From Saccharomycopsis phalli (Eukaryota > Ascomycota > Saccharomycetes > Ascoideales > Saccharomycopsidaceae): a stretch of 64,000 nucleotides of DNA. The stretch's first letter is position 1, and each line of letters starts with the position of its first letter. The stretch is from positions 1,652,501 through 1,716,500 of the forward strand of contig CP073213.1 of assembly GCA_020342235.1 (NCBI GenBank), written 5' to 3'. A program made the translations under genes and the position numbers. The notes under the pieces were generated by a model. That model searched no databases and was not told the DNA's origin. It worked only from the letters and a program-made list of their open reading frames with translations. Below are positions 1 through 64,000 of the stretch, piece after piece.

Positions 1-1900
1 ACTGATCACGTGCACATACCTATCTCAGTGTTTACATAAACAACCGGTTAAGCAGCATCATGTACTGTTGATGTGGTGGAATAACATCGGTGATACGCCA
101 CCAGATGGCGATCATGAGTCGCTCACTGGCGATTAACATACTCGCGAGAGTACAGTGTATACTAATCAGTGACTTACACTCTTGTAACGGGCAATTCCCG
201 GTACCTCCCTTTTGGTATATGACTGGCACGTGAATCACTCTACGTGTTACCCTAGGGTAAGCGGCCAACCTGCAGATTGTATCTAAAAGCCAACATGCAA
301 AGCCTCGAGAAAGAGGAGAAGGATGCCACTAGAAAGAACTATAAATACATGACGCCAGGCCTTATGGCCAACAAACCTTTTACCTACATCTTGTAAGCTT
401 GTCTTCCTTGAAAACCGGATTATAACAATAATAATATAAGGAGGTAATTATTAGGCCCATTATCCTAACGGACCTAAAATATTACAACTCTCAATATCGC
501 GTAATGTAGACCAAGTATTTCAATACCGTCAATGAGAACGAAAATATGGTATATAAAAAGCCAACAGGTCCTTTGGACGTGTACCTCATCGGTCTTCTAG
601 GCGATCATACTCAAATTAGATTTGCCATTAAAGTAGTTAATGTAAAATTTTATAAATAAAGTATCAGACTGAGATCCAAGCAGAATGACAACATTATTGT
701 ACACTAAAACTTCTGAGTTGCGACCAGTGTTACCAATTTAGCATTATGTGCTTATTGCTAGATTTCTAACTAAACTAACAAATACCAGGAAATGGCCAGG
801 AAAAAAATGTAGCTAATCAATCGCATGCTTCGGCAACGTGGTACTACTTTGTGATTACTTGAGTTCAATACCTTTTCTGTGAGACTGGACTATATAGTGA
901 GAGCTGAACTATTCAAGTACTAAGACACATCATTATGTTGATAGGCTAAACCTAAGTTTCGATGACTCGTCGGTGGCATACGATGTGTAAAAGCCTCTTA
1001 AAGTAATGACTTATGTTATAGTTTAAATCGCAGTAGATTTGCTTTACGAAAGCATCAATTTAATTCCAAAAAAAATAACAAAATATTCAGTTCTTCATTC
1101 GGTAAAGATATTATATCTATATTTACCTCATCTTTACTTTTCTGCTGCCAGACGAATTTCCCGGTTTATTATATAATCTTCACTGAATAGCTTTGTTAGC
1201 CATTATTAATATTTTAGTAGTTTATTTTACCATTAAAACTTACATTTAATATCCTATCATTTATTTTCACAAGTTTAGCAACCGTATTATAAAGGCCATT
1301 AATAAACTGCGAGATCTGTGGTTCATTTGAGTTCAAAATTTTACAAGTTAAAAGCCAAGTAGAATATGAGGTACGTCACCTATCAACACAACAAGCATTC
1401 TGTTGTGTTGTAATATATAGGGTCTCTTTCTTGGAATCTTCAATTGGATCCATGAATGATGTCTATATACTTCCAATGATAATGGCCGACCAACTAAAGT
1501 CGGTGTACTAATTGTCATACCAGCAATTTACTTTTATCTGTGATATAATGCAGATGATTATATCAAAAATCAATGGGTTGAGTCCGGGAGTGTCAATAAG
1601 CAATTGTTGCGATGTTGGAGAATTGAATGGGTTAACAGAAGACATTGCTTTTGACAAGGGGGAATAGATAAGCATGTATTTCATTCTTCTTTTAAATTGT
1701 ATAGTTGATGTTATTCATATTTGGTCAAGCAGAGGACCTCCTAGATTTTTTATATTGTAATGGTGTAACTGCACATCAGATTTATCTGTCATGATCAAGT
1801 TATAAAAATATACGACGCATTTGTCAACCAATCTAAGAAAAATTTGAATCGAAAAATGATCAGAATATTATTTCAAAAAATAAAAAACAAAACAAGAAGT
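1..1900. other. Gene-poor left flank
   Basis: I see no credible coding region here; the longest open frame is about 78 codons and looks random. The stretch is AT-rich with TATA-like sites near 340 and 551. It ends at a tRNA gene, a common landing place for yeast retroelements, so old element debris is possible, but I could not define convincing ends for one. Confidence 0.6.
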
Positions 1901-1998
1901 GTTACAGTGGCCGAGTGGTTAAGGCGATGCCCTGCTATAGTATGGCCTAAGTTAGGCATTGGGTTTTACCTGCGCAGGTTCGAATCCTGTCTGTGACG
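1901..1998 (+). tRNA. tRNA-Ser(GCT), intron-containing
   Basis: All arms fold. The acceptor GTTACAG pairs with CTGTGAC (one G-T), followed by discriminator G1998. The D loop has GAGTGGTTAA, the T arm is GCAGG-TTCGAAT-CCTGT, and there is a long variable arm. The anticodon stem ATGCC/GGCAT closes the loop CTGCTAA, giving anticodon GCT at 1934-1936. A 16-nt intron (1938-1953) lies just after position 37, the usual site, and contains the small palindrome GCCTAAGTTAGGC overlapping the stem. A six-T run at 2002-2007 is the Pol III terminator. It reads AGC/AGU serine codons, and S. cerevisiae tRNA-Ser(GCU) is also intron-bearing. Confidence 0.96.
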
Positions 1999-2067
1999 CC
2001 ATTTTTTGCTCAGGTTGAGCAAATGGACTGTTTTTTTTTGAAAGATTGGTATTTCAATCATTTAAAA

Positions 2068-2493
2068 ATGCCTCCAAAAGGATGGAGAAAAAATGCAGAG
2101 GGCAACTATCCACAACCGAATAAAAGTCAAGAAATCAAAACTATTGATGAAATATTATTTCCTAAATCGACAATAATTCAATTAGCCAAGTCAGAAATGC
2201 CAGAGGGAACGCTAATATCCAAAGATAGTGCAATGGTGCTCCAACGAAGTGCCACTGTATGGGTCAATTATGTAATGGAGTATGCTAGAAAAGTGACAGT
2301 GTCAAAGGACAGGAATACTGTTACGGCAAATGATGTGATAGAGGCGTTATATTCCATGGGATTTGAGGAATTTGTGGAGCCAATGACAGAAGAGCTAGCC
2401 AGTTACAACAAGAGACAGGAGCAAAAGAAAATGGAAAAGAATAAGATAGAGGATGAAAATCGTCGAGTTAAACTAAGCGATATTACTAATTAA
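2068..2493 (+). CDS. DPB4: DNA polymerase epsilon / ISW2-type complex histone-fold subunit Dpb4
   Basis: The 141-aa protein opens with MPPKGWRKNAEGNYP, almost identical to the start of yeast Dpb4, followed by a histone fold (about residues 28-110) and a charged Lys/Glu-rich tail. In the family, Dpb4 (POLE3 class) pairs with Dpb3 in DNA polymerase epsilon and with Dls1 in the chromatin-remodelling complex, where it helps bind DNA and pass on parental histones. The open frame extends upstream into the tRNA, but ATG 2068 matches the family start. The 5' leader can be at most about 70 nt because a tRNA gene ends at 1998. The tail is shorter than in S. cerevisiae (about 196 aa). Confidence 0.93.
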   Translation: MPPKGWRKNAEGNYPQPNKSQEIKTIDEILFPKSTIIQLAKSEMPEGTLISKDSAMVLQRSATVWVNYVMEYARKVTVSKDRNTVTANDVIEALYSMGFEEFVEPMTEELASYNKRQEQKKMEKNKIEDENRRVKLSDITN

Positions 2494-2514
2494 CGAAGGC
2501 ATGTATTAAAAGAA

Positions 2515-3501
2515 TTAAGCTCGAAAACAGGTAGTATAGAAAGGCAAGCCACAAGCGGTTCCACCTACTAGATATAATGTTAGGACGACCACCAAGCCAA
2601 CGATTAGCTTGAATCGTATGTTATCAAACCATAGTTTTCTTCTCAATTGTAGTGTGCGTCTCTTGAAACCCGATGAGTTTAAGTTTAAGCGATCGGTTTT
2701 GTTGACCAAGAGCCCGATTCTTTCACCACGGTCCATTATTTTATCGACGTTTTCGTTCATAATTTGTTTTAGGTCATTTAGTTCACTTGTTAAGAAGTTG
2801 ATGTTTAGGTTGGATAAGTCTGACTGCTCGATATTGTCTTCAGACAAGGAATATTTGGCCCCCTTATTACCAACCAAGTCTCTCAAGACCAAGTGTGTAG
2901 GGACAGCATTAATTTTCTTTTCTTCATTGACTATGATTTTTGCGAATTTGGACTTGAACTCAAAGTCATTGAAGACGTTCATGCCGTTATTGGCAGCAAG
3001 TGTTTGGGGGTTTGCTGCCTGGCTACTGGAGGCAGCGGCGGGGGAGTTTTGTTTACCGGCCTTTAGCCTGTAGCTTTTGTAACTTGCCAAGATTTTGTCC
3101 AATATAGCCAACGGTATTTCCTTCTTTAGTCTTGAGGAGCATATAGTCAAAATCGTAATCAAGTCATCACTGGTGTAGTTGTACTTGACATAGTACAATG
3201 TCAAGCTGTTATTATTGACAGCGCGTTTTGTGGAGTTGGACAAGTTGCTTATGGAGCATATTGGAATGATTCCTATACTAAACAGACTTGGGCTGTTTAT
3301 GACACTCAACTGGCTATTGATGACATCCACGCAGTTTATGGATGTGTTTGGGAGGAGTAGTTGGTCAAGCAAGCCAGAGTTCTCATAGGTGTATAAAGTA
3401 AATGAATTATAAGTTAGCGTTGTGTATACCAAGTGCTTGTGTGCCTCATCTCTTGGATCGTTGGCGGGAAGCTGTGAGCTATTCTTGGTGGCACCAAACA
3501 T
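2515..3501 (-). CDS. NYV1: Vacuolar R-SNARE Nyv1-like
   Basis: The 328-aa protein has a longin-type N-terminal region (about 1-150), a low-complexity Ala/Ser/Gln linker, one SNARE heptad region (about 230-290) whose central layer residue is an Arg in MDRGERIG, a basic stretch, and a C-terminal membrane anchor (about 300-320). A longin domain plus an R-SNARE motif plus a tail anchor fits the VAMP7/Nyv1 class. Ykt6 lacks the anchor, and Snc lacks the longin domain. Nyv1 drives homotypic vacuole fusion with Vam3, Vti1 and Vam7. It is longer than S. cerevisiae Nyv1 (about 253 aa) because of the linker. It is convergent with DPB4, 21 bp away. Confidence 0.8.
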   Translation of the reverse strand: MFGATKNSSQLPANDPRDEAHKHLVYTTLTYNSFTLYTYENSGLLDQLLLPNTSINCVDVINSQLSVINSPSLFSIGIIPICSISNLSNSTKRAVNNNSLTLYYVKYNYTSDDLITILTICSSRLKKEIPLAILDKILASYKSYRLKAGKQNSPAAASSSQAANPQTLAANNGMNVFNDFEFKSKFAKIIVNEEKKINAVPTHLVLRDLVGNKGAKYSLSEDNIEQSDLSNLNINFLTSELNDLKQIMNENVDKIMDRGERIGLLVNKTDRLNLNSSGFKRRTLQLRRKLWFDNIRFKLIVGLVVVLTLYLVGGTACGLPFYTTCFRA

Positions 3502-4138
3502 GGTCTTTGGCTACATAAAAACGAGAGATTTAGGCAGTTTAGTTTTGGTACCGTGCGGTTGGTACCTAGTTACCACTGTTGGTCAGGATTTTAGCCTTGG
3601 TGAGAGCGGGACGACCAAATGATATATAAATATTGTATAAATAAATGTGGATTGGTGAGAAAAAAAATGTTTTGTTGGCCAGGGGCAGAAAAATGAAATA
3701 CGATTTGGCTAATTTGAGTACATCGTTCCTTTTTCAAAGGATTCTTGTCAAATGTTTGGAATTTTGGCGGGGGATTTTCTCCAGACACTGTGCACTTCCC
3801 TTCACCCTTGGTCCGACATTGGATGTTTTGGAAAGGGTTTTGACAGAGAGAAAAACAAATACTGTGGAATGTACTACAGGCTACATCAAAAAAAAAAAAA
3901 AGAGTTTCTGAATACCAATGGTCTTGTGCGAATTGGGTTGAATTGTACGACGGTTAATAGAAGATCTGGAGGGACGCCAGTTATACAGTAAGTGGGGTAT
4001 GTGCGAACATATTTGCCAACTGGAAGCACATGAGACCGCGGTAACATGCATTGTGGAGGGGAATGGCCAATCTTTGCAGTATTTAAAGTACGGCAATTTC
4101 TGGGGAAGCCAGCGAAAAGCGAGCATAATTCTTTATAA
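3502..4138. promoter_or_regulatory. Divergent promoter NYV1 / ATO transporter
   Basis: This 637-bp gap between divergent genes holds no convincing ORF. It contains a direct repeat of TTGGTACC (3545-3552 and 3559-3566), a 14-A tract at 3888-3901 (a typical nucleosome-depleting poly-A) and a TATTTAAAG element near 4078 about 60 bp before the transporter start, the likely TATA box. Confidence 0.45.
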
Positions 4139-4903
4139 ATGAGCATAAGTGACAAGCAACTAACTCCTGATCCCGAGAGACAGTACCTCCACAAGATTGA
4201 GACCAGTGCCGACGGTGCTGTGGTGCACTTGGGCCCCTATGCTTTCAACAAGGACGAGCTTGTGAATGCGTTTGGCGGGCAATTAAACCCTGGGATTCAC
4301 GGCTTATCGTCTGTGAGACTTGGTAACCCAGCTGCGATGGGGTTGGCGAGTTTTGCGTTTTGTGCGTTTGTCGTGAGTCTTATCCACCTCCAGACCCGAG
4401 GGGTGACGAACCAGGCGATATTGATATCTGCGTGTTTGTTCTACGGCGGTGCGATTGAGCTAATTGCCGGGATACTATGTTTTATCACCGACAACACGTT
4501 TGCCGGCACGGCGTTTGGGTGCTTTGGCGGGTTCTGGCTCAGTTACGGCGGCATTCTCTCGGACAAGTTTGACATCAAGTCGAGCTATGCCACCGAGGCG
4601 GAATTCAACAATGCGCTTGGGTTCTTTTTGATTGGGTGGGTGTTTTTCGCGTTTGCGCTTTGGATTTGCACGTTCAAGGCCACCTGGCCGTTCTTCTCCT
4701 TGTTCTTTCTCCTTGTCGTGTGGATCTCGGTGTTGGCAATTGGGGTGTTTACCGGCAAAGCCGGCGTTGTCAAGGCTGCAGGGGTGTTGGGGTTGCTTGC
4801 TTCGTTCAATGCGTTGTACTTGATGTGGGCAGGTATAGCCACTCCGGAGAATTCGTACTTCCAAGCGTTGCCGCTCTACATGCCACACGCACCGAGAATA
4901 TAA
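4139..4903 (+). CDS. Acetate/ammonium transporter of the Gpr1/Fun34/YaaH (AceTr) family
   Basis: The 254-aa protein has a hydrophilic N-terminus of about 60 residues and then six hydrophobic segments. The family signature appears as NPAAMGLASF (canonical NPAPLGL) just before the first membrane helix. Relatives are Ady2/Ato1, Ato2 and Ato3 of S. cerevisiae, the expanded ATO set of Candida, and bacterial SatP. They export ammonium or import acetate and succinate at the plasma membrane, usually during growth without glucose. The coding sequence uses TTG and GTG heavily but contains no CTG. I do not assign a particular ATO number because the family expands independently in each yeast lineage. Confidence 0.9.
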   Translation: MSISDKQLTPDPERQYLHKIETSADGAVVHLGPYAFNKDELVNAFGGQLNPGIHGLSSVRLGNPAAMGLASFAFCAFVVSLIHLQTRGVTNQAILISACLFYGGAIELIAGILCFITDNTFAGTAFGCFGGFWLSYGGILSDKFDIKSSYATEAEFNNALGFFLIGWVFFAFALWICTFKATWPFFSLFFLLVVWISVLAIGVFTGKAGVVKAAGVLGLLASFNALYLMWAGIATPENSYFQALPLYMPHAPRI

Positions 4904-4995
4904 TTTATAGTTTAATGATTTTTATGTAATTTGTAGCAACGTCCTGGCCGAGGCACTTTGGCATTATACGCAGTACACTAAGTACGTCACACTTT

Positions 4996-5150
4996 ATGAT
5001 TGGGTGGTCTAATGACATTTATAAAACCGTTTATAGCAACACATCGCCCCAGTCGAGCCACCAAACAATTCATGCTTGGGTGGTCCGATATTTATCAAAC
5101 CGTCTGTAGAAACGCGTCGCCCAGCCAGGCCACCCAGCGATTCATGCCTT
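4996..5150. repeat. About 72-76-bp tandem duplication of the MXR1 3' end
   Basis: Two diverged direct copies begin with TGGGTGGTC at 5001 and 5077, and a third, partial one is the real end of MXR1 at 5141-5160. Read on the minus strand, the copies encode the ends RTTPKA-stop (the real gene), RTTQA-stop, and a further decayed TTQ. The unit therefore looks like the last codons plus 3' flank of MXR1, duplicated in tandem downstream of the gene. Confidence 0.7.
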
Positions 5151-5690
5151 TGGAGTGGTCCGCAAGACGTGGTTTGGGCATGCATAGCCAGTGGGGTTGA
5201 GAATCAAGTACTTTTGGTGGTAATCCTCGGCGTCGTAAAAGTTCTTGAGCAACTCAATCTCAGTGGCAATGCTGTGGTTTGGATACCACTTCTTCTGCGA
5301 CTCCTGGGCAATGGCCCTGGCCTCCTTCAACTCGTCCTCGTTGTTGACGAAAATCGCACTCCGGTACTGGGTGCCGACGTCGTTGCCCTGTCTGTTGGCG
5401 GTGGTTGGGTCGTGGATCCGAAAGAAAAACTCAAGCAATTCCCGGAGAGACACCTTCTTTGGGTCGTATGATACCTGGAGAGCCTCAGCGTAGTCGGTGT
5501 TGCCTCCACACACTGCCCGATAGCTTGGGTTGTCAAAGTTGGTTTGGTCGCCGTTTGCGTAGCCAACCTTGTAGTCGGTCAAGGCAAAATGCTTGCGGTA
5601 GATGTGCTCGACGCCCCAGAAGCATCCGGCAGCGACGGTGAGGATCTTGTCTCCTTCAAGGACTTTTAAGCTAGGTGAGAGTTTGGACAT
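5142..5690 (-). CDS. MXR1: Peptide-methionine (S)-S-oxide reductase (MsrA)
   Basis: The 182-aa protein contains the MsrA active-site motif AAGCFWGVEH near residue 20, with the catalytic Cys, plus GYANGD, YAEALQVSYDP and YRSAIF typical of the family. It reduces the S epimer of methionine sulfoxide in proteins and free methionine, using thioredoxin, and protects against oxidative damage. Length and domain fit the cytosolic yeast enzyme with no added targeting sequence. It is divergent from DYS1 across a 240-bp promoter containing a CACGTG at 5749-5754. Its 3' end is involved in the tandem repeat at 4996-5150. Confidence 0.96.
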   Translation of the reverse strand: MSKLSPSLKVLEGDKILTVAAGCFWGVEHIYRKHFALTDYKVGYANGDQTNFDNPSYRAVCGGNTDYAEALQVSYDPKKVSLRELLEFFFRIHDPTTANRQGNDVGTQYRSAIFVNNEDELKEARAIAQESQKKWYPNHSIATEIELLKNFYDAEDYHQKYLILNPTGYACPNHVLRTTPKA

Positions 5691-5930
5691 TGTTTTGTCG
5701 ATAGTCCAGCGGTGCTAGGCAATTTATACTCGGGGAAACACGCGAATTCACGTGTGTTACAGCCTCTGCCCCAATGCAAGCGGTTCAGACCAAATAGGGC
5801 TAAGCCACTCTTGACACTGGTGACGAATATTCCAGGCGACGGGAAAATTAACCAGTCGGTGGCCCATGCACCATGCGCACGGGACATGGGGCTGTAAAAT
5901 TTTGCGCCTGCAATCGCTCAGCAACTGAAA

Positions 5931-7025
5931 ATGTCATCTGGCTTACCTGAATTGGCGGCCGACGCGGTGCTTGTGAAATCGGCACCGGTGCCAGACGATT
6001 TTGTCGAGTGCAAGGGCATCGACTACTCCCAGGAATCGAGCTATGACATCAGCGCCACCGAACTAGTGCGCAACATGAAGACCATGGGGTTCCAGGGCAG
6101 TGCCTTGGGCAAGGCGTGCGAGATTATTAATCAGATGCGGGACTGGCGGGGCAAACACAAGTCGGAATTGGAGGAGCACGAGCAGGAAAAGGGCAGCTAC
6201 GACGCCAAGGGGTACCAGAAGACCACGGTCTTCTTGGGGTACACGTCGAACTTGATTTCCTCGGGACTCCGTGAGACTATCCGGTTTTTGGTGCAGCACA
6301 AGTTTGTCGACGCGCTCGTGTCGAGTGCAGGTGGCATTGAGGAGGACTTGATCAAGTGCTTGGCACCAACGTACCTTGGCGACTTCAGCTTGCCCGGAGC
6401 CAAGTTGCGGGCCGAGGGCATGAACCGCATCGGCAACTTGCTTGTGCCAAACGACAACTACTGCAAGTTCGAGGAGTGGATCGTGCCGATCTTGGACCAG
6501 ATGTTGCTCGAGCAGAACCGCGACCGCGTCTCGTGGTCGCCAAGCACCTTCATTGACAGATTGGGCAAGGAGATCAACAACGAGTCCTCGGTGTTGTACT
6601 GGGCCCACAGAAACAACATCCCGGTGTTCTGCCCTTCCTTGACAGACGGCTCCATCGGCGACATGTTGTTCTTCCACACGTTCAAGGCCTCGCCCGACCT
6701 GCTCAAGGTCGATCTCGTCGCCGACATCCGCAGAATCAACTCGCTCTCCATGGCTGCCTCCCACGCTGGCATGATCATCTTGGGCGGCGGCTTGATCAAG
6801 CACCACATTGCCAACGCCTGTCTCATGAGAAACGGCGCAGACTTTGCCGTCTACATCAACACCGGCCAGGAGTTTGACGGCTGTGATGCGGGCGCAAGAC
6901 CCGACGAGGCAGTGTCCTGGGGCAAAATCAAGGCCGACGCTCCTAGTGTGAAGGTCTATGCCGACGCTACGTTGGTGTTTCCGTTGATTGTGGGTGCCAC
7001 CTTTGCTTCCAAGAAGCCGGAGTGA
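5931..7025 (+). CDS. DYS1: Deoxyhypusine synthase
   Basis: The 364-aa protein matches yeast and human deoxyhypusine synthase along its whole length. Visible landmarks are TSNLISSG and [11 protein letters not shown] (NAD and spermidine site), [30 protein letters not shown], and the catalytic lysine in EAVSWGKIK. It transfers the aminobutyl group of spermidine to a lysine of eIF5A, the first step of hypusine formation, in the cytosol. The coding sequence is GC-richer than its neighbours and uses C-ending codons, as highly expressed genes here tend to. Its single CTG codon (in ASPDLLKVD) sits where S. cerevisiae has Gln. Confidence 0.97.
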
Positions 7026-7032
7026 GTTGTAG

Positions 7033-7440
7033 GTTTGTTGAATATATTGTGCAAGCTGAGTAAGTTAGGATTGTTGAATATACATGTGCAATCTCTGAAC
7101 CTTGATTCGAGCTGAGTAAGCTATACGTTTATTGAATATACATATGCAATCTCTTCACCTTGCTTCAGCCAACTAATATATACGTTCATCCCAATATACA
7201 TATGCAATTTCTTCACCTTGCTTCAGCCAACTAATATATACGTTCATCCCAATATACATATGCAATCTCTTCACCTTGCTTCAGCCAACTAATCTACACA
7301 TTCATCTCAATATACACTACGCATCCCTTCACCTTGCTTCAGCCAACTAATCTACACATTCATCTCAATATACACTACGCATCCCTTCACCTTGCTTCAG
7401 CCAACTAATCTACACATTCATCTGAATATACATTATGCAA
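7033..7440. repeat. 58-bp minisatellite between convergent genes
   Basis: The block CACCTTGCTTCAGCCAACTA recurs at 7156, 7214, 7272, 7330 and 7388, an exact 58-bp period. A degenerate copy precedes it at about 7098 and a shortened one at 7035-7080. Copies 1-2 and copies 3-5 form two sub-families (ATATATACGTTCATC versus ATCTACACATTCATC), which implies local duplication. The period is not a multiple of three and the copies contain stop codons, so the array is not coding. It fills the gap between the stops of DYS1 and the NDUFA12 gene. Confidence 0.95.
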
Positions 7441-7441
7441 A

Positions 7442-7858
7442 CTATCTCTTTGCCACCTCCGGCTTCCAGCTCTCAAACTTTGGACGGGCCGTGTTGTACG
7501 TGACAAATGCCCCTGGGGTCCCAGTATAACTCGTGTCATGCACCTTCAATGGGTACGCACGCTCGGAAATCTCCTCTGGTCTCAACTTGTTTGGTGGCGT
7601 GTCGGTACCGTAGCCCAACCAGTAGTGCCAGCCCGGCTCAATGTTCGCCATATTGATATCCCAGCTTGGATACTCAACCCATCTGGTTCTCAAGTGGATC
7701 TCCTCTGGGTTCGTGGTCTCGTAGAATTTATTGCCTCTGTCGTCAACTCCCACAAGGCTACCGGACTTGGCATCGCCAATGGTCGCAATCTGCCAGGCAT
7801 ACCGCTTCAAGCCCACCTTGTATGCGTTCTTGACTTGTCTCCACAACGAGGTCGACAT
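7442..7858 (-). CDS. Complex I accessory subunit NDUFA12 / B17.2
   Basis: The 138-aa protein has the NDUFA12 features: an N-terminal amphipathic segment (VKNAYKVGLKRY), GDAKSGSLVGVDDRGNKFYE, the conserved RTRWVEYP, WDINMANIEPGWHYWLGY, then a C-terminal arm ending in a PKFESWKP region. NDUFA12 is a matrix-facing accessory subunit of the NADH:ubiquinone oxidoreductase peripheral arm, added late after its assembly-factor paralogue NDUFAF2 leaves. Its presence shows that this yeast keeps complex I. The minisatellite begins directly beyond its stop codon. Confidence 0.93.
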   Translation of the reverse strand: MSTSLWRQVKNAYKVGLKRYAWQIATIGDAKSGSLVGVDDRGNKFYETTNPEEIHLRTRWVEYPSWDINMANIEPGWHYWLGYGTDTPPNKLRPEEISERAYPLKVHDTSYTGTPGAFVTYNTARPKFESWKPEVAKR

Positions 7859-8104
7859 GGTTATACTGCAAGCTTTTTGGTCAGGATTTCATTGGACAAA
7901 TTGGTTACGAGCGCATGCAAATGTCCGCCAAACTTGCGCCCATTTTCCGCCACTCAAATACATCATTTTAGACTGATTTTATATTGAAAATAGTCTTTGC
8001 CTTTATTTATACCTCAATATTCGCATCTTATTGCCCTCCTGGTGATCGTCCGGGTAACATATAGCCTGGTATTGCATCAAACACATGTATGTACCCATGC
8101 AATC

Positions 8105-8491
8105 ATGTCCTCAACAACTGCAAACAGTAATGGGGCATGTCGAATTGAAAAATATCCCGCCAACTTGAATAAAGAAAAAAAGTCACACGAGGCAGAAGAG
8201 TTTGAGGACGAGGAGGATGAGGATGAGGATGAGGATGAGGATGACAGTTTTAGTTACTACCTCTACGGCGTATTGCTCATAATAGGCTCATTGTTATACT
8301 TCATCTTTGGACTAGGATCAATGTTCAACGTTTGGAAGTTCCCTTCAATTCCCGACTCCGACTTTCCCGTAGAAAATTACTATGCATATGCAATTTACTT
8401 GAGCCCCACAATCTTTTGGATATGGTGCATAGTATCTTGGGTAGGCATGAAGTTATTCAGGCAAGCAAAGGGCAACAGAACACCAAATTAA
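8105..8491 (+). CDS. Small membrane protein, probable PIG-Y/Eri1-type subunit of GPI-GlcNAc transferase
   Basis: The 128-aa protein starts at ATG 8105; the open frame extends further upstream but without an ATG. It has a hydrophilic N-terminus with an acidic Glu/Asp run (8204-8243, a GAGGAT microsatellite), then two membrane segments (about residues 62-80 and 100-120). The C-terminal segment SPTIFWIWCIVSWVGMKLFR resembles human PIG-Y, whose end I recall as a hydrophobic helix followed by WTWMGIKLFR. PIG-Y/Eri1 is a small ER subunit of the enzyme that starts GPI-anchor synthesis. The match rests on a short motif and topology, so it is a proposal. The acidic head is unlike mammalian PIG-Y. Confidence 0.6.
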   Translation: MSSTTANSNGACRIEKYPANLNKEKKSHEAEEFEDEEDEDEDEDEDDSFSYYLYGVLLIIGSLLYFIFGLGSMFNVWKFPSIPDSDFPVENYYAYAIYLSPTIFWIWCIVSWVGMKLFRQAKGNRTPN

Positions 8492-8511
8492 TTTTTTTTA
8501 TTTACAGCTAT

Positions 8512-9975
8512 TTAGACGACTTCCACTATTTGATAATTCGACTTGCCCACTCTAATGATTAATAATTTTCCATCAATCAAGATTTCTCTAGTTAATAACA
8601 CAGACTCATCAATCTTTGCCCTGTTGTAGCCAACATACACCGACCCGTTCTTCACCAACTTTCGCGCCTCAGTATTCGAAATACCAAGTAGCTTGTGTAG
8701 CAACACCCCGATTCGCTTGTCCTTAAAGTCCTCAAAACAAACAGTCTTCAACAACCCAGCGTTCCTGAACATGGTTAGCATCTTGCTGCTTTCAATGTCC
8801 TCGGGATACGCAACATCAGGCAAGGGAAACAACACCGAGGAAATCACCGAAGCCTCGTACCCTGAGCCCGGTCCGTGGATCATTTCAGTCACTTGTTCCG
8901 CCAATATTTTTTGCGCCATTCTCGCACTTGGATTCCCCGCATGGTCCACCATGATTTCTTCAATCTGCTTGAGCGGGATAAACGTAAACATTCTCAACAA
9001 CTGCTCAACGTCAGAGTCCTGTGTCTTGACAAAATAATTGTACATTTCAAACGGCGGCGAGTCGATAAACACCGCGTTTCCTGCACTCTTGCCAAACTTC
9101 TCTCCTGACGATGTCGTCAAAAGCGGCACGGTCAAGCCATATGCCGGATCAGGCAACTCCAGAACCCGGGAAATGAAATCTATACCAGCAGTGATGTTTC
9201 CCCACTGGTCGTTGCCGCCAATCTGCACCGACACACCGTGATGCTTGAACAAGTACCAAAAGTCAAACGCTTGCAAAACTTGGTAGGTAAACTCATTGAA
9301 GCCAATGCCCGCCAGCGAAGAAATACGGGCCTTGACACTTTCCCGAGCAAGCATAGAGCTCACTCTTATATGCCGGCCATAGCTAGCCAAAAATTCTAGC
9401 ATGCTCATGTCCTTCCACCAGCTGTAGTTGTCCTGCACAGACTGCTGGCCCTCTTGGACAGGGAACCCAGTCGCAGCCACAAAAGATCGACCCAAGCTCA
9501 AAAACAGACCTAGCTGGCCCTTTATTTTTTTGGTATTGTCCATCTGGACACCGGAATCCATGGCTTGTCGCTCAGTCTTTCTACCAGATGGGTCTCCAAC
9601 TTTCCCAGTAGCACCTCCGACAAGACCCACAGCATGGTGTCCTCGAACATTACAATGAAGAAGAAGCATCAATGGAAGCAAATTGCCTAAATGAAGCGAC
9701 CGGGCCGTCGGATCGGCCCCGCAATATATCGAAAGCTTGTTTGAGTCTAGCTTAGGCTTCAACTCCGGACTTGTCACCGAGGCCACCAACCCTCTACTCG
9801 ACAAATGATCAATCAATGACTCTTTTGCCTCCAAGGCAAGTAGCTTTGTGTCATATGAAAACGTTGAAAAGCGTCTCAACGCCAGTGACAAAAGTGCCAG
9901 TCGCGGAATCATCACACTGGCAAAAATGAATTTTCTAGCGAAAAAAATTGGTACATTTACAATACACACATCCAT
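8512..9975 (-). CDS. MSY1: Mitochondrial tyrosyl-tRNA synthetase
   Basis: The 487-aa class I synthetase has the HIGH-type motif as HLGN in ADPTARSLHLGNLLP, GNDQWGNITAGIDF for tyrosine and ATP binding, and the KMSKS-type motif as KFGKSAGN. An S4-like RNA-binding region follows (LLGISNTEARKLVKNGSVYVG). The bacterial-type layout and the Arg/Ser/Leu-rich N-terminus identify the mitochondrial enzyme. The ATG at 9975 gives a long leader; an in-frame ATG at 9912 (MIPRLALLSLALRRF) begins a cleaner presequence and may be the true start. Gene length agrees with S. cerevisiae Msy1 (about 492 aa). Confidence 0.95.
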   Translation of the reverse strand: MDVCIVNVPIFFARKFIFASVMIPRLALLSLALRRFSTFSYDTKLLALEAKESLIDHLSSRGLVASVTSPELKPKLDSNKLSIYCGADPTARSLHLGNLLPLMLLLHCNVRGHHAVGLVGGATGKVGDPSGRKTERQAMDSGVQMDNTKKIKGQLGLFLSLGRSFVAATGFPVQEGQQSVQDNYSWWKDMSMLEFLASYGRHIRVSSMLARESVKARISSLAGIGFNEFTYQVLQAFDFWYLFKHHGVSVQIGGNDQWGNITAGIDFISRVLELPDPAYGLTVPLLTTSSGEKFGKSAGNAVFIDSPPFEMYNYFVKTQDSDVEQLLRMFTFIPLKQIEEIMVDHAGNPSARMAQKILAEQVTEMIHGPGSGYEASVISSVLFPLPDVAYPEDIESSKMLTMFRNAGLLKTVCFEDFKDKRIGVLLHKLLGISNTEARKLVKNGSVYVGYNRAKIDESVLLTREILIDGKLLIIRVGKSNYQIVEVV

Positions 9976-10015
9976 GGAATATTAATAACGTCAATGCAAA
10001 TACATATATAGTCTA

Positions 10016-12085
10016 TTATATAGCCTCTCGTACTCCAAGAACATGCGGTGCCACTTCCTTAAGCCACTCTGGATCTATCAAACTAACATTTCTTGCATAT
10101 CCTTTGACGGTATAAACAAACTCCGTATACATGATACCATCGCACTTTTGCCCAAACAATAGAGAGGATGGATGTATCGAAATGTTCTGTCCCGAAAATA
10201 CCGTCCTGTATGATCTGTCAGGATACCCTATCGCCGTATTCATAATAAACCCTTTTAAGAAATTCTTTAGCACCGCTTCAGTGTCTAGGCCTTGCTTAAA
10301 TTCGTCGTCCGCATCAAATTCACAACCAAACAATTTCTTCATATATTGGCGCAACTGATCCCTGATCCGTATGACGTTCGTAAAACCCCGATAATTGAAA
10401 TACATCTCCTTGCACCATTTCTTCCGTTCACCGGTAGACCCAATCTCCAAATAGTGGTCAAGCGTTTCCTTGAGCATCATCAAGTCACCATACTTAGTCC
10501 CCAAACTTGTTAGCTGCCGGCGCTTTTCATTCACCTCGTCTCTGACATCTGAAGATGGATTGAGAATCAAGTTTTCCACACTCAAGCATGCAACTATATC
10601 TATGACTGGATCAAGGCAGGAATCATCCACAGAATTGATCAAAACCGTAGCTAATGAAGGGGATACGGGCAAGATAGACATGCGCTCACCCAATTTTGTG
10701 ATTCTGCCATTATCATCGAGTGCCTTGAGAGAATGAAGCATACTCAATGAAGTGAGAATTGTGTCGCGCCCAGGACTCTCCAACCAATTCCAGTTTAGTA
10801 AGTCGTCCACATCAAGTTTCTTCAACATCAAAATCGAGTGTGACACCTCGCTCCGAATAATCTCCGGCTCAGTTTGCTTCGGCAATTGGAGATAATTTTG
10901 CTCAGTGTATAACCGGAAAACTTTACCTGACCGTTCTCTTCCAGCTCGCCCGGCTCTCTGAGTAGCCGATGCCTGGGAAATAGGAACCGTTAACAACGTA
11001 GAGAGACCCAACAGATGTCTCCATATCTTGACCTTACGAAGCCCACTATCGACCACATACCGAACACCAGGGACAGTAACAGACGTCTCTGCAATATTCG
11101 TAGACAAGACGACTTTCCGCTGTCTCTTCCTTAGTGGTTGAAACACCTTGAGCTGCTCCACAGGAGGAAGTGCAGCATACAACGGTAGAGCCACCAACTG
11201 AGGAGCTTCCTTGGGCAATAAATCAGAAAACTTATTGAGAGTGAAGCAAACTTTATCAATTTCCTCCTGTCCTGGAAGAAATGCCAAGATGTCACCTTGC
11301 TCCTCGTATTGGTTGATCTGCACAATCGCCTTGATAACACAGTCAATAATATCTTCAGTATCATTGTTCAAGTACAATCTCTGGACCGGGTACATTTTAC
11401 CCTCGACATAAATAATCGGACAGTCGTCGAAAAACTTTGAGAATTTCTCTGCATCTATAGTGGCCGACATGATAATCACTTGGAGATCTTTTCTCTTGGT
11501 AAGCAAGTCCTTTAGAAATCCCATTAGCAAATCAGATAAAATTGTTCTTTCGTGAGCCTCATCTATAATCACGCACGAATACTCTTTCAAGTCCCTACTA
11601 ACCATCAATTCTCGAAGTAACATACCGTCAGTCAAGTATTTTAATTTGGTTTTGGGATGACTTTTGTTGTCAAACCGCACAGTGTATCCAACTTTATCAC
11701 CCAACCTAGTCCCGTATTCTTCAGCCACTCTTGTGGCTAAATTCATAGCAGCCACTCTACGAGGTTGGGTTACAGCTATGGCCTTTTGATTATGCTTCAT
11801 CAAAAATTGAGGGATTTGCGTGGACTTACCTGATCCAGTTTCTCCAATCAAGACAGTGACTCTATTTTCTAGCAATTTTTCCAAAATCTTATCTTTGTTT
11901 TTATACACTGGTAAGGTCTTTCGAATCTCAATTAGGGCCTTGGATCTTTTGCCAAGCGAATATGAGTCCACCTTCATCGGCAGCATAGCTTCCTCATCGT
12001 CACTATAAAACTCGACATTCTTCGGGCCCGTGCGATCCACAGATACACGTTGTTTATTCTTGTGGCCTCCTAATGCCTCAGCCAT
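10016..12085 (-). CDS. DHR2: DEAH-box RNA helicase Dhr2-like
   Basis: The 689-aa protein has a short N-terminus, Walker A GETGSGKST (81-89), DEAH (175-178), SAT, and QRAGRAGRE, followed by winged-helix, HA2 and OB regions ending near residue 680. The size, and the motif WRHLLGLSTLLTVPISQAS, fit Dhr2 (about 735 aa), which acts in nucleolar 18S rRNA processing. The splicing helicases Prp2, Prp16 and Prp22 are longer at the N-terminus and Prp43 differs in its head. In the WRH-L-LGL motif the Leu is a CTG codon at a position I recall as Gln in the S. cerevisiae protein. The promoter, shared with the divergent gene at 12194, has a TCACGTGA site at 12140-12147. Confidence 0.8.
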   Translation of the reverse strand: MAEALGGHKNKQRVSVDRTGPKNVEFYSDDEEAMLPMKVDSYSLGKRSKALIEIRKTLPVYKNKDKILEKLLENRVTVLIGETGSGKSTQIPQFLMKHNQKAIAVTQPRRVAAMNLATRVAEEYGTRLGDKVGYTVRFDNKSHPKTKLKYLTDGMLLRELMVSRDLKEYSCVIIDEAHERTILSDLLMGFLKDLLTKRKDLQVIIMSATIDAEKFSKFFDDCPIIYVEGKMYPVQRLYLNNDTEDIIDCVIKAIVQINQYEEQGDILAFLPGQEEIDKVCFTLNKFSDLLPKEAPQLVALPLYAALPPVEQLKVFQPLRKRQRKVVLSTNIAETSVTVPGVRYVVDSGLRKVKIWRHLLGLSTLLTVPISQASATQRAGRAGRERSGKVFRLYTEQNYLQLPKQTEPEIIRSEVSHSILMLKKLDVDDLLNWNWLESPGRDTILTSLSMLHSLKALDDNGRITKLGERMSILPVSPSLATVLINSVDDSCLDPVIDIVACLSVENLILNPSSDVRDEVNEKRRQLTSLGTKYGDLMMLKETLDHYLEIGSTGERKKWCKEMYFNYRGFTNVIRIRDQLRQYMKKLFGCEFDADDEFKQGLDTEAVLKNFLKGFIMNTAIGYPDRSYRTVFSGQNISIHPSSLLFGQKCDGIMYTEFVYTVKGYARNVSLIDPEWLKEVAPHVLGVREAI

Positions 12086-12193
12086 GGTATCTATTCTCTT
12101 TCAACCAGAAGCATCTCAAACTCAAAAAAAAATTCCAAGTCACGTGAATTACATCGAAATCTTGCAAATGCAAATCGCCATGGTTGACGCACA

Positions 12194-13531
12194 ATGTTCA
12201 GTTCTCTACGGTACATTACAAAGAACAGAATACCATTGACATATAAGTCAAGTCCAAACGATTTATTGTCAAAGGTGCATCTGCTTCCCGAGCCTAAGAG
12301 CGTATTGCATCCGTTCTTCGTCACCTCAAATCTTGATCTGATTGTGGCCGGATCCTCGATAGGTTCTTCATTTTTGGATGGCCTCAGAGTACCCGTAGAG
12401 AAAAGACGTCATTCCTCGGACGAGAGAGACTTTTACTTTCAGACCATCTCGTTACCTAGTAACCCAACCGTTTTTGCAGAATGGCTAAGAGACATCAACG
12501 ATATTCCAGGTGTTGATAGGTTTGAGCAGATGGAAGAGCCGAAAGCAGAACCTTTGAAAATAAACAATAAAGAAGTCATAATGCAGTGGTTCGAATCCGA
12601 GGACTCTTTGGAACAGTTTCTTGAGTCTAAGCTAAAGATGACTATCGCCATTCCGGATTTTGAGTATACCTTATTAGGCATCATTCAGTTGTGTCCACCA
12701 GATCAATTCCAGAGAACCGCCTTAGAAATACAGAGTATTGTACTTGGTTATAATAAATTGAAACAGTCAAAATATTATGTCCAGCTATTTATAAACTATC
12801 TTGCAGATAAGGCAGTGGAATGCAATATGGAATCAGAATCTATAAACTCATTAGTGCATCACTTGGAAACGACAAATAGAAAAGGTCTAGGTGCCCTTGA
12901 TGACGACACGCTACTTCGACTTTTATGTCTCTACCTGAAGGTTAACTTAAATAAAGCCAACGGCGTACTTAACCTATTGGTTTCTCATAGAAAGTTACCA
13001 TCACCAGAAATATTTCTTGAATACTTTCGTGCTGCCTACCAGCAAAAGAACAGAATCCAATACTTGAAAAACTTGAGGCCGCTAATTCATCACTTCCTCT
13101 CTCCACAGATATTGTCCATTATGGTCCCAAATATAAAGTACATGGCTGAATTCAAACTCCTATTCTCATTCATTGACTTGCATCCTAACCTGAATGCTTT
13201 ATACCAAGAATCACATCCCGTCATTCTAAAACAGATACTTAAAATCCTCAACCCTCTGATGTCGACATATTATGGCCGTGAACGAGAAACTTATCTTATT
13301 GACTGTCTTTCTAGGTTGTCCATGAATAAAGTTGAGCTAAATTCTGAAATCAAAGACCTAATAATTCAGCATTTTCTTTCGAATTTTAATTATGTTGCTG
13401 CACACAAGTTTATCACTCAATTCAACCAATCAAAGGCAATCAAGACTCTGGTCACCTTTGAGTCAGGTCATGAAAGTAATGACTTCAGAACAAAAGCCTT
13501 GCTGAAGTTACTTGAGGCTACAGTCACATGA
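12194..13531 (+). CDS. Uncharacterised protein, probably mitochondrial, helical
   Basis: The 445-aa protein is not one I can name. Its N-terminus (MFSSLRYITKNRIPLTYKSS) is rich in Ser, Arg and Lys without acidic residues, like a mitochondrial presequence. The rest is predicted by eye to be largely alpha-helical, with regularly spaced helix pairs, in the style of the fast-evolving yeast mitochondrial mRNA-specific factors (Aep, Cbp, Mtf2 and Rmd9 types). I see no catalytic motif. It contains at least six CTG codons, more than the conserved genes here, which suggests low expression. It is divergent from DHR2 and shares a 108-bp promoter with it. Functional assignment is inference only. Confidence 0.7.
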   Translation: MFSSLRYITKNRIPLTYKSSPNDLLSKVHLLPEPKSVLHPFFVTSNLDLIVAGSSIGSSFLDGLRVPVEKRRHSSDERDFYFQTISLPSNPTVFAEWLRDINDIPGVDRFEQMEEPKAEPLKINNKEVIMQWFESEDSLEQFLESKLKMTIAIPDFEYTLLGIIQLCPPDQFQRTALEIQSIVLGYNKLKQSKYYVQLFINYLADKAVECNMESESINSLVHHLETTNRKGLGALDDDTLLRLLCLYLKVNLNKANGVLNLLVSHRKLPSPEIFLEYFRAAYQQKNRIQYLKNLRPLIHHFLSPQILSIMVPNIKYMAEFKLLFSFIDLHPNLNALYQESHPVILKQILKILNPLMSTYYGRERETYLIDCLSRLSMNKVELNSEIKDLIIQHFLSNFNYVAAHKFITQFNQSKAIKTLVTFESGHESNDFRTKALLKLLEATVT

Positions 13532-13594
13532 GCTATATATTAAGCTTTTAAAAATGATATTCATTTCCTCTTTTGTAGTATAGCCGCACTTATT

Positions 13595-14734
13595 TTAAAT
13601 GAATAGCCCGAGCAACGTGGCTAAGAAGGTGGCAAATATGCTGTATCCAACTACCACTGACGCGGGCGCGACATTCTCACAATCAGTGGTTTCTGTAACA
13701 TTAGAATAATCATCCTCCTCTGGAAAAACTTTTTCGTAACCTTGCTTCACAACGGCATTATCAGAGTTAGAAAGGACCTTCTGCTTTTGAACTTTGGCCT
13801 TTTTAGAATCAGATTTGCCCGTTTTAGCAACTTTTGAGCTTTCAAAATCAGTTTTTTCTTTCTTTGAGCTGACATCCTTACTAGGATACTCGTCGACTTT
13901 CACTGCTTCAGACTGTGCGGTGACGTCTTCGTCGGTGTCAAATCTTCTAAAGCCGTGTTCCCTACTATCATCACCACAGTCGTCATCGTCGTCATCATCA
14001 TCGTCGTCATCATCGCCACAGTCATCGCCTTCTAGACTCTCGACTTCTTCGCCATTGGGATGCTGTATAAGCCACTCCTGGTGCGCTTCCTCTTGCATTT
14101 CCAATTCTTCCGCGTCAGCAGGAGTATAATCAGGAATACTAGCTTCGACTAAATCTTTGTTGTGCCTGAGATTCCGCTTAGATTCCCGATCAGCACGCTT
14201 GACATCCTCTCCGGAGATTTTAATATCAGCACAAGCAATCTTTTTCAAGTTAGGGTAGTGTATAACTACCGATTTTCCAACAATATATGACGGATCACCA
14301 GGTTTCAATGATAAATATTGGTCATAATAAGAAGTTTCAAAACAAGTGGTGTCAATGTATCCATGCTTACCACTCAAGTCGCCCACCTGACAGAAACTAT
14401 CATCGTTATAGTCATCACAGTTGGCAGAGGCATGATATGGATTGAAATGCAAACCAGCAGACTCGCAATTCGAGCTAATACCAACAGGGTTTTCATGTAT
14501 GTGATATTGGAAAGGACCCTTTCTCTTTGGCAATTTGGTGACGTCCCAATGAACCTTAACTGTACCATTGGTAGAAAAGAACTTCATGGTTCCAAGAATC
14601 TCGGTATGTTTCCCACTCTGAGGGAAGTCTGCTATTGCAACGACATTAGTAGGATTGTCGTTAATAGCAGGTGCTTTATCAGCAAGCGTATTAGTTGCAA
14701 GAGCAACCAAAAGAAGGCACTTAAGACTTAACAT
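13595..14734 (-). CDS. GPI-anchored extracellular Cu-only superoxide dismutase (Sod4/5/6 type)
   Basis: The 379-aa protein begins with a signal peptide (about 1-18). A SOD domain (about 28-175) follows with copper-ligand histidines visible in YHIHENPV, SAGLHFNP and VVIHYPN, and Cys residues in SSNCESAG and KIACADIK for the disulfide. The zinc-site and electrostatic loop of Cu,Zn-SOD are missing, as in the fungal Cu-only enzymes that destroy host or environmental superoxide at the cell wall. A long tail of about 200 residues is unusual: a Glu-rich segment, an Asp run bracketed by CGDD on both sides, then a Lys/Ser-rich stalk. A hydrophobic C-terminus suited to GPI attachment ends the protein. 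Confidence 0.9.
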   Translation of the reverse strand: MLSLKCLLLVALATNTLADKAPAINDNPTNVVAIADFPQSGKHTEILGTMKFFSTNGTVKVHWDVTKLPKRKGPFQYHIHENPVGISSNCESAGLHFNPYHASANCDDYNDDSFCQVGDLSGKHGYIDTTCFETSYYDQYLSLKPGDPSYIVGKSVVIHYPNLKKIACADIKISGEDVKRADRESKRNLRHNKDLVEASIPDYTPADAEELEMQEEAHQEWLIQHPNGEEVESLEGDDCGDDDDDDDDDDDDCGDDSREHGFRRFDTDEDVTAQSEAVKVDEYPSKDVSSKKEKTDFESSKVAKTGKSDSKKAKVQKQKVLSNSDNAVVKQGYEKVFPEEDDYSNVTETTDCENVAPASVVVGYSIFATFLATLLGLFI

Positions 14735-14928
14735 TATTGTTCAAATTAGCTAACACAATATATATTAAATTGATGCTTGAACAAGTTGTGATAAATAAGA
14801 GGAATAAAACTATTTGGGCGACTGTCCACTTATTTATCCACCATCTCTGTGAACATCACAAAAGCTTTGTGATTCTGTATGCAAAATAAAGTCTAACGTA
14901 TGCAGGTGCATGCGCGTACAAAGCCAAT

Positions 14929-15759
14929 TTATTCTTCTTTAAGCTTTTCTTGAATGAAGAAATCATTGAGCGACGTTCGTCGAAAAGACCATTTGAAAAA
15001 CGCCCAGCAGACCAGTAACTGGTCCAATTCTGGCCAGTATAAATCCAAAAGTTCCACTTCCGCATGATTGCCCGTCACTTCCCATAAGAAAAAATCACTG
15101 AGTCGTCGAACTCCACTGGTACGAACCAACAAGTCCAATGGCGGCAAATCTTTGGAGTATAAGTTATTCTCAATCATCATTTCATCTATATCCCCGACGT
15201 TCACTTTATTCTCTGCAGCTTCTGCTACAATATGCTTTATCGAGTGATTAATATCGTCTCGTGACGTGTAAGGAAAGCACACGTTCAAAATAACATTATT
15301 ATTCTTCATTGTCCTCTCCTCCGCTTGCTTGAAACTATCATACACTTCTTTAGTAAGATATGACCTATTTCCTGAAAAAATCACTTTAATACCAAACCTG
15401 TCCACTAGCTCTCCGTTTTCAAGCATCTTTGAGATCTTCTCGCGGATCAAATTCATAATATAGCTGACCTCAGACTTTGAACGCTTGTAGTTCTCTATTG
15501 AAAATGCATAAATTGAAACAACTCGAACATCTAGTCTATAACATAATTCCAAAATCGAAGCCAACGTGTCAGAGCCAAGATTGTGCCCTTCACTTATAGG
15601 TATTTTATGCAGCTTAGCGTATCGTCTATTACCATCCATGATGAACGCCACATGCTGGGGGACATCTCCTGTTTTCATGGCATTTATCAATATAGATTTA
15701 TTGAATTCTAGTACCTGCTTGAATCCAGGTATATTAGAAAGCCATGACAACAAAGTCAT
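14929..15759 (-). CDS. RER2: Cis-prenyltransferase (dehydrodolichyl diphosphate synthase, Rer2/Srt1 type)
   Basis: The 276-aa protein shows the undecaprenyl/dehydrodolichyl diphosphate synthase signatures: HVAFIMDGNRRYAK (Mg and substrate site, about 36-50), VSIYAFSIENYKRS, IKVIFSGNR, NVCFPYTSRDDI, and DLLVRTSGVRRLSDFFLWE. In yeast this enzyme works with Nus1 on the ER or lipid droplets to make dolichol for N-glycosylation and GPI anchors. S. cerevisiae has two (RER2, SRT1) and I cannot tell which this one is from sequence alone. It is divergent from SGD1 across a promoter with two CACGTG palindromes. Confidence 0.92.
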   Translation of the reverse strand: MTLLSWLSNIPGFKQVLEFNKSILINAMKTGDVPQHVAFIMDGNRRYAKLHKIPISEGHNLGSDTLASILELCYRLDVRVVSIYAFSIENYKRSKSEVSYIMNLIREKISKMLENGELVDRFGIKVIFSGNRSYLTKEVYDSFKQAEERTMKNNNVILNVCFPYTSRDDINHSIKHIVAEAAENKVNVGDIDEMMIENNLYSKDLPPLDLLVRTSGVRRLSDFFLWEVTGNHAEVELLDLYWPELDQLLVCWAFFKWSFRRTSLNDFFIQEKLKEE

Positions 15760-15810
15760 AGTGTGTGAGTGTGCGCTGCAAACTGTGAAAAAGTTTCATG
15801 GAAATTCATA

Positions 15811-15820
15811 ATCACGTGAT
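15811..15820. promoter_or_regulatory. E-box palindrome ATCACGTGAT, copy 1
   Basis: Perfect 10-bp palindrome 51 bp upstream of the cis-prenyltransferase start. TCACGTGA is the Cbf1-type bHLH site. An identical copy lies at 15952 on the SGD1 side of the same promoter. Confidence 0.6.
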
Positions 15821-15951
15821 AAATCAGTCCTCCAAGAGTGGAGTGTAGACATGGTTTTGGACCTATTTATAAAGTAATGATAGCAAATAATGTTTTTCTT
15901 GAGTAGATTGAATAATTTATATTAGCTAGTTCATAGTGGCGTATAAATGCA

Positions 15952-15961
15952 ATCACGTGAT
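15952..15961. promoter_or_regulatory. E-box palindrome ATCACGTGAT, copy 2
   Basis: This is identical in all ten bases to the site at 15811, 141 bp away, and lies 45 bp upstream of the SGD1 start, just before the PAC/RRPE-like block. Confidence 0.65.
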
Positions 15962-15970
15962 AGTATTGTA

Positions 15971-15990
15971 GATGAGTTCAAAATTTTTTT
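15971..15990 (+). promoter_or_regulatory. PAC-like plus RRPE-like elements of SGD1
   Basis: GATGAG (15971-15976) followed closely by AAAATTTTTTT (15980-15990), 16 bp before the ATG. These resemble the PAC and RRPE boxes that co-occur upstream of yeast ribosome-biogenesis genes, which matches the role of SGD1. Confidence 0.6.
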
Positions 15991-16006
15991 AAATTGTGGC
16001 AGACAA

Positions 16007-18883
16007 ATGGCGGATCACCATGGTATTAGGATACCTGGTGTTATTTTGGATGAAATAAGAAATAAAGATTGTGAGTATAATTAAGAGTGAATTGCTTGAT
16101 TCAAAACTAATAAATCAGCCCAAGAGAGCGATAGAAAGTTCGGCCAGAACAATAAGCGTAGAGCCAGTCGGAAAGACGTTAGAAAAGAAAAGAGACAAGC
16201 AAAAAAACAAAAGAGAGGCAAGAATCATGCTCCAAAAACGGAGTCATCTAATGAAAATGTTGCCATCAAAGGAGCTCTTAAAGGTCGAGGAAAATCCAGT
16301 CGAAAGTCTGTTTCTATTGACGAAAGTCTTAATACGGTGAAAAATATAGTTCCTGCATACAAGAGAGAAGATTTCTTTGAAGAAAATCGTGATTTTGAAG
16401 AAGACGAATTCAGTGAAGATTCACAGGAGTTTTCAGAAGATGAAGAATCATTTAGTGATTTAGAAGGCCCTGGGCAGCCCCAGACTCCACAGGAGGTTTT
16501 TGAAGCACTACGTGCAGCTAAGCTCAACAAATCAAGTGCAAAACCACCAAAAAAGAATCAACTGGCGGACAAGCGAGTGAAGACGGCCAAAGAGACCATG
16601 CAAGAATTGAAATATGGGAAACTGAGCGAAGTTGAGCAATACGGAGACGAAGAATCTGATTTTTCTGGTGACAGCGAGGAAATCAGTGACTTAGAGGGAC
16701 CAGATCAGCCACAAACCGCGGAAGAGGTATTTGCCGCTTTGAAGAAGGCTAAACTTTCCAAAAATCAACCCTTGAAAAAGCAGCCTTCAAAGAAAGTTCC
16801 AGAGACACTGATTGATTTGGAATTGTCCGAAGAAGAAGGCGAATCTGATTTCTCAGGAGATGATAGTGAAGATATTAGTGATCTTGATGGACCAGATCAG
16901 CCAAAAACACCACAAGAAGTATTTGCAGCTTTGAAGGCTGCTAAATTAGGTAAGAAGGTGGAAAAGAAAACAGTAGAAAAACAAGTAACTAAAAAGGCCA
17001 AGTCTAAAGAGTCCAAGAAGGATATCGAGGCAGATTTCTTGAACGAAGGTAACCGATATGAAGAAGATATGAAGTACTATGCCAAAAAGTTGGGCTTGAA
17101 AAATATGAAGCTCGACAAACAAGGGGATGATGATGTCGTTGGAGGTTTACTCGATGGCTTAGACTTTATGGATGATTATGGAGCACAAGATCTGGAGGCT
17201 GATATGGAAGTCGATGATGATACGGATGTATCGGGTGACGAGGAAGTAAAAATAAAAGAGAATCCATATGTCGCACCAGTAAGTGCGCCGGCAAAGAAGT
17301 ATGTTCCTCCTGCTTTGAGAAATCTAGACGGGAATGACCAAGTTAAGGTACAGATTCAACGGCAAATAAAAGGACAGTTGAATAAATTAAGTGAGGCTAA
17401 TTTGTTAGTTATCAGTGCAGAGATTGACCGGTTGTATGTTGGCAATCCAAGATATTTGGTAACAGAGTCTATTACTAAGACCATCCTTGAAAGTGTATGT
17501 TTACCGACAAGATTACTGGATAATTTTGTCATTCTTTATTCTGCGTTGGTGGCAGCGTTATATCATCTTCAAGGGGTAGAATTTGTTGCGTACTTTGTAC
17601 AGGAAATAGTGGAAAACTTTGAGAAAGTTTACAAAGAGAACTTGGAAGATAATGGCAAACAGTCGAGTAATCTCTTATCATTGATTACGTTTTGCTATAA
17701 CCTTCGAGTAGTAAGTTGCACTTTAATTTACGATATTATCAGGTTGTTGATTTCTGAATTTAATGAATACAATTCGGAGTTGTTATTAAGATTGGTGCGG
17801 AACGCAGGTACACAGCTTCGGTCTGATGATCCTCTTTCGCTTCGGGAGATTGTAAAGGATGTGTTTGAAAAGTCCAAGGGGCAGAAGGTTAGTCCTAGAA
17901 CCAAGTTTTTGATAGAGAGCATCGAGAACTTGAAAAATAACAAGGTGAAGAAAACTGAGGACATGACAGGAGAATTAATTATCAAAATGAAGAAGGCACT
18001 TGGAACAATTGCCAATGCACGTACCCAGGATCCGTTGTCGGTGTGCTTGGATGATATTCACAATATCGAGAGTAGAGGAAAGTGGTGGCTTACCGGAGGA
18101 GCCTGGAAAGGTAAGACAGAAAGTGTAGAAAAGGAACAGCAAATCGAGACATTTGAGAACGTCAATGAAGATGCAATTAACGATGTTCTAGACTCGGAGC
18201 CTAATTGGACCGAGTTGGCTAAACAGAATGGAATGAATAATGACATAAGGAGGGCTATTTTTATAAGTATAATGTCCAGCGAGGATTATGTTGATGCCTT
18301 TAAGAAGTTGGACAAATTGCAGCTTAAGAGGGCGCAGCAGAGAGAAATTCCAAGAATTTTATTACACTGTCTGCAAATTGAGGCTGGGTTTAATAAGTTT
18401 TATGCCTTGTTAGCTGCCAAGTTGTGTTCAGAGCACGCATATCGAAAGACATTTCAATTTTGCTTATGGGAGTATTTGAGAATTATTGGCGATGAGGAAG
18501 GCGAGGAGGAAGTTTTTTCGTCTAGTAACGAAACTGAGGACCAGAAGCTACAGAAATTGGTTAACTCAGGAAAGTTCTTTGGGTATCTCATGGGTGCTGG
18601 ATCGTTGCACTTAAATTTGTTAAGAGTGGTCAACTTCCTTACGATAAATTCCGATACCACCTTATTTTTGGAAATATTATTTGTGGAATTTTTCCAAAAG
18701 ATAATTAAGCTGAGTGATAAGTTGTTACAGGAGCGACTCGATAAAGTTGGAGACCCAGTTCTTCTCAAGGGAATTCAGATATTCCTCAAGAAACATGTCA
18801 GGGGATCCAATTTCATCAAGGCCAAGAATCAGGAGAAAACCAACTTGGAAATTCTCAAAATATGTAATTTAGAATCTAATTAA
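16007..18883 (+). CDS. SGD1: Nucleolar MIF4G/MA3 protein Sgd1 (NOM1 family), two exons
   Basis: Exon 1 is 16007-16070 and exon 2 is 16119-18883, giving 942 aa. Exon 1 encodes MADHHGIRIPGVILDEIRNK, and splicing joins it to QESDRKFGQNNKRASRKDVR, the conserved basic N-terminal block of the NOM1/Sgd1 family. An acidic region with three related repeats follows (16439-16531, 16647-16764, 16836-16955), then a MIF4G domain (about 345-560) and an MA3 domain (about 700-800) containing FYALLAAKLC. Sgd1 is an essential nucleolar factor for 40S subunit assembly and 18S rRNA maturation. Length agrees with S. cerevisiae (about 899 aa). The promoter carries an E-box, PAC and RRPE-like sites. Confidence 0.93.
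16071..16118 (+). other. Spliceosomal intron of SGD1 (48 nt)
   Basis: Donor GTGAGT, branch site AACTAAT with the branch A at 16110, acceptor AAATCAG eight nt on. Splicing restores a conserved N-terminus that is otherwise out of frame. Confidence 0.92.
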
Positions 18884-18991
18884 CGCATATTTATTAGGAC
18901 TTTATTTCTCCGTTGAATTGTAGTTATCGGCATTGACAGGGTTTGACGCGTTTAATTTTCCAATGTGCATGGCGCGGATCCTTTTCATTTG

Positions 18992-19723
18992 ATGAAACAC
19001 CCTCTAGGACACCAAGTGACGAATATTCGCAGGGAAGCACAGTATGAACATGAAGAAGACGAGAATAACCATGCTCGGAAGAAGATTAAGTTGAGTCAGC
19101 TTAGTTTCCGGGCAAACGAAGATAATAGGCCGAAAAAGAAACGAGTAGTCCTCGGCGAGTTACTGAGTAATGCTACAAAACGGCCAGAATCACAAGATGA
19201 TATAATATCATCGTCTCAAGAGTCTGAGGATATATTGATTGAATCCACATGCAAGACGCCCAAGACCAAGATAGCACATACCACCAACACACAACTGCCT
19301 CTTGGGCTATTGTTACGGTCTCTGAGAAAAGATGTTGAGTTTGAGAACTTGGGCAGCAGGTCCATCGCGTCAGTGTACCTACCACGCCATTTCACCGTCA
19401 CCGAAAGCAGTAATATGGCCTTTTTTGATCTCTATAGAAGAACACAAGACTTGGCCAGTCAATATAGCATGCATCAATATGTGGGACGGGCGATGAGTAA
19501 ACAGAGGTTTGAGCTCGTGGAGTTTAAACGATTGTCCAGGACAACATTGTATGCCAAGTTACAAAGGGATGACGAAGAGAGGAGTGTGCTTTTGGTGAAG
19601 TTTAATTGTACTCAGGAAGCAGAATTTAACGCGGCGCTCCGAGTTGGCTCAGGGGTATATTTATTGGAAAAAGGAGTCAAAACAGGCAAATATGTAATGT
19701 TTTATAATTGGAAGATAGAATAG
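18992..19723 (+). CDS. Uncharacterised nuclear-type protein
   Basis: Starting from ATG 18992 (MKHPLGHQVTN) the protein is 243 aa. The open frame extends about nine codons upstream without an ATG. The N-terminal third is disordered and basic, with nuclear-localisation-like clusters (ARKKIKL, RPKKKRVVLG). It then has an acidic Ser/Gln stretch (ISSSQESED, possible SQ/TQ kinase sites) and a compact C-terminal domain of about 120 residues. Its beta-rich ending (VGSGVYLLEKGVKTGKYVMF) could be an OB fold. I do not recognise the family. A DNA-repair or telomere role would fit the layout but is speculation. It is head-to-tail with SGD1, 108 bp downstream. Confidence 0.7.
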   Translation: MKHPLGHQVTNIRREAQYEHEEDENNHARKKIKLSQLSFRANEDNRPKKKRVVLGELLSNATKRPESQDDIISSSQESEDILIESTCKTPKTKIAHTTNTQLPLGLLLRSLRKDVEFENLGSRSIASVYLPRHFTVTESSNMAFFDLYRRTQDLASQYSMHQYVGRAMSKQRFELVEFKRLSRTTLYAKLQRDDEERSVLLVKFNCTQEAEFNAALRVGSGVYLLEKGVKTGKYVMFYNWKIE

Positions 19724-20027
19724 GGGACTGAATATAGATTCAAATGGTAGGCAGATGTATGTAAAGCGGAGTTCCGGCAGAGAAGGTTCCAACAAAACAA
19801 GGCTCCAGTAGTAAAGACTCCAATGGAAAAGGCCCACCAAAAGGTATATAGTCATTGGATCAGCTACTAGGTGAAAAAGTTGTACAATAAAGTCATGCAG
19901 TCAGTTTGTAATTCCTGGCGATATCTATGGAACAAAGTCTCCTGTCACTGGGGATTACTCGGCGGCAGCCCGCAACAACCTAACCGCCGCTGCAAATCAA
20001 ACATGCTAGTATCCATAAATAAGGGCA

Positions 20028-20172
20028 GTTGGTATGGCGGAGTGGTAAACGCGCCTGCTTCAGGCTGTGATGTTGCGAGGGAGGCATGTCAACATGTGCA
20101 GACGCATCCCGAACAAAGGACTGAGCCCGCAGGTCTCGTAGAGGGGCATGAGTTCGAATCTCATTACCAACA
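20028..20172 (+). tRNA. tRNA-Leu(CAG) with 63-nt intron
   Basis: The acceptor GTTGGTA pairs perfectly with TACCAAC and is followed by discriminator A20172. D stem is GCG/CGC, the base at position 26 is G20054 or its neighbour, and the anticodon stem is CCTGC (exon 1) with GCAGG (exon 2). The loop TTCAGGC gives anticodon CAG at 20061-20063 with U33 and G37. The intron is 20065-20127. A 14-nt variable arm (CTC-GTA-GAG) and T arm ATGAG-TTCGAAT-CTCAT follow. A five-T terminator is at 20173-20177. The anticodon arm matches yeast tRNA-Leu(CAA) except for the third anticodon base. It would read CUG. The A73, U33 and arm shape are leucine-type, unlike the Candida tRNA-Ser(CAG), which has G33 and G73. 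Confidence 0.93.
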
Positions 20173-20183
20173 TTTTTGGCAAG

Positions 20184-21698
20184 CTACTTCTGGTCTCCAT
20201 TTTTGTTTGGTCTGCCTTTTGGTCCCCAGTTCTTGGAAGGGTTCATTTGGAAGCGGACAATCTTGACCTTTCTCAACTCTTCAATTTCCTTCGATGTGTC
20301 ATTCTTCTCAAAGTCAACCTCCAAGCTGTCCTTGATGTCCCTGGTCATTATCTTATATCCAAACGTGTTCTTGTTCATCTTTTCAACGTTCCCCAAATTG
20401 TTCTTCTTGACGTACTTCTTGCACACCTCCCAAATCGTATCCCAGTCGGCATCGGTCTTAATACACCCGTGATGGGCATGGGTCAAACTAGCCTTGAATC
20501 CACAGCTGCCGAGTCCCGCCACAAGGGCATTGATGGAGGGACACGGGATCTTCAAGATGGAGGCAATTCTTGACGGCGAGAAATAAAACGGCAGATCGAT
20601 TTCGTTCAACGCCAACGTCACCATTCCCTTTATTCTATCCTTGGTCTTGTAAGTGTTCTCATCATTGTCGTTGTTCAATTCAAGAATTCGCTGGGCAAAC
20701 TCCTTGTTGTGCAACGGACCTGCCCACATTGGCCCACAAATGTGGTTCACCCCATCACAATAGCGACAGTACTGTCCAATAGGAGGACCCAGCGCCCAGC
20801 CATATTTGGGGTTCAGGTTGTTTTCGCCCCGATACTGCACTCTTCCAAGACACTGGTTGTGCACAGCCTTACAACCGGTACAAAGGTAGCTAACCATAGA
20901 GTTGGACGCCAATAGCTTAACCTGGATTGGCGACGTTTTAACCTTGATGAACAATCTCACATAGAAGTCAATCAGCAAACATAGTAACGGCTCAATTGCT
21001 CTCTTGTGCTTAGCAGCAGTTGTGGCTATCAAGTTTAACACAAGTCGAAGTGCCGATTCATGAGTCGCATCAGAACTGAGATTGCTGCCCCCGTACAAGG
21101 CAAAGCACTTTTCGGGATAGCTATTTCCAGCCAACACTGCCAAGTCTGTGCACGTTACAAGTAACAATCCCTCGCTATCTATCGCTTGGATAGCAGAGTC
21201 AATAAACGGCGCAGCAGTACCATATGGGTCCAAGTCAATAACTTGAAAGTGCTTGTTGGTGTTTGCATACATGAACTTGTTGGCATCACCCAAGTTGGAC
21301 TTGACAATGTTATGTACTTGGTTATGCTCAATGTTCCGCTCAATGTTTTCTACTGCATCTGGAAGTAAGTCATTGGCAATAATAGTACCGACATTCGGTA
21401 TCTCGCGAGCATATCTGATTGCACGAAGCCCAGTGGCCGAAAGAGCCTCGATTATATTGATCTTTGGCAAAAAAGTTTTATCCTCAACCGTCTCTTCGCC
21501 GGTTTCTCGCTTGCGCTTGCGATTCTTTATCGTGATTGGCTTCAAGTATAAGTCTGCCCAGGCCCGAATGGCCGTTACACTCAAGTCGCGATTAAATTGT
21601 TGGATAGGATTGTAAAAGACATTTTCCTCCTTCGGGAACAAGATGGTCGCCTTTCCTTCGCAAACTTTGTTGAAATTCTCAGACTCTGCCATTGGCAT
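20184..21698 (-). CDS. TRM1: tRNA (guanine26-N2)-dimethyltransferase
   Basis: The 504-aa protein shows the Trm1 order: EGKATILFPKEENVFYNPIQ, QFNRDLSVTAIRAW, an SAM-binding core (EALSATGLRAIRYARE, IANDLLPDAV, VIDLDPYGTAAPF), and TCTDLAVLAGNSYPEKCFALYGG. Cys-rich zinc-like pairs (CTGCKAVHNQ and CRYCDG) and a basic C-terminal tail follow. It makes m2,2G26 in nuclear and mitochondrial tRNAs. S. cerevisiae Trm1 is about 570 aa with a longer head, so the mitochondrial targeting part may be reduced here. Its stop codon lies 11 bp from the 3' end of the convergent tRNA-Leu(CAG), whose position 26 is a G, a natural substrate base. Confidence 0.97.
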   Translation of the reverse strand: MPMAESENFNKVCEGKATILFPKEENVFYNPIQQFNRDLSVTAIRAWADLYLKPITIKNRKRKRETGEETVEDKTFLPKINIIEALSATGLRAIRYAREIPNVGTIIANDLLPDAVENIERNIEHNQVHNIVKSNLGDANKFMYANTNKHFQVIDLDPYGTAAPFIDSAIQAIDSEGLLLVTCTDLAVLAGNSYPEKCFALYGGSNLSSDATHESALRLVLNLIATTAAKHKRAIEPLLCLLIDFYVRLFIKVKTSPIQVKLLASNSMVSYLCTGCKAVHNQCLGRVQYRGENNLNPKYGWALGPPIGQYCRYCDGVNHICGPMWAGPLHNKEFAQRILELNNDNDENTYKTKDRIKGMVTLALNEIDLPFYFSPSRIASILKIPCPSINALVAGLGSCGFKASLTHAHHGCIKTDADWDTIWEVCKKYVKKNNLGNVEKMNKNTFGYKIMTRDIKDSLEVDFEKNDTSKEIEELRKVKIVRFQMNPSKNWGPKGRPNKNGDQK

Positions 21699-21907
21699 GT
21701 AGCTGAAAAATTTGAAAAAAATCTAAACTTGTATTGTACCAGTACTGCGGGTGCTCACTGCATCGGCACACCTACCACTACTCAAGAAAGCTACATTTTT
21801 ATCAAAACAACCACAATTGGCGTAAATTTTCATGAATACCGATAGAAAAATCTCCCCGTAAGAAACCATAAGATGTAAAATGTATAAATCAAAAGATACT
21901 AACATGA

Positions 21908-22549
21908 CTATGTTTGCTGCAAGATGTCATAATCATCACTAAGCCAGGCGCTATCCCATTCCTCGGCAATAATGTCTAGACTCTGGTTTAAAAAGTCGGA
22001 CGAGAAATCCAAAGACACGGGTTGAACAGCGAGCAGCTCCTTGTGTGACGAATTAGGAGGCGTCATAAATGGGTTTTCTAACTCAATAGGAGACCCAATG
22101 TAGCTTTCCGGGCTTTTGGTCCAGCTATTGATTGGTGCCTCTAAGCCATTGGATGCCGCACACACCTTTTGGGGTGTGTGGCTTTTGTCCAACATTTTTC
22201 TGAATGCATCTCTTGCGTCATGGCAATCGTCATCGAGACGAATCATTGAGCTAACAGGACTGGTGATCTGAGGCTTGTAACTAGGGCAGGAAGTTGGCGT
22301 TGGTGGTGTGTATTGTGTGTCGTAAACTGGTGCCAATTCCTCTATTTTTGGTGACAAATCCACAAACATAAACTCCGTAGGAGTGCCCTGCTTTGAACGT
22401 TTTGGTCTTTTAGTCAATGCCAGCTTGGTAGAAAACTTAAACTGCTTATAGAGTTCTACTTTCTTCTGTAGGCATGCCTTATCCTCTCTGATAATTTTCT
22501 TACAGACTCTCCAGCTTGCTTTTGGGGTGGTTATTCTATTCGGTACCAT
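21908..22549 (-). CDS. Uncharacterised SP/TP-rich, probably disordered protein
   Basis: The 213-aa protein has a basic N-terminal quarter (KASWRVCKKIIRED, TKRPKRSKQG) and then a long low-complexity region. It carries about ten Ser-Pro or Thr-Pro sites (TPKAS, TPTEF, SPKIE, TPPTPT, SPVSS, TPQKV, SPESY, SPIEL, TPPNS), and ends in an acidic Asp/Trp tail (DFLNQSLDII, EEWDSAWLSDDYD) that looks like a transactivation or docking peptide. The density of proline-directed sites suggests control by a CDK or MAP kinase. I do not recognise the family. The unusually long upstream gap (829 bp) suggests regulated expression. Confidence 0.75.
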   Translation of the reverse strand: MVPNRITTPKASWRVCKKIIREDKACLQKKVELYKQFKFSTKLALTKRPKRSKQGTPTEFMFVDLSPKIEELAPVYDTQYTPPTPTSCPSYKPQITSPVSSMIRLDDDCHDARDAFRKMLDKSHTPQKVCAASNGLEAPINSWTKSPESYIGSPIELENPFMTPPNSSHKELLAVQPVSLDFSSDFLNQSLDIIAEEWDSAWLSDDYDILQQT

Positions 22550-23378
22550 TTGATAAACTTGGCTAAAACTGTGGGGTTATAGACAGATATATAATCTTTA
22601 CATGTGGTCTGTTGCGCAGTAGCGTGGTGCAGGGATATTATGAACTCGGATATGTCTTTTCCACGACTGGCTTAATAATCTCTGCATAACTACTAAACCA
22701 TTGACATGCGCAGATCTTGTAAGGAGGCACGAAGAGCTGTCACGTGCTGTGATAGTCAATTGTTCCTTAAACAATGACGATCTAAGCTAAATTCTATGCG
22801 TTACAGATTGGTGACGATCGGAAATTATTTCCAGAATTGCTAAAATCACGTTGTTCGACATAGCGTCTATTATTATCACCACGAAATCACGCCATCTATT
22901 GGTCAGTCATGTATATACAAACTCCGTCCTCGCAAGAAAAATTAAGTTCCCGCCCTTTTTTCCTTGTATACCTGCCTGTACTGGCTTGGCCCTCGGATCT
23001 AAAATGCGTTAATACTCACAGTCAAACATACGTCATCCAACATAATTGTTTATTTCGCCTATCTTTTCCCGCCTCCATATGTACTTAGGTGTTGGAAGGT
23101 GTGATCATACTAATTAATTTACCCCCACCAATACGCCAAACCACGACGACCAAGACACCTACACCGTGCCAAGGACCGGCTAATTTCCGATAATTGGATA
23201 GAATACCTGACCTATAACATGATCTGACCAGATGAAATATGTACGTGGCCAGTGGGTACATGCAACAATTAAACTCTTGGTTAACGCTTTTTAACCGTAC
23301 ATTAGAATAAAGTTCAAGATCATATATTTTTAAAAACTGAAATGCACATTATATTTTTTTCTCCAGTACCCTAATTTA
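22550..23378. promoter_or_regulatory. Long intergenic region upstream of the SP/TP-rich gene
   Basis: 829 bp with no convincing ORF. It lies between two minus-strand genes, so it holds the promoter of the 22549 gene and the 3' end of DNF1. I note a GTCACGTGCT E-box near 22740 and a pyrimidine-rich CCCGCCCTTTTTTCC near 22951. I see no RNA gene. Confidence 0.4.
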
Positions 23379-26300
23379 TTAGCTATTACTAGCTCTGGAC
23401 TTGGTCGCAATGAGTTGATTGGCAACGTTAATCCCAGGAATCTCCAAAGAGGTCCGACCGCCAAAAGAAATTGTCGGTTGTAATTCATTATTCTCAAACA
23501 TCTCGGCCCTCGTACGATCCAAGGAGGTTCTCATCGGAAAGCTTCTTCTGCTGTGATCCACACTTGATCTATGGTTGTTTTCAGGCATCATGAGGTGTTC
23601 CGGAACGGTGGCGTTGGCGTATTTATTTTCTACCAAAATGTCAGGCGGATTTTCAGAGTCAAACGAAAAACTTTTGCTCACGGCTTTCTTTGCAGGATCT
23701 GTTGGATCGTAGTCAATCGGATACTTGTCAAAATCTCCACGAGCCACGCATTCTCTAATAATATCAATATCCTTTGGAGAATATAATCTGGTGAGAGAGT
23801 CATAAATGAATCTAGGTAGCAAACACACCACAATTCCAACAAATAAACAACTCCAGAAGGCTGTTGTACCGTATATCTGGGATGCAGCCTTGTAAAACTC
23901 ACCTGACGATAATGCAGTCGACCAGATTCCAGTCCAGCCAAATACGACAAGAATCGATAGCGAAAAAATAAGAAGCGATAGCCAGTCCCACCGATATTGA
24001 TGTATCAACACATAAATATCACAAGAAATGACCGCAATTGTGGCAACAAAACATCCAATCCAATATCTATGTTGCACAGTCAAGCCATTTGAGGTTACAA
24101 AACCTGTCTTGTAATATACCAAGTAAGGAAAGAAAAAACAGATTATGGATTGGTAAAGTGCGTCACTCATGTAAACCAAAAATTTAGTATTCGTCCACTC
24201 ACTGCGCAAAATTCCCGATGTGTATAATTGAGGTACCAACAACGAAACCACATCACTAACATCCTGATCAAATATACCCAAAAAGATCACCGGCAATGAA
24301 GTGAATGCCAAATTATAAAACATCAAATAGGTGTACTCAAACAAATAAGCCCCGTCAAAATTACTGTAAATTCCATACCAAAACAATGCCAATGTGAAAA
24401 TCACATTCTTATAAAAGAAACAAGGTATCATTTCCGCCAAACGCTTGTATGACCAGCGTCCATGTACCAATATCAATCTGGTCAAAAATCTAAATTGCCC
24501 AATTGCATAATCAGAAGACATTACTGCCTGTCTTCCCTCCTCCCCAGCAATACCCACTCCCACATCCGCAGCCTGAATCATCGCCACATCATTCGAACCA
24601 TCTCCAATGGACAATGTCATGACGTCCAATGTGTTTTTGACCAAAGAAACAACAGCTGCCTTTTGAGCAGGTGACACACGGCAACACAAAACTGCCTTAC
24701 AACTTTTGCAGAGAAGAAGAAACTTCAACTTCAAGTCATCTTGAAGAGCAATCTTCAATGCATCACCGTCAACCACAAGCCCATAATTGCCACCCGGTGG
24801 CTTATGGTCCTTTTTAGCCTCTGCCACCTCATCGTCACTTCCAGTCAAATGAAACTTCTCATTCAAATACTTGTTTATTAAGCTGGTGACTATGCTTTTT
24901 GGTGTCTTTTCCCCTGACAACTTCTCTGCATCATCACCTCCCGCTTTCACCACCAAAACGTCCATATCATTGTTCAACAAATTACACGAGAAGCCAATAT
25001 TGATGGCAGTCTCAACTTTATCACCCGTTAATACCCAAAGCTTGATACCAGCCCTACCCAATATCTCAATGGAGTCGCTGACCCCCTCTTGTAACCGATC
25101 CTCAATGGCCGTGCCTCCAAGTAACGTCAAGTCTCTTTCAATCATCTCAGCCACTTCTTCTAATTTCTCTTCTCGGTTTTCGACAGCGATACCTGCAGCA
25201 TGATGCTTGGCGCTCCACGCCTCATATTCTCTCCATGGAATTATTCGATGGGCAATACAGAGGGTTCTCAAGCCCTCAGTAGCATACTGCTCCAAATGCA
25301 AGGCAGTCTTCTCAAGCAATTTTTCATCAGAGTCCTTTCTCAAACGGCCGTAAATAATAGAATCCGCCCCTTTACAAATCAATAATGCCCGAGGCTCTTC
25401 GCCAGGTGACTTTGGAGGAATCTTGATAATGGCACTCATTCTCTTTCTCGTAGAGTTAAACTCCAAAGTACACAATACTTGATATTCTTTTTCTTCGCCG
25501 CGAACTTCCAAGATAACACCCTTCTTTGTTCTGCCAATAAAACAGAATCCCATATCCCGTGCTGTTCCCACTAATGCACTTTCATCGGGTGACTGGGCTT
25601 TCAAAAGAATCTTACCAGCAACCTGCTTATCCTGCTCTGCCAAAACAGAGTGACATAATGCTAACGACAACATAAAATGCTCATTGGCCTCCAGCTGAAC
25701 ATCGCCTTTACTGCCATTTAAATCCTTAACAAATTCGCTGGAAATAAATGTGATTTCGTCCTCAAAAAACTGTGAGTTCTTTGCCTCTCTTTGAAGAACA
25801 TTGATCATGTCCATCTTATCATTTGCAATTTCAGCCTTCATTTGTTCAGCCTCAGCTTCCACATCCACGCCCTGCCGCTTTCTTAACCCAGCCAATGCTT
25901 CTGTGTAAGCTTTTCCATAAGAGATGCCATTAATAGTACATTTCTTAAACTCCATGACGTTTTGTGTCAATGTTCCTGTCTTGTCACTGAAGATGTATTC
26001 AATCTGTCCCAAATCGTCAGAAATATTCCAAGCTTTTGGGGTACAAGGATAATCCAACTTGGCATAATACATGAGCACATCTGAGTAAATGAAAAATGCT
26101 TGGGCGGTCTTGATGATTTCAATGGAGATATAAAGAGAAATTGGGACCAATGACTGGTAGAGAATCACGGCAACAAAAAATGTCACCAATCCGTTTAAAA
26201 ATGGAGTGGATGCTATGGTCCCATCTTCATATGAATCCCGAGAAGATATAGGCGAGTTGTAATATATCCCATTAACCAAACCAGCCACAAAGCACAAGAT

Positions 26301-28253
26301 GAATAACAACACAAAGTTCATAATCACAGAGAAGTTCAACTCTCTAGAGATTCTAGATATCTTAGTAGGGGTAACACCCGAATTCAACATGATTTTCGTG
26401 TCATTACCAGTGAAGACAACAATACCAATAACCCACTTTGTATTTCTCAAGGAGCAGCCTCTGAGCAACATATTGTTGATATTGACAGGCTCACTCTGCA
26501 ATTCATTCTCCTGACTGTAGTACTTGCACGCTCCCTGATAGGAGTAAAGGTTAGCATGCGGGCCTTCACTTTCAATCCAAAACTTGGATCTCTCGCAATC
26601 CTTGGAGTGTCTCAAATCCATAGAGCATTTTAATGACTGTCGCACCTTTAAGTTTGTTTCACCATCCAAGTTCTTTGTCTCAACATAACACCCTCCGTCA
26701 GAATCGGAGGTTGACAAAATGACAATATCTGCAGGTAACTCATCGTTGTTGTGAATTCTTAGAATATCCCCTACTTGAACTTCTTTCCAAAATTTCTTTT
26801 GGAACAGGCAATTGCCATCTGTTCTGAGATTTTTGTTAACAAACGACGGACCTTTAAAAGGGTTAGCAGGGTTATTCTCACTGTTTATGTAGGTATTACT
26901 CGACCGTACGGATGTCAAATCCTCCATTGGAATATTCTTACCGTTGTAAGCCTGAGTTTCAAAACTTTCAAACGACTTTCTTCTGTCCATAACATCTTCA
27001 TCAATCTTTTTCTGCCGGCGGAGTTTCTCCATTCTTCGGGCTCTTCTTGCATCTTTATTGAATATGGAAGTGAGAAGCTTGCCAAAGGCACTGACCCCTC
27101 TGGTGTTCAACTTTTTAAACTTTCTCCATAATGATACATTGTCCTCGACACAGTTAGGGTTTGGCATACCTACCAACTTATGAGTGATGGTGTTATTTAA
27201 TTCCTGATCAATCGATCCTCTTCTAGAGTCCTCGATTGCATCCTTCAAAGCAGTCAAAACCACAATGACAATAAGTGGTACTGCGGCAAGTCCAGGATTG
27301 GAAACACCAAAGAGATTGAAGAAACCAAGAATAATCAAAATCAAGAAGTACACGTTAGCCACATTACGAAATTGCGTGAACAAGTTCTTTGGTAAAAACG
27401 TTAAAGGCGTGTACTTCGTTGTTCTGATTTTATTTCTGTCAAACTGCGCTATAGGCTCATTATCCTCATTCAAAAACTCTTGTGGTAAAGGTAAATTGTA
27501 AAACACAGATCGTAATTCATGAGCTCTATTTTTAGTGTCTTGAGATTTTGGAACGTCGCGGTCATCATCTTGGCTCTTTTCGTTATTCGAAACTTTTCTT
27601 CTCATGGACACCTTTCTCTTGGTAGGATCGTCATTGCCTTTCCATTTTAATGTCTTTGCTCTAGTGGGCTTCTTAGGTCTTCCGGATTTATGTCTCTGCG
27701 TTCCCCATCTATTTCTTTTCATCATAGTACCCAGCCTGTTGAAGCCAGGTTCATCCCTACTTAAGCCCACGTCAACCAAAGAATATGATGGCTTGTGCTG
27801 ACGAGTGAAGTTTTCAGTAGACAGGTTCTCATTTAAATCATCCAAGCCAAACATGTTTAATTCCTTGGTGTTTTTGAATCTCGAGTTTTCCCTTTTTGGG
27901 ATTTCAAAACCTCCGTTACCATTAGGTGCGAAAAATTTCGGAAGTGGTTGGTTTGGTTTCTGGCGATTTGAGCTTTCAAATGAGAAATTAGACACTGCTG
28001 GGGAGTTTGATAGATCGTTCTTGGGGAATGGTCTCACCGGACTATCCGATATGTAGTTGCTGTCATCAAATGTATTATGTCTGAATTCATAGCTTGCTTG
28101 ATCTTCTTCTATATCAGACTGAAAGTTTGATCTTCTGGAGGACTGATTGTCCAACTCAAACGGATTATTATATTCAGGAGACTTGACTAACGAAGTCCGA
28201 TTGGAAAATATATTATCGTCCAGGTTGGACTTGTCATGTCGATTGTCACCCAT
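23379..28253 (-). CDS. DNF1: P4-type ATPase, plasma-membrane phospholipid flippase Dnf1/Dnf2 type
   Basis: From ATG 28253 the protein is 1624 aa; the frame opens seven codons earlier at a TTG. A long disordered Ser/Asn/Arg-rich head precedes NKIRTTKYTPLTFLPKNL, the P4 N-terminal signature. The actuator loop has NLDGETNLKVRQ. The phosphorylation motif is SDKTGTLTQN (near 25975), and the hinge is LSIGDGSNDVAMIQ with AADVGVGIAGEEGRQA. About ten membrane helices are visible. The order and the insert after QAFFIYSDVLMYY match Dnf1/Dnf2, which with Lem3 move PC and PE inward at the plasma membrane. CTG codons are very rare across this long conserved gene and fall at variable positions. Confidence 0.95.
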   Translation of the reverse strand: MGDNRHDKSNLDDNIFSNRTSLVKSPEYNNPFELDNQSSRRSNFQSDIEEDQASYEFRHNTFDDSNYISDSPVRPFPKNDLSNSPAVSNFSFESSNRQKPNQPLPKFFAPNGNGGFEIPKRENSRFKNTKELNMFGLDDLNENLSTENFTRQHKPSYSLVDVGLSRDEPGFNRLGTMMKRNRWGTQRHKSGRPKKPTRAKTLKWKGNDDPTKRKVSMRRKVSNNEKSQDDDRDVPKSQDTKNRAHELRSVFYNLPLPQEFLNEDNEPIAQFDRNKIRTTKYTPLTFLPKNLFTQFRNVANVYFLILIILGFFNLFGVSNPGLAAVPLIVIVVLTALKDAIEDSRRGSIDQELNNTITHKLVGMPNPNCVEDNVSLWRKFKKLNTRGVSAFGKLLTSIFNKDARRARRMEKLRRQKKIDEDVMDRRKSFESFETQAYNGKNIPMEDLTSVRSSNTYINSENNPANPFKGPSFVNKNLRTDGNCLFQKKFWKEVQVGDILRIHNNDELPADIVILSTSDSDGGCYVETKNLDGETNLKVRQSLKCSMDLRHSKDCERSKFWIESEGPHANLYSYQGACKYYSQENELQSEPVNINNMLLRGCSLRNTKWVIGIVVFTGNDTKIMLNSGVTPTKISRISRELNFSVIMNFVLLFILCFVAGLVNGIYYNSPISSRDSYEDGTIASTPFLNGLVTFFVAVILYQSLVPISLYISIEIIKTAQAFFIYSDVLMYYAKLDYPCTPKAWNISDDLGQIEYIFSDKTGTLTQNVMEFKKCTINGISYGKAYTEALAGLRKRQGVDVEAEAEQMKAEIANDKMDMINVLQREAKNSQFFEDEITFISSEFVKDLNGSKGDVQLEANEHFMLSLALCHSVLAEQDKQVAGKILLKAQSPDESALVGTARDMGFCFIGRTKKGVILEVRGEEKEYQVLCTLEFNSTRKRMSAIIKIPPKSPGEEPRALLICKGADSIIYGRLRKDSDEKLLEKTALHLEQYATEGLRTLCIAHRIIPWREYEAWSAKHHAAGIAVENREEKLEEVAEMIERDLTLLGGTAIEDRLQEGVSDSIEILGRAGIKLWVLTGDKVETAINIGFSCNLLNNDMDVLVVKAGGDDAEKLSGEKTPKSIVTSLINKYLNEKFHLTGSDDEVAEAKKDHKPPGGNYGLVVDGDALKIALQDDLKLKFLLLCKSCKAVLCCRVSPAQKAAVVSLVKNTLDVMTLSIGDGSNDVAMIQAADVGVGIAGEEGRQAVMSSDYAIGQFRFLTRLILVHGRWSYKRLAEMIPCFFYKNVIFTLALFWYGIYSNFDGAYLFEYTYLMFYNLAFTSLPVIFLGIFDQDVSDVVSLLVPQLYTSGILRSEWTNTKFLVYMSDALYQSIICFFFPYLVYYKTGFVTSNGLTVQHRYWIGCFVATIAVISCDIYVLIHQYRWDWLSLLIFSLSILVVFGWTGIWSTALSSGEFYKAASQIYGTTAFWSCLFVGIVVCLLPRFIYDSLTRLYSPKDIDIIRECVARGDFDKYPIDYDPTDPAKKAVSKSFSFDSENPPDILVENKYANATVPEHLMMPENNHRSSVDHSRRSFPMRTSLDRTRAEMFENNELQPTISFGGRTSLEIPGINVANQLIATKSRASNS

Positions 28254-28805
28254 ACCGGGAAAGAGAATGTCCAATAAAAATAGAATAAAATTGATTAATA
28301 AAGAAGGTCAAAACAAATCCAAATGCAGTCTATAATATATAACTAAACAGTCTTGATATAGCGAAGGTCTTTCGTGGCAATGTGAAGGAGTGAGATCAAA
28401 AATTTGTTCCACTGTAGTTTTTCGTGCCTTCACACTAGGCCTTCCTTTGTTCCCAGGGATGCTAACGATTGACAAAAAAAAAAAAACTTTAGGGGAAATA
28501 TCACGGGGTGATTTCTGGGCAAAGCCGGCTATGAGTACCAAAGATACAAATATATGAAATTTCTATAAACATCGGAAGCGAATCACGGATAAAAAGAAAA
28601 GCCGTTACTGAAATGTTAAATAATATTACTAGTTGTACAAACGGCTGCCATATTACTTGTCCTGTCTTTGGTTCGGAATAAAGTTTCGGCTTCTTGCGGT
28701 ATTTCCGCTCTTACAGATTTAGTAAGCAGTTTATTACTGTTTATGGCGGCCACACGGGGCTACATTGGTTTACATTGGGAAAAAGATATACAATCTGTAC
28801 TAAAT
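28254..28805. promoter_or_regulatory. Upstream region of DNF1
   Basis: 552 bp between the stop of MAG2 and the start of DNF1, both on the minus strand. It contains a long A tract near 28475-28487 and AT-rich TATA-like sequence near 28330. No ORF or RNA gene is apparent. Confidence 0.4.
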
Positions 28806-30506
28806 TCACCCACTTCGACGTGAACTGCTGACCAAGACCAACTTCTTTTTGCCCTTTTTCGTGGTCTGTTGTCTTAGCAATTCAAGGTCGAAACCCAGGT
28901 CTTCGTCGGAATCTTCTTCCGGCTCCGTGGATCGTATTATTTTAGTGCCCCACACCGTGGTGGCATAGCTTTCCAGATCGCCCATCTCTTCGGCTGTGCT
29001 ATGCGTATTTGGCACCTTAGCTGGTAATGGGACATCTTCAATGATGTTATAGCTAGCATACGCAGGAGTGCTAATCCCTGTTTTATAAAATTCCTGTGTT
29101 TTTAATTCCAATTGCTCCATGGCCTTTTTTTTGTTTTGTTCTTCAAGCCTACTTTTTCTTGTATTCTTTCGATTTCTGCTCAATATCTCTTTTTTGTATT
29201 GTTGAAAGATTGGGGCTGGAAGCTGAAATCCCTCCATTTCCTTCAACCAGTCTATTTCTATAAATCCCAATTCGACGCCATATGGATAGTGTGCAAGGTA
29301 CTTGAACTTGTAAATGCTAGTGTCATTCAAAACACTGCCTAGCTGAATATGTTCCACTGGTAGCACCAAGGTAGAAGGAAAGCTAGAATAGTCTATAAAA
29401 ACAGATTTCAATATTTTAACGTCCAACGCAGATAACAAATACTTGACATTGGTATTGAATCCCGTTTGGTAGTAATAGTAACTGGGCTTTTTGTCTCCAC
29501 TGATGGTCATGCTCTCAAGCCGTTCATCCAAGTCCCCTGAGTCCATTTCATACTTTTTCTTTATTAAATCTATGTTGTTATTGATATTCGATTTTGCCCT
29601 GAGAACATGTGCCTCAGTAGAGTTGTCATACTCGGCAATGTCTTGAAGGAATACCTGATCAATACAAGCAATTTCCTGCTCATATTGACCAATGACAAAG
29701 TCCAAGCTACCCTTCATTAATCGAGCATACGGAAATACAGTAGGGTCCAACTTGTTAGTCGTATCAGTGCACCAAGGTATGTCGCCCAATCTGTTGAAAT
29801 CCGGATCTAAACTCACTGGTAACGATAGAATAGAGTCGAGAGGCTTTTCCATCAACTTAAATATCACCTCGTGATTCGCCTTTGGCGTGTCAAACAACTC
29901 ATCCTCAGTGACATCCACCATAATGGGCAACACCCACTCAGGGTGGATTTTAATCCCACACAATGGACAATCCTTTAATTTTGCATTCCCATTGGCATGC
30001 CGATCCTCCTCAGTTGAATCTAAAAAGCTCAATAGGCACACATAACAGAAACAATGTCCACAATTCACCATCCGAGGTGCGGTCAATTCATCATCCAAGC
30101 AAATGGGACAGGCATTGCCCTTCCTTATTATGACTCTTAAAATCAAGCTGTTGTCTATTAGCACATTCGGATCCATCTTTTGCTTGGTGTAGTCTCCATT
30201 GGGATCAACTATAAACCTGTAGTTTGCATTGATGAACGCCTTCTCAGTAAGATGCAAAGTATTGTCGGTCTTCCTGGACCGATTATTCGCTCGGGTTCTG
30301 GACTGTGGAACAACCTCTCTTTCGGGCAAACTGAAATCGAGCAAATGATTGATGGAAACATGTCCCTTTTTGTTTCTAGAGTTCAATTGCCCCGATAGTA
30401 TTTCATGCTCAATCAACTCTCCATATTCAACGTCGGCCCTCTTCAGTCTACTGCGATTGTTTCTCTGGGAATTCCCCCTTCTTGCCGCTGATTTATCACC
30501 TCTCAT
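28806..30506 (-). CDS. MAG2: RING-finger ubiquitin ligase Mag2 (RNF10 family)
   Basis: The 566-aa protein has a basic head (RRGNSQRNNRSRLKRAD), a short conserved N-terminal block with INHLLDFSLPE, and a C3HC4 RING (about residues 135-182) in CPICLDDELTAPRMVNCGHC through CPLCGIKI. Long helical and beta regions follow, with a C-terminal YATTVWGTKI block. This is the layout of RNF10 and yeast Mag2 (YLR427W). Family members ubiquitinate small-subunit ribosomal proteins on stalled 40S particles. The old name reflects a supposed methyladenine glycosylase link that the sequence does not support. It lies upstream of DNF1 on the same strand. Confidence 0.85.
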   Translation of the reverse strand: MRGDKSAARRGNSQRNNRSRLKRADVEYGELIEHEILSGQLNSRNKKGHVSINHLLDFSLPEREVVPQSRTRANNRSRKTDNTLHLTEKAFINANYRFIVDPNGDYTKQKMDPNVLIDNSLILRVIIRKGNACPICLDDELTAPRMVNCGHCFCYVCLLSFLDSTEEDRHANGNAKLKDCPLCGIKIHPEWVLPIMVDVTEDELFDTPKANHEVIFKLMEKPLDSILSLPVSLDPDFNRLGDIPWCTDTTNKLDPTVFPYARLMKGSLDFVIGQYEQEIACIDQVFLQDIAEYDNSTEAHVLRAKSNINNNIDLIKKKYEMDSGDLDERLESMTISGDKKPSYYYYQTGFNTNVKYLLSALDVKILKSVFIDYSSFPSTLVLPVEHIQLGSVLNDTSIYKFKYLAHYPYGVELGFIEIDWLKEMEGFQLPAPIFQQYKKEILSRNRKNTRKSRLEEQNKKKAMEQLELKTQEFYKTGISTPAYASYNIIEDVPLPAKVPNTHSTAEEMGDLESYATTVWGTKIIRSTEPEEDSDEDLGFDLELLRQQTTKKGKKKLVLVSSSRRSG

Positions 30507-30655
30507 ATCCTGCTGTCCATCAATTAACCTTTGGAGGTAATCAATGGTATCGGCCTCTGGCGTTGAACTCTACTTGCCATTTGCAGGTCAGGGTTCGCAA
30601 CACTTGCATACAAATTACAGTCATACGTATATTTTACACATTCAAATGAAGGAGA

Positions 30656-32598
30656 TTATTTACTGAGGAACTTGTTGATTTTCTCCTCCAATTCCTCCAA
30701 TTTACTGTCCTTTAATTTGTTGGCAACCTGTAATTCCGAAATATGCGATTCCAATTTATCAACAAGCAACGCCAACTTTTCAACAGTTCCTTTCAAGGTC
30801 GCACCTCCTTTGGTAGCAGCAGCTTTATTTCCAGTAGATGAGTCTGCACTTGGTTCCGCCTCGTGCGCTGATGCCACTTCTTTTGAAACAGTCTCCACTG
30901 GCTTAGTGTCAGTTGGCTTAGTGTCAGTTTGCTTAGTCTCATTTGGCTTAGTCTCAGCTGACTTAGCCTCAATTGACTTAGCCTCTTCCTTTGATTTAGC
31001 GTCAATAGGAGGCGTTGGATTTGGAAGTGATTTTGGCTTGACCTCCTGCTTTACAGGCTCAGGTGCATCGTCCCAGGAACTTGGCTCAGGGACGTTATTC
31101 TGCGCGTCCAAATCTTTAGCCTTGTTGAGAAGATCATCCACCTCCTTCTTTCCAGATAACCCATCCAACGAAGTCTTTGGAGCTTGGTAAACCTTTGGTT
31201 CAGGAGTAGCCTGCTTTGGCTCAGGAGTACTTTCCTTTGGCTCAGGAGAGCTTTGTTTTGTCACTTCTTTCTTTGCAACTGGCTTCGATGCAGCTTCGGC
31301 ACCTGACTTGTTGTACACAGTCTCAACGTCTTCATCATATAAAGACTCCATGTTAAACAAAACAGGACCGTCAACAGTCTTGCCACTTACCCACTCCTCA
31401 GCAGTCAATGCAGGCTTCTTGGATGGTGCATCCGGATACAAGTCGAACTGGAACATTTCAGCTCTTCTTGGAACAATAAACGAGATCGATTCAATACAGT
31501 TGTCTCTGACGGTCTTGAATGCCTTTACGATTTCATTCTCCTTGACATTGACAGAATGCTTTGGTGCAATGGTAAACCCTCGTTGCGGGTCGCTAGACAG
31601 GAACTCAGAGATGTCGTACAACTCGTCATTATCCGGAGTGAATTCGTAGTAACGAATGTTACCATCGCCCTTCCCGGCAACAAACAAGATATTGGTTGAG
31701 TCGTCGAAAAACGGCATCAAAATACCCGCAGAAGAGTCAATGTTCAAGAATCCGCCAATTGCACTTTTGGCCAAGTCGCTGGCATCCCAGATTCCGATTT
31801 GACGGTCAGACAATCTCGAGAATCCTGTAGTGGCAATTCTGTCAGCCTTTCCCAACCAAACACATCTGGTGTTTTTCGCACCACTGTGTCCCGGTCCCTC
31901 TTGGAGCAACTCGCCGCTTCTCAAGTCCCAAACTCTAATCTTTTTGTCTCGACAAGTAGTAGCAAGTCTGTTACCATCGTAACTGAACGAGAAAGAGGTG
32001 ACCAAGTCCTTGTGCTCCAAGCTCAAGATCGGCTTTCCGGTTTCAATGTTCCACACCTTCACTGTGTAATCGTTGGATGAACTGACAAGAATGTTATCAG
32101 CCAATGGATGGAACTTTATGTGACCAACCTTTCTCAAATGCCCAGACAACTTTTTAATCGGCTTGACTGTCTTGACATCTCCGTTGGAGTCGGTGTAGTT
32201 GAAGAAGGAGTAGTCTTCTGGGATTTCCCATATAGCAATCTTCCCGTCGTCAGAAGAAGAGGCAAGCAATCTGTCATGGAAAGGACTGAAATCAGTATCC
32301 AAAACAACAGAAGTATGGCCTCGGAACAATGGAACAATATCAGGACTCTTGCCAACCTCGTTCAATGGGATAACCGCAAAAGCTCCTCCGCCCGAGGCCT
32401 CCCAGTTTACAGCAAGAAATGACCCGTTGGACTTGATCAAATTGGAGTCCCACGCGTTTCTACTGACCTTGAGATTATCATAGGCCAATTCCTTTTTGGC
32501 TGGTTGCCCAAATACATGTCTGTACTTTGAAGCTCGAACAAATCTTCCACTGTCGCGTTAGTGACACTCTGTTATTATAGGAAATAGACCTACCTCAT
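30656..32598 (-). CDS. CRN1: Coronin Crn1, two exons
   Basis: Exon 1 is only five bases (32594-32598, ATGAG) and exon 2 is 32549-30656, giving 632 aa. Splicing yields MSGRFVRASKYRHVFGQPAK, the coronin N-terminal signature; without it the protein would start inside the first WD blade. Seven WD40 repeats (about 1-400) carry VNWEASGGGAFAV and the DUF1899/1900 regions. A Pro/Glu/Lys/Thr-rich linker includes short repeats (SPEPKES, TPEPKQA, TPEPKVY; then an 18-bp tandem repeat at 30898-30990). A C-terminal coiled coil (about 590-630) ends the protein. Coronin binds F-actin and Arp2/3 at cortical patches. S. cerevisiae Crn1 is about 651 aa. Confidence 0.95.
32550..32593 (-). other. Spliceosomal intron of CRN1 (44 nt)
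   Basis: Donor GTAGGT, branch CACTAAC, acceptor GCGACAG. It interrupts codon 2 after ATGAG, so the first exon is minimal. Confidence 0.93.
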
Positions 32599-32790
32599 GA
32601 TTAATAGAACCTAGGATCCGAAAATTTAAATCTATTATTTTTGTCTAAGAAGCTCTTATATAGGTAAACCCAAACTAGCAAAATGATTTATGCAATTAAA
32701 CTGTTGCCACTCCGGTTTTGGATAGCTCCTCCTATTCGAAACCTCGCCCCACGAAATTTCAAAAACCAAACGCCCACGTGATTAATACCG

Positions 32791-35341
32791 TTATACCACA
32801 AGATCAGAATACTTTGCAATGTCAATCTTCGAAATGTCAGTCCAGGAGTATAAATTCAGGGACCAACCGTACAGTGAACCATCGCTGACTGAAACAATAG
32901 GGGTTCCCTCGTTGTTAATCTCACACGATGTTATTGTGGCTGTGTTGGAAATCGCACTTCCCAGTTCCGTAACCATAGGCCTCAGTAATAAAGGGGCCAA
33001 TGAAATCTTGTCAACGATATATTTAAAAGTCTCAATATTCCATAGGTACATTAGTCCCGCATTGGTAACTGCTAGTAAGTATTTGCCGTTGTTTCGTATT
33101 ACACAAATGTTACCACCCAAGTCTATTCTAGGGAACATCAAGCCTCCTGAGAAGGATATCAAAAAGATCGACCCCTGCGATCCCACAAGTATCCAAAGCT
33201 TTAACAGTTCACTTCCTACACCGTTAATAATAGGATGAGGTAAAAATGTTTCAAAGACCTTATCCTTTTCGAGAGTGACACACAGTAGTCTTGTAGGTAG
33301 CTGCTCAAATTCTTGGTCAATGTCGCTGTTCTTGTCATATTCGAAATTATTCTGAATATGAAGAGAATATTGAGGCAGATGCAAACTTGAAAGTATTACT
33401 AATCCGCCTCTTATTCTGGAGTTGTAAGAATTGTATAATTTCAAGCTGGTCTCCTGAAGTGATTGATTGACCAAATGCATCAAGTAATCTGGATAGTCAA
33501 TTTCTTTTCTCTTTTTTCCCGAGATTTTTTTAAGCTTACCATCGGTATTTCCTGGTCGACTAATCCTCAAAACTTCTGCTTCACCGTCTTCTAAATTACT
33601 CTCATATGGCTCAAACTTGGTCTCTCGAAGTCCCGATACTAGCGATTTCACTCCAAATTTCGGAGTGTTATAAAGCGAGTTGGACAACAAAGATTTCTTA
33701 GCCTTGTTTAACTGTCTGACCATTTCATCATTATTGCTTGAAAGTGCAACCCTATTGGTGGGCCGTGGAGCAGTAGCTGTCATCAACGTAGGCGCCACTC
33801 TTTTCTTCCCGCCCTTTGTCAACTTCACCTTTTGCTGGAGCTTCTTCTGGGGTTTCAATACTGCAACCTTGGTGACCTTTGCTCTATTAGGACCCAGCGA
33901 AGCGACTTTACTTTCATTCTTCTTCTTTGTCACCGGGGTCCCTTTCATCAATATATCCATTCTATTCTCGGTGACTGATACCTTTTTCACCTTGGCAATA
34001 TGCTCCAACTCAAGCTGCTCGACGCTTTCAGGAAATATCATACTCTCCCTATCTCCACCATAGCGGTACAAATACAGCTCGTTCATTTCCAAAGGAATCT
34101 CCTTGCCCAACTCGTTTGCATCAAAGTAAATTGCGGAGATTGTACCGTCCAAGCAGCTAATGAATAGCATCCGGCCATCGGAAGACCACGCCATGTCTGT
34201 AATTGTTTTGAAACATATTTCATTAGCCACTAGTAAGGGCCGGTCGTTGTTTGTTTTCCAAATGACAAGAGTTTTGTCCTGGCCAGCAGTAGCAACAACC
34301 GAGCATATCTTGGGCTTCTTCTGCTTGGTTTCCTTCCCATCTGGAAGCTCATAAAGTCTTGGTGAAAAGGAGCATACTTCACAAGGGGCACTATGGCCAA
34401 TCAAACTGATTTCACTACTCCAGTCGCCTCTGTTGATAATAGCAACGGACGAAACTGGCCCGTTTGTGGAATTGGGCACAGCAATATGTTGGCCGTCGGG
34501 CGACCATGATAAGCGTCTAAAGTAACTGGTCAAGGGCGAACCTCTGAATGGATCTGTTATTCTGTGCTCAATGGAGAATGTGACGTCATTTGTGGCTATA
34601 GCCTTGTGGTACCTAAAAACCAACACTGACCGGTCATCTGAAGCAGTTGCAAAATACTTGTTGGCGGGGTCAAATACCACACCCTTGACATGCGAGTTAT
34701 GCACATCGAACCGCTTTATTTTCTCAAAGGTTATGCCATTCCAGATGATAATCGACCGGTCCAAGCCCACAGTCACTAGCATACTCGAATCCGGGGCCCA
34801 GGCAATGTCCTGGACGTCATTATCGTGAGCAACCAATCTCTTTCGTACTGTCCAATGCTCCAAATCAGGCTCGCTCTCGCCCATGGCCTTTGGCCGTTCA
34901 ATAAATTCGTCCTCTTTTTCCCAAATAAGCACCACTTTATCGTCGGATCCAGTGGCAAGAAATCTTCCTGACGGAGAGAATTTCACCGTAGTTACTGCAC
35001 CAGTATGTCTGGCCATACTGCACAATGGTCGGCATTTCAGCTTGTCAGGGACTTCTTGACGAGCAGCCTTTATGTTTTCCTTGGATGGAGTGATGTTGCG
35101 GAATGCAGAAATTGAATCTACCGACCATATTCTAACTTGCCCGTCTATTTATTAGTAGTCTCACTAATACTGAATGTGTACCTACCTAGTCCTCCTGAGG
35201 CCAAACGTGTGCCGTCAGAATTAATACTCAACGAATAAACCTCAAACTTTTTCCGCTGTTCTTGAATCGTTAGCTGCTGATACAGAGCGTGATGGATCAC
35301 TTACCCTCATGACATAGCCATGGTAGTTTGATTATTTTCAT
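32791..35341 (-). CDS. HIR1: Histone-transcription corepressor Hir1 (HIRA), three exons
   Basis: Exons are 35341-35305, 35260-35186 and 35144-32791, giving 821 aa. The spliced N-terminus MKIIKLPWLCHEEQRKKFEV then LASGGLDGQVRIWSVDS matches HIRA/Hir1, and the rest follows with CSMARHTGAVTTVKFSPSGR, HWTVRKRLVAHDNDVQDIAW and VFDPANKYFATASDDRSV in seven WD blades (about 1-390). A Lys-rich middle follows, and the C-terminal Hira domain has LYLWNIETFKY. Hir1 with Hir2, Hir3 and Hpc2 deposits H3-H4 outside S phase and represses histone genes. S. cerevisiae Hir1 is about 840 aa. It is convergent at its 3' side with nothing; CRN1 starts 192 bp away on the same strand. Confidence 0.95.
35145..35185 (-). 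other. Spliceosomal intron 2 of HIR1 (41 nt)
   Basis: Donor GTAGGT, branch TACTAAT, acceptor AAATAG. Splicing rebuilds the WD motif GGLDGQVRIW. Confidence 0.93.
35261..35304 (-). other. Spliceosomal intron 1 of HIR1 (44 nt)
   Basis: Donor GTAAGT, branch GCTAAC, acceptor GATTCAAG. Phase 1 after codon 12. Confidence 0.92.
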
Positions 35342-35386
35342 GGTCTCATTATTGTGATATTTCACGCTGCAGCCTTTAAAGCTAGG

Positions 35387-35424
35387 CGGATCCGGGCCCG
35401 GGCTCGAAACCTGGGTGTGGGGGG
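35387..35424. other. GC-rich island with a tRNA B-box-like hairpin
   Basis: Between the HIR1 start and the ARO8 stop lies a short GC-rich patch. CCGGG-CTCGAAA-CCTGG (35398-35414) folds like a tRNA T arm, and GGCTCGAAACC resembles the Pol III B box. No D arm, anticodon arm or matching acceptor strand is present upstream, so this is not a tRNA gene. Confidence 0.35.
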
Positions 35425-35460
35425 CTGTCTACAAGGTATAAGTTGCGTATATTATTATGT

Positions 35461-36939
35461 TTACTCGAGACCAAACTCCGTTCGAAGGGTCTTTCCAAAA
35501 TTGGCGATTCCCCGCTTGATATCATCCAATGGAGTGGCTGCATAGGTGCCTCTAAAGAAAATGACAGGGTTAACAGGTCTTTCCTCAGTACCTGGCTGTG
35601 GAGGATTGGTCTGACCAGGGACAATGAACCAAGATCCTGGGATCATTAACGTTCCGTTGGCGACACTGGCCTCAAAGATGGCGTTTTCAACCTTCAATGG
35701 GTCCTCCCCGAACTCGGTCTTGAACTTTGGATGTTTTCTAGTATCGATATTGATGGTGAAAAACATGCCGGCAACTGGAGGGTTGAACTCGGTGATTTCA
35801 CTAGGGATCTCCTTGAACACCGCATCGGCAGTGACATCTCTCTTGTGACTGTATTCGTGTCTCAACTTGATCAACCAGTCAAGGTACCCCGTCTGGTCCC
35901 AACGGTTGAGTGTTCCAGCAACCACCGCCTGGGAGAAACCGGAAGCATTTTGGGCAGACACTTCTTGTAATCTGGAGAATCTCTCAATGAAGCTTTCTCT
36001 AGCGGTGATCCAGCCGATTCTAGTGCCCGGGGCCAATGTCTTGGAGAACGAGTCCAATCTCAAGACTCTTCCATCGACGTCCAAGCTCAAAAAGGTCTTG
36101 ACCAAGGACCCAACAAACTCCTTGTGGTCAGTTACATGCTTGACGTTTCTTTCCTCCTCGTTCTTTGTGTACTTGTCCATTTGCAAGAAGTAGTATGGCT
36201 CGTCCTCGACAATGAGGAAGTCATACTTTTGAGCAATCTTGTAAATGGCCTCTCTACGGTCAGTAGGCAAGCACGATCCAGTTGGGTTCTGGCCTGTAGG
36301 AATAGTGTAGAGCAATTTTGGCTTCTTGCCAACCCAATTGCTCAAGAGGCTCTCCAACTTGTCAGGAATGATACCAAGCGAGTCTACTGGCACGGGAAAG
36401 GCAATAACTCCCTGGGCTCTTGCAGCTTCCAAGGACGATGAGAACGAGTATTCCTCCACAAGAGCAACGTCGCCCTTTTCGCAGAAGTTTCTCAAGACAT
36501 TGTCCCATCCCTGGGTGTTTCCCGTGTTGACGATGATGTCCCAGTCGCGGTATTGCATATTGTGGACGGTCTCGGTGTGCTTTTTCAAAAAGTCCACCAA
36601 CTCCGGTTGGCCATTTGTGTTACCGTATTGCAAAGCTCTGGATAACGGAACATCGACGCCTTTTTCTACTAAATCTGGCAGTTTTTTGACGGTGACCGCG
36701 ACTTTCTCGTCGACAGTCTTTGGGACATAGCCAATTCCGTTTTCAAAGGGAGGCTTAGGGGATTCGAAAGCTACTTCGTTCCAAGGGAAATAGTCAGACA
36801 ATGGTAACCCACCGCCCAAGAACACGAGGCCAGGCATTCCAAAGTACTTGAAAGCGACCTTCAACGGGGAGGGCTCTCGAAGGACTGCTTCAGAAGAGAG
36901 ATGGTGGTCCAAGTTCTTAGATAATGGGAGTGAAGTCAT
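35461..36939 (-). CDS. ARO8: Aromatic aminotransferase I
   Basis: The 492-aa fold-type I PLP enzyme of the kynurenine/alpha-aminoadipate aminotransferase group has GMPGLVFLGGGLPLSDYFP at the N-terminus and ALQYGNTNGQPELVDF. NTGNTQGWDNVLR follows, then TIPTGQNPTGSCLP, VEDEPYYFLQM, and the PLP lysine in LDSFSKTLAPGTRIGW (about residue 300). Aro8 transaminates Phe, Tyr, Trp and alpha-aminoadipate in amino-acid synthesis and in the Ehrlich breakdown pathway. There is no targeting sequence, so it is cytosolic. The gene is divergent from the Rab gene at 37695. Confidence 0.95.
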   Translation of the reverse strand: MTSLPLSKNLDHHLSSEAVLREPSPLKVAFKYFGMPGLVFLGGGLPLSDYFPWNEVAFESPKPPFENGIGYVPKTVDEKVAVTVKKLPDLVEKGVDVPLSRALQYGNTNGQPELVDFLKKHTETVHNMQYRDWDIIVNTGNTQGWDNVLRNFCEKGDVALVEEYSFSSSLEAARAQGVIAFPVPVDSLGIIPDKLESLLSNWVGKKPKLLYTIPTGQNPTGSCLPTDRREAIYKIAQKYDFLIVEDEPYYFLQMDKYTKNEEERNVKHVTDHKEFVGSLVKTFLSLDVDGRVLRLDSFSKTLAPGTRIGWITARESFIERFSRLQEVSAQNASGFSQAVVAGTLNRWDQTGYLDWLIKLRHEYSHKRDVTADAVFKEIPSEITEFNPPVAGMFFTINIDTRKHPKFKTEFGEDPLKVENAIFEASVANGTLMIPGSWFIVPGQTNPPQPGTEERPVNPVIFFRGTYAATPLDDIKRGIANFGKTLRTEFGLE

Positions 36940-37694
36940 GAGAATATTAATTGAGGAAAGTGGTCAACTAATGCGATACAGCAATGAAATGCAGAGTATT
37001 GGTTCACTTTATATTCCTCAATTAGTCATTATGCACAGATCTGCATGTATGGTGTGCCATACGTTTTCTCCACAGGGCGGCAATTACCGGAAAGTGGACG
37101 CTGGATACGGAGATGATTGACAAAAATATTGCGTCTTGAATTTTTCATGGCATTATGCCAGATAAACATAGCAGGCCATTGCTTGGTGCTGGTGCTGGTG
37201 GTGCTTGCGACATAATTACTAGCGCACACTTGGTGTCACAGCCTCCTTGGCCAATATTAGAGGTGAAAAAAAAAAAAATGCAAGTATCGAAGGATCCACG
37301 GAACAGTTTGCAAGATTTGGCATCACAATCAACCGAGCGGTGTTTGAAGGAGGGTGTGTATACCAGTCCAGTTCAAATCCCGCTCGCCCAGAATTTACAG
37401 ACTAGATCTGCCAAGTAAGCGACGTGTATGGCAACTGTAATTTTTCACCCGCAAAGGCCGTTCAACTGCAAGCGATACCGGCGCGGCGGCCCACGCTCTC
37501 GGGCCGTTGGGCACAGTCCAACTGCGGAATTACCAATAGCGCACCTATCTGCGTTGTCACCAGGCGAATGGTAAACCTATTCTACCGCACAGCTGGAAAT
37601 AATACCCAGCCCTCTGGTCTGGCCTCTCGGGGAAGAGTAGTTACCCGACCACATGTACTGATGGCATCCAGGACACCTTACCAAGAGCAGGAAC
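36940..37694. promoter_or_regulatory. Divergent promoter ARO8 / Rab
   Basis: 755 bp without a convincing ORF. It includes a short GGTGCTGGTGCTGGTGGTGC run near 37183, an A12 tract near 37267-37278, and a GC-rich block at 37470-37510. I could not identify a defined activator site. Confidence 0.4.
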
Positions 37695-38378
37695 ATGACC
37701 GAGTTAACCAACAGGGTAGGAACGTTTAAGTTGGTTTTTTTAGGGGAGTCGGCTGTTGGGAAGTCATCTATAATCCAAAGATTCACTCGAAATATATTTG
37801 ATCCTTACAGGGAGGCCACTATTGGCGCAGCCTTTATCTCGAGAGTGTTTGATTTCCCAGACAATGAGCGAAAGATCTTGAATAGAATCAAGTATGAAAT
37901 TTGGGATACTGCTGGACAGGAACGTTACAAGTCGTTGACCCCGATGTATTACCGTAATGCCCATGTTGCTGTCATTGTGTTTGACCTAACTGACAGAAAC
38001 AGCTTTGAAAAGGCCAAGGACTGGGTCAAAGAATTACAGGGGTATGCCACTGAGGCAGCTAGCGGGAACGGAGATCATGGGCATTTGGTGACTGTGTTGG
38101 TAGGAAATAAGCTGGACTTGCTTTCCAAGGGCCAGGATAGAGGTACGCCAGTTGGGGAAGTAGATAGCTTTGTGAAGAATAGAAACTACTTATACATTGA
38201 AACCAGTGCGAAAACTGGGGAGAACATAAAAGAGCTATTTGAGACGTCGATTGCAAAGCATTTACCTGACGAGCTATTTAATGTGGATGGACAGAGTAAG
38301 ACAGACGGTAGTTTTACCGTGGACTTGAATGAAAACATTCAGGCACCGGCCCTGGGACAAGGTAGCTGTGCTTGTTGA
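37695..38378 (+). CDS. YPT52: Rab5-family GTPase, Ypt52-like
   Basis: The 227-aa small GTPase has P-loop GESAVGKSS, switch I in YREATIGAAF, a short insert between the switches (PDNERKILNRIK), WDTAGQE, GNKLDL, ETSAKT and a CxC prenylation end (GSCAC). ATIGAAF marks the Rab5/Vps21 group, and the inter-switch insert is seen in Ypt52 rather than Vps21 or Ypt53. These Rabs guide endosome and vacuole traffic through the CORVET tether. The Leu in GNKLDL is a CTG codon. This position varies among Rabs (V, I, S, C, A), so either Leu or Ser would be tolerated. Confidence 0.85.
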   Translation: MTELTNRVGTFKLVFLGESAVGKSSIIQRFTRNIFDPYREATIGAAFISRVFDFPDNERKILNRIKYEIWDTAGQERYKSLTPMYYRNAHVAVIVFDLTDRNSFEKAKDWVKELQGYATEAASGNGDHGHLVTVLVGNKLDLLSKGQDRGTPVGEVDSFVKNRNYLYIETSAKTGENIKELFETSIAKHLPDELFNVDGQSKTDGSFTVDLNENIQAPALGQGSCAC

Positions 38379-39449
38379 TCGTCTTGGATTTGTTTTTTTT
38401 TTTTTTTTTGTGTTGGAGGTGTGTTCAGTGGAGAAGATGTCGTGCTGTTTGGCGCGCGAGAGTCATTTTTCAAGACTTTTGACAAGTATATAGTGGGAAA
38501 TTGAAAATAAACTAATTTAATCTAATGATATCAGCTTATCATGTGTATTACACCACTATAATAAAATACTGGAGTATAATCATCCACAATATTACGGTGC
38601 TTTCAGTCACATGAATTACCATCATGCTCGGGAAATAATGCAGCAAGTTGGGAAAAAGACTCTGGTCAGATCATGACATGGACAAGTCTGTCCTCGTGTA
38701 GACCTCATTAGGGATCTAGTCATCACACGGCATGATTAGTCAACTACTTGGCGTGTTTTGCTCCACGCGAAACAAAGGCCGAGACTGGCAAATTCTGGGC
38801 CCGCATTTCACCAAGTGCGGAGATGTCACGCTTACTACTCGTCATGTCTTGGTTTAGACCATCATTGGAGCTCAAGGAGGGGCTCGCTACCATTGATTAG
38901 GATTTTTTTTTTCTAGTCAACAATACGAAAATTCGCCAAATTATAAACGTCTGGCTTGAACAAACTGCCCAAGGACGAGGTCTCAGCTTCTGTGAAAACT
39001 TTGGTTTATCTGTAATTTGGCCAAGAGATTAATGTTTCTGCCGTGTATTTATAATTATATCTTGGTCAATTCCTGCCAAGAGCTTTTTTTATCCTGCGAA
39101 CGGTGCTCGTTTGAAATTTACATAGTACCGGGTTCCCTAGTATTATCCGATGAATACCAATGTCCCTGGAGTTCGTAGTATATATACCTCAACAAAAGGT
39201 TATGTGTAATATAGAAACGGACTTTTTACACTATTGTTGTTATTAATGGGCTTTTTACATTATTGTTATTAATGGACTTTTCACATTATTATTGTTTTTA
39301 TTAATGATGCTGACGTTGTATAAGCTAGCATACATATTAAATACACAACGCATGATCGGTCCGCCAATGCGAGACCCTCTTCGATGGCGCAACTGTGGCT
39401 TGCTATTCATTCTGCAACGTCATTTTAGCAATTCTGAGGTTTCTTCAAT
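38379..39449. promoter_or_regulatory. Long intergenic region upstream of the SDR gene
   Basis: About 1.07 kb without a credible ORF. It has a T17 run (38393-38409) just beyond the Rab stop, a second T run near 38906-38915, and a three-copy repeat at 39219-39305. I see no tRNA or recognisable snoRNA. Confidence 0.4.
39219..39305. repeat. Three-copy tandem repeat, about 26-32 bp
   Basis: Three imperfect copies of a GGACTTTTTACA-TTATTGTTATTAAT unit begin at about 39219, 39248 and 39274. They lie 145-230 bp before the SDR start, so they may be part of its promoter. Confidence 0.7.
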
Positions 39450-40314
39450 ATGCCGTTTGGATCTGCTGCTGCTAAACGATTGTACGGAAAAACAATTGTG
39501 AGCATATATATGATGCTTTCGCGTTGATATTAACATTTAGCTAATCACCGGTGCCTCTAGTGGTATTGGTAAGGCCACTGCCTTGGAATTTGCCGACTCG
39601 GCCGAAGGAAAGTTGAAATTGGTCTTGGCTGCCCGAAGAACCGAACGATTGGACGAGCTCAAGAACCAATTGCTGGCCACGTACCCTGAAATCAAGGTAC
39701 ACACCCAATTCTTGGATGTGTCCAAGATTGACACGATTTCACGCTTCTTTGAGGAGATCCCAAATGATTTCCAAGATATTGACGTCTTGATCAATAATGC
39801 AGGACTTGCATTGGGAAGAGAACATGTGGGGAACATTCCGCAATCAGACATTGAGCAGATGTTCAACACCAACGTGTTGGGTAACATCTCCATAGTCCAA
39901 CAACTAGTTCCCCACTTCAAGGCAAAGAACTCAGGTGATATCGTCCAGTTGGGATCTATTGCAGGTAGGGACCCATACAGTGGGGGATCCATATACTGTG
40001 CCACTAAACACGCTTTGCGGGCCTTTACAGACTCGTTGAGAAAAGAATTGGTCTCCACAAAGATTCGGGTCATTGAAATTCAGCCTGGTGCCGTCAACAC
40101 AGAATTCAGCACCGTCAGAATGAAAGGTGATGTTGCGGCTGCAAATGCTACTTATGTTGCTGAACCTTTGTACGCGGAGGATATCGCAGACACAATTGTA
40201 TATACCGTGTCCCGAAAGCCAAATGTCGTCATTGCCGAGTCTTTGATATTTCCTAGCAACCAAGCAGGTGCCGGGGGATCAGTTTGGAAAGACCCAAACT
40301 GGAAGACATCGTGA
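39450..40314 (+). CDS. Short-chain dehydrogenase (Ymr226c/Tma29 type), two exons
   Basis: Exon 1 is 39450-39497 and exon 2 is 39541-40314, giving 273 aa. Splicing joins MPFGSAAAKRLYGKTI to LITGASSGIGKATALEF, restoring the first strand and the NADP-binding TGASSGIG motif. Also present are NNAGLA, the catalytic Ser in LGSIAGRD, and YCATK with the Tyr-Lys pair. It resembles S. cerevisiae YMR226C, a NADP-dependent dehydrogenase of L-allo-threonine, serine and other 3-hydroxy acids. Substrate here is unknown. In NQLLATYPEI the second Leu is CTG at a position that is Asp or another polar residue in relatives. Confidence 0.9.
39498..39540 (+). other. Spliceosomal intron of the SDR gene (43 nt)
   Basis: Donor GTGAGC (less usual last base), branch ATTAAC, acceptor ATTTAG. 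Phase 0 after codon 16. It restores the Rossmann strand. Confidence 0.88.
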
Positions 40315-40350
40315 CACCACTGGCTGTTTGCTATTTTTAACGGAGTATCG

Positions 40351-41856
40351 CTAGTTTCTTTTCTTTCTTTGTATTGTGGAATCATAACTTAACTTTAGTA
40401 GTGACCCTGGTGATACATGCTCCCCTATCGAGTGCCCTGAAGCAAGAGTATTGATCACACTTGTAGTTGGTGGAGACCCTGAGATGCGTATTGGTAGTCC
40501 TACAGGATTATCCATCGAGCCTACCGACTTGGACATTGGTGTAGAGACTTCTGAGTTGAAGTTATTTGTGTAGTTTTCCACCTCGGCCAACAAGCTATTG
40601 GCCGAATTTATTTGCCGTAGCCCGGTTGCAACCGCTTCTATTTCATTTAAAATCGCCCTCTTAAATAGAATTAATAAATCCGTCTTATAATCAGTAGGCA
40701 TCGCTTTAAGCTTATCATACAAAAGCTGCAAACTTGTAACAAGAATTCTCTCAATGTCAGATTTTTCCCCTGTCTTTATACTCGTCAACAACTCTCGCTC
40801 ATTCGCAGTAAGCTCCTCGATCAAATCACTCCATATCTCAATAAACTGATGATTTATCTGCTTCGACGTCAGGTATTTCTTGTTCAAGCTCTTTATGCCG
40901 TCCATCTTTTCATGAAGCAGCAGCAAAATATAGTTGATGTCGACAGCTTGATCAATGGATAGACTCTTGATGGCAGATCTCAAATTATCAAATACATTGT
41001 TTTTAGTTAGTGGTTGCTCCTTCACTGTTACAAACTCATCATGTACTAGTTGTCTGGCAAATTTCTGTTCTTGCTTATCAATCTCGTCGATGGACAGCAA
41101 AAATTTGGACTTCTCGCTGTCAATGACACTTTTTGTACTCTGGATCTCCTCTTTGATAGTACTGCGTTTATTTTTTAGCATTTCAATCTTACTTTCAAAG
41201 TACTCGATTTCTGAGGTTATCTTGTTATTCTCATTAATTAGCTCATCTAGCTTCTCATTATAATTAAGATTCTCGCTAATTTCCTTGAGCTCGTCCTTAT
41301 ATTTCTTTTTGGTCTCCTCCAAACCCTCCAATTTCACCACCATCCTCTTTCTCCTAGTGTAATCCTGGCTATAGTGAGCTGTAAGCAGCTTGAGAGTCTC
41401 GTCCAACCGATAGAGACAGTGAAGTACATTGGATCGAATATTGATTGGATTCTTGCCCTGGAGTAAAATATTGCTTTGGCGCTTGATTTCCTCTTCCAAA
41501 TTTACCATATCGTTCGATATCTTATTGCGCAATATCTCAAGCACCTCTTTGTTTGCTTCATGCCCATTCACATATTGGTTATATTGCCTATTCTCCAAAA
41601 TCCGGCTGTGCAAATTATTCTTGATAAACTCCGCAAAACTATCAGGGCTATTTGACTCAACCGACTTCTCCGACTCCAGGGAATACTCATTTTTGAATGT
41701 GTGCAAGTTTGCCATATCTTTGTCAATAGGCATTGCAGAGTGGCTGGTTCTCGTTGGATAAATATACTCGGGTACAGAAAAACCAGAGTCTTCTTCTGAA
41801 GTTGGAACGTTTACTTCGTCGTCACTTTCACTTTCCGGAACTATGGCATTCGACAT
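40351..41856 (-). CDS. Uncharacterised coiled-coil protein
   Basis: From the first ATG (41856, MSNAIVPESESDDE) the protein is 501 aa. The frame is open upstream to 41964 but starts there only at a GTG and would nearly touch the divergent gene. It has an acidic Ser-rich head, a long coiled coil in the middle (about 95-270, many Glu/Lys/Leu heptads, e.g. EEIKRQSNILLQ, KLDELINENNKI), a helical C-terminal half, and a disordered basic tail. There is no membrane segment or catalytic motif. I do not recognise it; autophagy or vesicle-tether scaffolds have a similar look. It is divergent from SEC39 with 115 bp between starts. Confidence 0.75.
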   Translation of the reverse strand: MSNAIVPESESDDEVNVPTSEEDSGFSVPEYIYPTRTSHSAMPIDKDMANLHTFKNEYSLESEKSVESNSPDSFAEFIKNNLHSRILENRQYNQYVNGHEANKEVLEILRNKISNDMVNLEEEIKRQSNILLQGKNPINIRSNVLHCLYRLDETLKLLTAHYSQDYTRRKRMVVKLEGLEETKKKYKDELKEISENLNYNEKLDELINENNKITSEIEYFESKIEMLKNKRSTIKEEIQSTKSVIDSEKSKFLLSIDEIDKQEQKFARQLVHDEFVTVKEQPLTKNNVFDNLRSAIKSLSIDQAVDINYILLLLHEKMDGIKSLNKKYLTSKQINHQFIEIWSDLIEELTANERELLTSIKTGEKSDIERILVTSLQLLYDKLKAMPTDYKTDLLILFKRAILNEIEAVATGLRQINSANSLLAEVENYTNNFNSEVSTPMSKSVGSMDNPVGLPIRISGSPPTTSVINTLASGHSIGEHVSPGSLLKLSYDSTIQRKKRN

Positions 41857-41971
41857 GTTTTTGCCTTGTTGGCTCGTGAAGACTCCACAGTTCGCATATG
41901 ATTCAATGCGGGTTAGAGGCACGGCTGTCTTGGATAAATGCCAACCCTGAATTGTTGACGACACCTAGATT

Positions 41972-44767
41972 ATGGAAGAGCACAAACTCTATATATCGTT
42001 GGCAATCTATTCGTCTATTGGGAATATACAGGGCGTGCTTAAGGTTCTTAGTGCATATAATATTCAAGAGAGCAACCTGCTTTTTACCAAGCACAACTTA
42101 TTGACTTTATTGCTAATACTCACACCAAACTCTGTTGATCCAACGCAATTGACCTTTGTTGACGATATTATCTCGAATAGAATCAAGCTTGAAGAAACAG
42201 AATATCAAGATGTCTATGCCTCAAAAGAATTGTACGAACAGATGAGTCGCGAGGGGCTAGAACGCCAAGTGGAAGATTTGGTTGCATATTGCCAGACGCA
42301 AAGTGACAAGATTGGCTGGCTGAAGGAGACAATTTCTTTTGGCGATTTTGTGAAATCTCGTACTTTAAAGGTATCTTCATTCCACAGAGATAACTTGACT
42401 TTTAACCGGCCATTGTTTGAGTTGGTCTCAAAGACCGATACCAAGTTTAAGAAATGGGAGTTGGGAATATTGAATCCCGTCAGCTATACAGTTAATAACT
42501 GCATAGATACATCCAAGCTCGACGAATTACCCAACTTATTGGATTATGAGACTGTGAGCTACGAAAATTTTTACCAACTTATCAAGTATATCAATATTGA
42601 AAATGTGAATCAGCTATTAATCCACTCTATTATTCCTTTCTTGAAGCACAATAGCTGCTGGCCACTACTTAGTGAGTGGTTAATCAGCCTGTCGTTTTCA
42701 TGCCATGAAGAATACGTTTTGACTTTAAGAATCTTGGAGTTCTTTTTTGACAACTATTTAGTAACCCAGGACTATGACACTCAATTTCTTGATTTCTTGA
42801 ACGAATTTATAGAAAATTACTTGTTCAAGATATACACCAGCAGTATTTTGGGCTATGAGGTGCTCGAAACTATGAATGACAGCGTCAACTTGTGCAAGAG
42901 TAACTTGGATAAATTCCAGAATATTGAGACGAAAAAATATCCTGAGTCTGTTGATGTGATCAGTAACGTCAGAACATATTGCGTTAATAATCAAACCAAT
43001 CTTGACATTCTATCCTCGTTAATTAACTCCTTTGGAAAAATAATTCAAATATCTAACAACAATGAGTCTTTATTGTCAATCACGCAAATTTTGCTTATTT
43101 CATTATCTAATAATGATATTCAATTGAATTTTGGAAAATTATTGATTCATAATTTCAAGACTAATGATGACTTAGAAGACGACAACAGCTATAGCAACTG
43201 GGAAAACTTTTTAGAAAACTTCCAATGGTTGATCAATAGCTCAATAATATTCAACAAGATTCAAACTACTGAATCCATCAACATCATTAACGAAATCTTG
43301 TTTGATAACTTGTTAAGCTTGCAGTACATTAACTTGATAAATCAATATTTGATGATAAATTATTCAAACAGCAACTTCAAGGTCATCCTTTTAAAATATT
43401 GTTGGTTGCATTTCCGACAGGCAATGAATTTTAACTTGGCAAGAGGAGAATTGTCTGTGTGCATTGAGATGTTAAAATTGTTTGACTTGAATTTAGAGAA
43501 GGAGATTCAAGCAGCTAATAGTTATTTCATCAACAACAAGCTAGATATTTATGAAGATAACGAGAAGTTATTTGAATTTGACAATTCACTTTTGAACAAT
43601 AAGGGCATTTCCCTGTATAGTAACAAGGTTGTAAATCTCGGTGAGATTGGTGAGGAGAAGACTTTTTATGTGGATCAAGACTTGAACTTTGAGATATTTA
43701 AGTTGAAAAAATTGCTAATAGTTAGTAACCAGTTGGTTATCAACTATAAATTCTACATGAACTCAGAAGAGTTTGTCACTCCAATTTGTTTGTATAAGAT
43801 TAACAACCCGCTTATAATATTGGAACGAATTTTGGAATTGAACTCAAAGAGTTATTTAGACATGGGCAAATTGTACAAAATTATTATTGATTTGTGCCTT
43901 GGTATGGACCAAATTGGACTCATTTATGACACTGAGCCATCGTCGTCTGTGAAGTTTTCATTGAAGGACAAATTAATTGCATCCTGTATAAATTCATCAT
44001 TGATAGACTTGAATTTTGAATTTGCATATGAGAATAGTTTATTGTTGTTGAATAAAGTTGACTCATTGCATTACATTTGGTTGACGATATTTCAAACTTG
44101 CAAATTTGTCAACCCAAACTGGATGATGAACTTTGATGAGGATGAGGATGAAGGAGGCGATTCTATTGTGATTCCACTAGATATATTGATAAAACAGTTG
44201 GAGCTAATATCGAAACTATTAGAGGTTATTCCTTCGAATGGATCAATTACCACCAATGAGAATCAAATCATACTCACGCAAGCCAACTATTTATTGAACA
44301 AGTATCACAAAAAATTGAACAGCCAGGTGGTTAATGATTTCAACTCATACCAGACTCAGCAAACATCCTTGTTTCAAAACTTCAATGCATCTACTGGTAC
44401 CTTACTCAACCAATTTGCCAAGAATGTCAACAGTAGCACACTCACGCTAAACAAAAAACATATGAGGACAGACAGTATGGGCTCGTCGCCTATATCTGGC
44501 TTTGATTCACCTAAAAATTCGCATATGGAAACCATGCAACACTCAGCTATCAGATTCGATAAGCCAAATGAGAACCGGTTTGTGCGAGCATTTGCTTCCT
44601 CCGCAAGCGAACTATTCAAGTCGGAGGATCCTGAGTCAGGGATGGCTACAAACTCAAGTAGCAGCGGGATTAATTTAATGGGAGGTGAGGAACAAATCAA
44701 GAATTTATTTGTCAGTGGGCTTGGTTGGGCTATTGGTGCTAATCCACAAGATAGAAGTGCAAATTAG
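41972..44767 (+). CDS. SEC39: Sec39-domain protein, Dsl1 tether complex subunit
   Basis: The 931-aa helical protein has no membrane segment. The N-terminal region (LYISLAIYSSIGNIQGVLKV, then TLLLILTPNSVDPTQL) and the following WELGILNPVSYTVNN, LLDYETVSYENFYQLI blocks resemble the Sec39 domain. Sec39 holds together Dsl1 and Tip20 in the ER tether that captures COPI vesicles. It is longer than S. cerevisiae Sec39 (about 709 aa) and carries a disordered Ser/Asn-rich tail (about 800-931) with an acidic run DEDEDEGGD. Identification rests on pattern recall without an alignment. Confidence 0.62.
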   Translation: MEEHKLYISLAIYSSIGNIQGVLKVLSAYNIQESNLLFTKHNLLTLLLILTPNSVDPTQLTFVDDIISNRIKLEETEYQDVYASKELYEQMSREGLERQVEDLVAYCQTQSDKIGWLKETISFGDFVKSRTLKVSSFHRDNLTFNRPLFELVSKTDTKFKKWELGILNPVSYTVNNCIDTSKLDELPNLLDYETVSYENFYQLIKYINIENVNQLLIHSIIPFLKHNSCWPLLSEWLISLSFSCHEEYVLTLRILEFFFDNYLVTQDYDTQFLDFLNEFIENYLFKIYTSSILGYEVLETMNDSVNLCKSNLDKFQNIETKKYPESVDVISNVRTYCVNNQTNLDILSSLINSFGKIIQISNNNESLLSITQILLISLSNNDIQLNFGKLLIHNFKTNDDLEDDNSYSNWENFLENFQWLINSSIIFNKIQTTESINIINEILFDNLLSLQYINLINQYLMINYSNSNFKVILLKYCWLHFRQAMNFNLARGELSVCIEMLKLFDLNLEKEIQAANSYFINNKLDIYEDNEKLFEFDNSLLNNKGISLYSNKVVNLGEIGEEKTFYVDQDLNFEIFKLKKLLIVSNQLVINYKFYMNSEEFVTPICLYKINNPLIILERILELNSKSYLDMGKLYKIIIDLCLGMDQIGLIYDTEPSSSVKFSLKDKLIASCINSSLIDLNFEFAYENSLLLLNKVDSLHYIWLTIFQTCKFVNPNWMMNFDEDEDEGGDSIVIPLDILIKQLELISKLLEVIPSNGSITTNENQIILTQANYLLNKYHKKLNSQVVNDFNSYQTQQTSLFQNFNASTGTLLNQFAKNVNSSTLTLNKKHMRTDSMGSSPISGFDSPKNSHMETMQHSAIRFDKPNENRFVRAFASSASELFKSEDPESGMATNSSSSGINLMGGEEQIKNLFVSGLGWAIGANPQDRSAN

Positions 44768-45035
44768 TGCTGTAGTAAATATTTTCTATATATAAATTAT
44801 ACGCTAATTCATCACAATTGACTCGTCCGAGCTTTCTGTTTAGACTTGCCTGCTAATTTACCACTCATTTCTAAATGCAGAATCACACGGGTACTCGTGG
44901 GATGTCTATTTCTCAAACTTTCACATGCAGCTTTAGGTAGGATTTGCCCTCATATAAAGACATATACTTTCCGAGACTTCTTCTCCGAGCACATCAAATC
45001 AGTTTCCCACCAGGTCCTTGAGCAGCTAGTAAATA

Positions 45036-48000
45036 ATGAATTCTACAAGTGAAGCGACTGCTAGCGACGGATATACTGTTTATAAAGTGTCAATGGTTCG
45101 AGTGTTGCTCTGCATCGGGCGATGGGTGTTGATGCAATTGCTATATCTCTTACCAGCGCCTTTTATCAAGGTGCTACAAGGGCGGATTCAGTTTTCGATC
45201 TCTTTGAGTACTTTGATATTTTTGACGCTACTAGGAATAGGGATTATGTGGATCGTTTTTCGATATAGGTTTTTGAATGTTTATGAAAAGCTACACTCCG
45301 AGCCATATGACACTAATGCAAATCAAGAGATGTTCGTTGACTCGGGGGACTACGACCAAGAAAAGTCGGGGTTCTCGTCCTATTTAGAGGAATTCCTTAG
45401 TGCGATCAAGATCTTTGGCTACTTGGAGAAGCCTGTCTTTCATGAGCTCACCAGAGCCATGAAGACTCAGAGGTTTGACAAGGGTGAGATTTTTGTTCTT
45501 GACAATACCTTGGGCTTCTCGATTGTGGTGGAGGGTTCTGTTAATGTGTACTCTAAAGTAGGAAAGGAGGTTCACAATGTGAGTCAGTTGAATACATTCA
45601 CCCCAGACACTTACTTGTTGAACGGGGAACGATTTAAGTTGCTCAACTATGTCAAGGTAGGCAATCCATTGTCCTCCTTAGCGAGTATCCTTTCATTGTT
45701 CACGGAATATGCTACCTCATACGGAAGAGGGGATCAGATGTTTACTACGATGCGTGTTTCGGCGTCCAATCTGGAATTTGACATGGAAGTGTACCCAGAA
45801 TACGACGATCACGACGATGTTATGCGACTTAGCTCGCATGAAAATTTGGCATCCCTGTCAAGTCTTCCGGATTTGATGGCCCAGGCAAATACAGATTGCA
45901 CAATCGCCATTATTCCTGCAGAGTCGTTTAGAAGATTGACACGAAATTGGCCCACTGCTGCCTCGCACATAGTCCAGATTGTCTTGACAAGATTATATCG
46001 CGTCACTTTCCTGACTGCACATTACTACTTGGGTCTTACTAACGAAATCTTCCAGACTGAGGTTAAACTCAATGACCAGGAAAACACACAGCTACCACAG
46101 TATCTCTTTGATTCTGTGATCAGGAAGGTAGATGAGGAACTCGCAAGTGGTGAAACTGGCCCGGGGAATCCTTCATCTTTCAAGCGACGCAACTCTACCA
46201 GTAGTTCAAATGTGGTTCTCAAGGGAGGAGTTGAGGAGTTGATCTCCCCGACATCAAGACGAAGCAACACAATTCTATCTGATACCCACTCCCGACATAT
46301 TCTCTTAGATGCGAGAGACAGTCGTCATCCTGGAGATTTACTTTCAAACGTGCCAATTTCGCGAAACACTCAACAGACACATACGGCCACGTTCAGTGCA
46401 GATGAGGAAACTGAGGATACTGTTTTACGATTAGCTGTTATCGAGAATATCTTTAAATTTTTGGGCGTGGATCAGAAAAACTTAAATAGTCCAATTATGC
46501 GTTCCTCGAGTTCCATCTCTCTTATCAACTATAGCAATGGACTTGGTAGAAAGGACCTGAATGGTACGCCTAGTCCAAGAGATTCAGTCAGTGGAAGCAT
46601 TGCTGGTATTAGAGGCACGCTATCTCCAAAGAGAGTATTGTTATCTGATGATGCGGAGAGCATAGACTTTGATCAAGTTAAAACTGAGTTTGCCTCAGGA
46701 ATTAAATTTCAGTTTGTAAAAAAAGGAACACAGTTAGTGGAACAGGGGTCTCGGAATACTGGATTATATTACGTTGTCTCTGGAAGTTTGGATGTTCTAT
46801 ACTACCCCAAGGATTCGTTGAATGGTCCGAAAGAAATAAAACTATTCACCGTGAGCCCGGGTTCTATTACAGGATATTTGGCCTCAATTGTGGGACAAAA
46901 GTCGCTAGCCACGGTAAGGGCTTCTGCGGATTCGTATCTTGCATTCCTTCCACAAGATATCATTGGTAAGCTCTGTGAGAAGTATATCACCATATACTTG
47001 TCTATAGCCAGAAAGTTGGTCAAGGTGATCAACAAGGATCTACTTGATATGGATTTTGCCGTAGAGTGGATGCAGGTGAATGGTGGTAATTCTATTTATA
47101 AACAAGGAATGGATGCTACAGGAATATATGTGATACTCAGCGGCAGATTCAGGGAGATTAGAGAAGTGAATCTGAAATTACAGACTCTAGGAGAGTATGG
47201 TCAAGGAAGCAGTCTTGGAGAAGTAGAAGTGTTGACGGCTTCGAAGAGACCTAGTTCGTTGGTGGCTGTTAGAGAATCGGAGGCTGCAAGAATACCCAGA
47301 TATTTATTTGAGTTTTTAGCCCTAAGGAATCCCTCAATTATGATTCAAATTTCAAGATTGGTAGCACGGAAAGCGTCGGCGAACAATAGCTTTGCTTCCA
47401 TTCCAGAAGCAGTTCACAACAATGCTAAACCGTTCTTTTCCAATTATAACACAATCACAATTCTTCCTACAAGTTACGGAGTTCCTGTTAATGAATTTGC
47501 TTCCAAGTTAGCTGGGGAGTTGAAGAATCTTGGAAAGTCTGTCATCTCTTTGAATCAGGCATCAGCATTGAATTTACTTGGCAGACATGCTTTTGATAAG
47601 TTGGCAAAGATCACACAGTCTGGGTATTTTACTGAATTAGAGCAACGATATCAGGTATGTCTCTATATCGTTGATACGCCTGTTAGTTCTACTTGGTCCC
47701 GTGTATGTGTCTCTCAAGGTGACTGTATTTTACTTCTTGGTAACGCCGCTTCGGATCCAGTTGTTGGTGAGTATGAGAGATTGCTTCTCAAGCTCAAGAG
47801 CAGTGCTCGTACTGAACTTGTCTTGCTCCACCCTGAACGAAATGTGGTACCGGGGTCCACTAATAACTGGTTGAAAAGCCGACACTGGGTGGATGCACAT
47901 CACCATATACAATTTCGAGTTCACAGAGATGCAGAGTCAATGGCATACTCTGAACGACCGACACCTTTTTTGACCAATCTCCGTTCGAGGGTAGCAACGC

Positions 48001-49037
48001 TAAGACAAGACTTGCTGAAAGATAGTCTGTCAGGAGGAAACGCTTACTACACGCCTTTTGACGTACACAAGAACGACTTTGCCAGACTTGCAAGAATATT
48101 GTCAGGCCAGGCAATTGGTTTGGTGCTTGGTGGAGGAGGAGCGAGAGGATTGGCACATCTTGGCGTTATTCAAGCCTTGGAAAAGGAAGGAATTCCTGTA
48201 GATTTGATTGGGGGTACTTCCATCGGCTCATTTATCGGAGGGTTATATGCTAGAGAGTATGACTTGGTTCCTATATATGGGAGAGTCAAGCAGTTTTCTG
48301 GGAGAGTGGCTAGTATCTGGAGAACTCTTTCCGACTTGACATACCCACTAGTTGCATACACCACAGGACATGAGTTCAATAGAGGTGTGTGGAAGGCCTT
48401 TGGAGATAGCAGAATTGAAGATTTTTGGATTTCCTTCTATTGCAACTCGACCAACATTACAAACTCAGTCATGGAGTTTCACACTACGGGATATGCATGG
48501 CGGTTCATCAGAGCCTCAATGTCGCTTTGTGGCCTCGTGCCTCCTATAGTAGACCATGGTAATATGCTTCTTGATGGAGGATATGTTGACAACATGCCGG
48601 TTCTGGAAATGAAAAGATTAGGTGCCAGTATTATATTTGCAGTTGACGTGGGTTCGGTTGACGACAGAACCCCGATGAAGTATGGCGACACATTATCCGG
48701 GGTCCTTGCATTAATCAATCGTTGGAATCCATTTTCGAGCAGTCCGTCGGTTCCTAGTATGGCTGACATTCAGTTGAGATTGGCGTATGTTGGATCTGTT
48801 GTAGCTTTGGAAAAGGCAAAGGCTACACAGGGTGTGATTTATTTGCGGCCCCCTATTGAGAATTTCGGGACACTTGCCTTTGGGAGGTTTGAAGAGATTC
48901 ACAAAGTAGGTCATGAATATGCCACCAAGATATTGAAGGAAAAGAGAGAACAAGGCAAAATCCCAAAAAACCTTGGACATGGTGAGCCAGCCAAATCCAG
49001 AGAACGCTTTAAAATGCAACGACGCAACTCCATATAG
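45036..49037 (+). CDS. NTE1: Lysophospholipase Nte1 (neuropathy target esterase)
   Basis: The 1333-aa protein has N-terminal membrane segments (about 20-75) and cyclic-nucleotide-binding-like domains (about 110-350, 540-640, 660-770). The patatin esterase domain has GLVLGGGGARGLAHLG (about 1025-1042), nucleophile Ser in GGTSIGSFIGG (about 1060) and the Asp in LLDGGYVDNMP (about 1180). The ending ILKEKREQGKIPKN is typical. Nte1 is an ER enzyme that deacylates phosphatidylcholine to glycerophosphocholine. It is shorter than S. cerevisiae Nte1 (about 1679 aa), mainly in the linkers between the nucleotide-binding-like domains. Confidence 0.96.
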   Translation: MNSTSEATASDGYTVYKVSMVRVLLCIGRWVLMQLLYLLPAPFIKVLQGRIQFSISLSTLIFLTLLGIGIMWIVFRYRFLNVYEKLHSEPYDTNANQEMFVDSGDYDQEKSGFSSYLEEFLSAIKIFGYLEKPVFHELTRAMKTQRFDKGEIFVLDNTLGFSIVVEGSVNVYSKVGKEVHNVSQLNTFTPDTYLLNGERFKLLNYVKVGNPLSSLASILSLFTEYATSYGRGDQMFTTMRVSASNLEFDMEVYPEYDDHDDVMRLSSHENLASLSSLPDLMAQANTDCTIAIIPAESFRRLTRNWPTAASHIVQIVLTRLYRVTFLTAHYYLGLTNEIFQTEVKLNDQENTQLPQYLFDSVIRKVDEELASGETGPGNPSSFKRRNSTSSSNVVLKGGVEELISPTSRRSNTILSDTHSRHILLDARDSRHPGDLLSNVPISRNTQQTHTATFSADEETEDTVLRLAVIENIFKFLGVDQKNLNSPIMRSSSSISLINYSNGLGRKDLNGTPSPRDSVSGSIAGIRGTLSPKRVLLSDDAESIDFDQVKTEFASGIKFQFVKKGTQLVEQGSRNTGLYYVVSGSLDVLYYPKDSLNGPKEIKLFTVSPGSITGYLASIVGQKSLATVRASADSYLAFLPQDIIGKLCEKYITIYLSIARKLVKVINKDLLDMDFAVEWMQVNGGNSIYKQGMDATGIYVILSGRFREIREVNLKLQTLGEYGQGSSLGEVEVLTASKRPSSLVAVRESEAARIPRYLFEFLALRNPSIMIQISRLVARKASANNSFASIPEAVHNNAKPFFSNYNTITILPTSYGVPVNEFASKLAGELKNLGKSVISLNQASALNLLGRHAFDKLAKITQSGYFTELEQRYQVCLYIVDTPVSSTWSRVCVSQGDCILLLGNAASDPVVGEYERLLLKLKSSARTELVLLHPERNVVPGSTNNWLKSRHWVDAHHHIQFRVHRDAESMAYSERPTPFLTNLRSRVATLRQDLLKDSLSGGNAYYTPFDVHKNDFARLARILSGQAIGLVLGGGGARGLAHLGVIQALEKEGIPVDLIGGTSIGSFIGGLYAREYDLVPIYGRVKQFSGRVASIWRTLSDLTYPLVAYTTGHEFNRGVWKAFGDSRIEDFWISFYCNSTNITNSVMEFHTTGYAWRFIRASMSLCGLVPPIVDHGNMLLDGGYVDNMPVLEMKRLGASIIFAVDVGSVDDRTPMKYGDTLSGVLALINRWNPFSSSPSVPSMADIQLRLAYVGSVVALEKAKATQGVIYLRPPIENFGTLAFGRFEEIHKVGHEYATKILKEKREQGKIPKNLGHGEPAKSRERFKMQRRNSI

Positions 49038-49090
49038 TTTATATAATTCGTTACACTAAATGCTCATTACAATATATTAGTATACACGCT

Positions 49091-49413
49091 CTAGTCATCT
49101 AGCTCTGGGGACGAAAACAAAATAACAGAATCGCCACGGACAAATATCATCTCTGACTTTTTCGTTGCTGTCTTTATGTCCTTCTTGCCGTCTTCCGCAA
49201 TATATATCGTTTCAACGGCATCTCCTAATACCATGTTACAATGGCTATCATATGCCTAATCAAGTTAGTAAAGGGAAAGAAAAATATGCCATGCCTACTT
49301 ACATGCAATTTTCCAACGATTTCTCTGGCGCCACGAAGCTTTACTACTATAGTCTCGTCAATTAAAGACTTTATAAGATCAAGAGGCTCATTAGTTTCAA
49401 ATTGGCTGGCCAT
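49091..49413 (-). CDS. LSM3: Sm-like protein Lsm3, two exons
   Basis: Exon 1 is 49413-49303 and exon 2 is 49255-49091, giving 91 aa. Exon 1 encodes MASQFETNEPLDLIKSLIDE and the first Sm strands up to GKLH. Exon 2 gives AYDSHCNMVLGDAVETIY (Sm motif 1), a short loop, and EMIFVRGDSVILFSSP (Sm motif 2). Lsm3 is in both the cytoplasmic Lsm1-7 decapping ring and the nuclear Lsm2-8 U6 snRNP ring. The second exon has no ATG of its own and would be missed without the intron. It is convergent with NTE1, whose stop is 53 bp away. Confidence 0.96.
49256..49302 (-). other. Spliceosomal intron of LSM3 (47 nt)
   Basis: Donor GTAAGT, consensus branch TACTAAC, acceptor TTGATTAG. A phase-0 pyrimidine-rich intron that joins the two Sm halves. 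Confidence 0.96.
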
Positions 49414-49530
49414 TTTGAATGCTGTATAGTTTTCCAGGAACGTGAAATGCTAGTGGACAATACCACATGCAGGGTAACTTGTGTATTTTTTTGTGGTTGA
49501 CTTTCAGAAATTTTCATTTTAGAGTGAACG

Positions 49531-50418
49531 ATGAAGCAATTTAATAGGGCGTTTCACAGCTCCCAAATACTAAATGGTAGGCTTCGATCGAATATCAAGT
49601 TAAGATCACCAATCCCACCGACGGTTAAGAACATTGAAGTTTCAGAAAGCCATCCGTTGTGGCAGTTTTTCCACAATAAGCAGTTATTAAGAACCTCTGA
49701 TCAATTAGCAGAGAACGAGAATAGAGCTTGGACTGTTCCTGAGCTTCGAAGAAAGAGTTTTGACGATTTGCACAGTTTGTGGTACAACTGCTTGAAGGAG
49801 AGAAACTCCTTGGGAAGAGAGACTGAGTATGTCAATTCGTTGCGAAGCATGTCACCGCTCTATGGAGACGACAGCTTTGTGGCGTCATATGTTAAAATTT
49901 CTGATGAAATAAGAACTACCATGTGGCGAATTAGACATGTATTAAGTGAAAGACAGCATGCCTTTGACGGTGCTCGGAAGGTTCTCCCCGAATATAAGCA
50001 GCAATTTTTGGACAACTTCCGAGAAAGATACTTAGAAGCCACGGAAGGTGAGACCGAAGATATAAACGAGCAGTTGGATAGATTGAACTGGGCAATTTTT
50101 GGCGTCAACATCAACAGTACTACCGATTTCAAGGCTAATCAGGATGTGGCAGACTGTGCCATTTACAATGCCAATCTTAAAATAGAAAAGTACGGGACTA
50201 GTGAGCAACAGGAGCAGTATCGAATCGAACATGTTTATGATGCAATGCCATTGTTTATTGAACCAATCAATAACAGAGGCAGCTTGGATGAGCAATTGAA
50301 GGTCGTTGACCAAAATAGAGAAGCGGAAGATTACAATGATATTATTAAATTAGTACCGGCCAAGCAAATAGAGCAAGCTATTTTCAACTTGGCTGGTGAG
50401 GACGAAGGACAAGTGTGA
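49531..50418 (+). CDS. MRPL4: Mitochondrial large-subunit ribosomal protein uL29m
   Basis: The 295-aa protein starts with a mitochondrial presequence (MKQFNRAFHSSQILNGRLRS), then HPLWQFFHNKQLLRTSDQL and the L29 core WTVPELRRKSFDDLHSLWYN with LKERNSL. A further helix carries IRTTMWRIRHVLSERQ. This is the Mrpl4/uL29m arrangement: a bacterial L29 core with a long fungal C-terminal extension. It sits near the polypeptide exit of the mitoribosome. It is divergent from LSM3 over 117 bp. Confidence 0.95.
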   Translation: MKQFNRAFHSSQILNGRLRSNIKLRSPIPPTVKNIEVSESHPLWQFFHNKQLLRTSDQLAENENRAWTVPELRRKSFDDLHSLWYNCLKERNSLGRETEYVNSLRSMSPLYGDDSFVASYVKISDEIRTTMWRIRHVLSERQHAFDGARKVLPEYKQQFLDNFRERYLEATEGETEDINEQLDRLNWAIFGVNINSTTDFKANQDVADCAIYNANLKIEKYGTSEQQEQYRIEHVYDAMPLFIEPINNRGSLDEQLKVVDQNREAEDYNDIIKLVPAKQIEQAIFNLAGEDEGQV

Positions 50419-50448
50419 TATGCTTGTCTTCTTGTAAATATACACTGG

Positions 50449-51510
50449 TTAAATTGACTGTAGTATTTCTTCCGTTTTTATTATCTTCCTACGCTTGGTA
50501 GGCAATTCTTTCGTGGGCTTGGATTCTCGTTTTTCTTTTACATTTACCCCGTTATTTAGGTCGCTCAAGTCGGCAGCAAACAATACAGAGTGTGCCCATC
50601 CTGCATAGTCGCCCCACATATTTCGGAAAAAGTCACCCGTCTCCAGGTACGTCTTCTGGTTCAATACTTTGCCGCTTTTGAACTTGTAGTCACGCTGGGC
50701 AATCGTCCAAACATGTGTGTCGATTGGAACAACATCGTGCTTGTCGAGACTCATCAAACACACACAATCAGCAACCTTGGGACCCACTCCTGTGAACTTG
50801 AGTAGACTCGAATGAGCCTCTGGGTATGTACTGCTGCGAAGTTTGTGGAGATTTGCAAGGCCATCTGGATCGCCGCTTATCATCTTGGCGGTCTTCTGTA
50901 TGTACTTTGCCCTGTACCCAAAGCTTAAGTCACGTAATTTCTGCTCAACTTCGTCACTGGCTAGGTCCTGTGGGGTTGGGAAAGTATAATACTTTTGGCC
51001 CTCGTGAGTACATATATAATTTCCAAAGTTCACACAGAGGTTCTCGCACATCTGCGAGATCCGCTTGACGTTGTTGTTAGTAGAGCAAATAAACGATATT
51101 AAATTTTCCCATGGGTCCTGCCGAAGGATTCGAATTCCTCCAAAATTTTTGCTATTCTTTTTAAAATTGTCGTCCTTCGCCGACCATTCGCGGTATAGTT
51201 GCTGTAGCTCAACATTAAGGTTTAGGTAGTTCTTAACCACTTCCAAAGTGTCATCAACATGCACCTTACTATCATCCGGAAATATGCAACCCACAGAGAT
51301 CCTCTCTGGGTCCTGCCTTAAGAAGATGACTCTCCCGCTCAATGAGCATGACCAAGTCTGGTTGATGTTCTTCCATCTAAAAGCCTGGCCGCATCTCAAG
51401 ACTCGGGCCAACGAGACTTCCTAAACATTAGTAATCTTGTTTGACGTAATTCCGATTTTACCATTCATTACATTTTCCAGAATCGCAAGGGTTTTCCATG
51501 TTAGTTTCAT
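50449..51510 (-). CDS. OGG1: 8-oxoguanine DNA glycosylase/lyase, two exons
   Basis: Exon 1 is 51510-51472 and exon 2 is 51420-50449, giving 336 aa. Exon 1 supplies MKLTWKTLAILEN, and splicing gives EVSLARVLRCGQAFRW, matching the Ogg1 N-terminus. The helix-hairpin-helix carries the catalytic Lys (GVGPKVADCVCLM) and Asp (VVPIDTHVW), plus LISFICSTNNNVKRI. Ogg1 removes 8-oxoG paired with C and nicks the strand in nucleus and mitochondria. A basic Lys/Arg C-terminus (TKRRKIIK) looks like a nuclear signal. In TLAILENE the Leu after Ile is CTG; relatives have Ser or Asn there. Confidence 0.95.
51421..51471 (-). other. Spliceosomal intron of OGG1 (51 nt)
   Basis: Donor GTAATG (non-consensus at positions 5-6), branch TACTAAT, acceptor GTTTAG. 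The donor is the weakest part of the call, but phase 0 here gives the conserved N-terminus. Confidence 0.85.
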
Positions 51511-52298
51511 GTCACAGAGTACCGAGGGTAACGCACACTCAATTGTTTTGAAAAAATAAATGTACCTAGGGTGCACCCCCGCTTCCGATCACAACCAAGA
51601 AGTTCCGTGGCCGTCCCGGTCATGTAGGGGGACCAAAATTATTGATTGTACGAGATTAACGATTTCTAAGGAATATTATTCTGTATTCGGACAGATTATT
51701 TCAAGAGGAGAAGCCAGAAATTATCCGAATGATGGCACATTGTACGTCAACCTGCGTGAAGACCCCCTTTACATCACTGGAATATTACGTAATCAGATGA
51801 GATGCAAAGTGTATATTGCTATGCGAACTTGGTTGATTTCGGAAAAAAACAATTTGACCACAAAGATGTACCTGTTTCACATTTTATCCGTTAAACATCA
51901 GACTCGCTTATCTAACCATATTTATTATACCTTTTGGCATCTAATATTTTCCGATGGGAAAGCCCAGATCAGGTCACCAGTAGAACAAGTCCCTAAATTA
52001 TATTACGTAGATTGCGGATAAATTCTCCGCTCTTACCCCAACGCATAAACCATCAACAATTGGCCTTGTGCCTCGTTATGCATACCTTTCTGTTTGCATC
52101 ACGTATCTAGGTTTAATCCGAACATGTCGCCGTCATGAAGCTTAGTGTTAACACTTACGGATACGTCGTTGCGTTTGGTTTCGGTAATGGCACAAATTGA
52201 GTTTTTGTAATGGTTTGTAATTGGCCAGATCCACAATCAGCTTAGAGTTTGTGCTGGTATAAATAATCCAGGTTTTCGTATTGTAATCAACAGAAAAA
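51511..52298. promoter_or_regulatory. Upstream region of the beta-glucosidase gene
   Basis: 788 bp between divergent OGG1 and beta-glucosidase. It contains a TATA box TATAAATA at 52258-52265, 34 bp before the ATG. Mig1-like CCCCGC is at 51577-51582. An ATTCGGA (51685-51691) and TCCGAAT (51724-51730) inverted pair and the tight inverted repeat at 52014-52030 are also present. A 153-codon open frame (51560-52021) has no recognisable content and I treat it as chance. Confidence 0.5.
52014..52030. promoter_or_regulatory. Inverted repeat GCGGA-N7-TCCGC, probable Zn2Cys6 activator site
   Basis: CGG and CCG half-sites facing inward with nine bases between them (CGGATAAATTCTCCG), about 270 bp before the beta-glucosidase start. 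Spaced CGG/CCG pairs are the usual target form for binuclear zinc activators, including sugar regulators. Confidence 0.5.
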
Positions 52299-54908
52299 AT
52301 GCTTTTCACTTTCTTCTGTTTATGGTTGAGCATCACTTATGGTGCTCCAATCGACAGCAATAACATCACTATCCTATCCCTACCTGGCTCACATTGGCAG
52401 AGTCCTGGGTACTACCCTTCTCCTCAAGGTGGAAGAATCGCCGGTGTGTGGCAAGACGCTTATGCCAAGGCAAAGGCGTTAGTGGCCCAAATGACAATAG
52501 CTGAGAAGGTGAATTTGACCACCGGTTCTGGTTGGGAAATGGGTCCTTGTGTTGGGAATACTGGGTCTGTTCCAAGACTCGGGATTCCTCAATTGTGTAT
52601 GCAAGATGGTCCTTTGGGGGTTCGGTTTGCGGATTTCGTTACTGGGTTTCCGTCAGGAATGGCCACTGGCAGCACATTCAACAAGGAATTGTTCACAAAA
52701 AGAGGTGAAGCACTTGGGTCTCAGTTCAAGGCCAAGGGCGTTCATGTTGCACTTGCGCCAGTTGTCGGTCCACTTGGATTGAAAGCCGCTAGTGGGAGAA
52801 CCTTTGAGTCGTTTGGATCTGACCCATACTTGCAAGGTTTGGGTGCTAGTGAGACAATCAAGGGATTGCAGTCTAAAAAGGTCATGGCATGTATCAAGCA
52901 CTTGGTTGGTAACGAACAAGAGAGATTTAGACAAGCAAACATGGCCGACCCAGTAACAGGTACCAAAAACAAGGTTGCCATTAGTGCTAACATCCCGGAC
53001 CGTGCTATGCATGAATTATATGCTCGACCTTTTGGTGATGCTATTAAAGCTGGTGCCGGGTCTCTCATGTGTTCATACAACACTGTCAACAACACGTATG
53101 CTTGCGAAAACTCATACTTACTCAACAACTTGTTGAAGGAGGAATTGGGCTTTCAGGGCTTTGTCATGTCAGATTGGGCCGCACAGCATTCTGGTGTTTT
53201 GTCTGCTATTGCTGGGTTGGATATGACCATGCCAGGTGAAACTGAAGACTGGGACTCTGGACAAGCTTACTGGGGTCAAAATCTAACATTGGCTGTTTAC
53301 AATGAGTCTGTTCCATTGGAAAGATTGGATGACATGGTGACGAGAATCATTGCTGCCTTTTACTCCATTGATGCTCTTCCTAGTGAGAATGATGTGCCTA
53401 ATTTCTCATCATGGTCCACTAAAACAGAGGGGACCCAGTATATCTTTGATAAAGACGGACCTATTGTTCAAATTAACCAGCATGTTGACCCTACCACTGA
53501 ATTCACTGAGGAGGTTGCGTTGACCGTCGCTGAAGAAGCAATTGTCTTGTTGAAAAATGTTAACAACACTTTGCCAATAACTAAGAGCAAAGTACAAAAG
53601 CTCCTTCTTTCAGGAATTGCAGCAGGACCAGATCCTCTTGGATATGAAATTGCTGATCAAGGAGGTTCTAATGGAGCCATCTTTCAAGGCTGGGGTTCTG
53701 GAAGCGTTAAACCAAAGTACGAAGTCACTCCTTTTGAAGCTATTTCTTACAAGGCCAGAAAGAATTGGATGCAATTTGATTATATCAGAGAGTCGTATGA
53801 TCTCAAGCAGGTTTCCACTATAGCCAGTGATGCTCATATGACCATTGTGGTTGTTAATGCAGGTGCAGGTGAAGGATACATTACAGTGGACAATAACACT
53901 GGCGACAGAAAGAACTTCACCTTGTGGAATAATGGAGATGCTTTGATTGAAAAGGTTGTATCTGTTTGCTCGAATGTTGTGGTTGTGGTTAATACACCAG
54001 GACCTGTGGATATTGAGGCATGGATTGATCATGTGAATGTCACAGCAGCATTATGGGCAGGACCTTTGGGAGACCACTCCGGAACTGCCATTGCCAATAT
54101 ATTGTTTGGAGATGCCAGTCCTTCTGGACATTTGCCATTTACTATAGCCAAGGACACTGCAGATTACGTCCCGATTATTAACCTGAATCCACATGATGGT
54201 CGTCCTCAAGATGACTCGTTTGGCGAGATAGATTTGTTGCTTGACTATAGATACTTTGACGAAAAAAACATCACTCCAAGATTTGAATTTGGCTTCGGCT
54301 TATCATACAATTCGTACCAGATAAGCAACTTGCAAATCAGAAAATCGGGTGCTGGAACCATTTCTCCGGCTGCTGATTATTTGCCCGTTTATTCCTATGA
54401 TGACGGGAAACAGCTCGATACTCCTTCTGATTCATATTTTCCTTCCTTCATTAGAAAAGTTCAATACTATCTCTACCCATACTTGGATCCAAACCAGGAG
54501 ATTAAGAAAGGAGACTACCCTTACCCAGACGGCTACAACCTGCAACAAAGATATACGCCTGTTGCTGCAGGCGGTGGCTTGGGTGGGAATCCAGCCTTGT
54601 GGGAGGAAGCTTATGAAGTCCAAGTAAGTATTATCAATGACGGTAATAGTTCTGATAGCTTCGTTGCTCAATTGTACCTTGAGTTTCCAGAGGATTGTGC
54701 GATTTCTAGTCCACGACAATTGAGAGGTTTCGAGAAGGTCAAGCTTGGTCCTAATGAAGAGCAGGTTGTTACATTTTCTTTGCTCACAAGAGACTTGGCG
54801 GTTTGGGATGTTGTGCAACAAACATGGGTTGTTCAAAGCGGTACCTATAATATCCGAGTCGGCAAAAGTTCCAGGGACTTTAGTGTCACTGGTTCCTTCA
54901 CCATCTAA
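52299..54908 (+). CDS. Secreted beta-glucosidase, glycoside hydrolase family 3
   Basis: The 869-aa protein starts with a signal peptide (about 1-16, cleaved near TYGAPID). The GH3 N-domain has MTIAEKVNLTTGSGW, CVGNTGSVPRLGIP, QDGPLGVRF, ACIKHLVGNEQE and the nucleophile Asp in GFVMSDW (about 291). The C-domain has LLSGIAAGPDP, WGSGSVKPKY and GEGYITVD, and a fibronectin-III-like end has QLRGFEKVKLGP. Many N-glycosylation sites are present. It closely resembles the Saccharomycopsis fibuligera BGL1/BGL2 enzymes as I recall them, and cleaves cellobiose and other beta-glucosides outside the cell. In GYNLQQRYTP the Leu is CTG where the S. fibuligera protein has Thr. Confidence 0.96.
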   Translation: MLFTFFCLWLSITYGAPIDSNNITILSLPGSHWQSPGYYPSPQGGRIAGVWQDAYAKAKALVAQMTIAEKVNLTTGSGWEMGPCVGNTGSVPRLGIPQLCMQDGPLGVRFADFVTGFPSGMATGSTFNKELFTKRGEALGSQFKAKGVHVALAPVVGPLGLKAASGRTFESFGSDPYLQGLGASETIKGLQSKKVMACIKHLVGNEQERFRQANMADPVTGTKNKVAISANIPDRAMHELYARPFGDAIKAGAGSLMCSYNTVNNTYACENSYLLNNLLKEELGFQGFVMSDWAAQHSGVLSAIAGLDMTMPGETEDWDSGQAYWGQNLTLAVYNESVPLERLDDMVTRIIAAFYSIDALPSENDVPNFSSWSTKTEGTQYIFDKDGPIVQINQHVDPTTEFTEEVALTVAEEAIVLLKNVNNTLPITKSKVQKLLLSGIAAGPDPLGYEIADQGGSNGAIFQGWGSGSVKPKYEVTPFEAISYKARKNWMQFDYIRESYDLKQVSTIASDAHMTIVVVNAGAGEGYITVDNNTGDRKNFTLWNNGDALIEKVVSVCSNVVVVVNTPGPVDIEAWIDHVNVTAALWAGPLGDHSGTAIANILFGDASPSGHLPFTIAKDTADYVPIINLNPHDGRPQDDSFGEIDLLLDYRYFDEKNITPRFEFGFGLSYNSYQISNLQIRKSGAGTISPAADYLPVYSYDDGKQLDTPSDSYFPSFIRKVQYYLYPYLDPNQEIKKGDYPYPDGYNLQQRYTPVAAGGGLGGNPALWEEAYEVQVSIINDGNSSDSFVAQLYLEFPEDCAISSPRQLRGFEKVKLGPNEEQVVTFSLLTRDLAVWDVVQQTWVVQSGTYNIRVGKSSRDFSVTGSFTI

Positions 54909-55080
54909 AACTGTTGTTATCTCCGTTTTTATTTAGAGTTTTCTTTATCAAACTAGGGCCACTGTTTACGTATATACCCAATTTACGCTTGATTTTCATA
55001 ATACAAACGATAGTTGATTACTCCGTACAGGGCACAGAAACATAATTTAGAATTTAATCAAAAAAAACTAGTTAGAATGC

Positions 55081-56706
55081 TTAGTTAGAAGTGTCTCTAC
55101 CAAAGACAGAAGTCTTAGTCCAGTCTAACACCACCAACACCTTGTTTCTAACACTCATGCACATGGAGATGTATGCAGTCTTCCAGAAAATGTAAGTGAA
55201 TAATCCACCAGACTTGACTGTTTGCCAGTCTTTCCAGGTCAAGTCAGCAATGGCTTTCTCGGAACCGATATAAGCCAAGGCACCCATGTGGACGTATTTG
55301 AAAGGCTCAAAGTTAGCGGCTCTAACCAACTTTCGGTTAAGCTTGGAAATTTCCTCAGATTCCAAGGCATTTCCCAACTGGAACTTCAAGTCATCGATTT
55401 TAGCCAAGTTCTTGAACAAGTCAGCCAAGTAGACACCCTCTTGGTGAGCAACTTGTGCAGTTGGTGCATACTTGGTGAAGGTACAGTCACCCAAGGCGTA
55501 TATGGAGTCAGAGCCTTTCACCTTCAAGTATTCATCTAACAACAAACCTCTTCTGGCCTCCTTCTGCTCAGGAATCTTCTTAAACAAATCAGTGATGATT
55601 TCTCTCACGGCATTACCAGTAGCCCAGACCAACACACCGTATGGCAATTTAATAGCCTCAGCAGAACCATCAGCTTGTTTCACGGATGCGTAAACAGTGC
55701 TCTCATCAACCTTCTTCACCATAGAGTTGGTTTGCAAGTTAATGTTGGAGCGCTTCAAGATGTCCTCGGCATAGCTAACAAGGTTCTTGTCGAACATGGT
55801 CAAAATAGAAGGCAAAGCCTCTAACAAAGTAACATTGATCTCTGAGGCAACATCTGGAACCCATCTATGCAAATCTTGCTCAATGAAATCTTGTAATTCG
55901 CCAGCCAATTCAACACCAGTTGGTCCTCCACCAACAACAATAGTAGTCAACAATCGCTTTCTCTCTGGGTCATCCTTTGGTAACAAGTTAGCCTGTTCGA
56001 TGCTGTCCAATAACTTCTTTCTGATCTTAGTTGAGTCATAGCCCTCCTTCAAAAAGCAAGCGTGTTCGCTGACACCTGGAGTACCAAAAGTACCAACCTT
56101 GGCACCGACACCCACGACCAAATAATCGTATGAAAGTTCTGATTCCTTACCTTCGACTTGCTTTCCGGCAGAGTCCTCGCTCAAGTGTTTAAATTTAACA
56201 GTCTTGGTATCTGGATCAATTTCAGTGGCTTCAGCTTCAACATAAACAACTTCACCGTTGGATCTTCTAGTGATGTTTCTAACTGGTTCAATAATAGACT
56301 TCAAATCGACGGTACCGGTAGGAACGGAAGGCAAGAGCGGTGTGAAAAGGAAGTAGTTTCTTGGAGAAATAATAGTGACGTTGTATAAGGTAGTGTCCAA
56401 GTTCTTCAACAAGGAGATGGTTCCCCAACCAGAACCCAAAAGCACAAGGTTCTTCTTCTTGCTTCCAGAAGGAGTTAATTCCGAATGCTTAACCTGGTTG
56501 AGGTTTGGTCTTGACTCATCCCAAATAGTGTACCCGAGGTACCCAGCACTCAAGACAGTAGAAATCCAAGTGACCCTCCATGCGGTCTTTCCGAACCGTC
56601 TGAATCTGCTGTTCAGGTTGGAAGCTGATCTAGGGACGCTGGTAGAAAATACTCTAGCGTTTATCCCTCTCGAAAAGGCTTTGGCAGCAGCAAATCGGGC
56701 AAACAT
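55081..56706 (-). CDS. NDE1: Alternative (type II) NADH dehydrogenase of mitochondria
   Basis: The 541-aa protein has a mitochondrial presequence (MFARFAAAKAFSRGINARVF), a hydrophobic segment (about 45-65), and two Rossmann folds (VLLGSGWGTISLLKNL near 92, and VVGGGPTGVELAGEL near 260). GLLLDEYLKVKGSDSIYALGDC binds FAD, and the C-terminal membrane anchor GGLFTYIFWKTAYISM ends the core. There is no EF-hand insert. This single-subunit enzyme passes electrons from NADH to ubiquinone without proton pumping. Which membrane face it sits on (Nde or Ndi type) cannot be decided from sequence; a hydrophobic segment after the presequence favours the external form. It coexists with complex I here. Confidence 0.9.
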   Translation of the reverse strand: MFARFAAAKAFSRGINARVFSTSVPRSASNLNSRFRRFGKTAWRVTWISTVLSAGYLGYTIWDESRPNLNQVKHSELTPSGSKKKNLVLLGSGWGTISLLKNLDTTLYNVTIISPRNYFLFTPLLPSVPTGTVDLKSIIEPVRNITRRSNGEVVYVEAEATEIDPDTKTVKFKHLSEDSAGKQVEGKESELSYDYLVVGVGAKVGTFGTPGVSEHACFLKEGYDSTKIRKKLLDSIEQANLLPKDDPERKRLLTTIVVGGGPTGVELAGELQDFIEQDLHRWVPDVASEINVTLLEALPSILTMFDKNLVSYAEDILKRSNINLQTNSMVKKVDESTVYASVKQADGSAEAIKLPYGVLVWATGNAVREIITDLFKKIPEQKEARRGLLLDEYLKVKGSDSIYALGDCTFTKYAPTAQVAHQEGVYLADLFKNLAKIDDLKFQLGNALESEEISKLNRKLVRAANFEPFKYVHMGALAYIGSEKAIADLTWKDWQTVKSGGLFTYIFWKTAYISMCMSVRNKVLVVLDWTKTSVFGRDTSN

Positions 56707-57262
56707 GATTGACTTCTTAACTGAAGTGTTAATTATATATTAATGACTAATGAGAAATATATAAGAAACAAGAGTTTCCAATCAAATGACAAAATAAAGT
56801 AAGTGATACAAACTGAAGAGAAAAATTTTATGGCGATGAGCGATACAAAAAGCAAGAAAAAAAGGGGGTGTCTGGCTCACTGGCGGGGATAAGATGCATG
56901 GACTCTCGAGAAATTTTTCAATTATAACTCAAATCTGTCAGTAACAGTGCATACTGAGACATAAGTTTCGTGGCATCTGTTAGCAGATCGGAGTTTTTGT
57001 CTCAGGTGGTGGTATCATCACACCCCCATACTGAAACAAAAAAATTTCATTTCTGTGGCGAGGTGGGAAAACGCATGCCTTGTGCTATATTATAGATATG
57101 TATAATATATTAGAACTATTAAAGCTTTCAACTCTTCTATCTCTACCACTTTTACTGTATAGTCCCACTTTTCTTTTTCTGAAACGACCATGCACATCAT
57201 ATGTGTATAAGTACCCCCCTCAGTACCCCACCAGTAGACATCCACCAACCAGTCCACCAGAC
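56707..57262. promoter_or_regulatory. Upstream region of NDE1
   Basis: 556 bp between NDE1 (start at 56706) and ECM32 (stop at 57263), both on the minus strand. It is AT-rich, with TATATATTAAT near 56732 and a GAAAAAAAGGGGGTG stretch near 56855. No ORF or RNA gene stands out. Confidence 0.4.
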
Positions 57263-60200
57263 TTACCTTCTTAGGTAAGTCAAGTGTGGTTTATAGGTAG
57301 ACTTCCAATTATCAATCTCTTCTCCGTCCACCACGCAATCCAAGTCATATAAATATGACAAATAATTGGCCCAGCTCTTCCCGGTATTCAGTAAAACTTT
57401 TGAGTTACCAATAACAATTAGACCTTCTCTGGCTCTAGTAATACCAAGATTCAAACGTCTATAGTCAGCAAGTTGTTTAATCTCTTCCTGGTTTTTCTGG
57501 TCCAAGTCATGACTTCTTACAGTACTGAATATTATGTACCGCTTCTCCTTGCCTTGAAACGAGTCTAATGCGCCTATTTCCAAGTTCTTAACCTTTTCGA
57601 TTATTGACATTTCGTACTCATTAGGATTATGGTTCTCAAACAAAAAGTCAGACGATGAAGTGTTGGAAATTTGAATTTGGCCACCTTTATCTGTAGCCAT
57701 GCTCTTTCTTACACTGGTCCTTCTGCTGTTTCTTCGACTTAAACGCTTGGAGTCACGCGTATGCTCCTGGAGACCAGCAAACTCTTGTCTAAATAAATTT
57801 CCCAATAGTGCTCTTTGCCCGACGTAAGAAGTAATAATCCCAATATCCTTCAAGTCTATTCCTTTTCCAAAATACAAGTGCTTAACTAGTTTTACAATTG
57901 CATCCGCTTCATATGCATTTTGGTACGTTTTCTGGTTGATGAAGAAGTTGGCAATATTGTTTATCTTCTTGCGGTATCCAATGTCATTCTCGTGGTATTT
58001 TTGTTCGTTTAACATGTCCCAGAATAAAATTTGTTGCTGGTTAGGAAATCCCAATAAAGAATGTCTACTGGTATTCCTAGCAACGCCATTTATAAGATCA
58101 CCATTATAGATGAACTTATTAGGATAATCGGCTATGAAAGTTGTCATCCGATATTGCTCAGTTAAATGAATTGGTTTAGCCAATTGATTATACAAGACAC
58201 GTTGGAATAAAGATTGTTTAAGTTTCTTGCATTCTTTGGTATCATGAACATAAGGATTGAGCTGCTTGTCGTCTCCAATTAAAATCAATTTCTGACAGTT
58301 CCTAGATATAGGCAACAAACTTAAAAGGTTCATTGTGGCAGAGCAATCGTCAATTATAATGGACTTGAACTTGATATTTTTCAATTTGGGGTCAAGTGAA
58401 TTGTAGCACGTTGTGAATATCACATCTTGAGACAGGAAAAAGTCATAGTAGAATTTGTTAAGTTTTGCAAGGTTATTTGTTGAGATATTCTGGCTTCTGT
58501 TAGATTTATACTCAATAAATAAATCAACCAAATCTTCAGGAGCATTACTTAAAATGAAATTGTGAAAGCACAACTCTCCTATTCTATGATTTTTATCATA
58601 CAGTGACTCCTTTAATGGTGCAATTAATCTTGTTAATAAAATATCCGAGTCACCATAAGTATTGTGGAAAGTTTCACACAAACTATCAACAGTGGAATTT
58701 GATCCTGAGCAGACTAAAACAGGCTTCAACTTCTTTTCAATCAAATTTTTGATTATTGTCAGCGACACCATTGTCTTTCCTGTTCCTGTGTGGCCCTTGA
58801 TAAGGATCACTTTGTTGCTATCTAAATTATCTATGGCTCTTCTTTGTGGTAAATTGAAATTGTCTTGGTATATGTTTTTGCTTTTGAAAGATGATAGTTT
58901 AAACTCAAAGTTCTCAAAGTTTTTTCCCAAAATTAAATTCAACAAGAACTGGTTCAACATAGTCTTGCCTTGCAATACGTCAAATAATACTTGTATGATT
59001 CTGCTGAAAACTAGATCAAATGGAATAATGAAGAATAATTTTGAATCATTAATGGTAGTACTTTCAAGCTTGACTGTTAGATTGGTATCATTGGTAGTAA
59101 AGAAATTCTCAGTGCTGTAATCATTAGGTTTTCCATTTATTGACAACACTTCAATCATAATTTCAGGATTAAAATTATTGTTCGGTATTTGTTTCACAAC
59201 TGTGAACATAATTCTATTGGACTTTGCATGCTTGAAACCAAGAATTTGTCCAATCTTCAAAACAGGCAAGTTATAATTAGTATTTAATCGTACCGTGATA
59301 TTAGTAGGCATACGATTATTAAACTGAATTATCTTATAGGGGATGTACACTAGATTATCTGTCAATTTGCTGCTAGTAGAACTCAAAGTTAACATGGCAT
59401 ATTGTTCCTTGTATAAAAGATTTAAGTTATCAAACGCAAACTTTTTGAAAGTCTCATAGCTCGTCAATTTGGACAAGTGGGTCTTGGTGATCTTCTTTAA
59501 GCCACTAGTCTTGTCCTGCAAAGAACTAAGCTCTTCATTTAATAACGGCGAAGTCACAGATTTGGAAACAGGTCTGGGTGCTGTAGGCGGTTGCTCTTCT
59601 CCTTCGTTTTTATCTATATCATCTTCATCATCACTGTCATGAAACTGGTACTCATTATTCTCGTCTATTAAGTTGTAATGATCATTAGTCTTCAACTCTA
59701 GCTTCTTCAATTCTTTCAATCTTTGATCCTCTGACTGGTAGATATCACCCAAGTTAATTTGAGAGTATATTAATTTGAAATTTTGGTTGGAATTATCGGC
59801 AAGAATCAACCTGTTGAAGAAAAACTTTTTCAATCCAAATTTATTTGTCTTGTCAAGGGAGTTTATTATCGGTTTAAAGTAGTCGTCTTCAATCTCACTA
59901 TCACCAAACAATGATTCCTGCAACTTGTTAAAACACAGAAGTGTATCATTGCTGCAAAAAAATATCAACTTCTTGTCTGAATTTTCCAACTTGTCAACTT
60001 GGGAGTATTCTGTTTTCAAATTTACAAGTTCTTTGTCCACTTGGTTTATTAAAATGAATGACAATTCATACACGTTAGTATTGGAACACTGGGAACACTC
60101 AATGAGTGTATCTTTATATTTCCAGTCTATTTCATCCTCTGTTTCTTTTTTTTCCTCTTCTTCTTCTCCCATACTTGCAAACAAGCTCCCTTTATCCTCC

Positions 60201-60538
60201 TCTTCTATGGTCTTGTTTACGATTTCTTCGGGCTCTTTCTCTTCATAATTCAACAACTTAAAGGTGTCATGATTCATGTACTTGGAATGAATATAGATGT
60301 GACTAGTATCCTTCTTCCCACTATTACAGACTATCACTCCACAATCACCACACTTAACTAGACAATTCAAGTTGTTTTCCTGACAATACACGCACACAGT
60401 CGTAGTCTGGGGTGGTTCCTCAGACTGCAAATGCGTTTCTTGTATCTTATTTATTACTTCATCAATAGGCGGAATGAAACTCCTCCGTGATAATCGTTTA
60501 GAAAACTGTTTCGGAACAAATTCAATAGAGTTGTCCAT
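57263..60538 (-). CDS. ECM32: Upf1-like SF1 helicase Ecm32/Mtt1
   Basis: The 1091-aa protein has a Cys/His-rich Upf1-type domain near the N-terminus (CVYCQENNLNCLVKCGDCG, HIYIHSKYMNH, then CSQCSNTNVYEL) and a helicase core with Walker A GHTGTGKT (about 583). Motif III is LIGDDKQLNP, motif IV EQYRM, motif V DSFQGKEK and motif VI LGITRAREG. Mtt1/Ecm32 binds release factors and affects translation termination in S. cerevisiae (about 1121 aa). The Walker B/DExx motif reads IIIDDCSA instead of DEAx, so the usual catalytic Glu is an Asp. Acidic Glu/Asp runs lie near residues 120-140 and 310-320. Confidence 0.88.
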   Translation of the reverse strand: MDNSIEFVPKQFSKRLSRRSFIPPIDEVINKIQETHLQSEEPPQTTTVCVYCQENNLNCLVKCGDCGVIVCNSGKKDTSHIYIHSKYMNHDTFKLLNYEEKEPEEIVNKTIEEEDKGSLFASMGEEEEEKKETEDEIDWKYKDTLIECSQCSNTNVYELSFILINQVDKELVNLKTEYSQVDKLENSDKKLIFFCSNDTLLCFNKLQESLFGDSEIEDDYFKPIINSLDKTNKFGLKKFFFNRLILADNSNQNFKLIYSQINLGDIYQSEDQRLKELKKLELKTNDHYNLIDENNEYQFHDSDDEDDIDKNEGEEQPPTAPRPVSKSVTSPLLNEELSSLQDKTSGLKKITKTHLSKLTSYETFKKFAFDNLNLLYKEQYAMLTLSSTSSKLTDNLVYIPYKIIQFNNRMPTNITVRLNTNYNLPVLKIGQILGFKHAKSNRIMFTVVKQIPNNNFNPEIMIEVLSINGKPNDYSTENFFTTNDTNLTVKLESTTINDSKLFFIIPFDLVFSRIIQVLFDVLQGKTMLNQFLLNLILGKNFENFEFKLSSFKSKNIYQDNFNLPQRRAIDNLDSNKVILIKGHTGTGKTMVSLTIIKNLIEKKLKPVLVCSGSNSTVDSLCETFHNTYGDSDILLTRLIAPLKESLYDKNHRIGELCFHNFILSNAPEDLVDLFIEYKSNRSQNISTNNLAKLNKFYYDFFLSQDVIFTTCYNSLDPKLKNIKFKSIIIDDCSATMNLLSLLPISRNCQKLILIGDDKQLNPYVHDTKECKKLKQSLFQRVLYNQLAKPIHLTEQYRMTTFIADYPNKFIYNGDLINGVARNTSRHSLLGFPNQQQILFWDMLNEQKYHENDIGYRKKINNIANFFINQKTYQNAYEADAIVKLVKHLYFGKGIDLKDIGIITSYVGQRALLGNLFRQEFAGLQEHTRDSKRLSRRNSRRTSVRKSMATDKGGQIQISNTSSSDFLFENHNPNEYEMSIIEKVKNLEIGALDSFQGKEKRYIIFSTVRSHDLDQKNQEEIKQLADYRRLNLGITRAREGLIVIGNSKVLLNTGKSWANYLSYLYDLDCVVDGEEIDNWKSTYKPHLTYLRR

Positions 60539-60745
60539 CTCTGAAGTTTGTCGGAACTGGATCTTTGTTAACTGACTCTAGAGATGCTGTTCTTGAATCA
60601 CGTCGAAAAAAAACTACCAATGTATGCACCTGTAGGAAATGCGTACCTTTAGGCATACCTAAATCACTTGACTTGCTAGTAAGGCCAGGCTGCAATTATT
60701 AAATTTTCTAGGTAAATTTATCTACTTTATATTCTGGTTTCCATA

Positions 60746-62076
60746 TTATTTCCACAAGATTGAAATATTTTGCCAAAAGTCATCTTGGTCGTAACAGTTG
60801 TGTACTTCAAAGATGGACTTTACGGGCACCACCTTGCTTTTATTGGCAATAGTCACAATAATCTCGGTTTCATTATGCATATTGATGGTGAAATACTTGA
60901 CAGCTTTGTAGTTTTCCGCCCCTGTCGGAATCTTGGGGTTATAGAAGTATGATTTAATAATGTCAAGGCTGGTTTTGGATTGCTCAGCTGGCACTGCAGG
61001 CAGCTCTTTGTAGTAATTATACTTTGCCAAGAAAACATACAGGTCATCAAGAGCCTCATCTGCAAATAGAGCTGCTTCAGACTTTGAAAAGTAATATCTG
61101 AAAAACTCCCTGTGATTAATCAAATCCTGGATGTATCGCCATTTGATCTTTTCGTTTTCGGTCATCCCGTGGTATCCGACATTCTTTATAATTCCGTAGG
61201 CAAATATCACAATGATAAGTCCAAATAAAATGCACAAAATGCTGAATATTATTGCAAACTTGGTTCCCAACAGCTGTGAATCGCCCACTCCGCGAACTGC
61301 AAGTACCAAGGCCCTCCAGGAGTTGTAATATATATACATGTAATTTCTGAGTATCAGAGTGATACTAAACTTCCCCATGTTCCTCAATTTCCCAAAGGCC
61401 AATCCATACATGATTGACTTCTTATTAGTGAGCAAATATCTGGTATTGAGCACCATCCCGTAAACAAGGATTAGCAGACATGTCCCGAGATACGCGCAAA
61501 ACCACTTGAAATTCCTGTAACCAACACAATTGTTTATCCAAATACAATGATGATCCATGAGTAACACGCACTCGCCGCAAATCGAACAATGTTTGGACCT
61601 GGCTGGTCGATCCAATTTACATGTGCTGCACACATTGTGGTCAAAGAAGATTATCCTGTTAGATTGAAAGACTGGCCTTTCGCTCAAATTCCGAACTAAT
61701 TCTTTATTCTTTGAGTACCCTGGAGTGACAAATGTCGAAAGTGCAAACGACACATAGTTGGCTGTAATAATAAAATACATGAGAGGATACTCAAGCCAAT
61801 GCATCAGGATTCCACTAATTATGTAGAGGAAATGGATCCTGATACAAGTAGACATTAATATGACATAAAAAATCTATCGGTTAGAATTTATTGAACCTCT
61901 AATGCAAAACTTACGGGGACTAGCCAATTGATGATTGTCTTGCCGTTAATCATTTGATAGGAAACGATCCCATAGCATGGAACTTTCAATATACTTAACC
62001 GGGTAATGTGTACTGGGGAGAATAAACTAAAATATATCATCAATTGAGTAGTTATCATACTTATTATACAGATCAT
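60746..62076 (-). CDS. SWF1: DHHC palmitoyltransferase Swf1, two exons
   Basis: Exon 1 is 62076-61915 and exon 2 is 61873-60746, giving 429 aa (or 423 from the second ATG at 62058). Splicing links INWLVP to IFYVILMSTCIRIHFLY, completing a membrane segment. The DHHC domain is canonical: CSTCKLDRPARSKHCSICGE, then DHHCIWINNCVGYRNFKWF. Two membrane segments follow on the C-terminal side. CSTC plus DHHCIWINNC is the Swf1 form. Swf1 palmitoylates transmembrane proteins such as SNAREs at the ER, protecting them from degradation. The NCB2 stop is 23 bp upstream, so the genes are tightly stacked. Confidence 0.93.
61874..61914 (-). other. Spliceosomal intron of SWF1 (41 nt)
   Basis: Donor GTAAGT, branch TTCTAAC, acceptor CGATAG. 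Phase 0. Joins two halves of a transmembrane region. Confidence 0.92.
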
Positions 62077-62099
62077 TATACCGTAGGAAATATACCGCC

Positions 62100-62607
62100 C
62101 TATTTCTCCTCCTTAATCGTCGGCTTACTCTCTGGCGCCGGCCCTCCAGTATTATGTAACCTATTACGCGATGCTCGAAACAATTCTTCCTGTTTCTTGA
62201 GCAATTCTTCCTCTGTCAATCCTGAATTCTGGAACTTGGAATTTTTCTTTTCTCGTCCACGTATACTTTCCTTGTGTTGATTAAGTAGACTTTTAATTGG
62301 AGCAATGTAATCATCATATCCTAATTCCTGGAGTGCTTTCAACACGTGGTCGCTAGCTATTGTCTTCTTGGCCTCTTTTTCTGCTATGTCATTTGATTCC
62401 GTAGATAGTATCATTATAAATTCAATGCAACACTCAATTAGCACCAGACGCGCATCCTTCGAGAACGCAAGGTCACTCGGTAATATCTCACTTATTATTT
62501 TTTGTACAGTGGCTAAATGTCAGTAAACCATATAATAATAGTAAGTAAATTTACATACCTTTTGGAAGAGTTAGGTCCTCATTGAGACCACCATTAAAAT
62601 CTGCCAT
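62100..62607 (-). CDS. NCB2: Negative cofactor 2 beta subunit (Dr1), two exons
   Basis: Exon 1 is 62607-62559 and exon 2 is 62512-62100, giving 153 aa. Exon 1 encodes MADFNGGLNEDLTLPK and splicing continues with ATVQKIISEILPSDL, the NC2-beta histone fold, then IECCIEFIMILSTESND, EAKKTIASDHVLKALQELGY and LTEEELLKKQEELF. NC2 beta pairs with Bur6 (NC2 alpha), binds TBP on DNA and blocks TFIIB. The S. cerevisiae gene also has an intron near its 5' end. The Leu in DARLVLIECC is CTG at a variable position (Glu in yeast and human). Confidence 0.96.
62513..62558 (-). other. Spliceosomal intron of NCB2 (46 nt)
   Basis: Donor GTATGT, branch TTACTGAC, acceptor ATTTAG. Phase 1 after codon 16, creating Ala of the conserved ATVQK. 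Confidence 0.94.
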
Positions 62608-62641
62608 ATTTAATAATTGCAGGACCTCTATGTATCAATTT

Positions 62642-62763
62642 GATGAGACAATTACCGCTTTTTATAACTTTTTCCTGTGAGGACGGATTGCGGCGGGTAA
62701 TAACCAATAGATGTATTAATCTGCAGCTTACTGAGAGGATCACGAGGTCTATAAAATTTTTTT
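62642..62763 (+). promoter_or_regulatory. PAC-like and RRPE-like sites of UTP5
   Basis: GATGAG at 62642-62647 and AAAATTTTTTT at 62753-62763, in the 206-bp divergent promoter of NCB2 and UTP5. The same pair occurs before SGD1, another ribosome-biogenesis gene. Confidence 0.5.
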
Positions 62764-62813
62764 GCAGAGATGCAATACATTGGATTCTCTCTAGGTCTTT
62801 AAGTACAAGAATT

Positions 62814-64000
62814 ATGAGTTCTGAGCTTATTCTGAAATTCAATTCTACGGGGCAATTACTTGCCACGTCCAGAGTATCGTTGAGTACATATCAGGTGATT
62901 GTACTGTCAGTAAGCTCCGGACCTGATGCTATATCAGCAAATTTTCAGTTAGACAAATATATAGCTGTGACTAGTTTGAGTTGGGCACAAATATCTTCAG
63001 ACAGAAACAGCTCGGAAAATGACATTTTATTAATTGGTTCCAGTAATGGAAAAGTCTTTGTCTTTTCTCCCTTTAACAATAGTCTAGTTTATACATTGGA
63101 GAATGCCTTGTACAATGATGCTATTGTTAGTGTATATCACCAAGACAATAACGTATGGTCGGCAGATGTCAAGAATAACGTTATTGAGTGGGACTTGTCG
63201 ACTTTAGCACCTCGCTCAGTGTTGCAAAACCCTCTTGAGAAGGCTGAATCGTCAAGTATGGAAGAAGTAATTCGGTTGATTCAGCCTTTTAACAAGAGCC
63301 ACAAGTTGTTAATCTGTACCCACAAATTATATATTTATGATATTCGGAAGAATGAGATTACCCAGGAAATATCAAACTACATTAATCTGATATCCCAGGC
63401 CCTTTTTGTCCTGGGTGAAAAGTGGTTAATTACAAGTGCCAAGAGCGACAGATTCATTAATATCTATCAGATGAAAGGAGGGGTCTTTGTGCCGAATAAA
63501 GTGTTGGTTGCGCATTCTAATGTTAAGTCATTTTCCTTTGGGAAGGTTGGTGTGGAAAATGGAGCTTCTGTGTTGAATGTAGTCACGGAAACTGGGGCAT
63601 GTGAGATATTCTACAACCCCTTGGAAATTGCGACTGGAAATGGGCAGGGTTCAAACGGCGTGTTAAGCAACGGGACTTCAAAGAGACGCAAAAGAAAATC
63701 CATGGGTGGGCTCACAAAGAATTCAGATGCCACTGTAACATTGAAAAGACCCACTGGTCTGGAGACTGTGCCAGTATTGAGTAGTTTGGTACTGCAGAGC
63801 AAAATAATTATTGGTTGGATAGAAAACACTGTGAATTATCGTTTTGATTCGTTGGAGTGGTACGATTCGAATTCACTTGAGACGGTATTGTCTGGTAAAA
63901 TTGAGTTGGTTAAAGAGCGAGTGGTGCAAAAGGCTGCTTCACACTTGATTCATGGGCGAGATGTTGCTTCAAGTGGGATATATAATGAGCATAATGCGCA
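62814..64000 (+). CDS. UTP5: t-UTP subunit Utp5 (WDR43), 5' part
   Basis: The frame runs from ATG 62814 to the window edge (395 codons seen). It starts MSSELILKFNSTGQLLATSR, shows WD-type repeats with ILLIGSSNGKVFVFSP and WLITSAKSDRFINIYQ, a basic Lys/Arg patch (SKRRKRKSMG), and ends with LIHGRDVASSGIYNEHNA, all lining up with S. cerevisiae Utp5 as I recall it. Utp5 belongs to the t-UTP subcomplex that binds nascent pre-rRNA, supporting Pol I transcription and 18S processing. About 250 C-terminal residues should lie beyond the window. At least six CTG codons occur, two where the S. cerevisiae protein has Ser or Thr. Confidence 0.88.
   Translation, partial: MSSELILKFNSTGQLLATSRVSLSTYQVIVLSVSSGPDAISANFQLDKYIAVTSLSWAQISSDRNSSENDILLIGSSNGKVFVFSPFNNSLVYTLENALYNDAIVSVYHQDNNVWSADVKNNVIEWDLSTLAPRSVLQNPLEKAESSSMEEVIRLIQPFNKSHKLLICTHKLYIYDIRKNEITQEISNYINLISQALFVLGEKWLITSAKSDRFINIYQMKGGVFVPNKVLVAHSNVKSFSFGKVGVENGASVLNVVTETGACEIFYNPLEIATGNGQGSNGVLSNGTSKRRKRKSMGGLTKNSDATVTLKRPTGLETVPVLSSLVLQSKIIIGWIENTVNYRFDSLEWYDSNSLETVLSGKIELVKERVVQKAASHLIHGRDVASSGIYNEHNA

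Follow-up and report, generated by a model that had tools for sequence, protein, structure and literature searches.

The window analysed here, a stretch of 64,000 nt of Saccharomycopsis phalluae DNA, contains a tRNA gene with the anticodon CAG and leucine-type features, and the sequence-only reading noted at the same time that CTG codons seemed rare in the surrounding genes. This raises the question of what CUG encodes in this yeast. It was proposed that the DNA stems from a lineage which recoded CTG and kept its tRNA-Leu(CAG), that a second tRNA(CAG) exists elsewhere in the genome, and that CUG is serine or ambiguous. Yellow rot of the mushroom Phallus rubrovolvatus has been attributed to S. 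phalluae, whose assembly comprises 14,148,124 bp in 8 contigs, with a largest contig of 2,335,166, an N50 of 1,822,654 and an N90 of 1,540,684 (PMC8468998). The analysis of this assembly argues strongly that the gene is an ancestral, structurally intact tRNA-Leu(CAG) in a CUG-Ser2 yeast which would decode CUG as serine, and we consider this reading highly probable.

The nature of the gene is clear from three sources. The Rfam tRNA model RF00005 matched it with 49.6 bits and with ends exactly at 20028 and 20172. At the same positions ARAGORN, run under the standard code with introns allowed, returned tRNA-Leu (cag) with an intron of 63 nt, unlike a default tool run, which found nothing there. 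Direct reading of the sequence gave T33, C34-A35-G36, G37, A73 and a long variable arm, and all positions of the acceptor stem are paired. Thus Rfam, ARAGORN and the sequence agree on the tRNA as it was first described, with anticodon CAG, U33, A73, a leucine-like variable arm and a 63-nt intron; the intron boundary has an ambiguity of 1 nt. The leucine identity features used to classify such tRNA genes are A73, A35 and G37 (PMC8629427), and all of them are carried by this gene. The 11 letters of its B box are identical to those in the tRNA-Leu(CAA) of the same genome (L025). The labels A box and B box in Table 1 follow the known consensus. Since both boxes and an adjoining T5 are present, the sequence bears no mark of a pseudogene. 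The neighbours of the gene are a 243-aa ORF behind SGD1 on one side and TRM1 on the other. Searching the complete assembly with the 82-nt mature sequence returned one place only, matched as two exons, and no second copy of tRNA-Leu(CAG).

Table 1. Positions of the tRNA-Leu(CAG) gene, its parts, and the serine tRNA genes considered in the text
Feature	Position	Strand	Length or content	Basis
tRNA-Leu(CAG), whole gene	20028..20172	+	145 nt; mature tRNA 82 nt	Rfam RF00005 and ARAGORN
5' exon	20028..20064	+	acceptor GTTGGTA, D arm, anticodon stem, T33, CAG at 20061-20063, G37	direct sequence reading; exon match
A box (TGGCGGAGTGG)	20035..20045	+		sequence reading
Intron, after position 37	20065..20127	+	63 nt	ARAGORN; exon split 20065/20128
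3' exon	20128..20172	+	anticodon stem, long variable arm, T arm, acceptor TACCAAC, A73	sequence reading; exon match
B box (AGTTCGAATCT)	20151..20161	+		sequence reading
T5 Pol III terminator, immediately 3' of the gene	20173..20177	+		sequence reading
tRNA-Ser(GCU)	1901..1998	+		Rfam 48.2 bits; ARAGORN Ser(gct)
tRNA-Ser(CAG), three copies (L032, L033, L034)	C3:1181464, C5:1553999, C7:1519016		D-arm-to-anticodon places	pattern search

When the genome was searched with a D-arm pattern for tRNAs with a long variable arm combined with the anticodon CAG, four matches were obtained, namely the tRNA-Leu(CAG) and three tRNA-Ser(CAG) genes. The latter lie on other contigs, in line with the proposal of a second tRNA(CAG) elsewhere. 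They are 91 nt long with one difference among the copies, contain a 10-nt intron, start with GATACAG and end with CTGT(G/A)TC followed by G73, and have a long variable arm. In all three copies found the mature loop is CACAGAA (C32 A33 CAG A37 A38), and the spliced anticodon arm is the same as in the S. malanga tRNA-Ser(CAG) probe (PMC8629427). The mature sequence is 82.9% identical to tRNA-Ser(GCU) compared to 66.3% for tRNA-Ser(AGA), as determined pairwise and without a tree. A tRNA-Ser(GCU) gene is present in the window itself, with an intron of 16 nt by our own parse and of 5 nt as placed by ARAGORN. According to Krassowski et al. (2018, PMC5951914), tRNA-Ser(GCU) is the origin of the Ser2 tRNA-Ser(CAG), and A37 is its residue; judged by sequence, the three tRNA-Ser(CAG) genes resemble this published ancestor.

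Three D-arm patterns and the one DNA search mentioned above returned no further tRNA(CAG) gene. A pattern with a longer Leu D loop had no match in the genome, and one Ala D-arm pattern, allowing up to three mismatches, had 16 matches, all with Ala anticodons. A tRNA-Ala(CAG) was not found with this single pattern, which would miss an Ala gene whose D arm diverges strongly. In the genome-wide Rfam tRNA search, 63 of the 806 candidates were scored.

Two peculiarities of the tRNA-Ser(CAG) genes were observed in addition. All three copies found (L032, L033 and L034) have A33 in place of the nearly universal U33, and A33 is present in the S. malanga tRNA-Ser(CAG) probe as well (PMC8629427); how such a loop works on the ribosome deserves attention. 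The copy L034 is located head to tail with a tRNA-Leu(UAA) gene on the minus strand (C7:1518961-1519140), at a distance of 5 nt according to the Rfam ends. Because of this short spacing and because no T run lies between the two genes, the pair is probably transcribed by Pol III as a single transcript.

The meaning of CUG was assessed with paralogues from the same genome, which made external alignments unnecessary. From 116 listed kinase matches 70 domains were taken, and from 38 DEAD-box matches 10 ORFs; mitochondrial carriers were matched in the genome search too and were left out of the inference. With CTG masked, every codon received a score from the residues which the other sequences have in its column; the columns used were at least 80% occupied and had enough other sequences. 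In this way 77 CTG sites were counted. The standard amino acid was the best one for 60 of the 61 sense codons, the exception being CTG, for which it was Ser. Over the 77 sites Ser scored +16.9 bits, Asn -31.2, Ala -48.5 and Leu -170.1, placing Ser ahead of Leu by 187 bits and ahead of Ala by 65 bits; an earlier run with 30 kinases alone had again given Ser, at 38 CTG sites. The mean Ser/Leu score per site was +1.64 for CTG, +2.14 for true Ser codons and -4.45 for Leu codons. In the DxWSxG motif, for example, the serine position is occupied by CTG in three kinases and by Ser in 50 of 67 others. At the 12 CTG sites in columns where one residue reaches at least 50%, this residue is Ser (4), His (3), Leu (2), Pro (2) or Arg (1). 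The tabulation of CTG columns, which had been suggested as a check of the original idea, thus gave Ser and not Leu when run on the paralogues. Lack of any other tRNA(CAG) together with CTG columns dominated by leucine had been named as the picture to be expected of a standard code, and neither half of it was found.

It could be argued that both tRNAs are used and that CUG is a mixture of Ser and Leu, corresponding to stochastic decoding of the Ascoidea asiatica type. Both tRNA genes are intact and look chargeable by their sequences, the Leu gene having A73, A35 and G37 and the Ser genes G73 together with a long variable arm. For 7 of 11 species of Ascoidea and Saccharomycopsis the program Codetta made no assignment of CUG, and both tRNA(CAG) types were detected in charged form in S. 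malanga (PMC8629427). However, columns with at least 50% Leu contain 2 of the 77 CTG sites compared to 15 of 1185 Ser-codon sites, which is not a significant excess (Fisher p = 0.28), the fitted Leu-like share of CTG sites is 2.7% (profile interval 0-13.2%), and the gene copies stand at three for Ser versus one for Leu. For the six true Ser codons the best estimates of the same share were 0-2.4%, and for the remaining five Leu codons 96-100%. Sites which look Leu-like by a score below -2 bits make up 9 of the 77 CTG sites and 8.9% of the true Ser-codon sites. Mixed decoding on an appreciable scale is improbable in our opinion, while a few percent of Leu at CUG would be compatible with the sequence data. 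From the original proposal of a serine or an ambiguous CUG, the serine is well supported by the Ser-like CTG sites, and appreciable ambiguity finds no support in the columns.

If CUG is decoded as serine, as we prefer to assume, it would be read mainly or only by the tRNA-Ser(CAG) with its three gene copies, and the single tRNA-Leu(CAG) gene could, by its sequence, still give rise to a tRNA which is made, spliced and charged with leucine. Expression and charging in S. phalluae are judged from its relatives. In S. capsularis and S. malanga the tRNA-Leu(CAG) was not transcribed in YPD according to RT-PCR, and in S. capsularis CUG is Ser by mass spectrometry (PMC5951914). On northern blots of saturated S. 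malanga cultures, tRNA-Leu(CAG) was present with a signal at least 10-fold weaker by eye (PMC8629427). Since both tRNAs are charged in that species, silence of the Leu gene is not to be presumed in S. phalluae. Nevertheless, since the leucine signal in the proteins is within the noise, the gene is most likely silent or very weakly expressed. As far as the coding sequences tell, it is a retained relic that leaves no visible trace in the proteins.

Krassowski et al. (PMC5951914) suggested that tRNA-Leu(CAG) may be needed in particular states, for instance in meiosis. It would be a long shot to assume that in S. phalluae the gene is switched on in stationary phase or during sporulation and delivers Leu to the few CUG sites needing it; if true, the meaning of one codon would change in the course of the life cycle. 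A GCK-III/MST-type kinase (L092, C1:456409-457101), which among solved structures is closest to MST4/STK24, contains a CTG at a position where MST4/STK24 and 44 of 68 other kinases of the genome have Leu. Presumably this kinase resembles the sporulation kinase Sps1. The site fits conditional reading as Leu, but it is a single site picked post hoc; and because HRN replaces the catalytic HRD in this kinase, and CTG is not significantly enriched at Leu columns overall, we take the site as a lead rather than as evidence.

A further alternative concerns the identity of the serine tRNA genes. ARAGORN labelled the three of them as Thr (tgt) i(33,10), which would make them tRNA-Thr(UGU) genes with an odd intron. 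This is very unlikely, since the label requires a non-canonical intron between positions 32 and 33, whereas an intron at the canonical position 37/38 yields the anticodon arm of the S. malanga tRNA-Ser(CAG) probe. Moreover, the genes have a long variable arm and G73, and ordinary tRNA-Thr(TGT) genes are present in the genome (L001 and L002).

The codon usage in the window bears on the possibility that the code is standard, with CUG read as Leu and CTG merely avoided. CTG accounts for 94 of the 16,186 codons in 32 window ORFs, with none in the transporter at 4139 and in DPB4, one each in ARO8, NDE1 and DYS1, and five in DNF1. These counts match the earlier statement that CTG is rare in these genes. 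The degree of the rarity is mild: the ratio of observed to expected CTG is 0.52, when the expectation is derived from the position-wise base composition of the window ORFs, and CTG is the fifth lowest of the 61 sense codons after AGG, GTA, CGT and ACG. Thus CTG avoidance in the window is real but mild. Together with the intact tRNA-Leu(CAG) and the presence of some CTG codons at Leu columns, it would be in agreement with a standard code. Against this stand the score of Leu far below that of Ser at the CTG sites, in a test that recovers Leu for each of the five other Leu codons, the presence of three tRNA-Ser(CAG) genes, and the finding of CUG as Ser by mass spectrometry in two species of the clade. 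We give a standard code practically no chance.

Domain scores in the window provide a cross-check. The window ORFs were translated with CTG as Leu, as Ser (table 12) and mostly also as Ala (table 26), and the Pfam scores were compared; the Leu and Ser scans covered 20 ORFs and the Ala scan all but 4 of them, none of which is among the 17 matches considered below. One family was counted per CTG-bearing region and overlapping secondary families were left out, resulting in n = 17, with the CTG of Sec39 presumed to be inside the domain match, in a stretch other than the listed one, which holds no CTG. Ser scored better than Leu in 15 of these matches, the sum being +30.4 bits; the exceptions are Patatin with a tie and MA3 with a score 0.2 bits better with Leu. 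The noise level of the comparison follows from SYY_C-terminal and UPF1_Zn_bind, which contain no CTG and shifted by 1.3 and 2.0 bits, with the lower scores for Ser. Outside the 17, GTP_EFTU in a Ras-like protein was 1.4 bits better with Leu. In the helicase at 57263, ResIII and DEAD were 1.2 bits better each with Leu and AAA_19 was 1.1 bits better with Ser, the protein at 62643 had weak WD40 matches with Ser or Ala only, and the scores of DNF1 changed by at most 0.6 bits among the three codes. One family is clearly against Ser: PF00400 (WD40) in the HIR1-like protein, also outside the 17, reached 110.2 with Leu and 103.6 with Ser, 6.6 bits in favour of Leu, in a match that overlaps another propeller family and in which the CTG-holding stretches are indistinct. 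Overall, and with this one family as the clear exception, the Pfam scores in the window agree with CUG as Ser.

The CTG columns from solved structures were tabulated without TRM1, the mitochondrial TyrRS and codon 249 of RER2. The sequence-only reading had stated that CTG often meets a polar residue in relatives. This holds for codon 50 of RER2, where the solved relative has Lys, and for 5 of 9 CTG sites compared with yeast Hir1, which has charged or polar residues there; at the other Hir1 sites, Leu is found twice and Ala or Val twice (RER2 and Hir1 by eye). The comparison for DYS1 does not match: at codon 257 human DHPS has Leu, between two gaps, and not the supposed Gln. Single CTG sites are mixed, as one would expect of a codon occurring mostly at weakly conserved positions, while the sum is clear.

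A CUG-Ala code might find some room in the Pfam comparison, in which Ser is ahead of Ala by only 5.0 bits in sum over the 17 matches, a gap that would not by itself separate the two; it has virtually no probability in view of the distance between Ala and Ser in the paralogue test and of the 16 matches of the Ala pattern, none of which is a tRNA-Ala(CAG). Paralogue scores, tRNA searches and intron position were the grounds on which the standard code with simple avoidance, the CUG-Ala code and the Thr(UGU) label of ARAGORN were rejected.

Some observations made along the way have to do with gene structure and genome content. The OGG1-like ORF at 50449-51051 on the minus strand of the window encodes only 200 aa, and its start falls within the HhH-GPD domain, at profile position 18; a missing upstream exon or a frameshift may be the reason. 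Three matches to mitochondrial carriers (C2:1763788-1764042, C4:1393903-1394172 and C8:232775-233041) have one in-frame stop each and are perhaps gene ends, introns or broken copies. A search with a Pfam family for killer-plasmid-like DNA polymerase gave no matches in this genome and none in the control genomes, and the result is therefore uninformative.

The situation found here is known from the genus. An article by O Cinneide et al. from 2024 (Genome Biol Evol evae166) reportedly deals with it, to judge by its title. The presence of both tRNA(CAG) genes in Saccharomycopsis was reported in 2018 (Krassowski, PMC5951914), and cases of this kind were described by Krassowski 2018, Junker 2019 and Shulgina and Eddy 2021. 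Only the record for the species and some details of the genes look new: the literature searched contained no record of CUG in S. phalluae, of three tRNA-Ser(CAG) genes or of a Leu(UAA)-Ser(CAG) pair separated by 5 bases, and the name S. phalluae is absent from PMC8629427. In the text of the genome paper (PMC8468998) the terms CUG, CTG, codon and genetic code do not occur, and the predicted proteins of S. phalluae may therefore carry Leu at CUG. The genome's own sequence argues for using serine (NCBI table 12) for this species. Further, a near-chromosome assembly is added to the few yeasts which are late in the code change and keep both tRNA genes, so that the puzzle of an intact, apparently unused tRNA-Leu(CAG) can be addressed in S. 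phalluae as in its sister species.

Comparison with known systems sets S. phalluae apart from the other recoded clades. In CUG-Ser1 yeasts (Candida) the tRNA-Ser(CAG) descends from a UCN-reading tRNA, mostly has G37, and is not accompanied by a tRNA-Leu(CAG), whereas S. phalluae has A37, Ser(GCU) as the nearest tRNA and a tRNA-Leu(CAG). The tRNA-Ala(CAG) of the CUG-Ala clade was not detected with the one Ala D-arm pattern. Ascoidea asiatica also possesses both tRNA(CAG) types, and Muhlhausen et al. 2018 are said to have described stochastic CUG decoding in it; it mixes Ser and Leu, whereas the CTG columns of S. phalluae give no significant sign of a mixture, a low level being invisible from sequence.

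Among closer relatives, S. schoenii has two tRNA(CAG) types like S. phalluae, and its peptides showed CTG as Ser in 450 proteins and as Leu in 13; its tRNA(CAG.1) has m1G37 and no G33, while the tRNA-Ser(CAG) of S. phalluae has A37 and A33 (Junker et al. 2019, PMC6508603). With S. malanga (Shulgina and Eddy 2021, PMC8629427), S. phalluae shares an identical tRNA-Ser(CAG) anticodon arm and a homologous T arm of tRNA-Leu(CAG), and in the acceptor stem of the latter, compared for the 3' strand only, two positions differ. The tRNA expression was measured in S. malanga.

As a Saccharomycopsis, S. phalluae belongs to the CUG-Ser2 clade (Ascoidea and Saccharomycopsis; Ascoideales), in most species of which the ancestral tRNA-Leu(CAG) is retained (Krassowski et al. 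2018, PMC5951914); 10 out of 11 species of these two genera have both tRNA(CAG) genes (PMC8629427). S. phalluae is not among the species named in the available part of the 2018 account, next to which it stands out by its three tRNA-Ser(CAG) genes, one of which follows a tRNA-Leu(UAA) at a distance of 5 nt. The original placement of this DNA in a CTG-recoding lineage with a retained tRNA-Leu(CAG) has thus held. As in most other members of the clade, a tRNA-Leu(CAG) is kept beside a tRNA-Ser(CAG) which has A37, is nearest to Ser(GCU) and probably derives from it, and the columns of paralogues and Pfam families point to CUG as serine.
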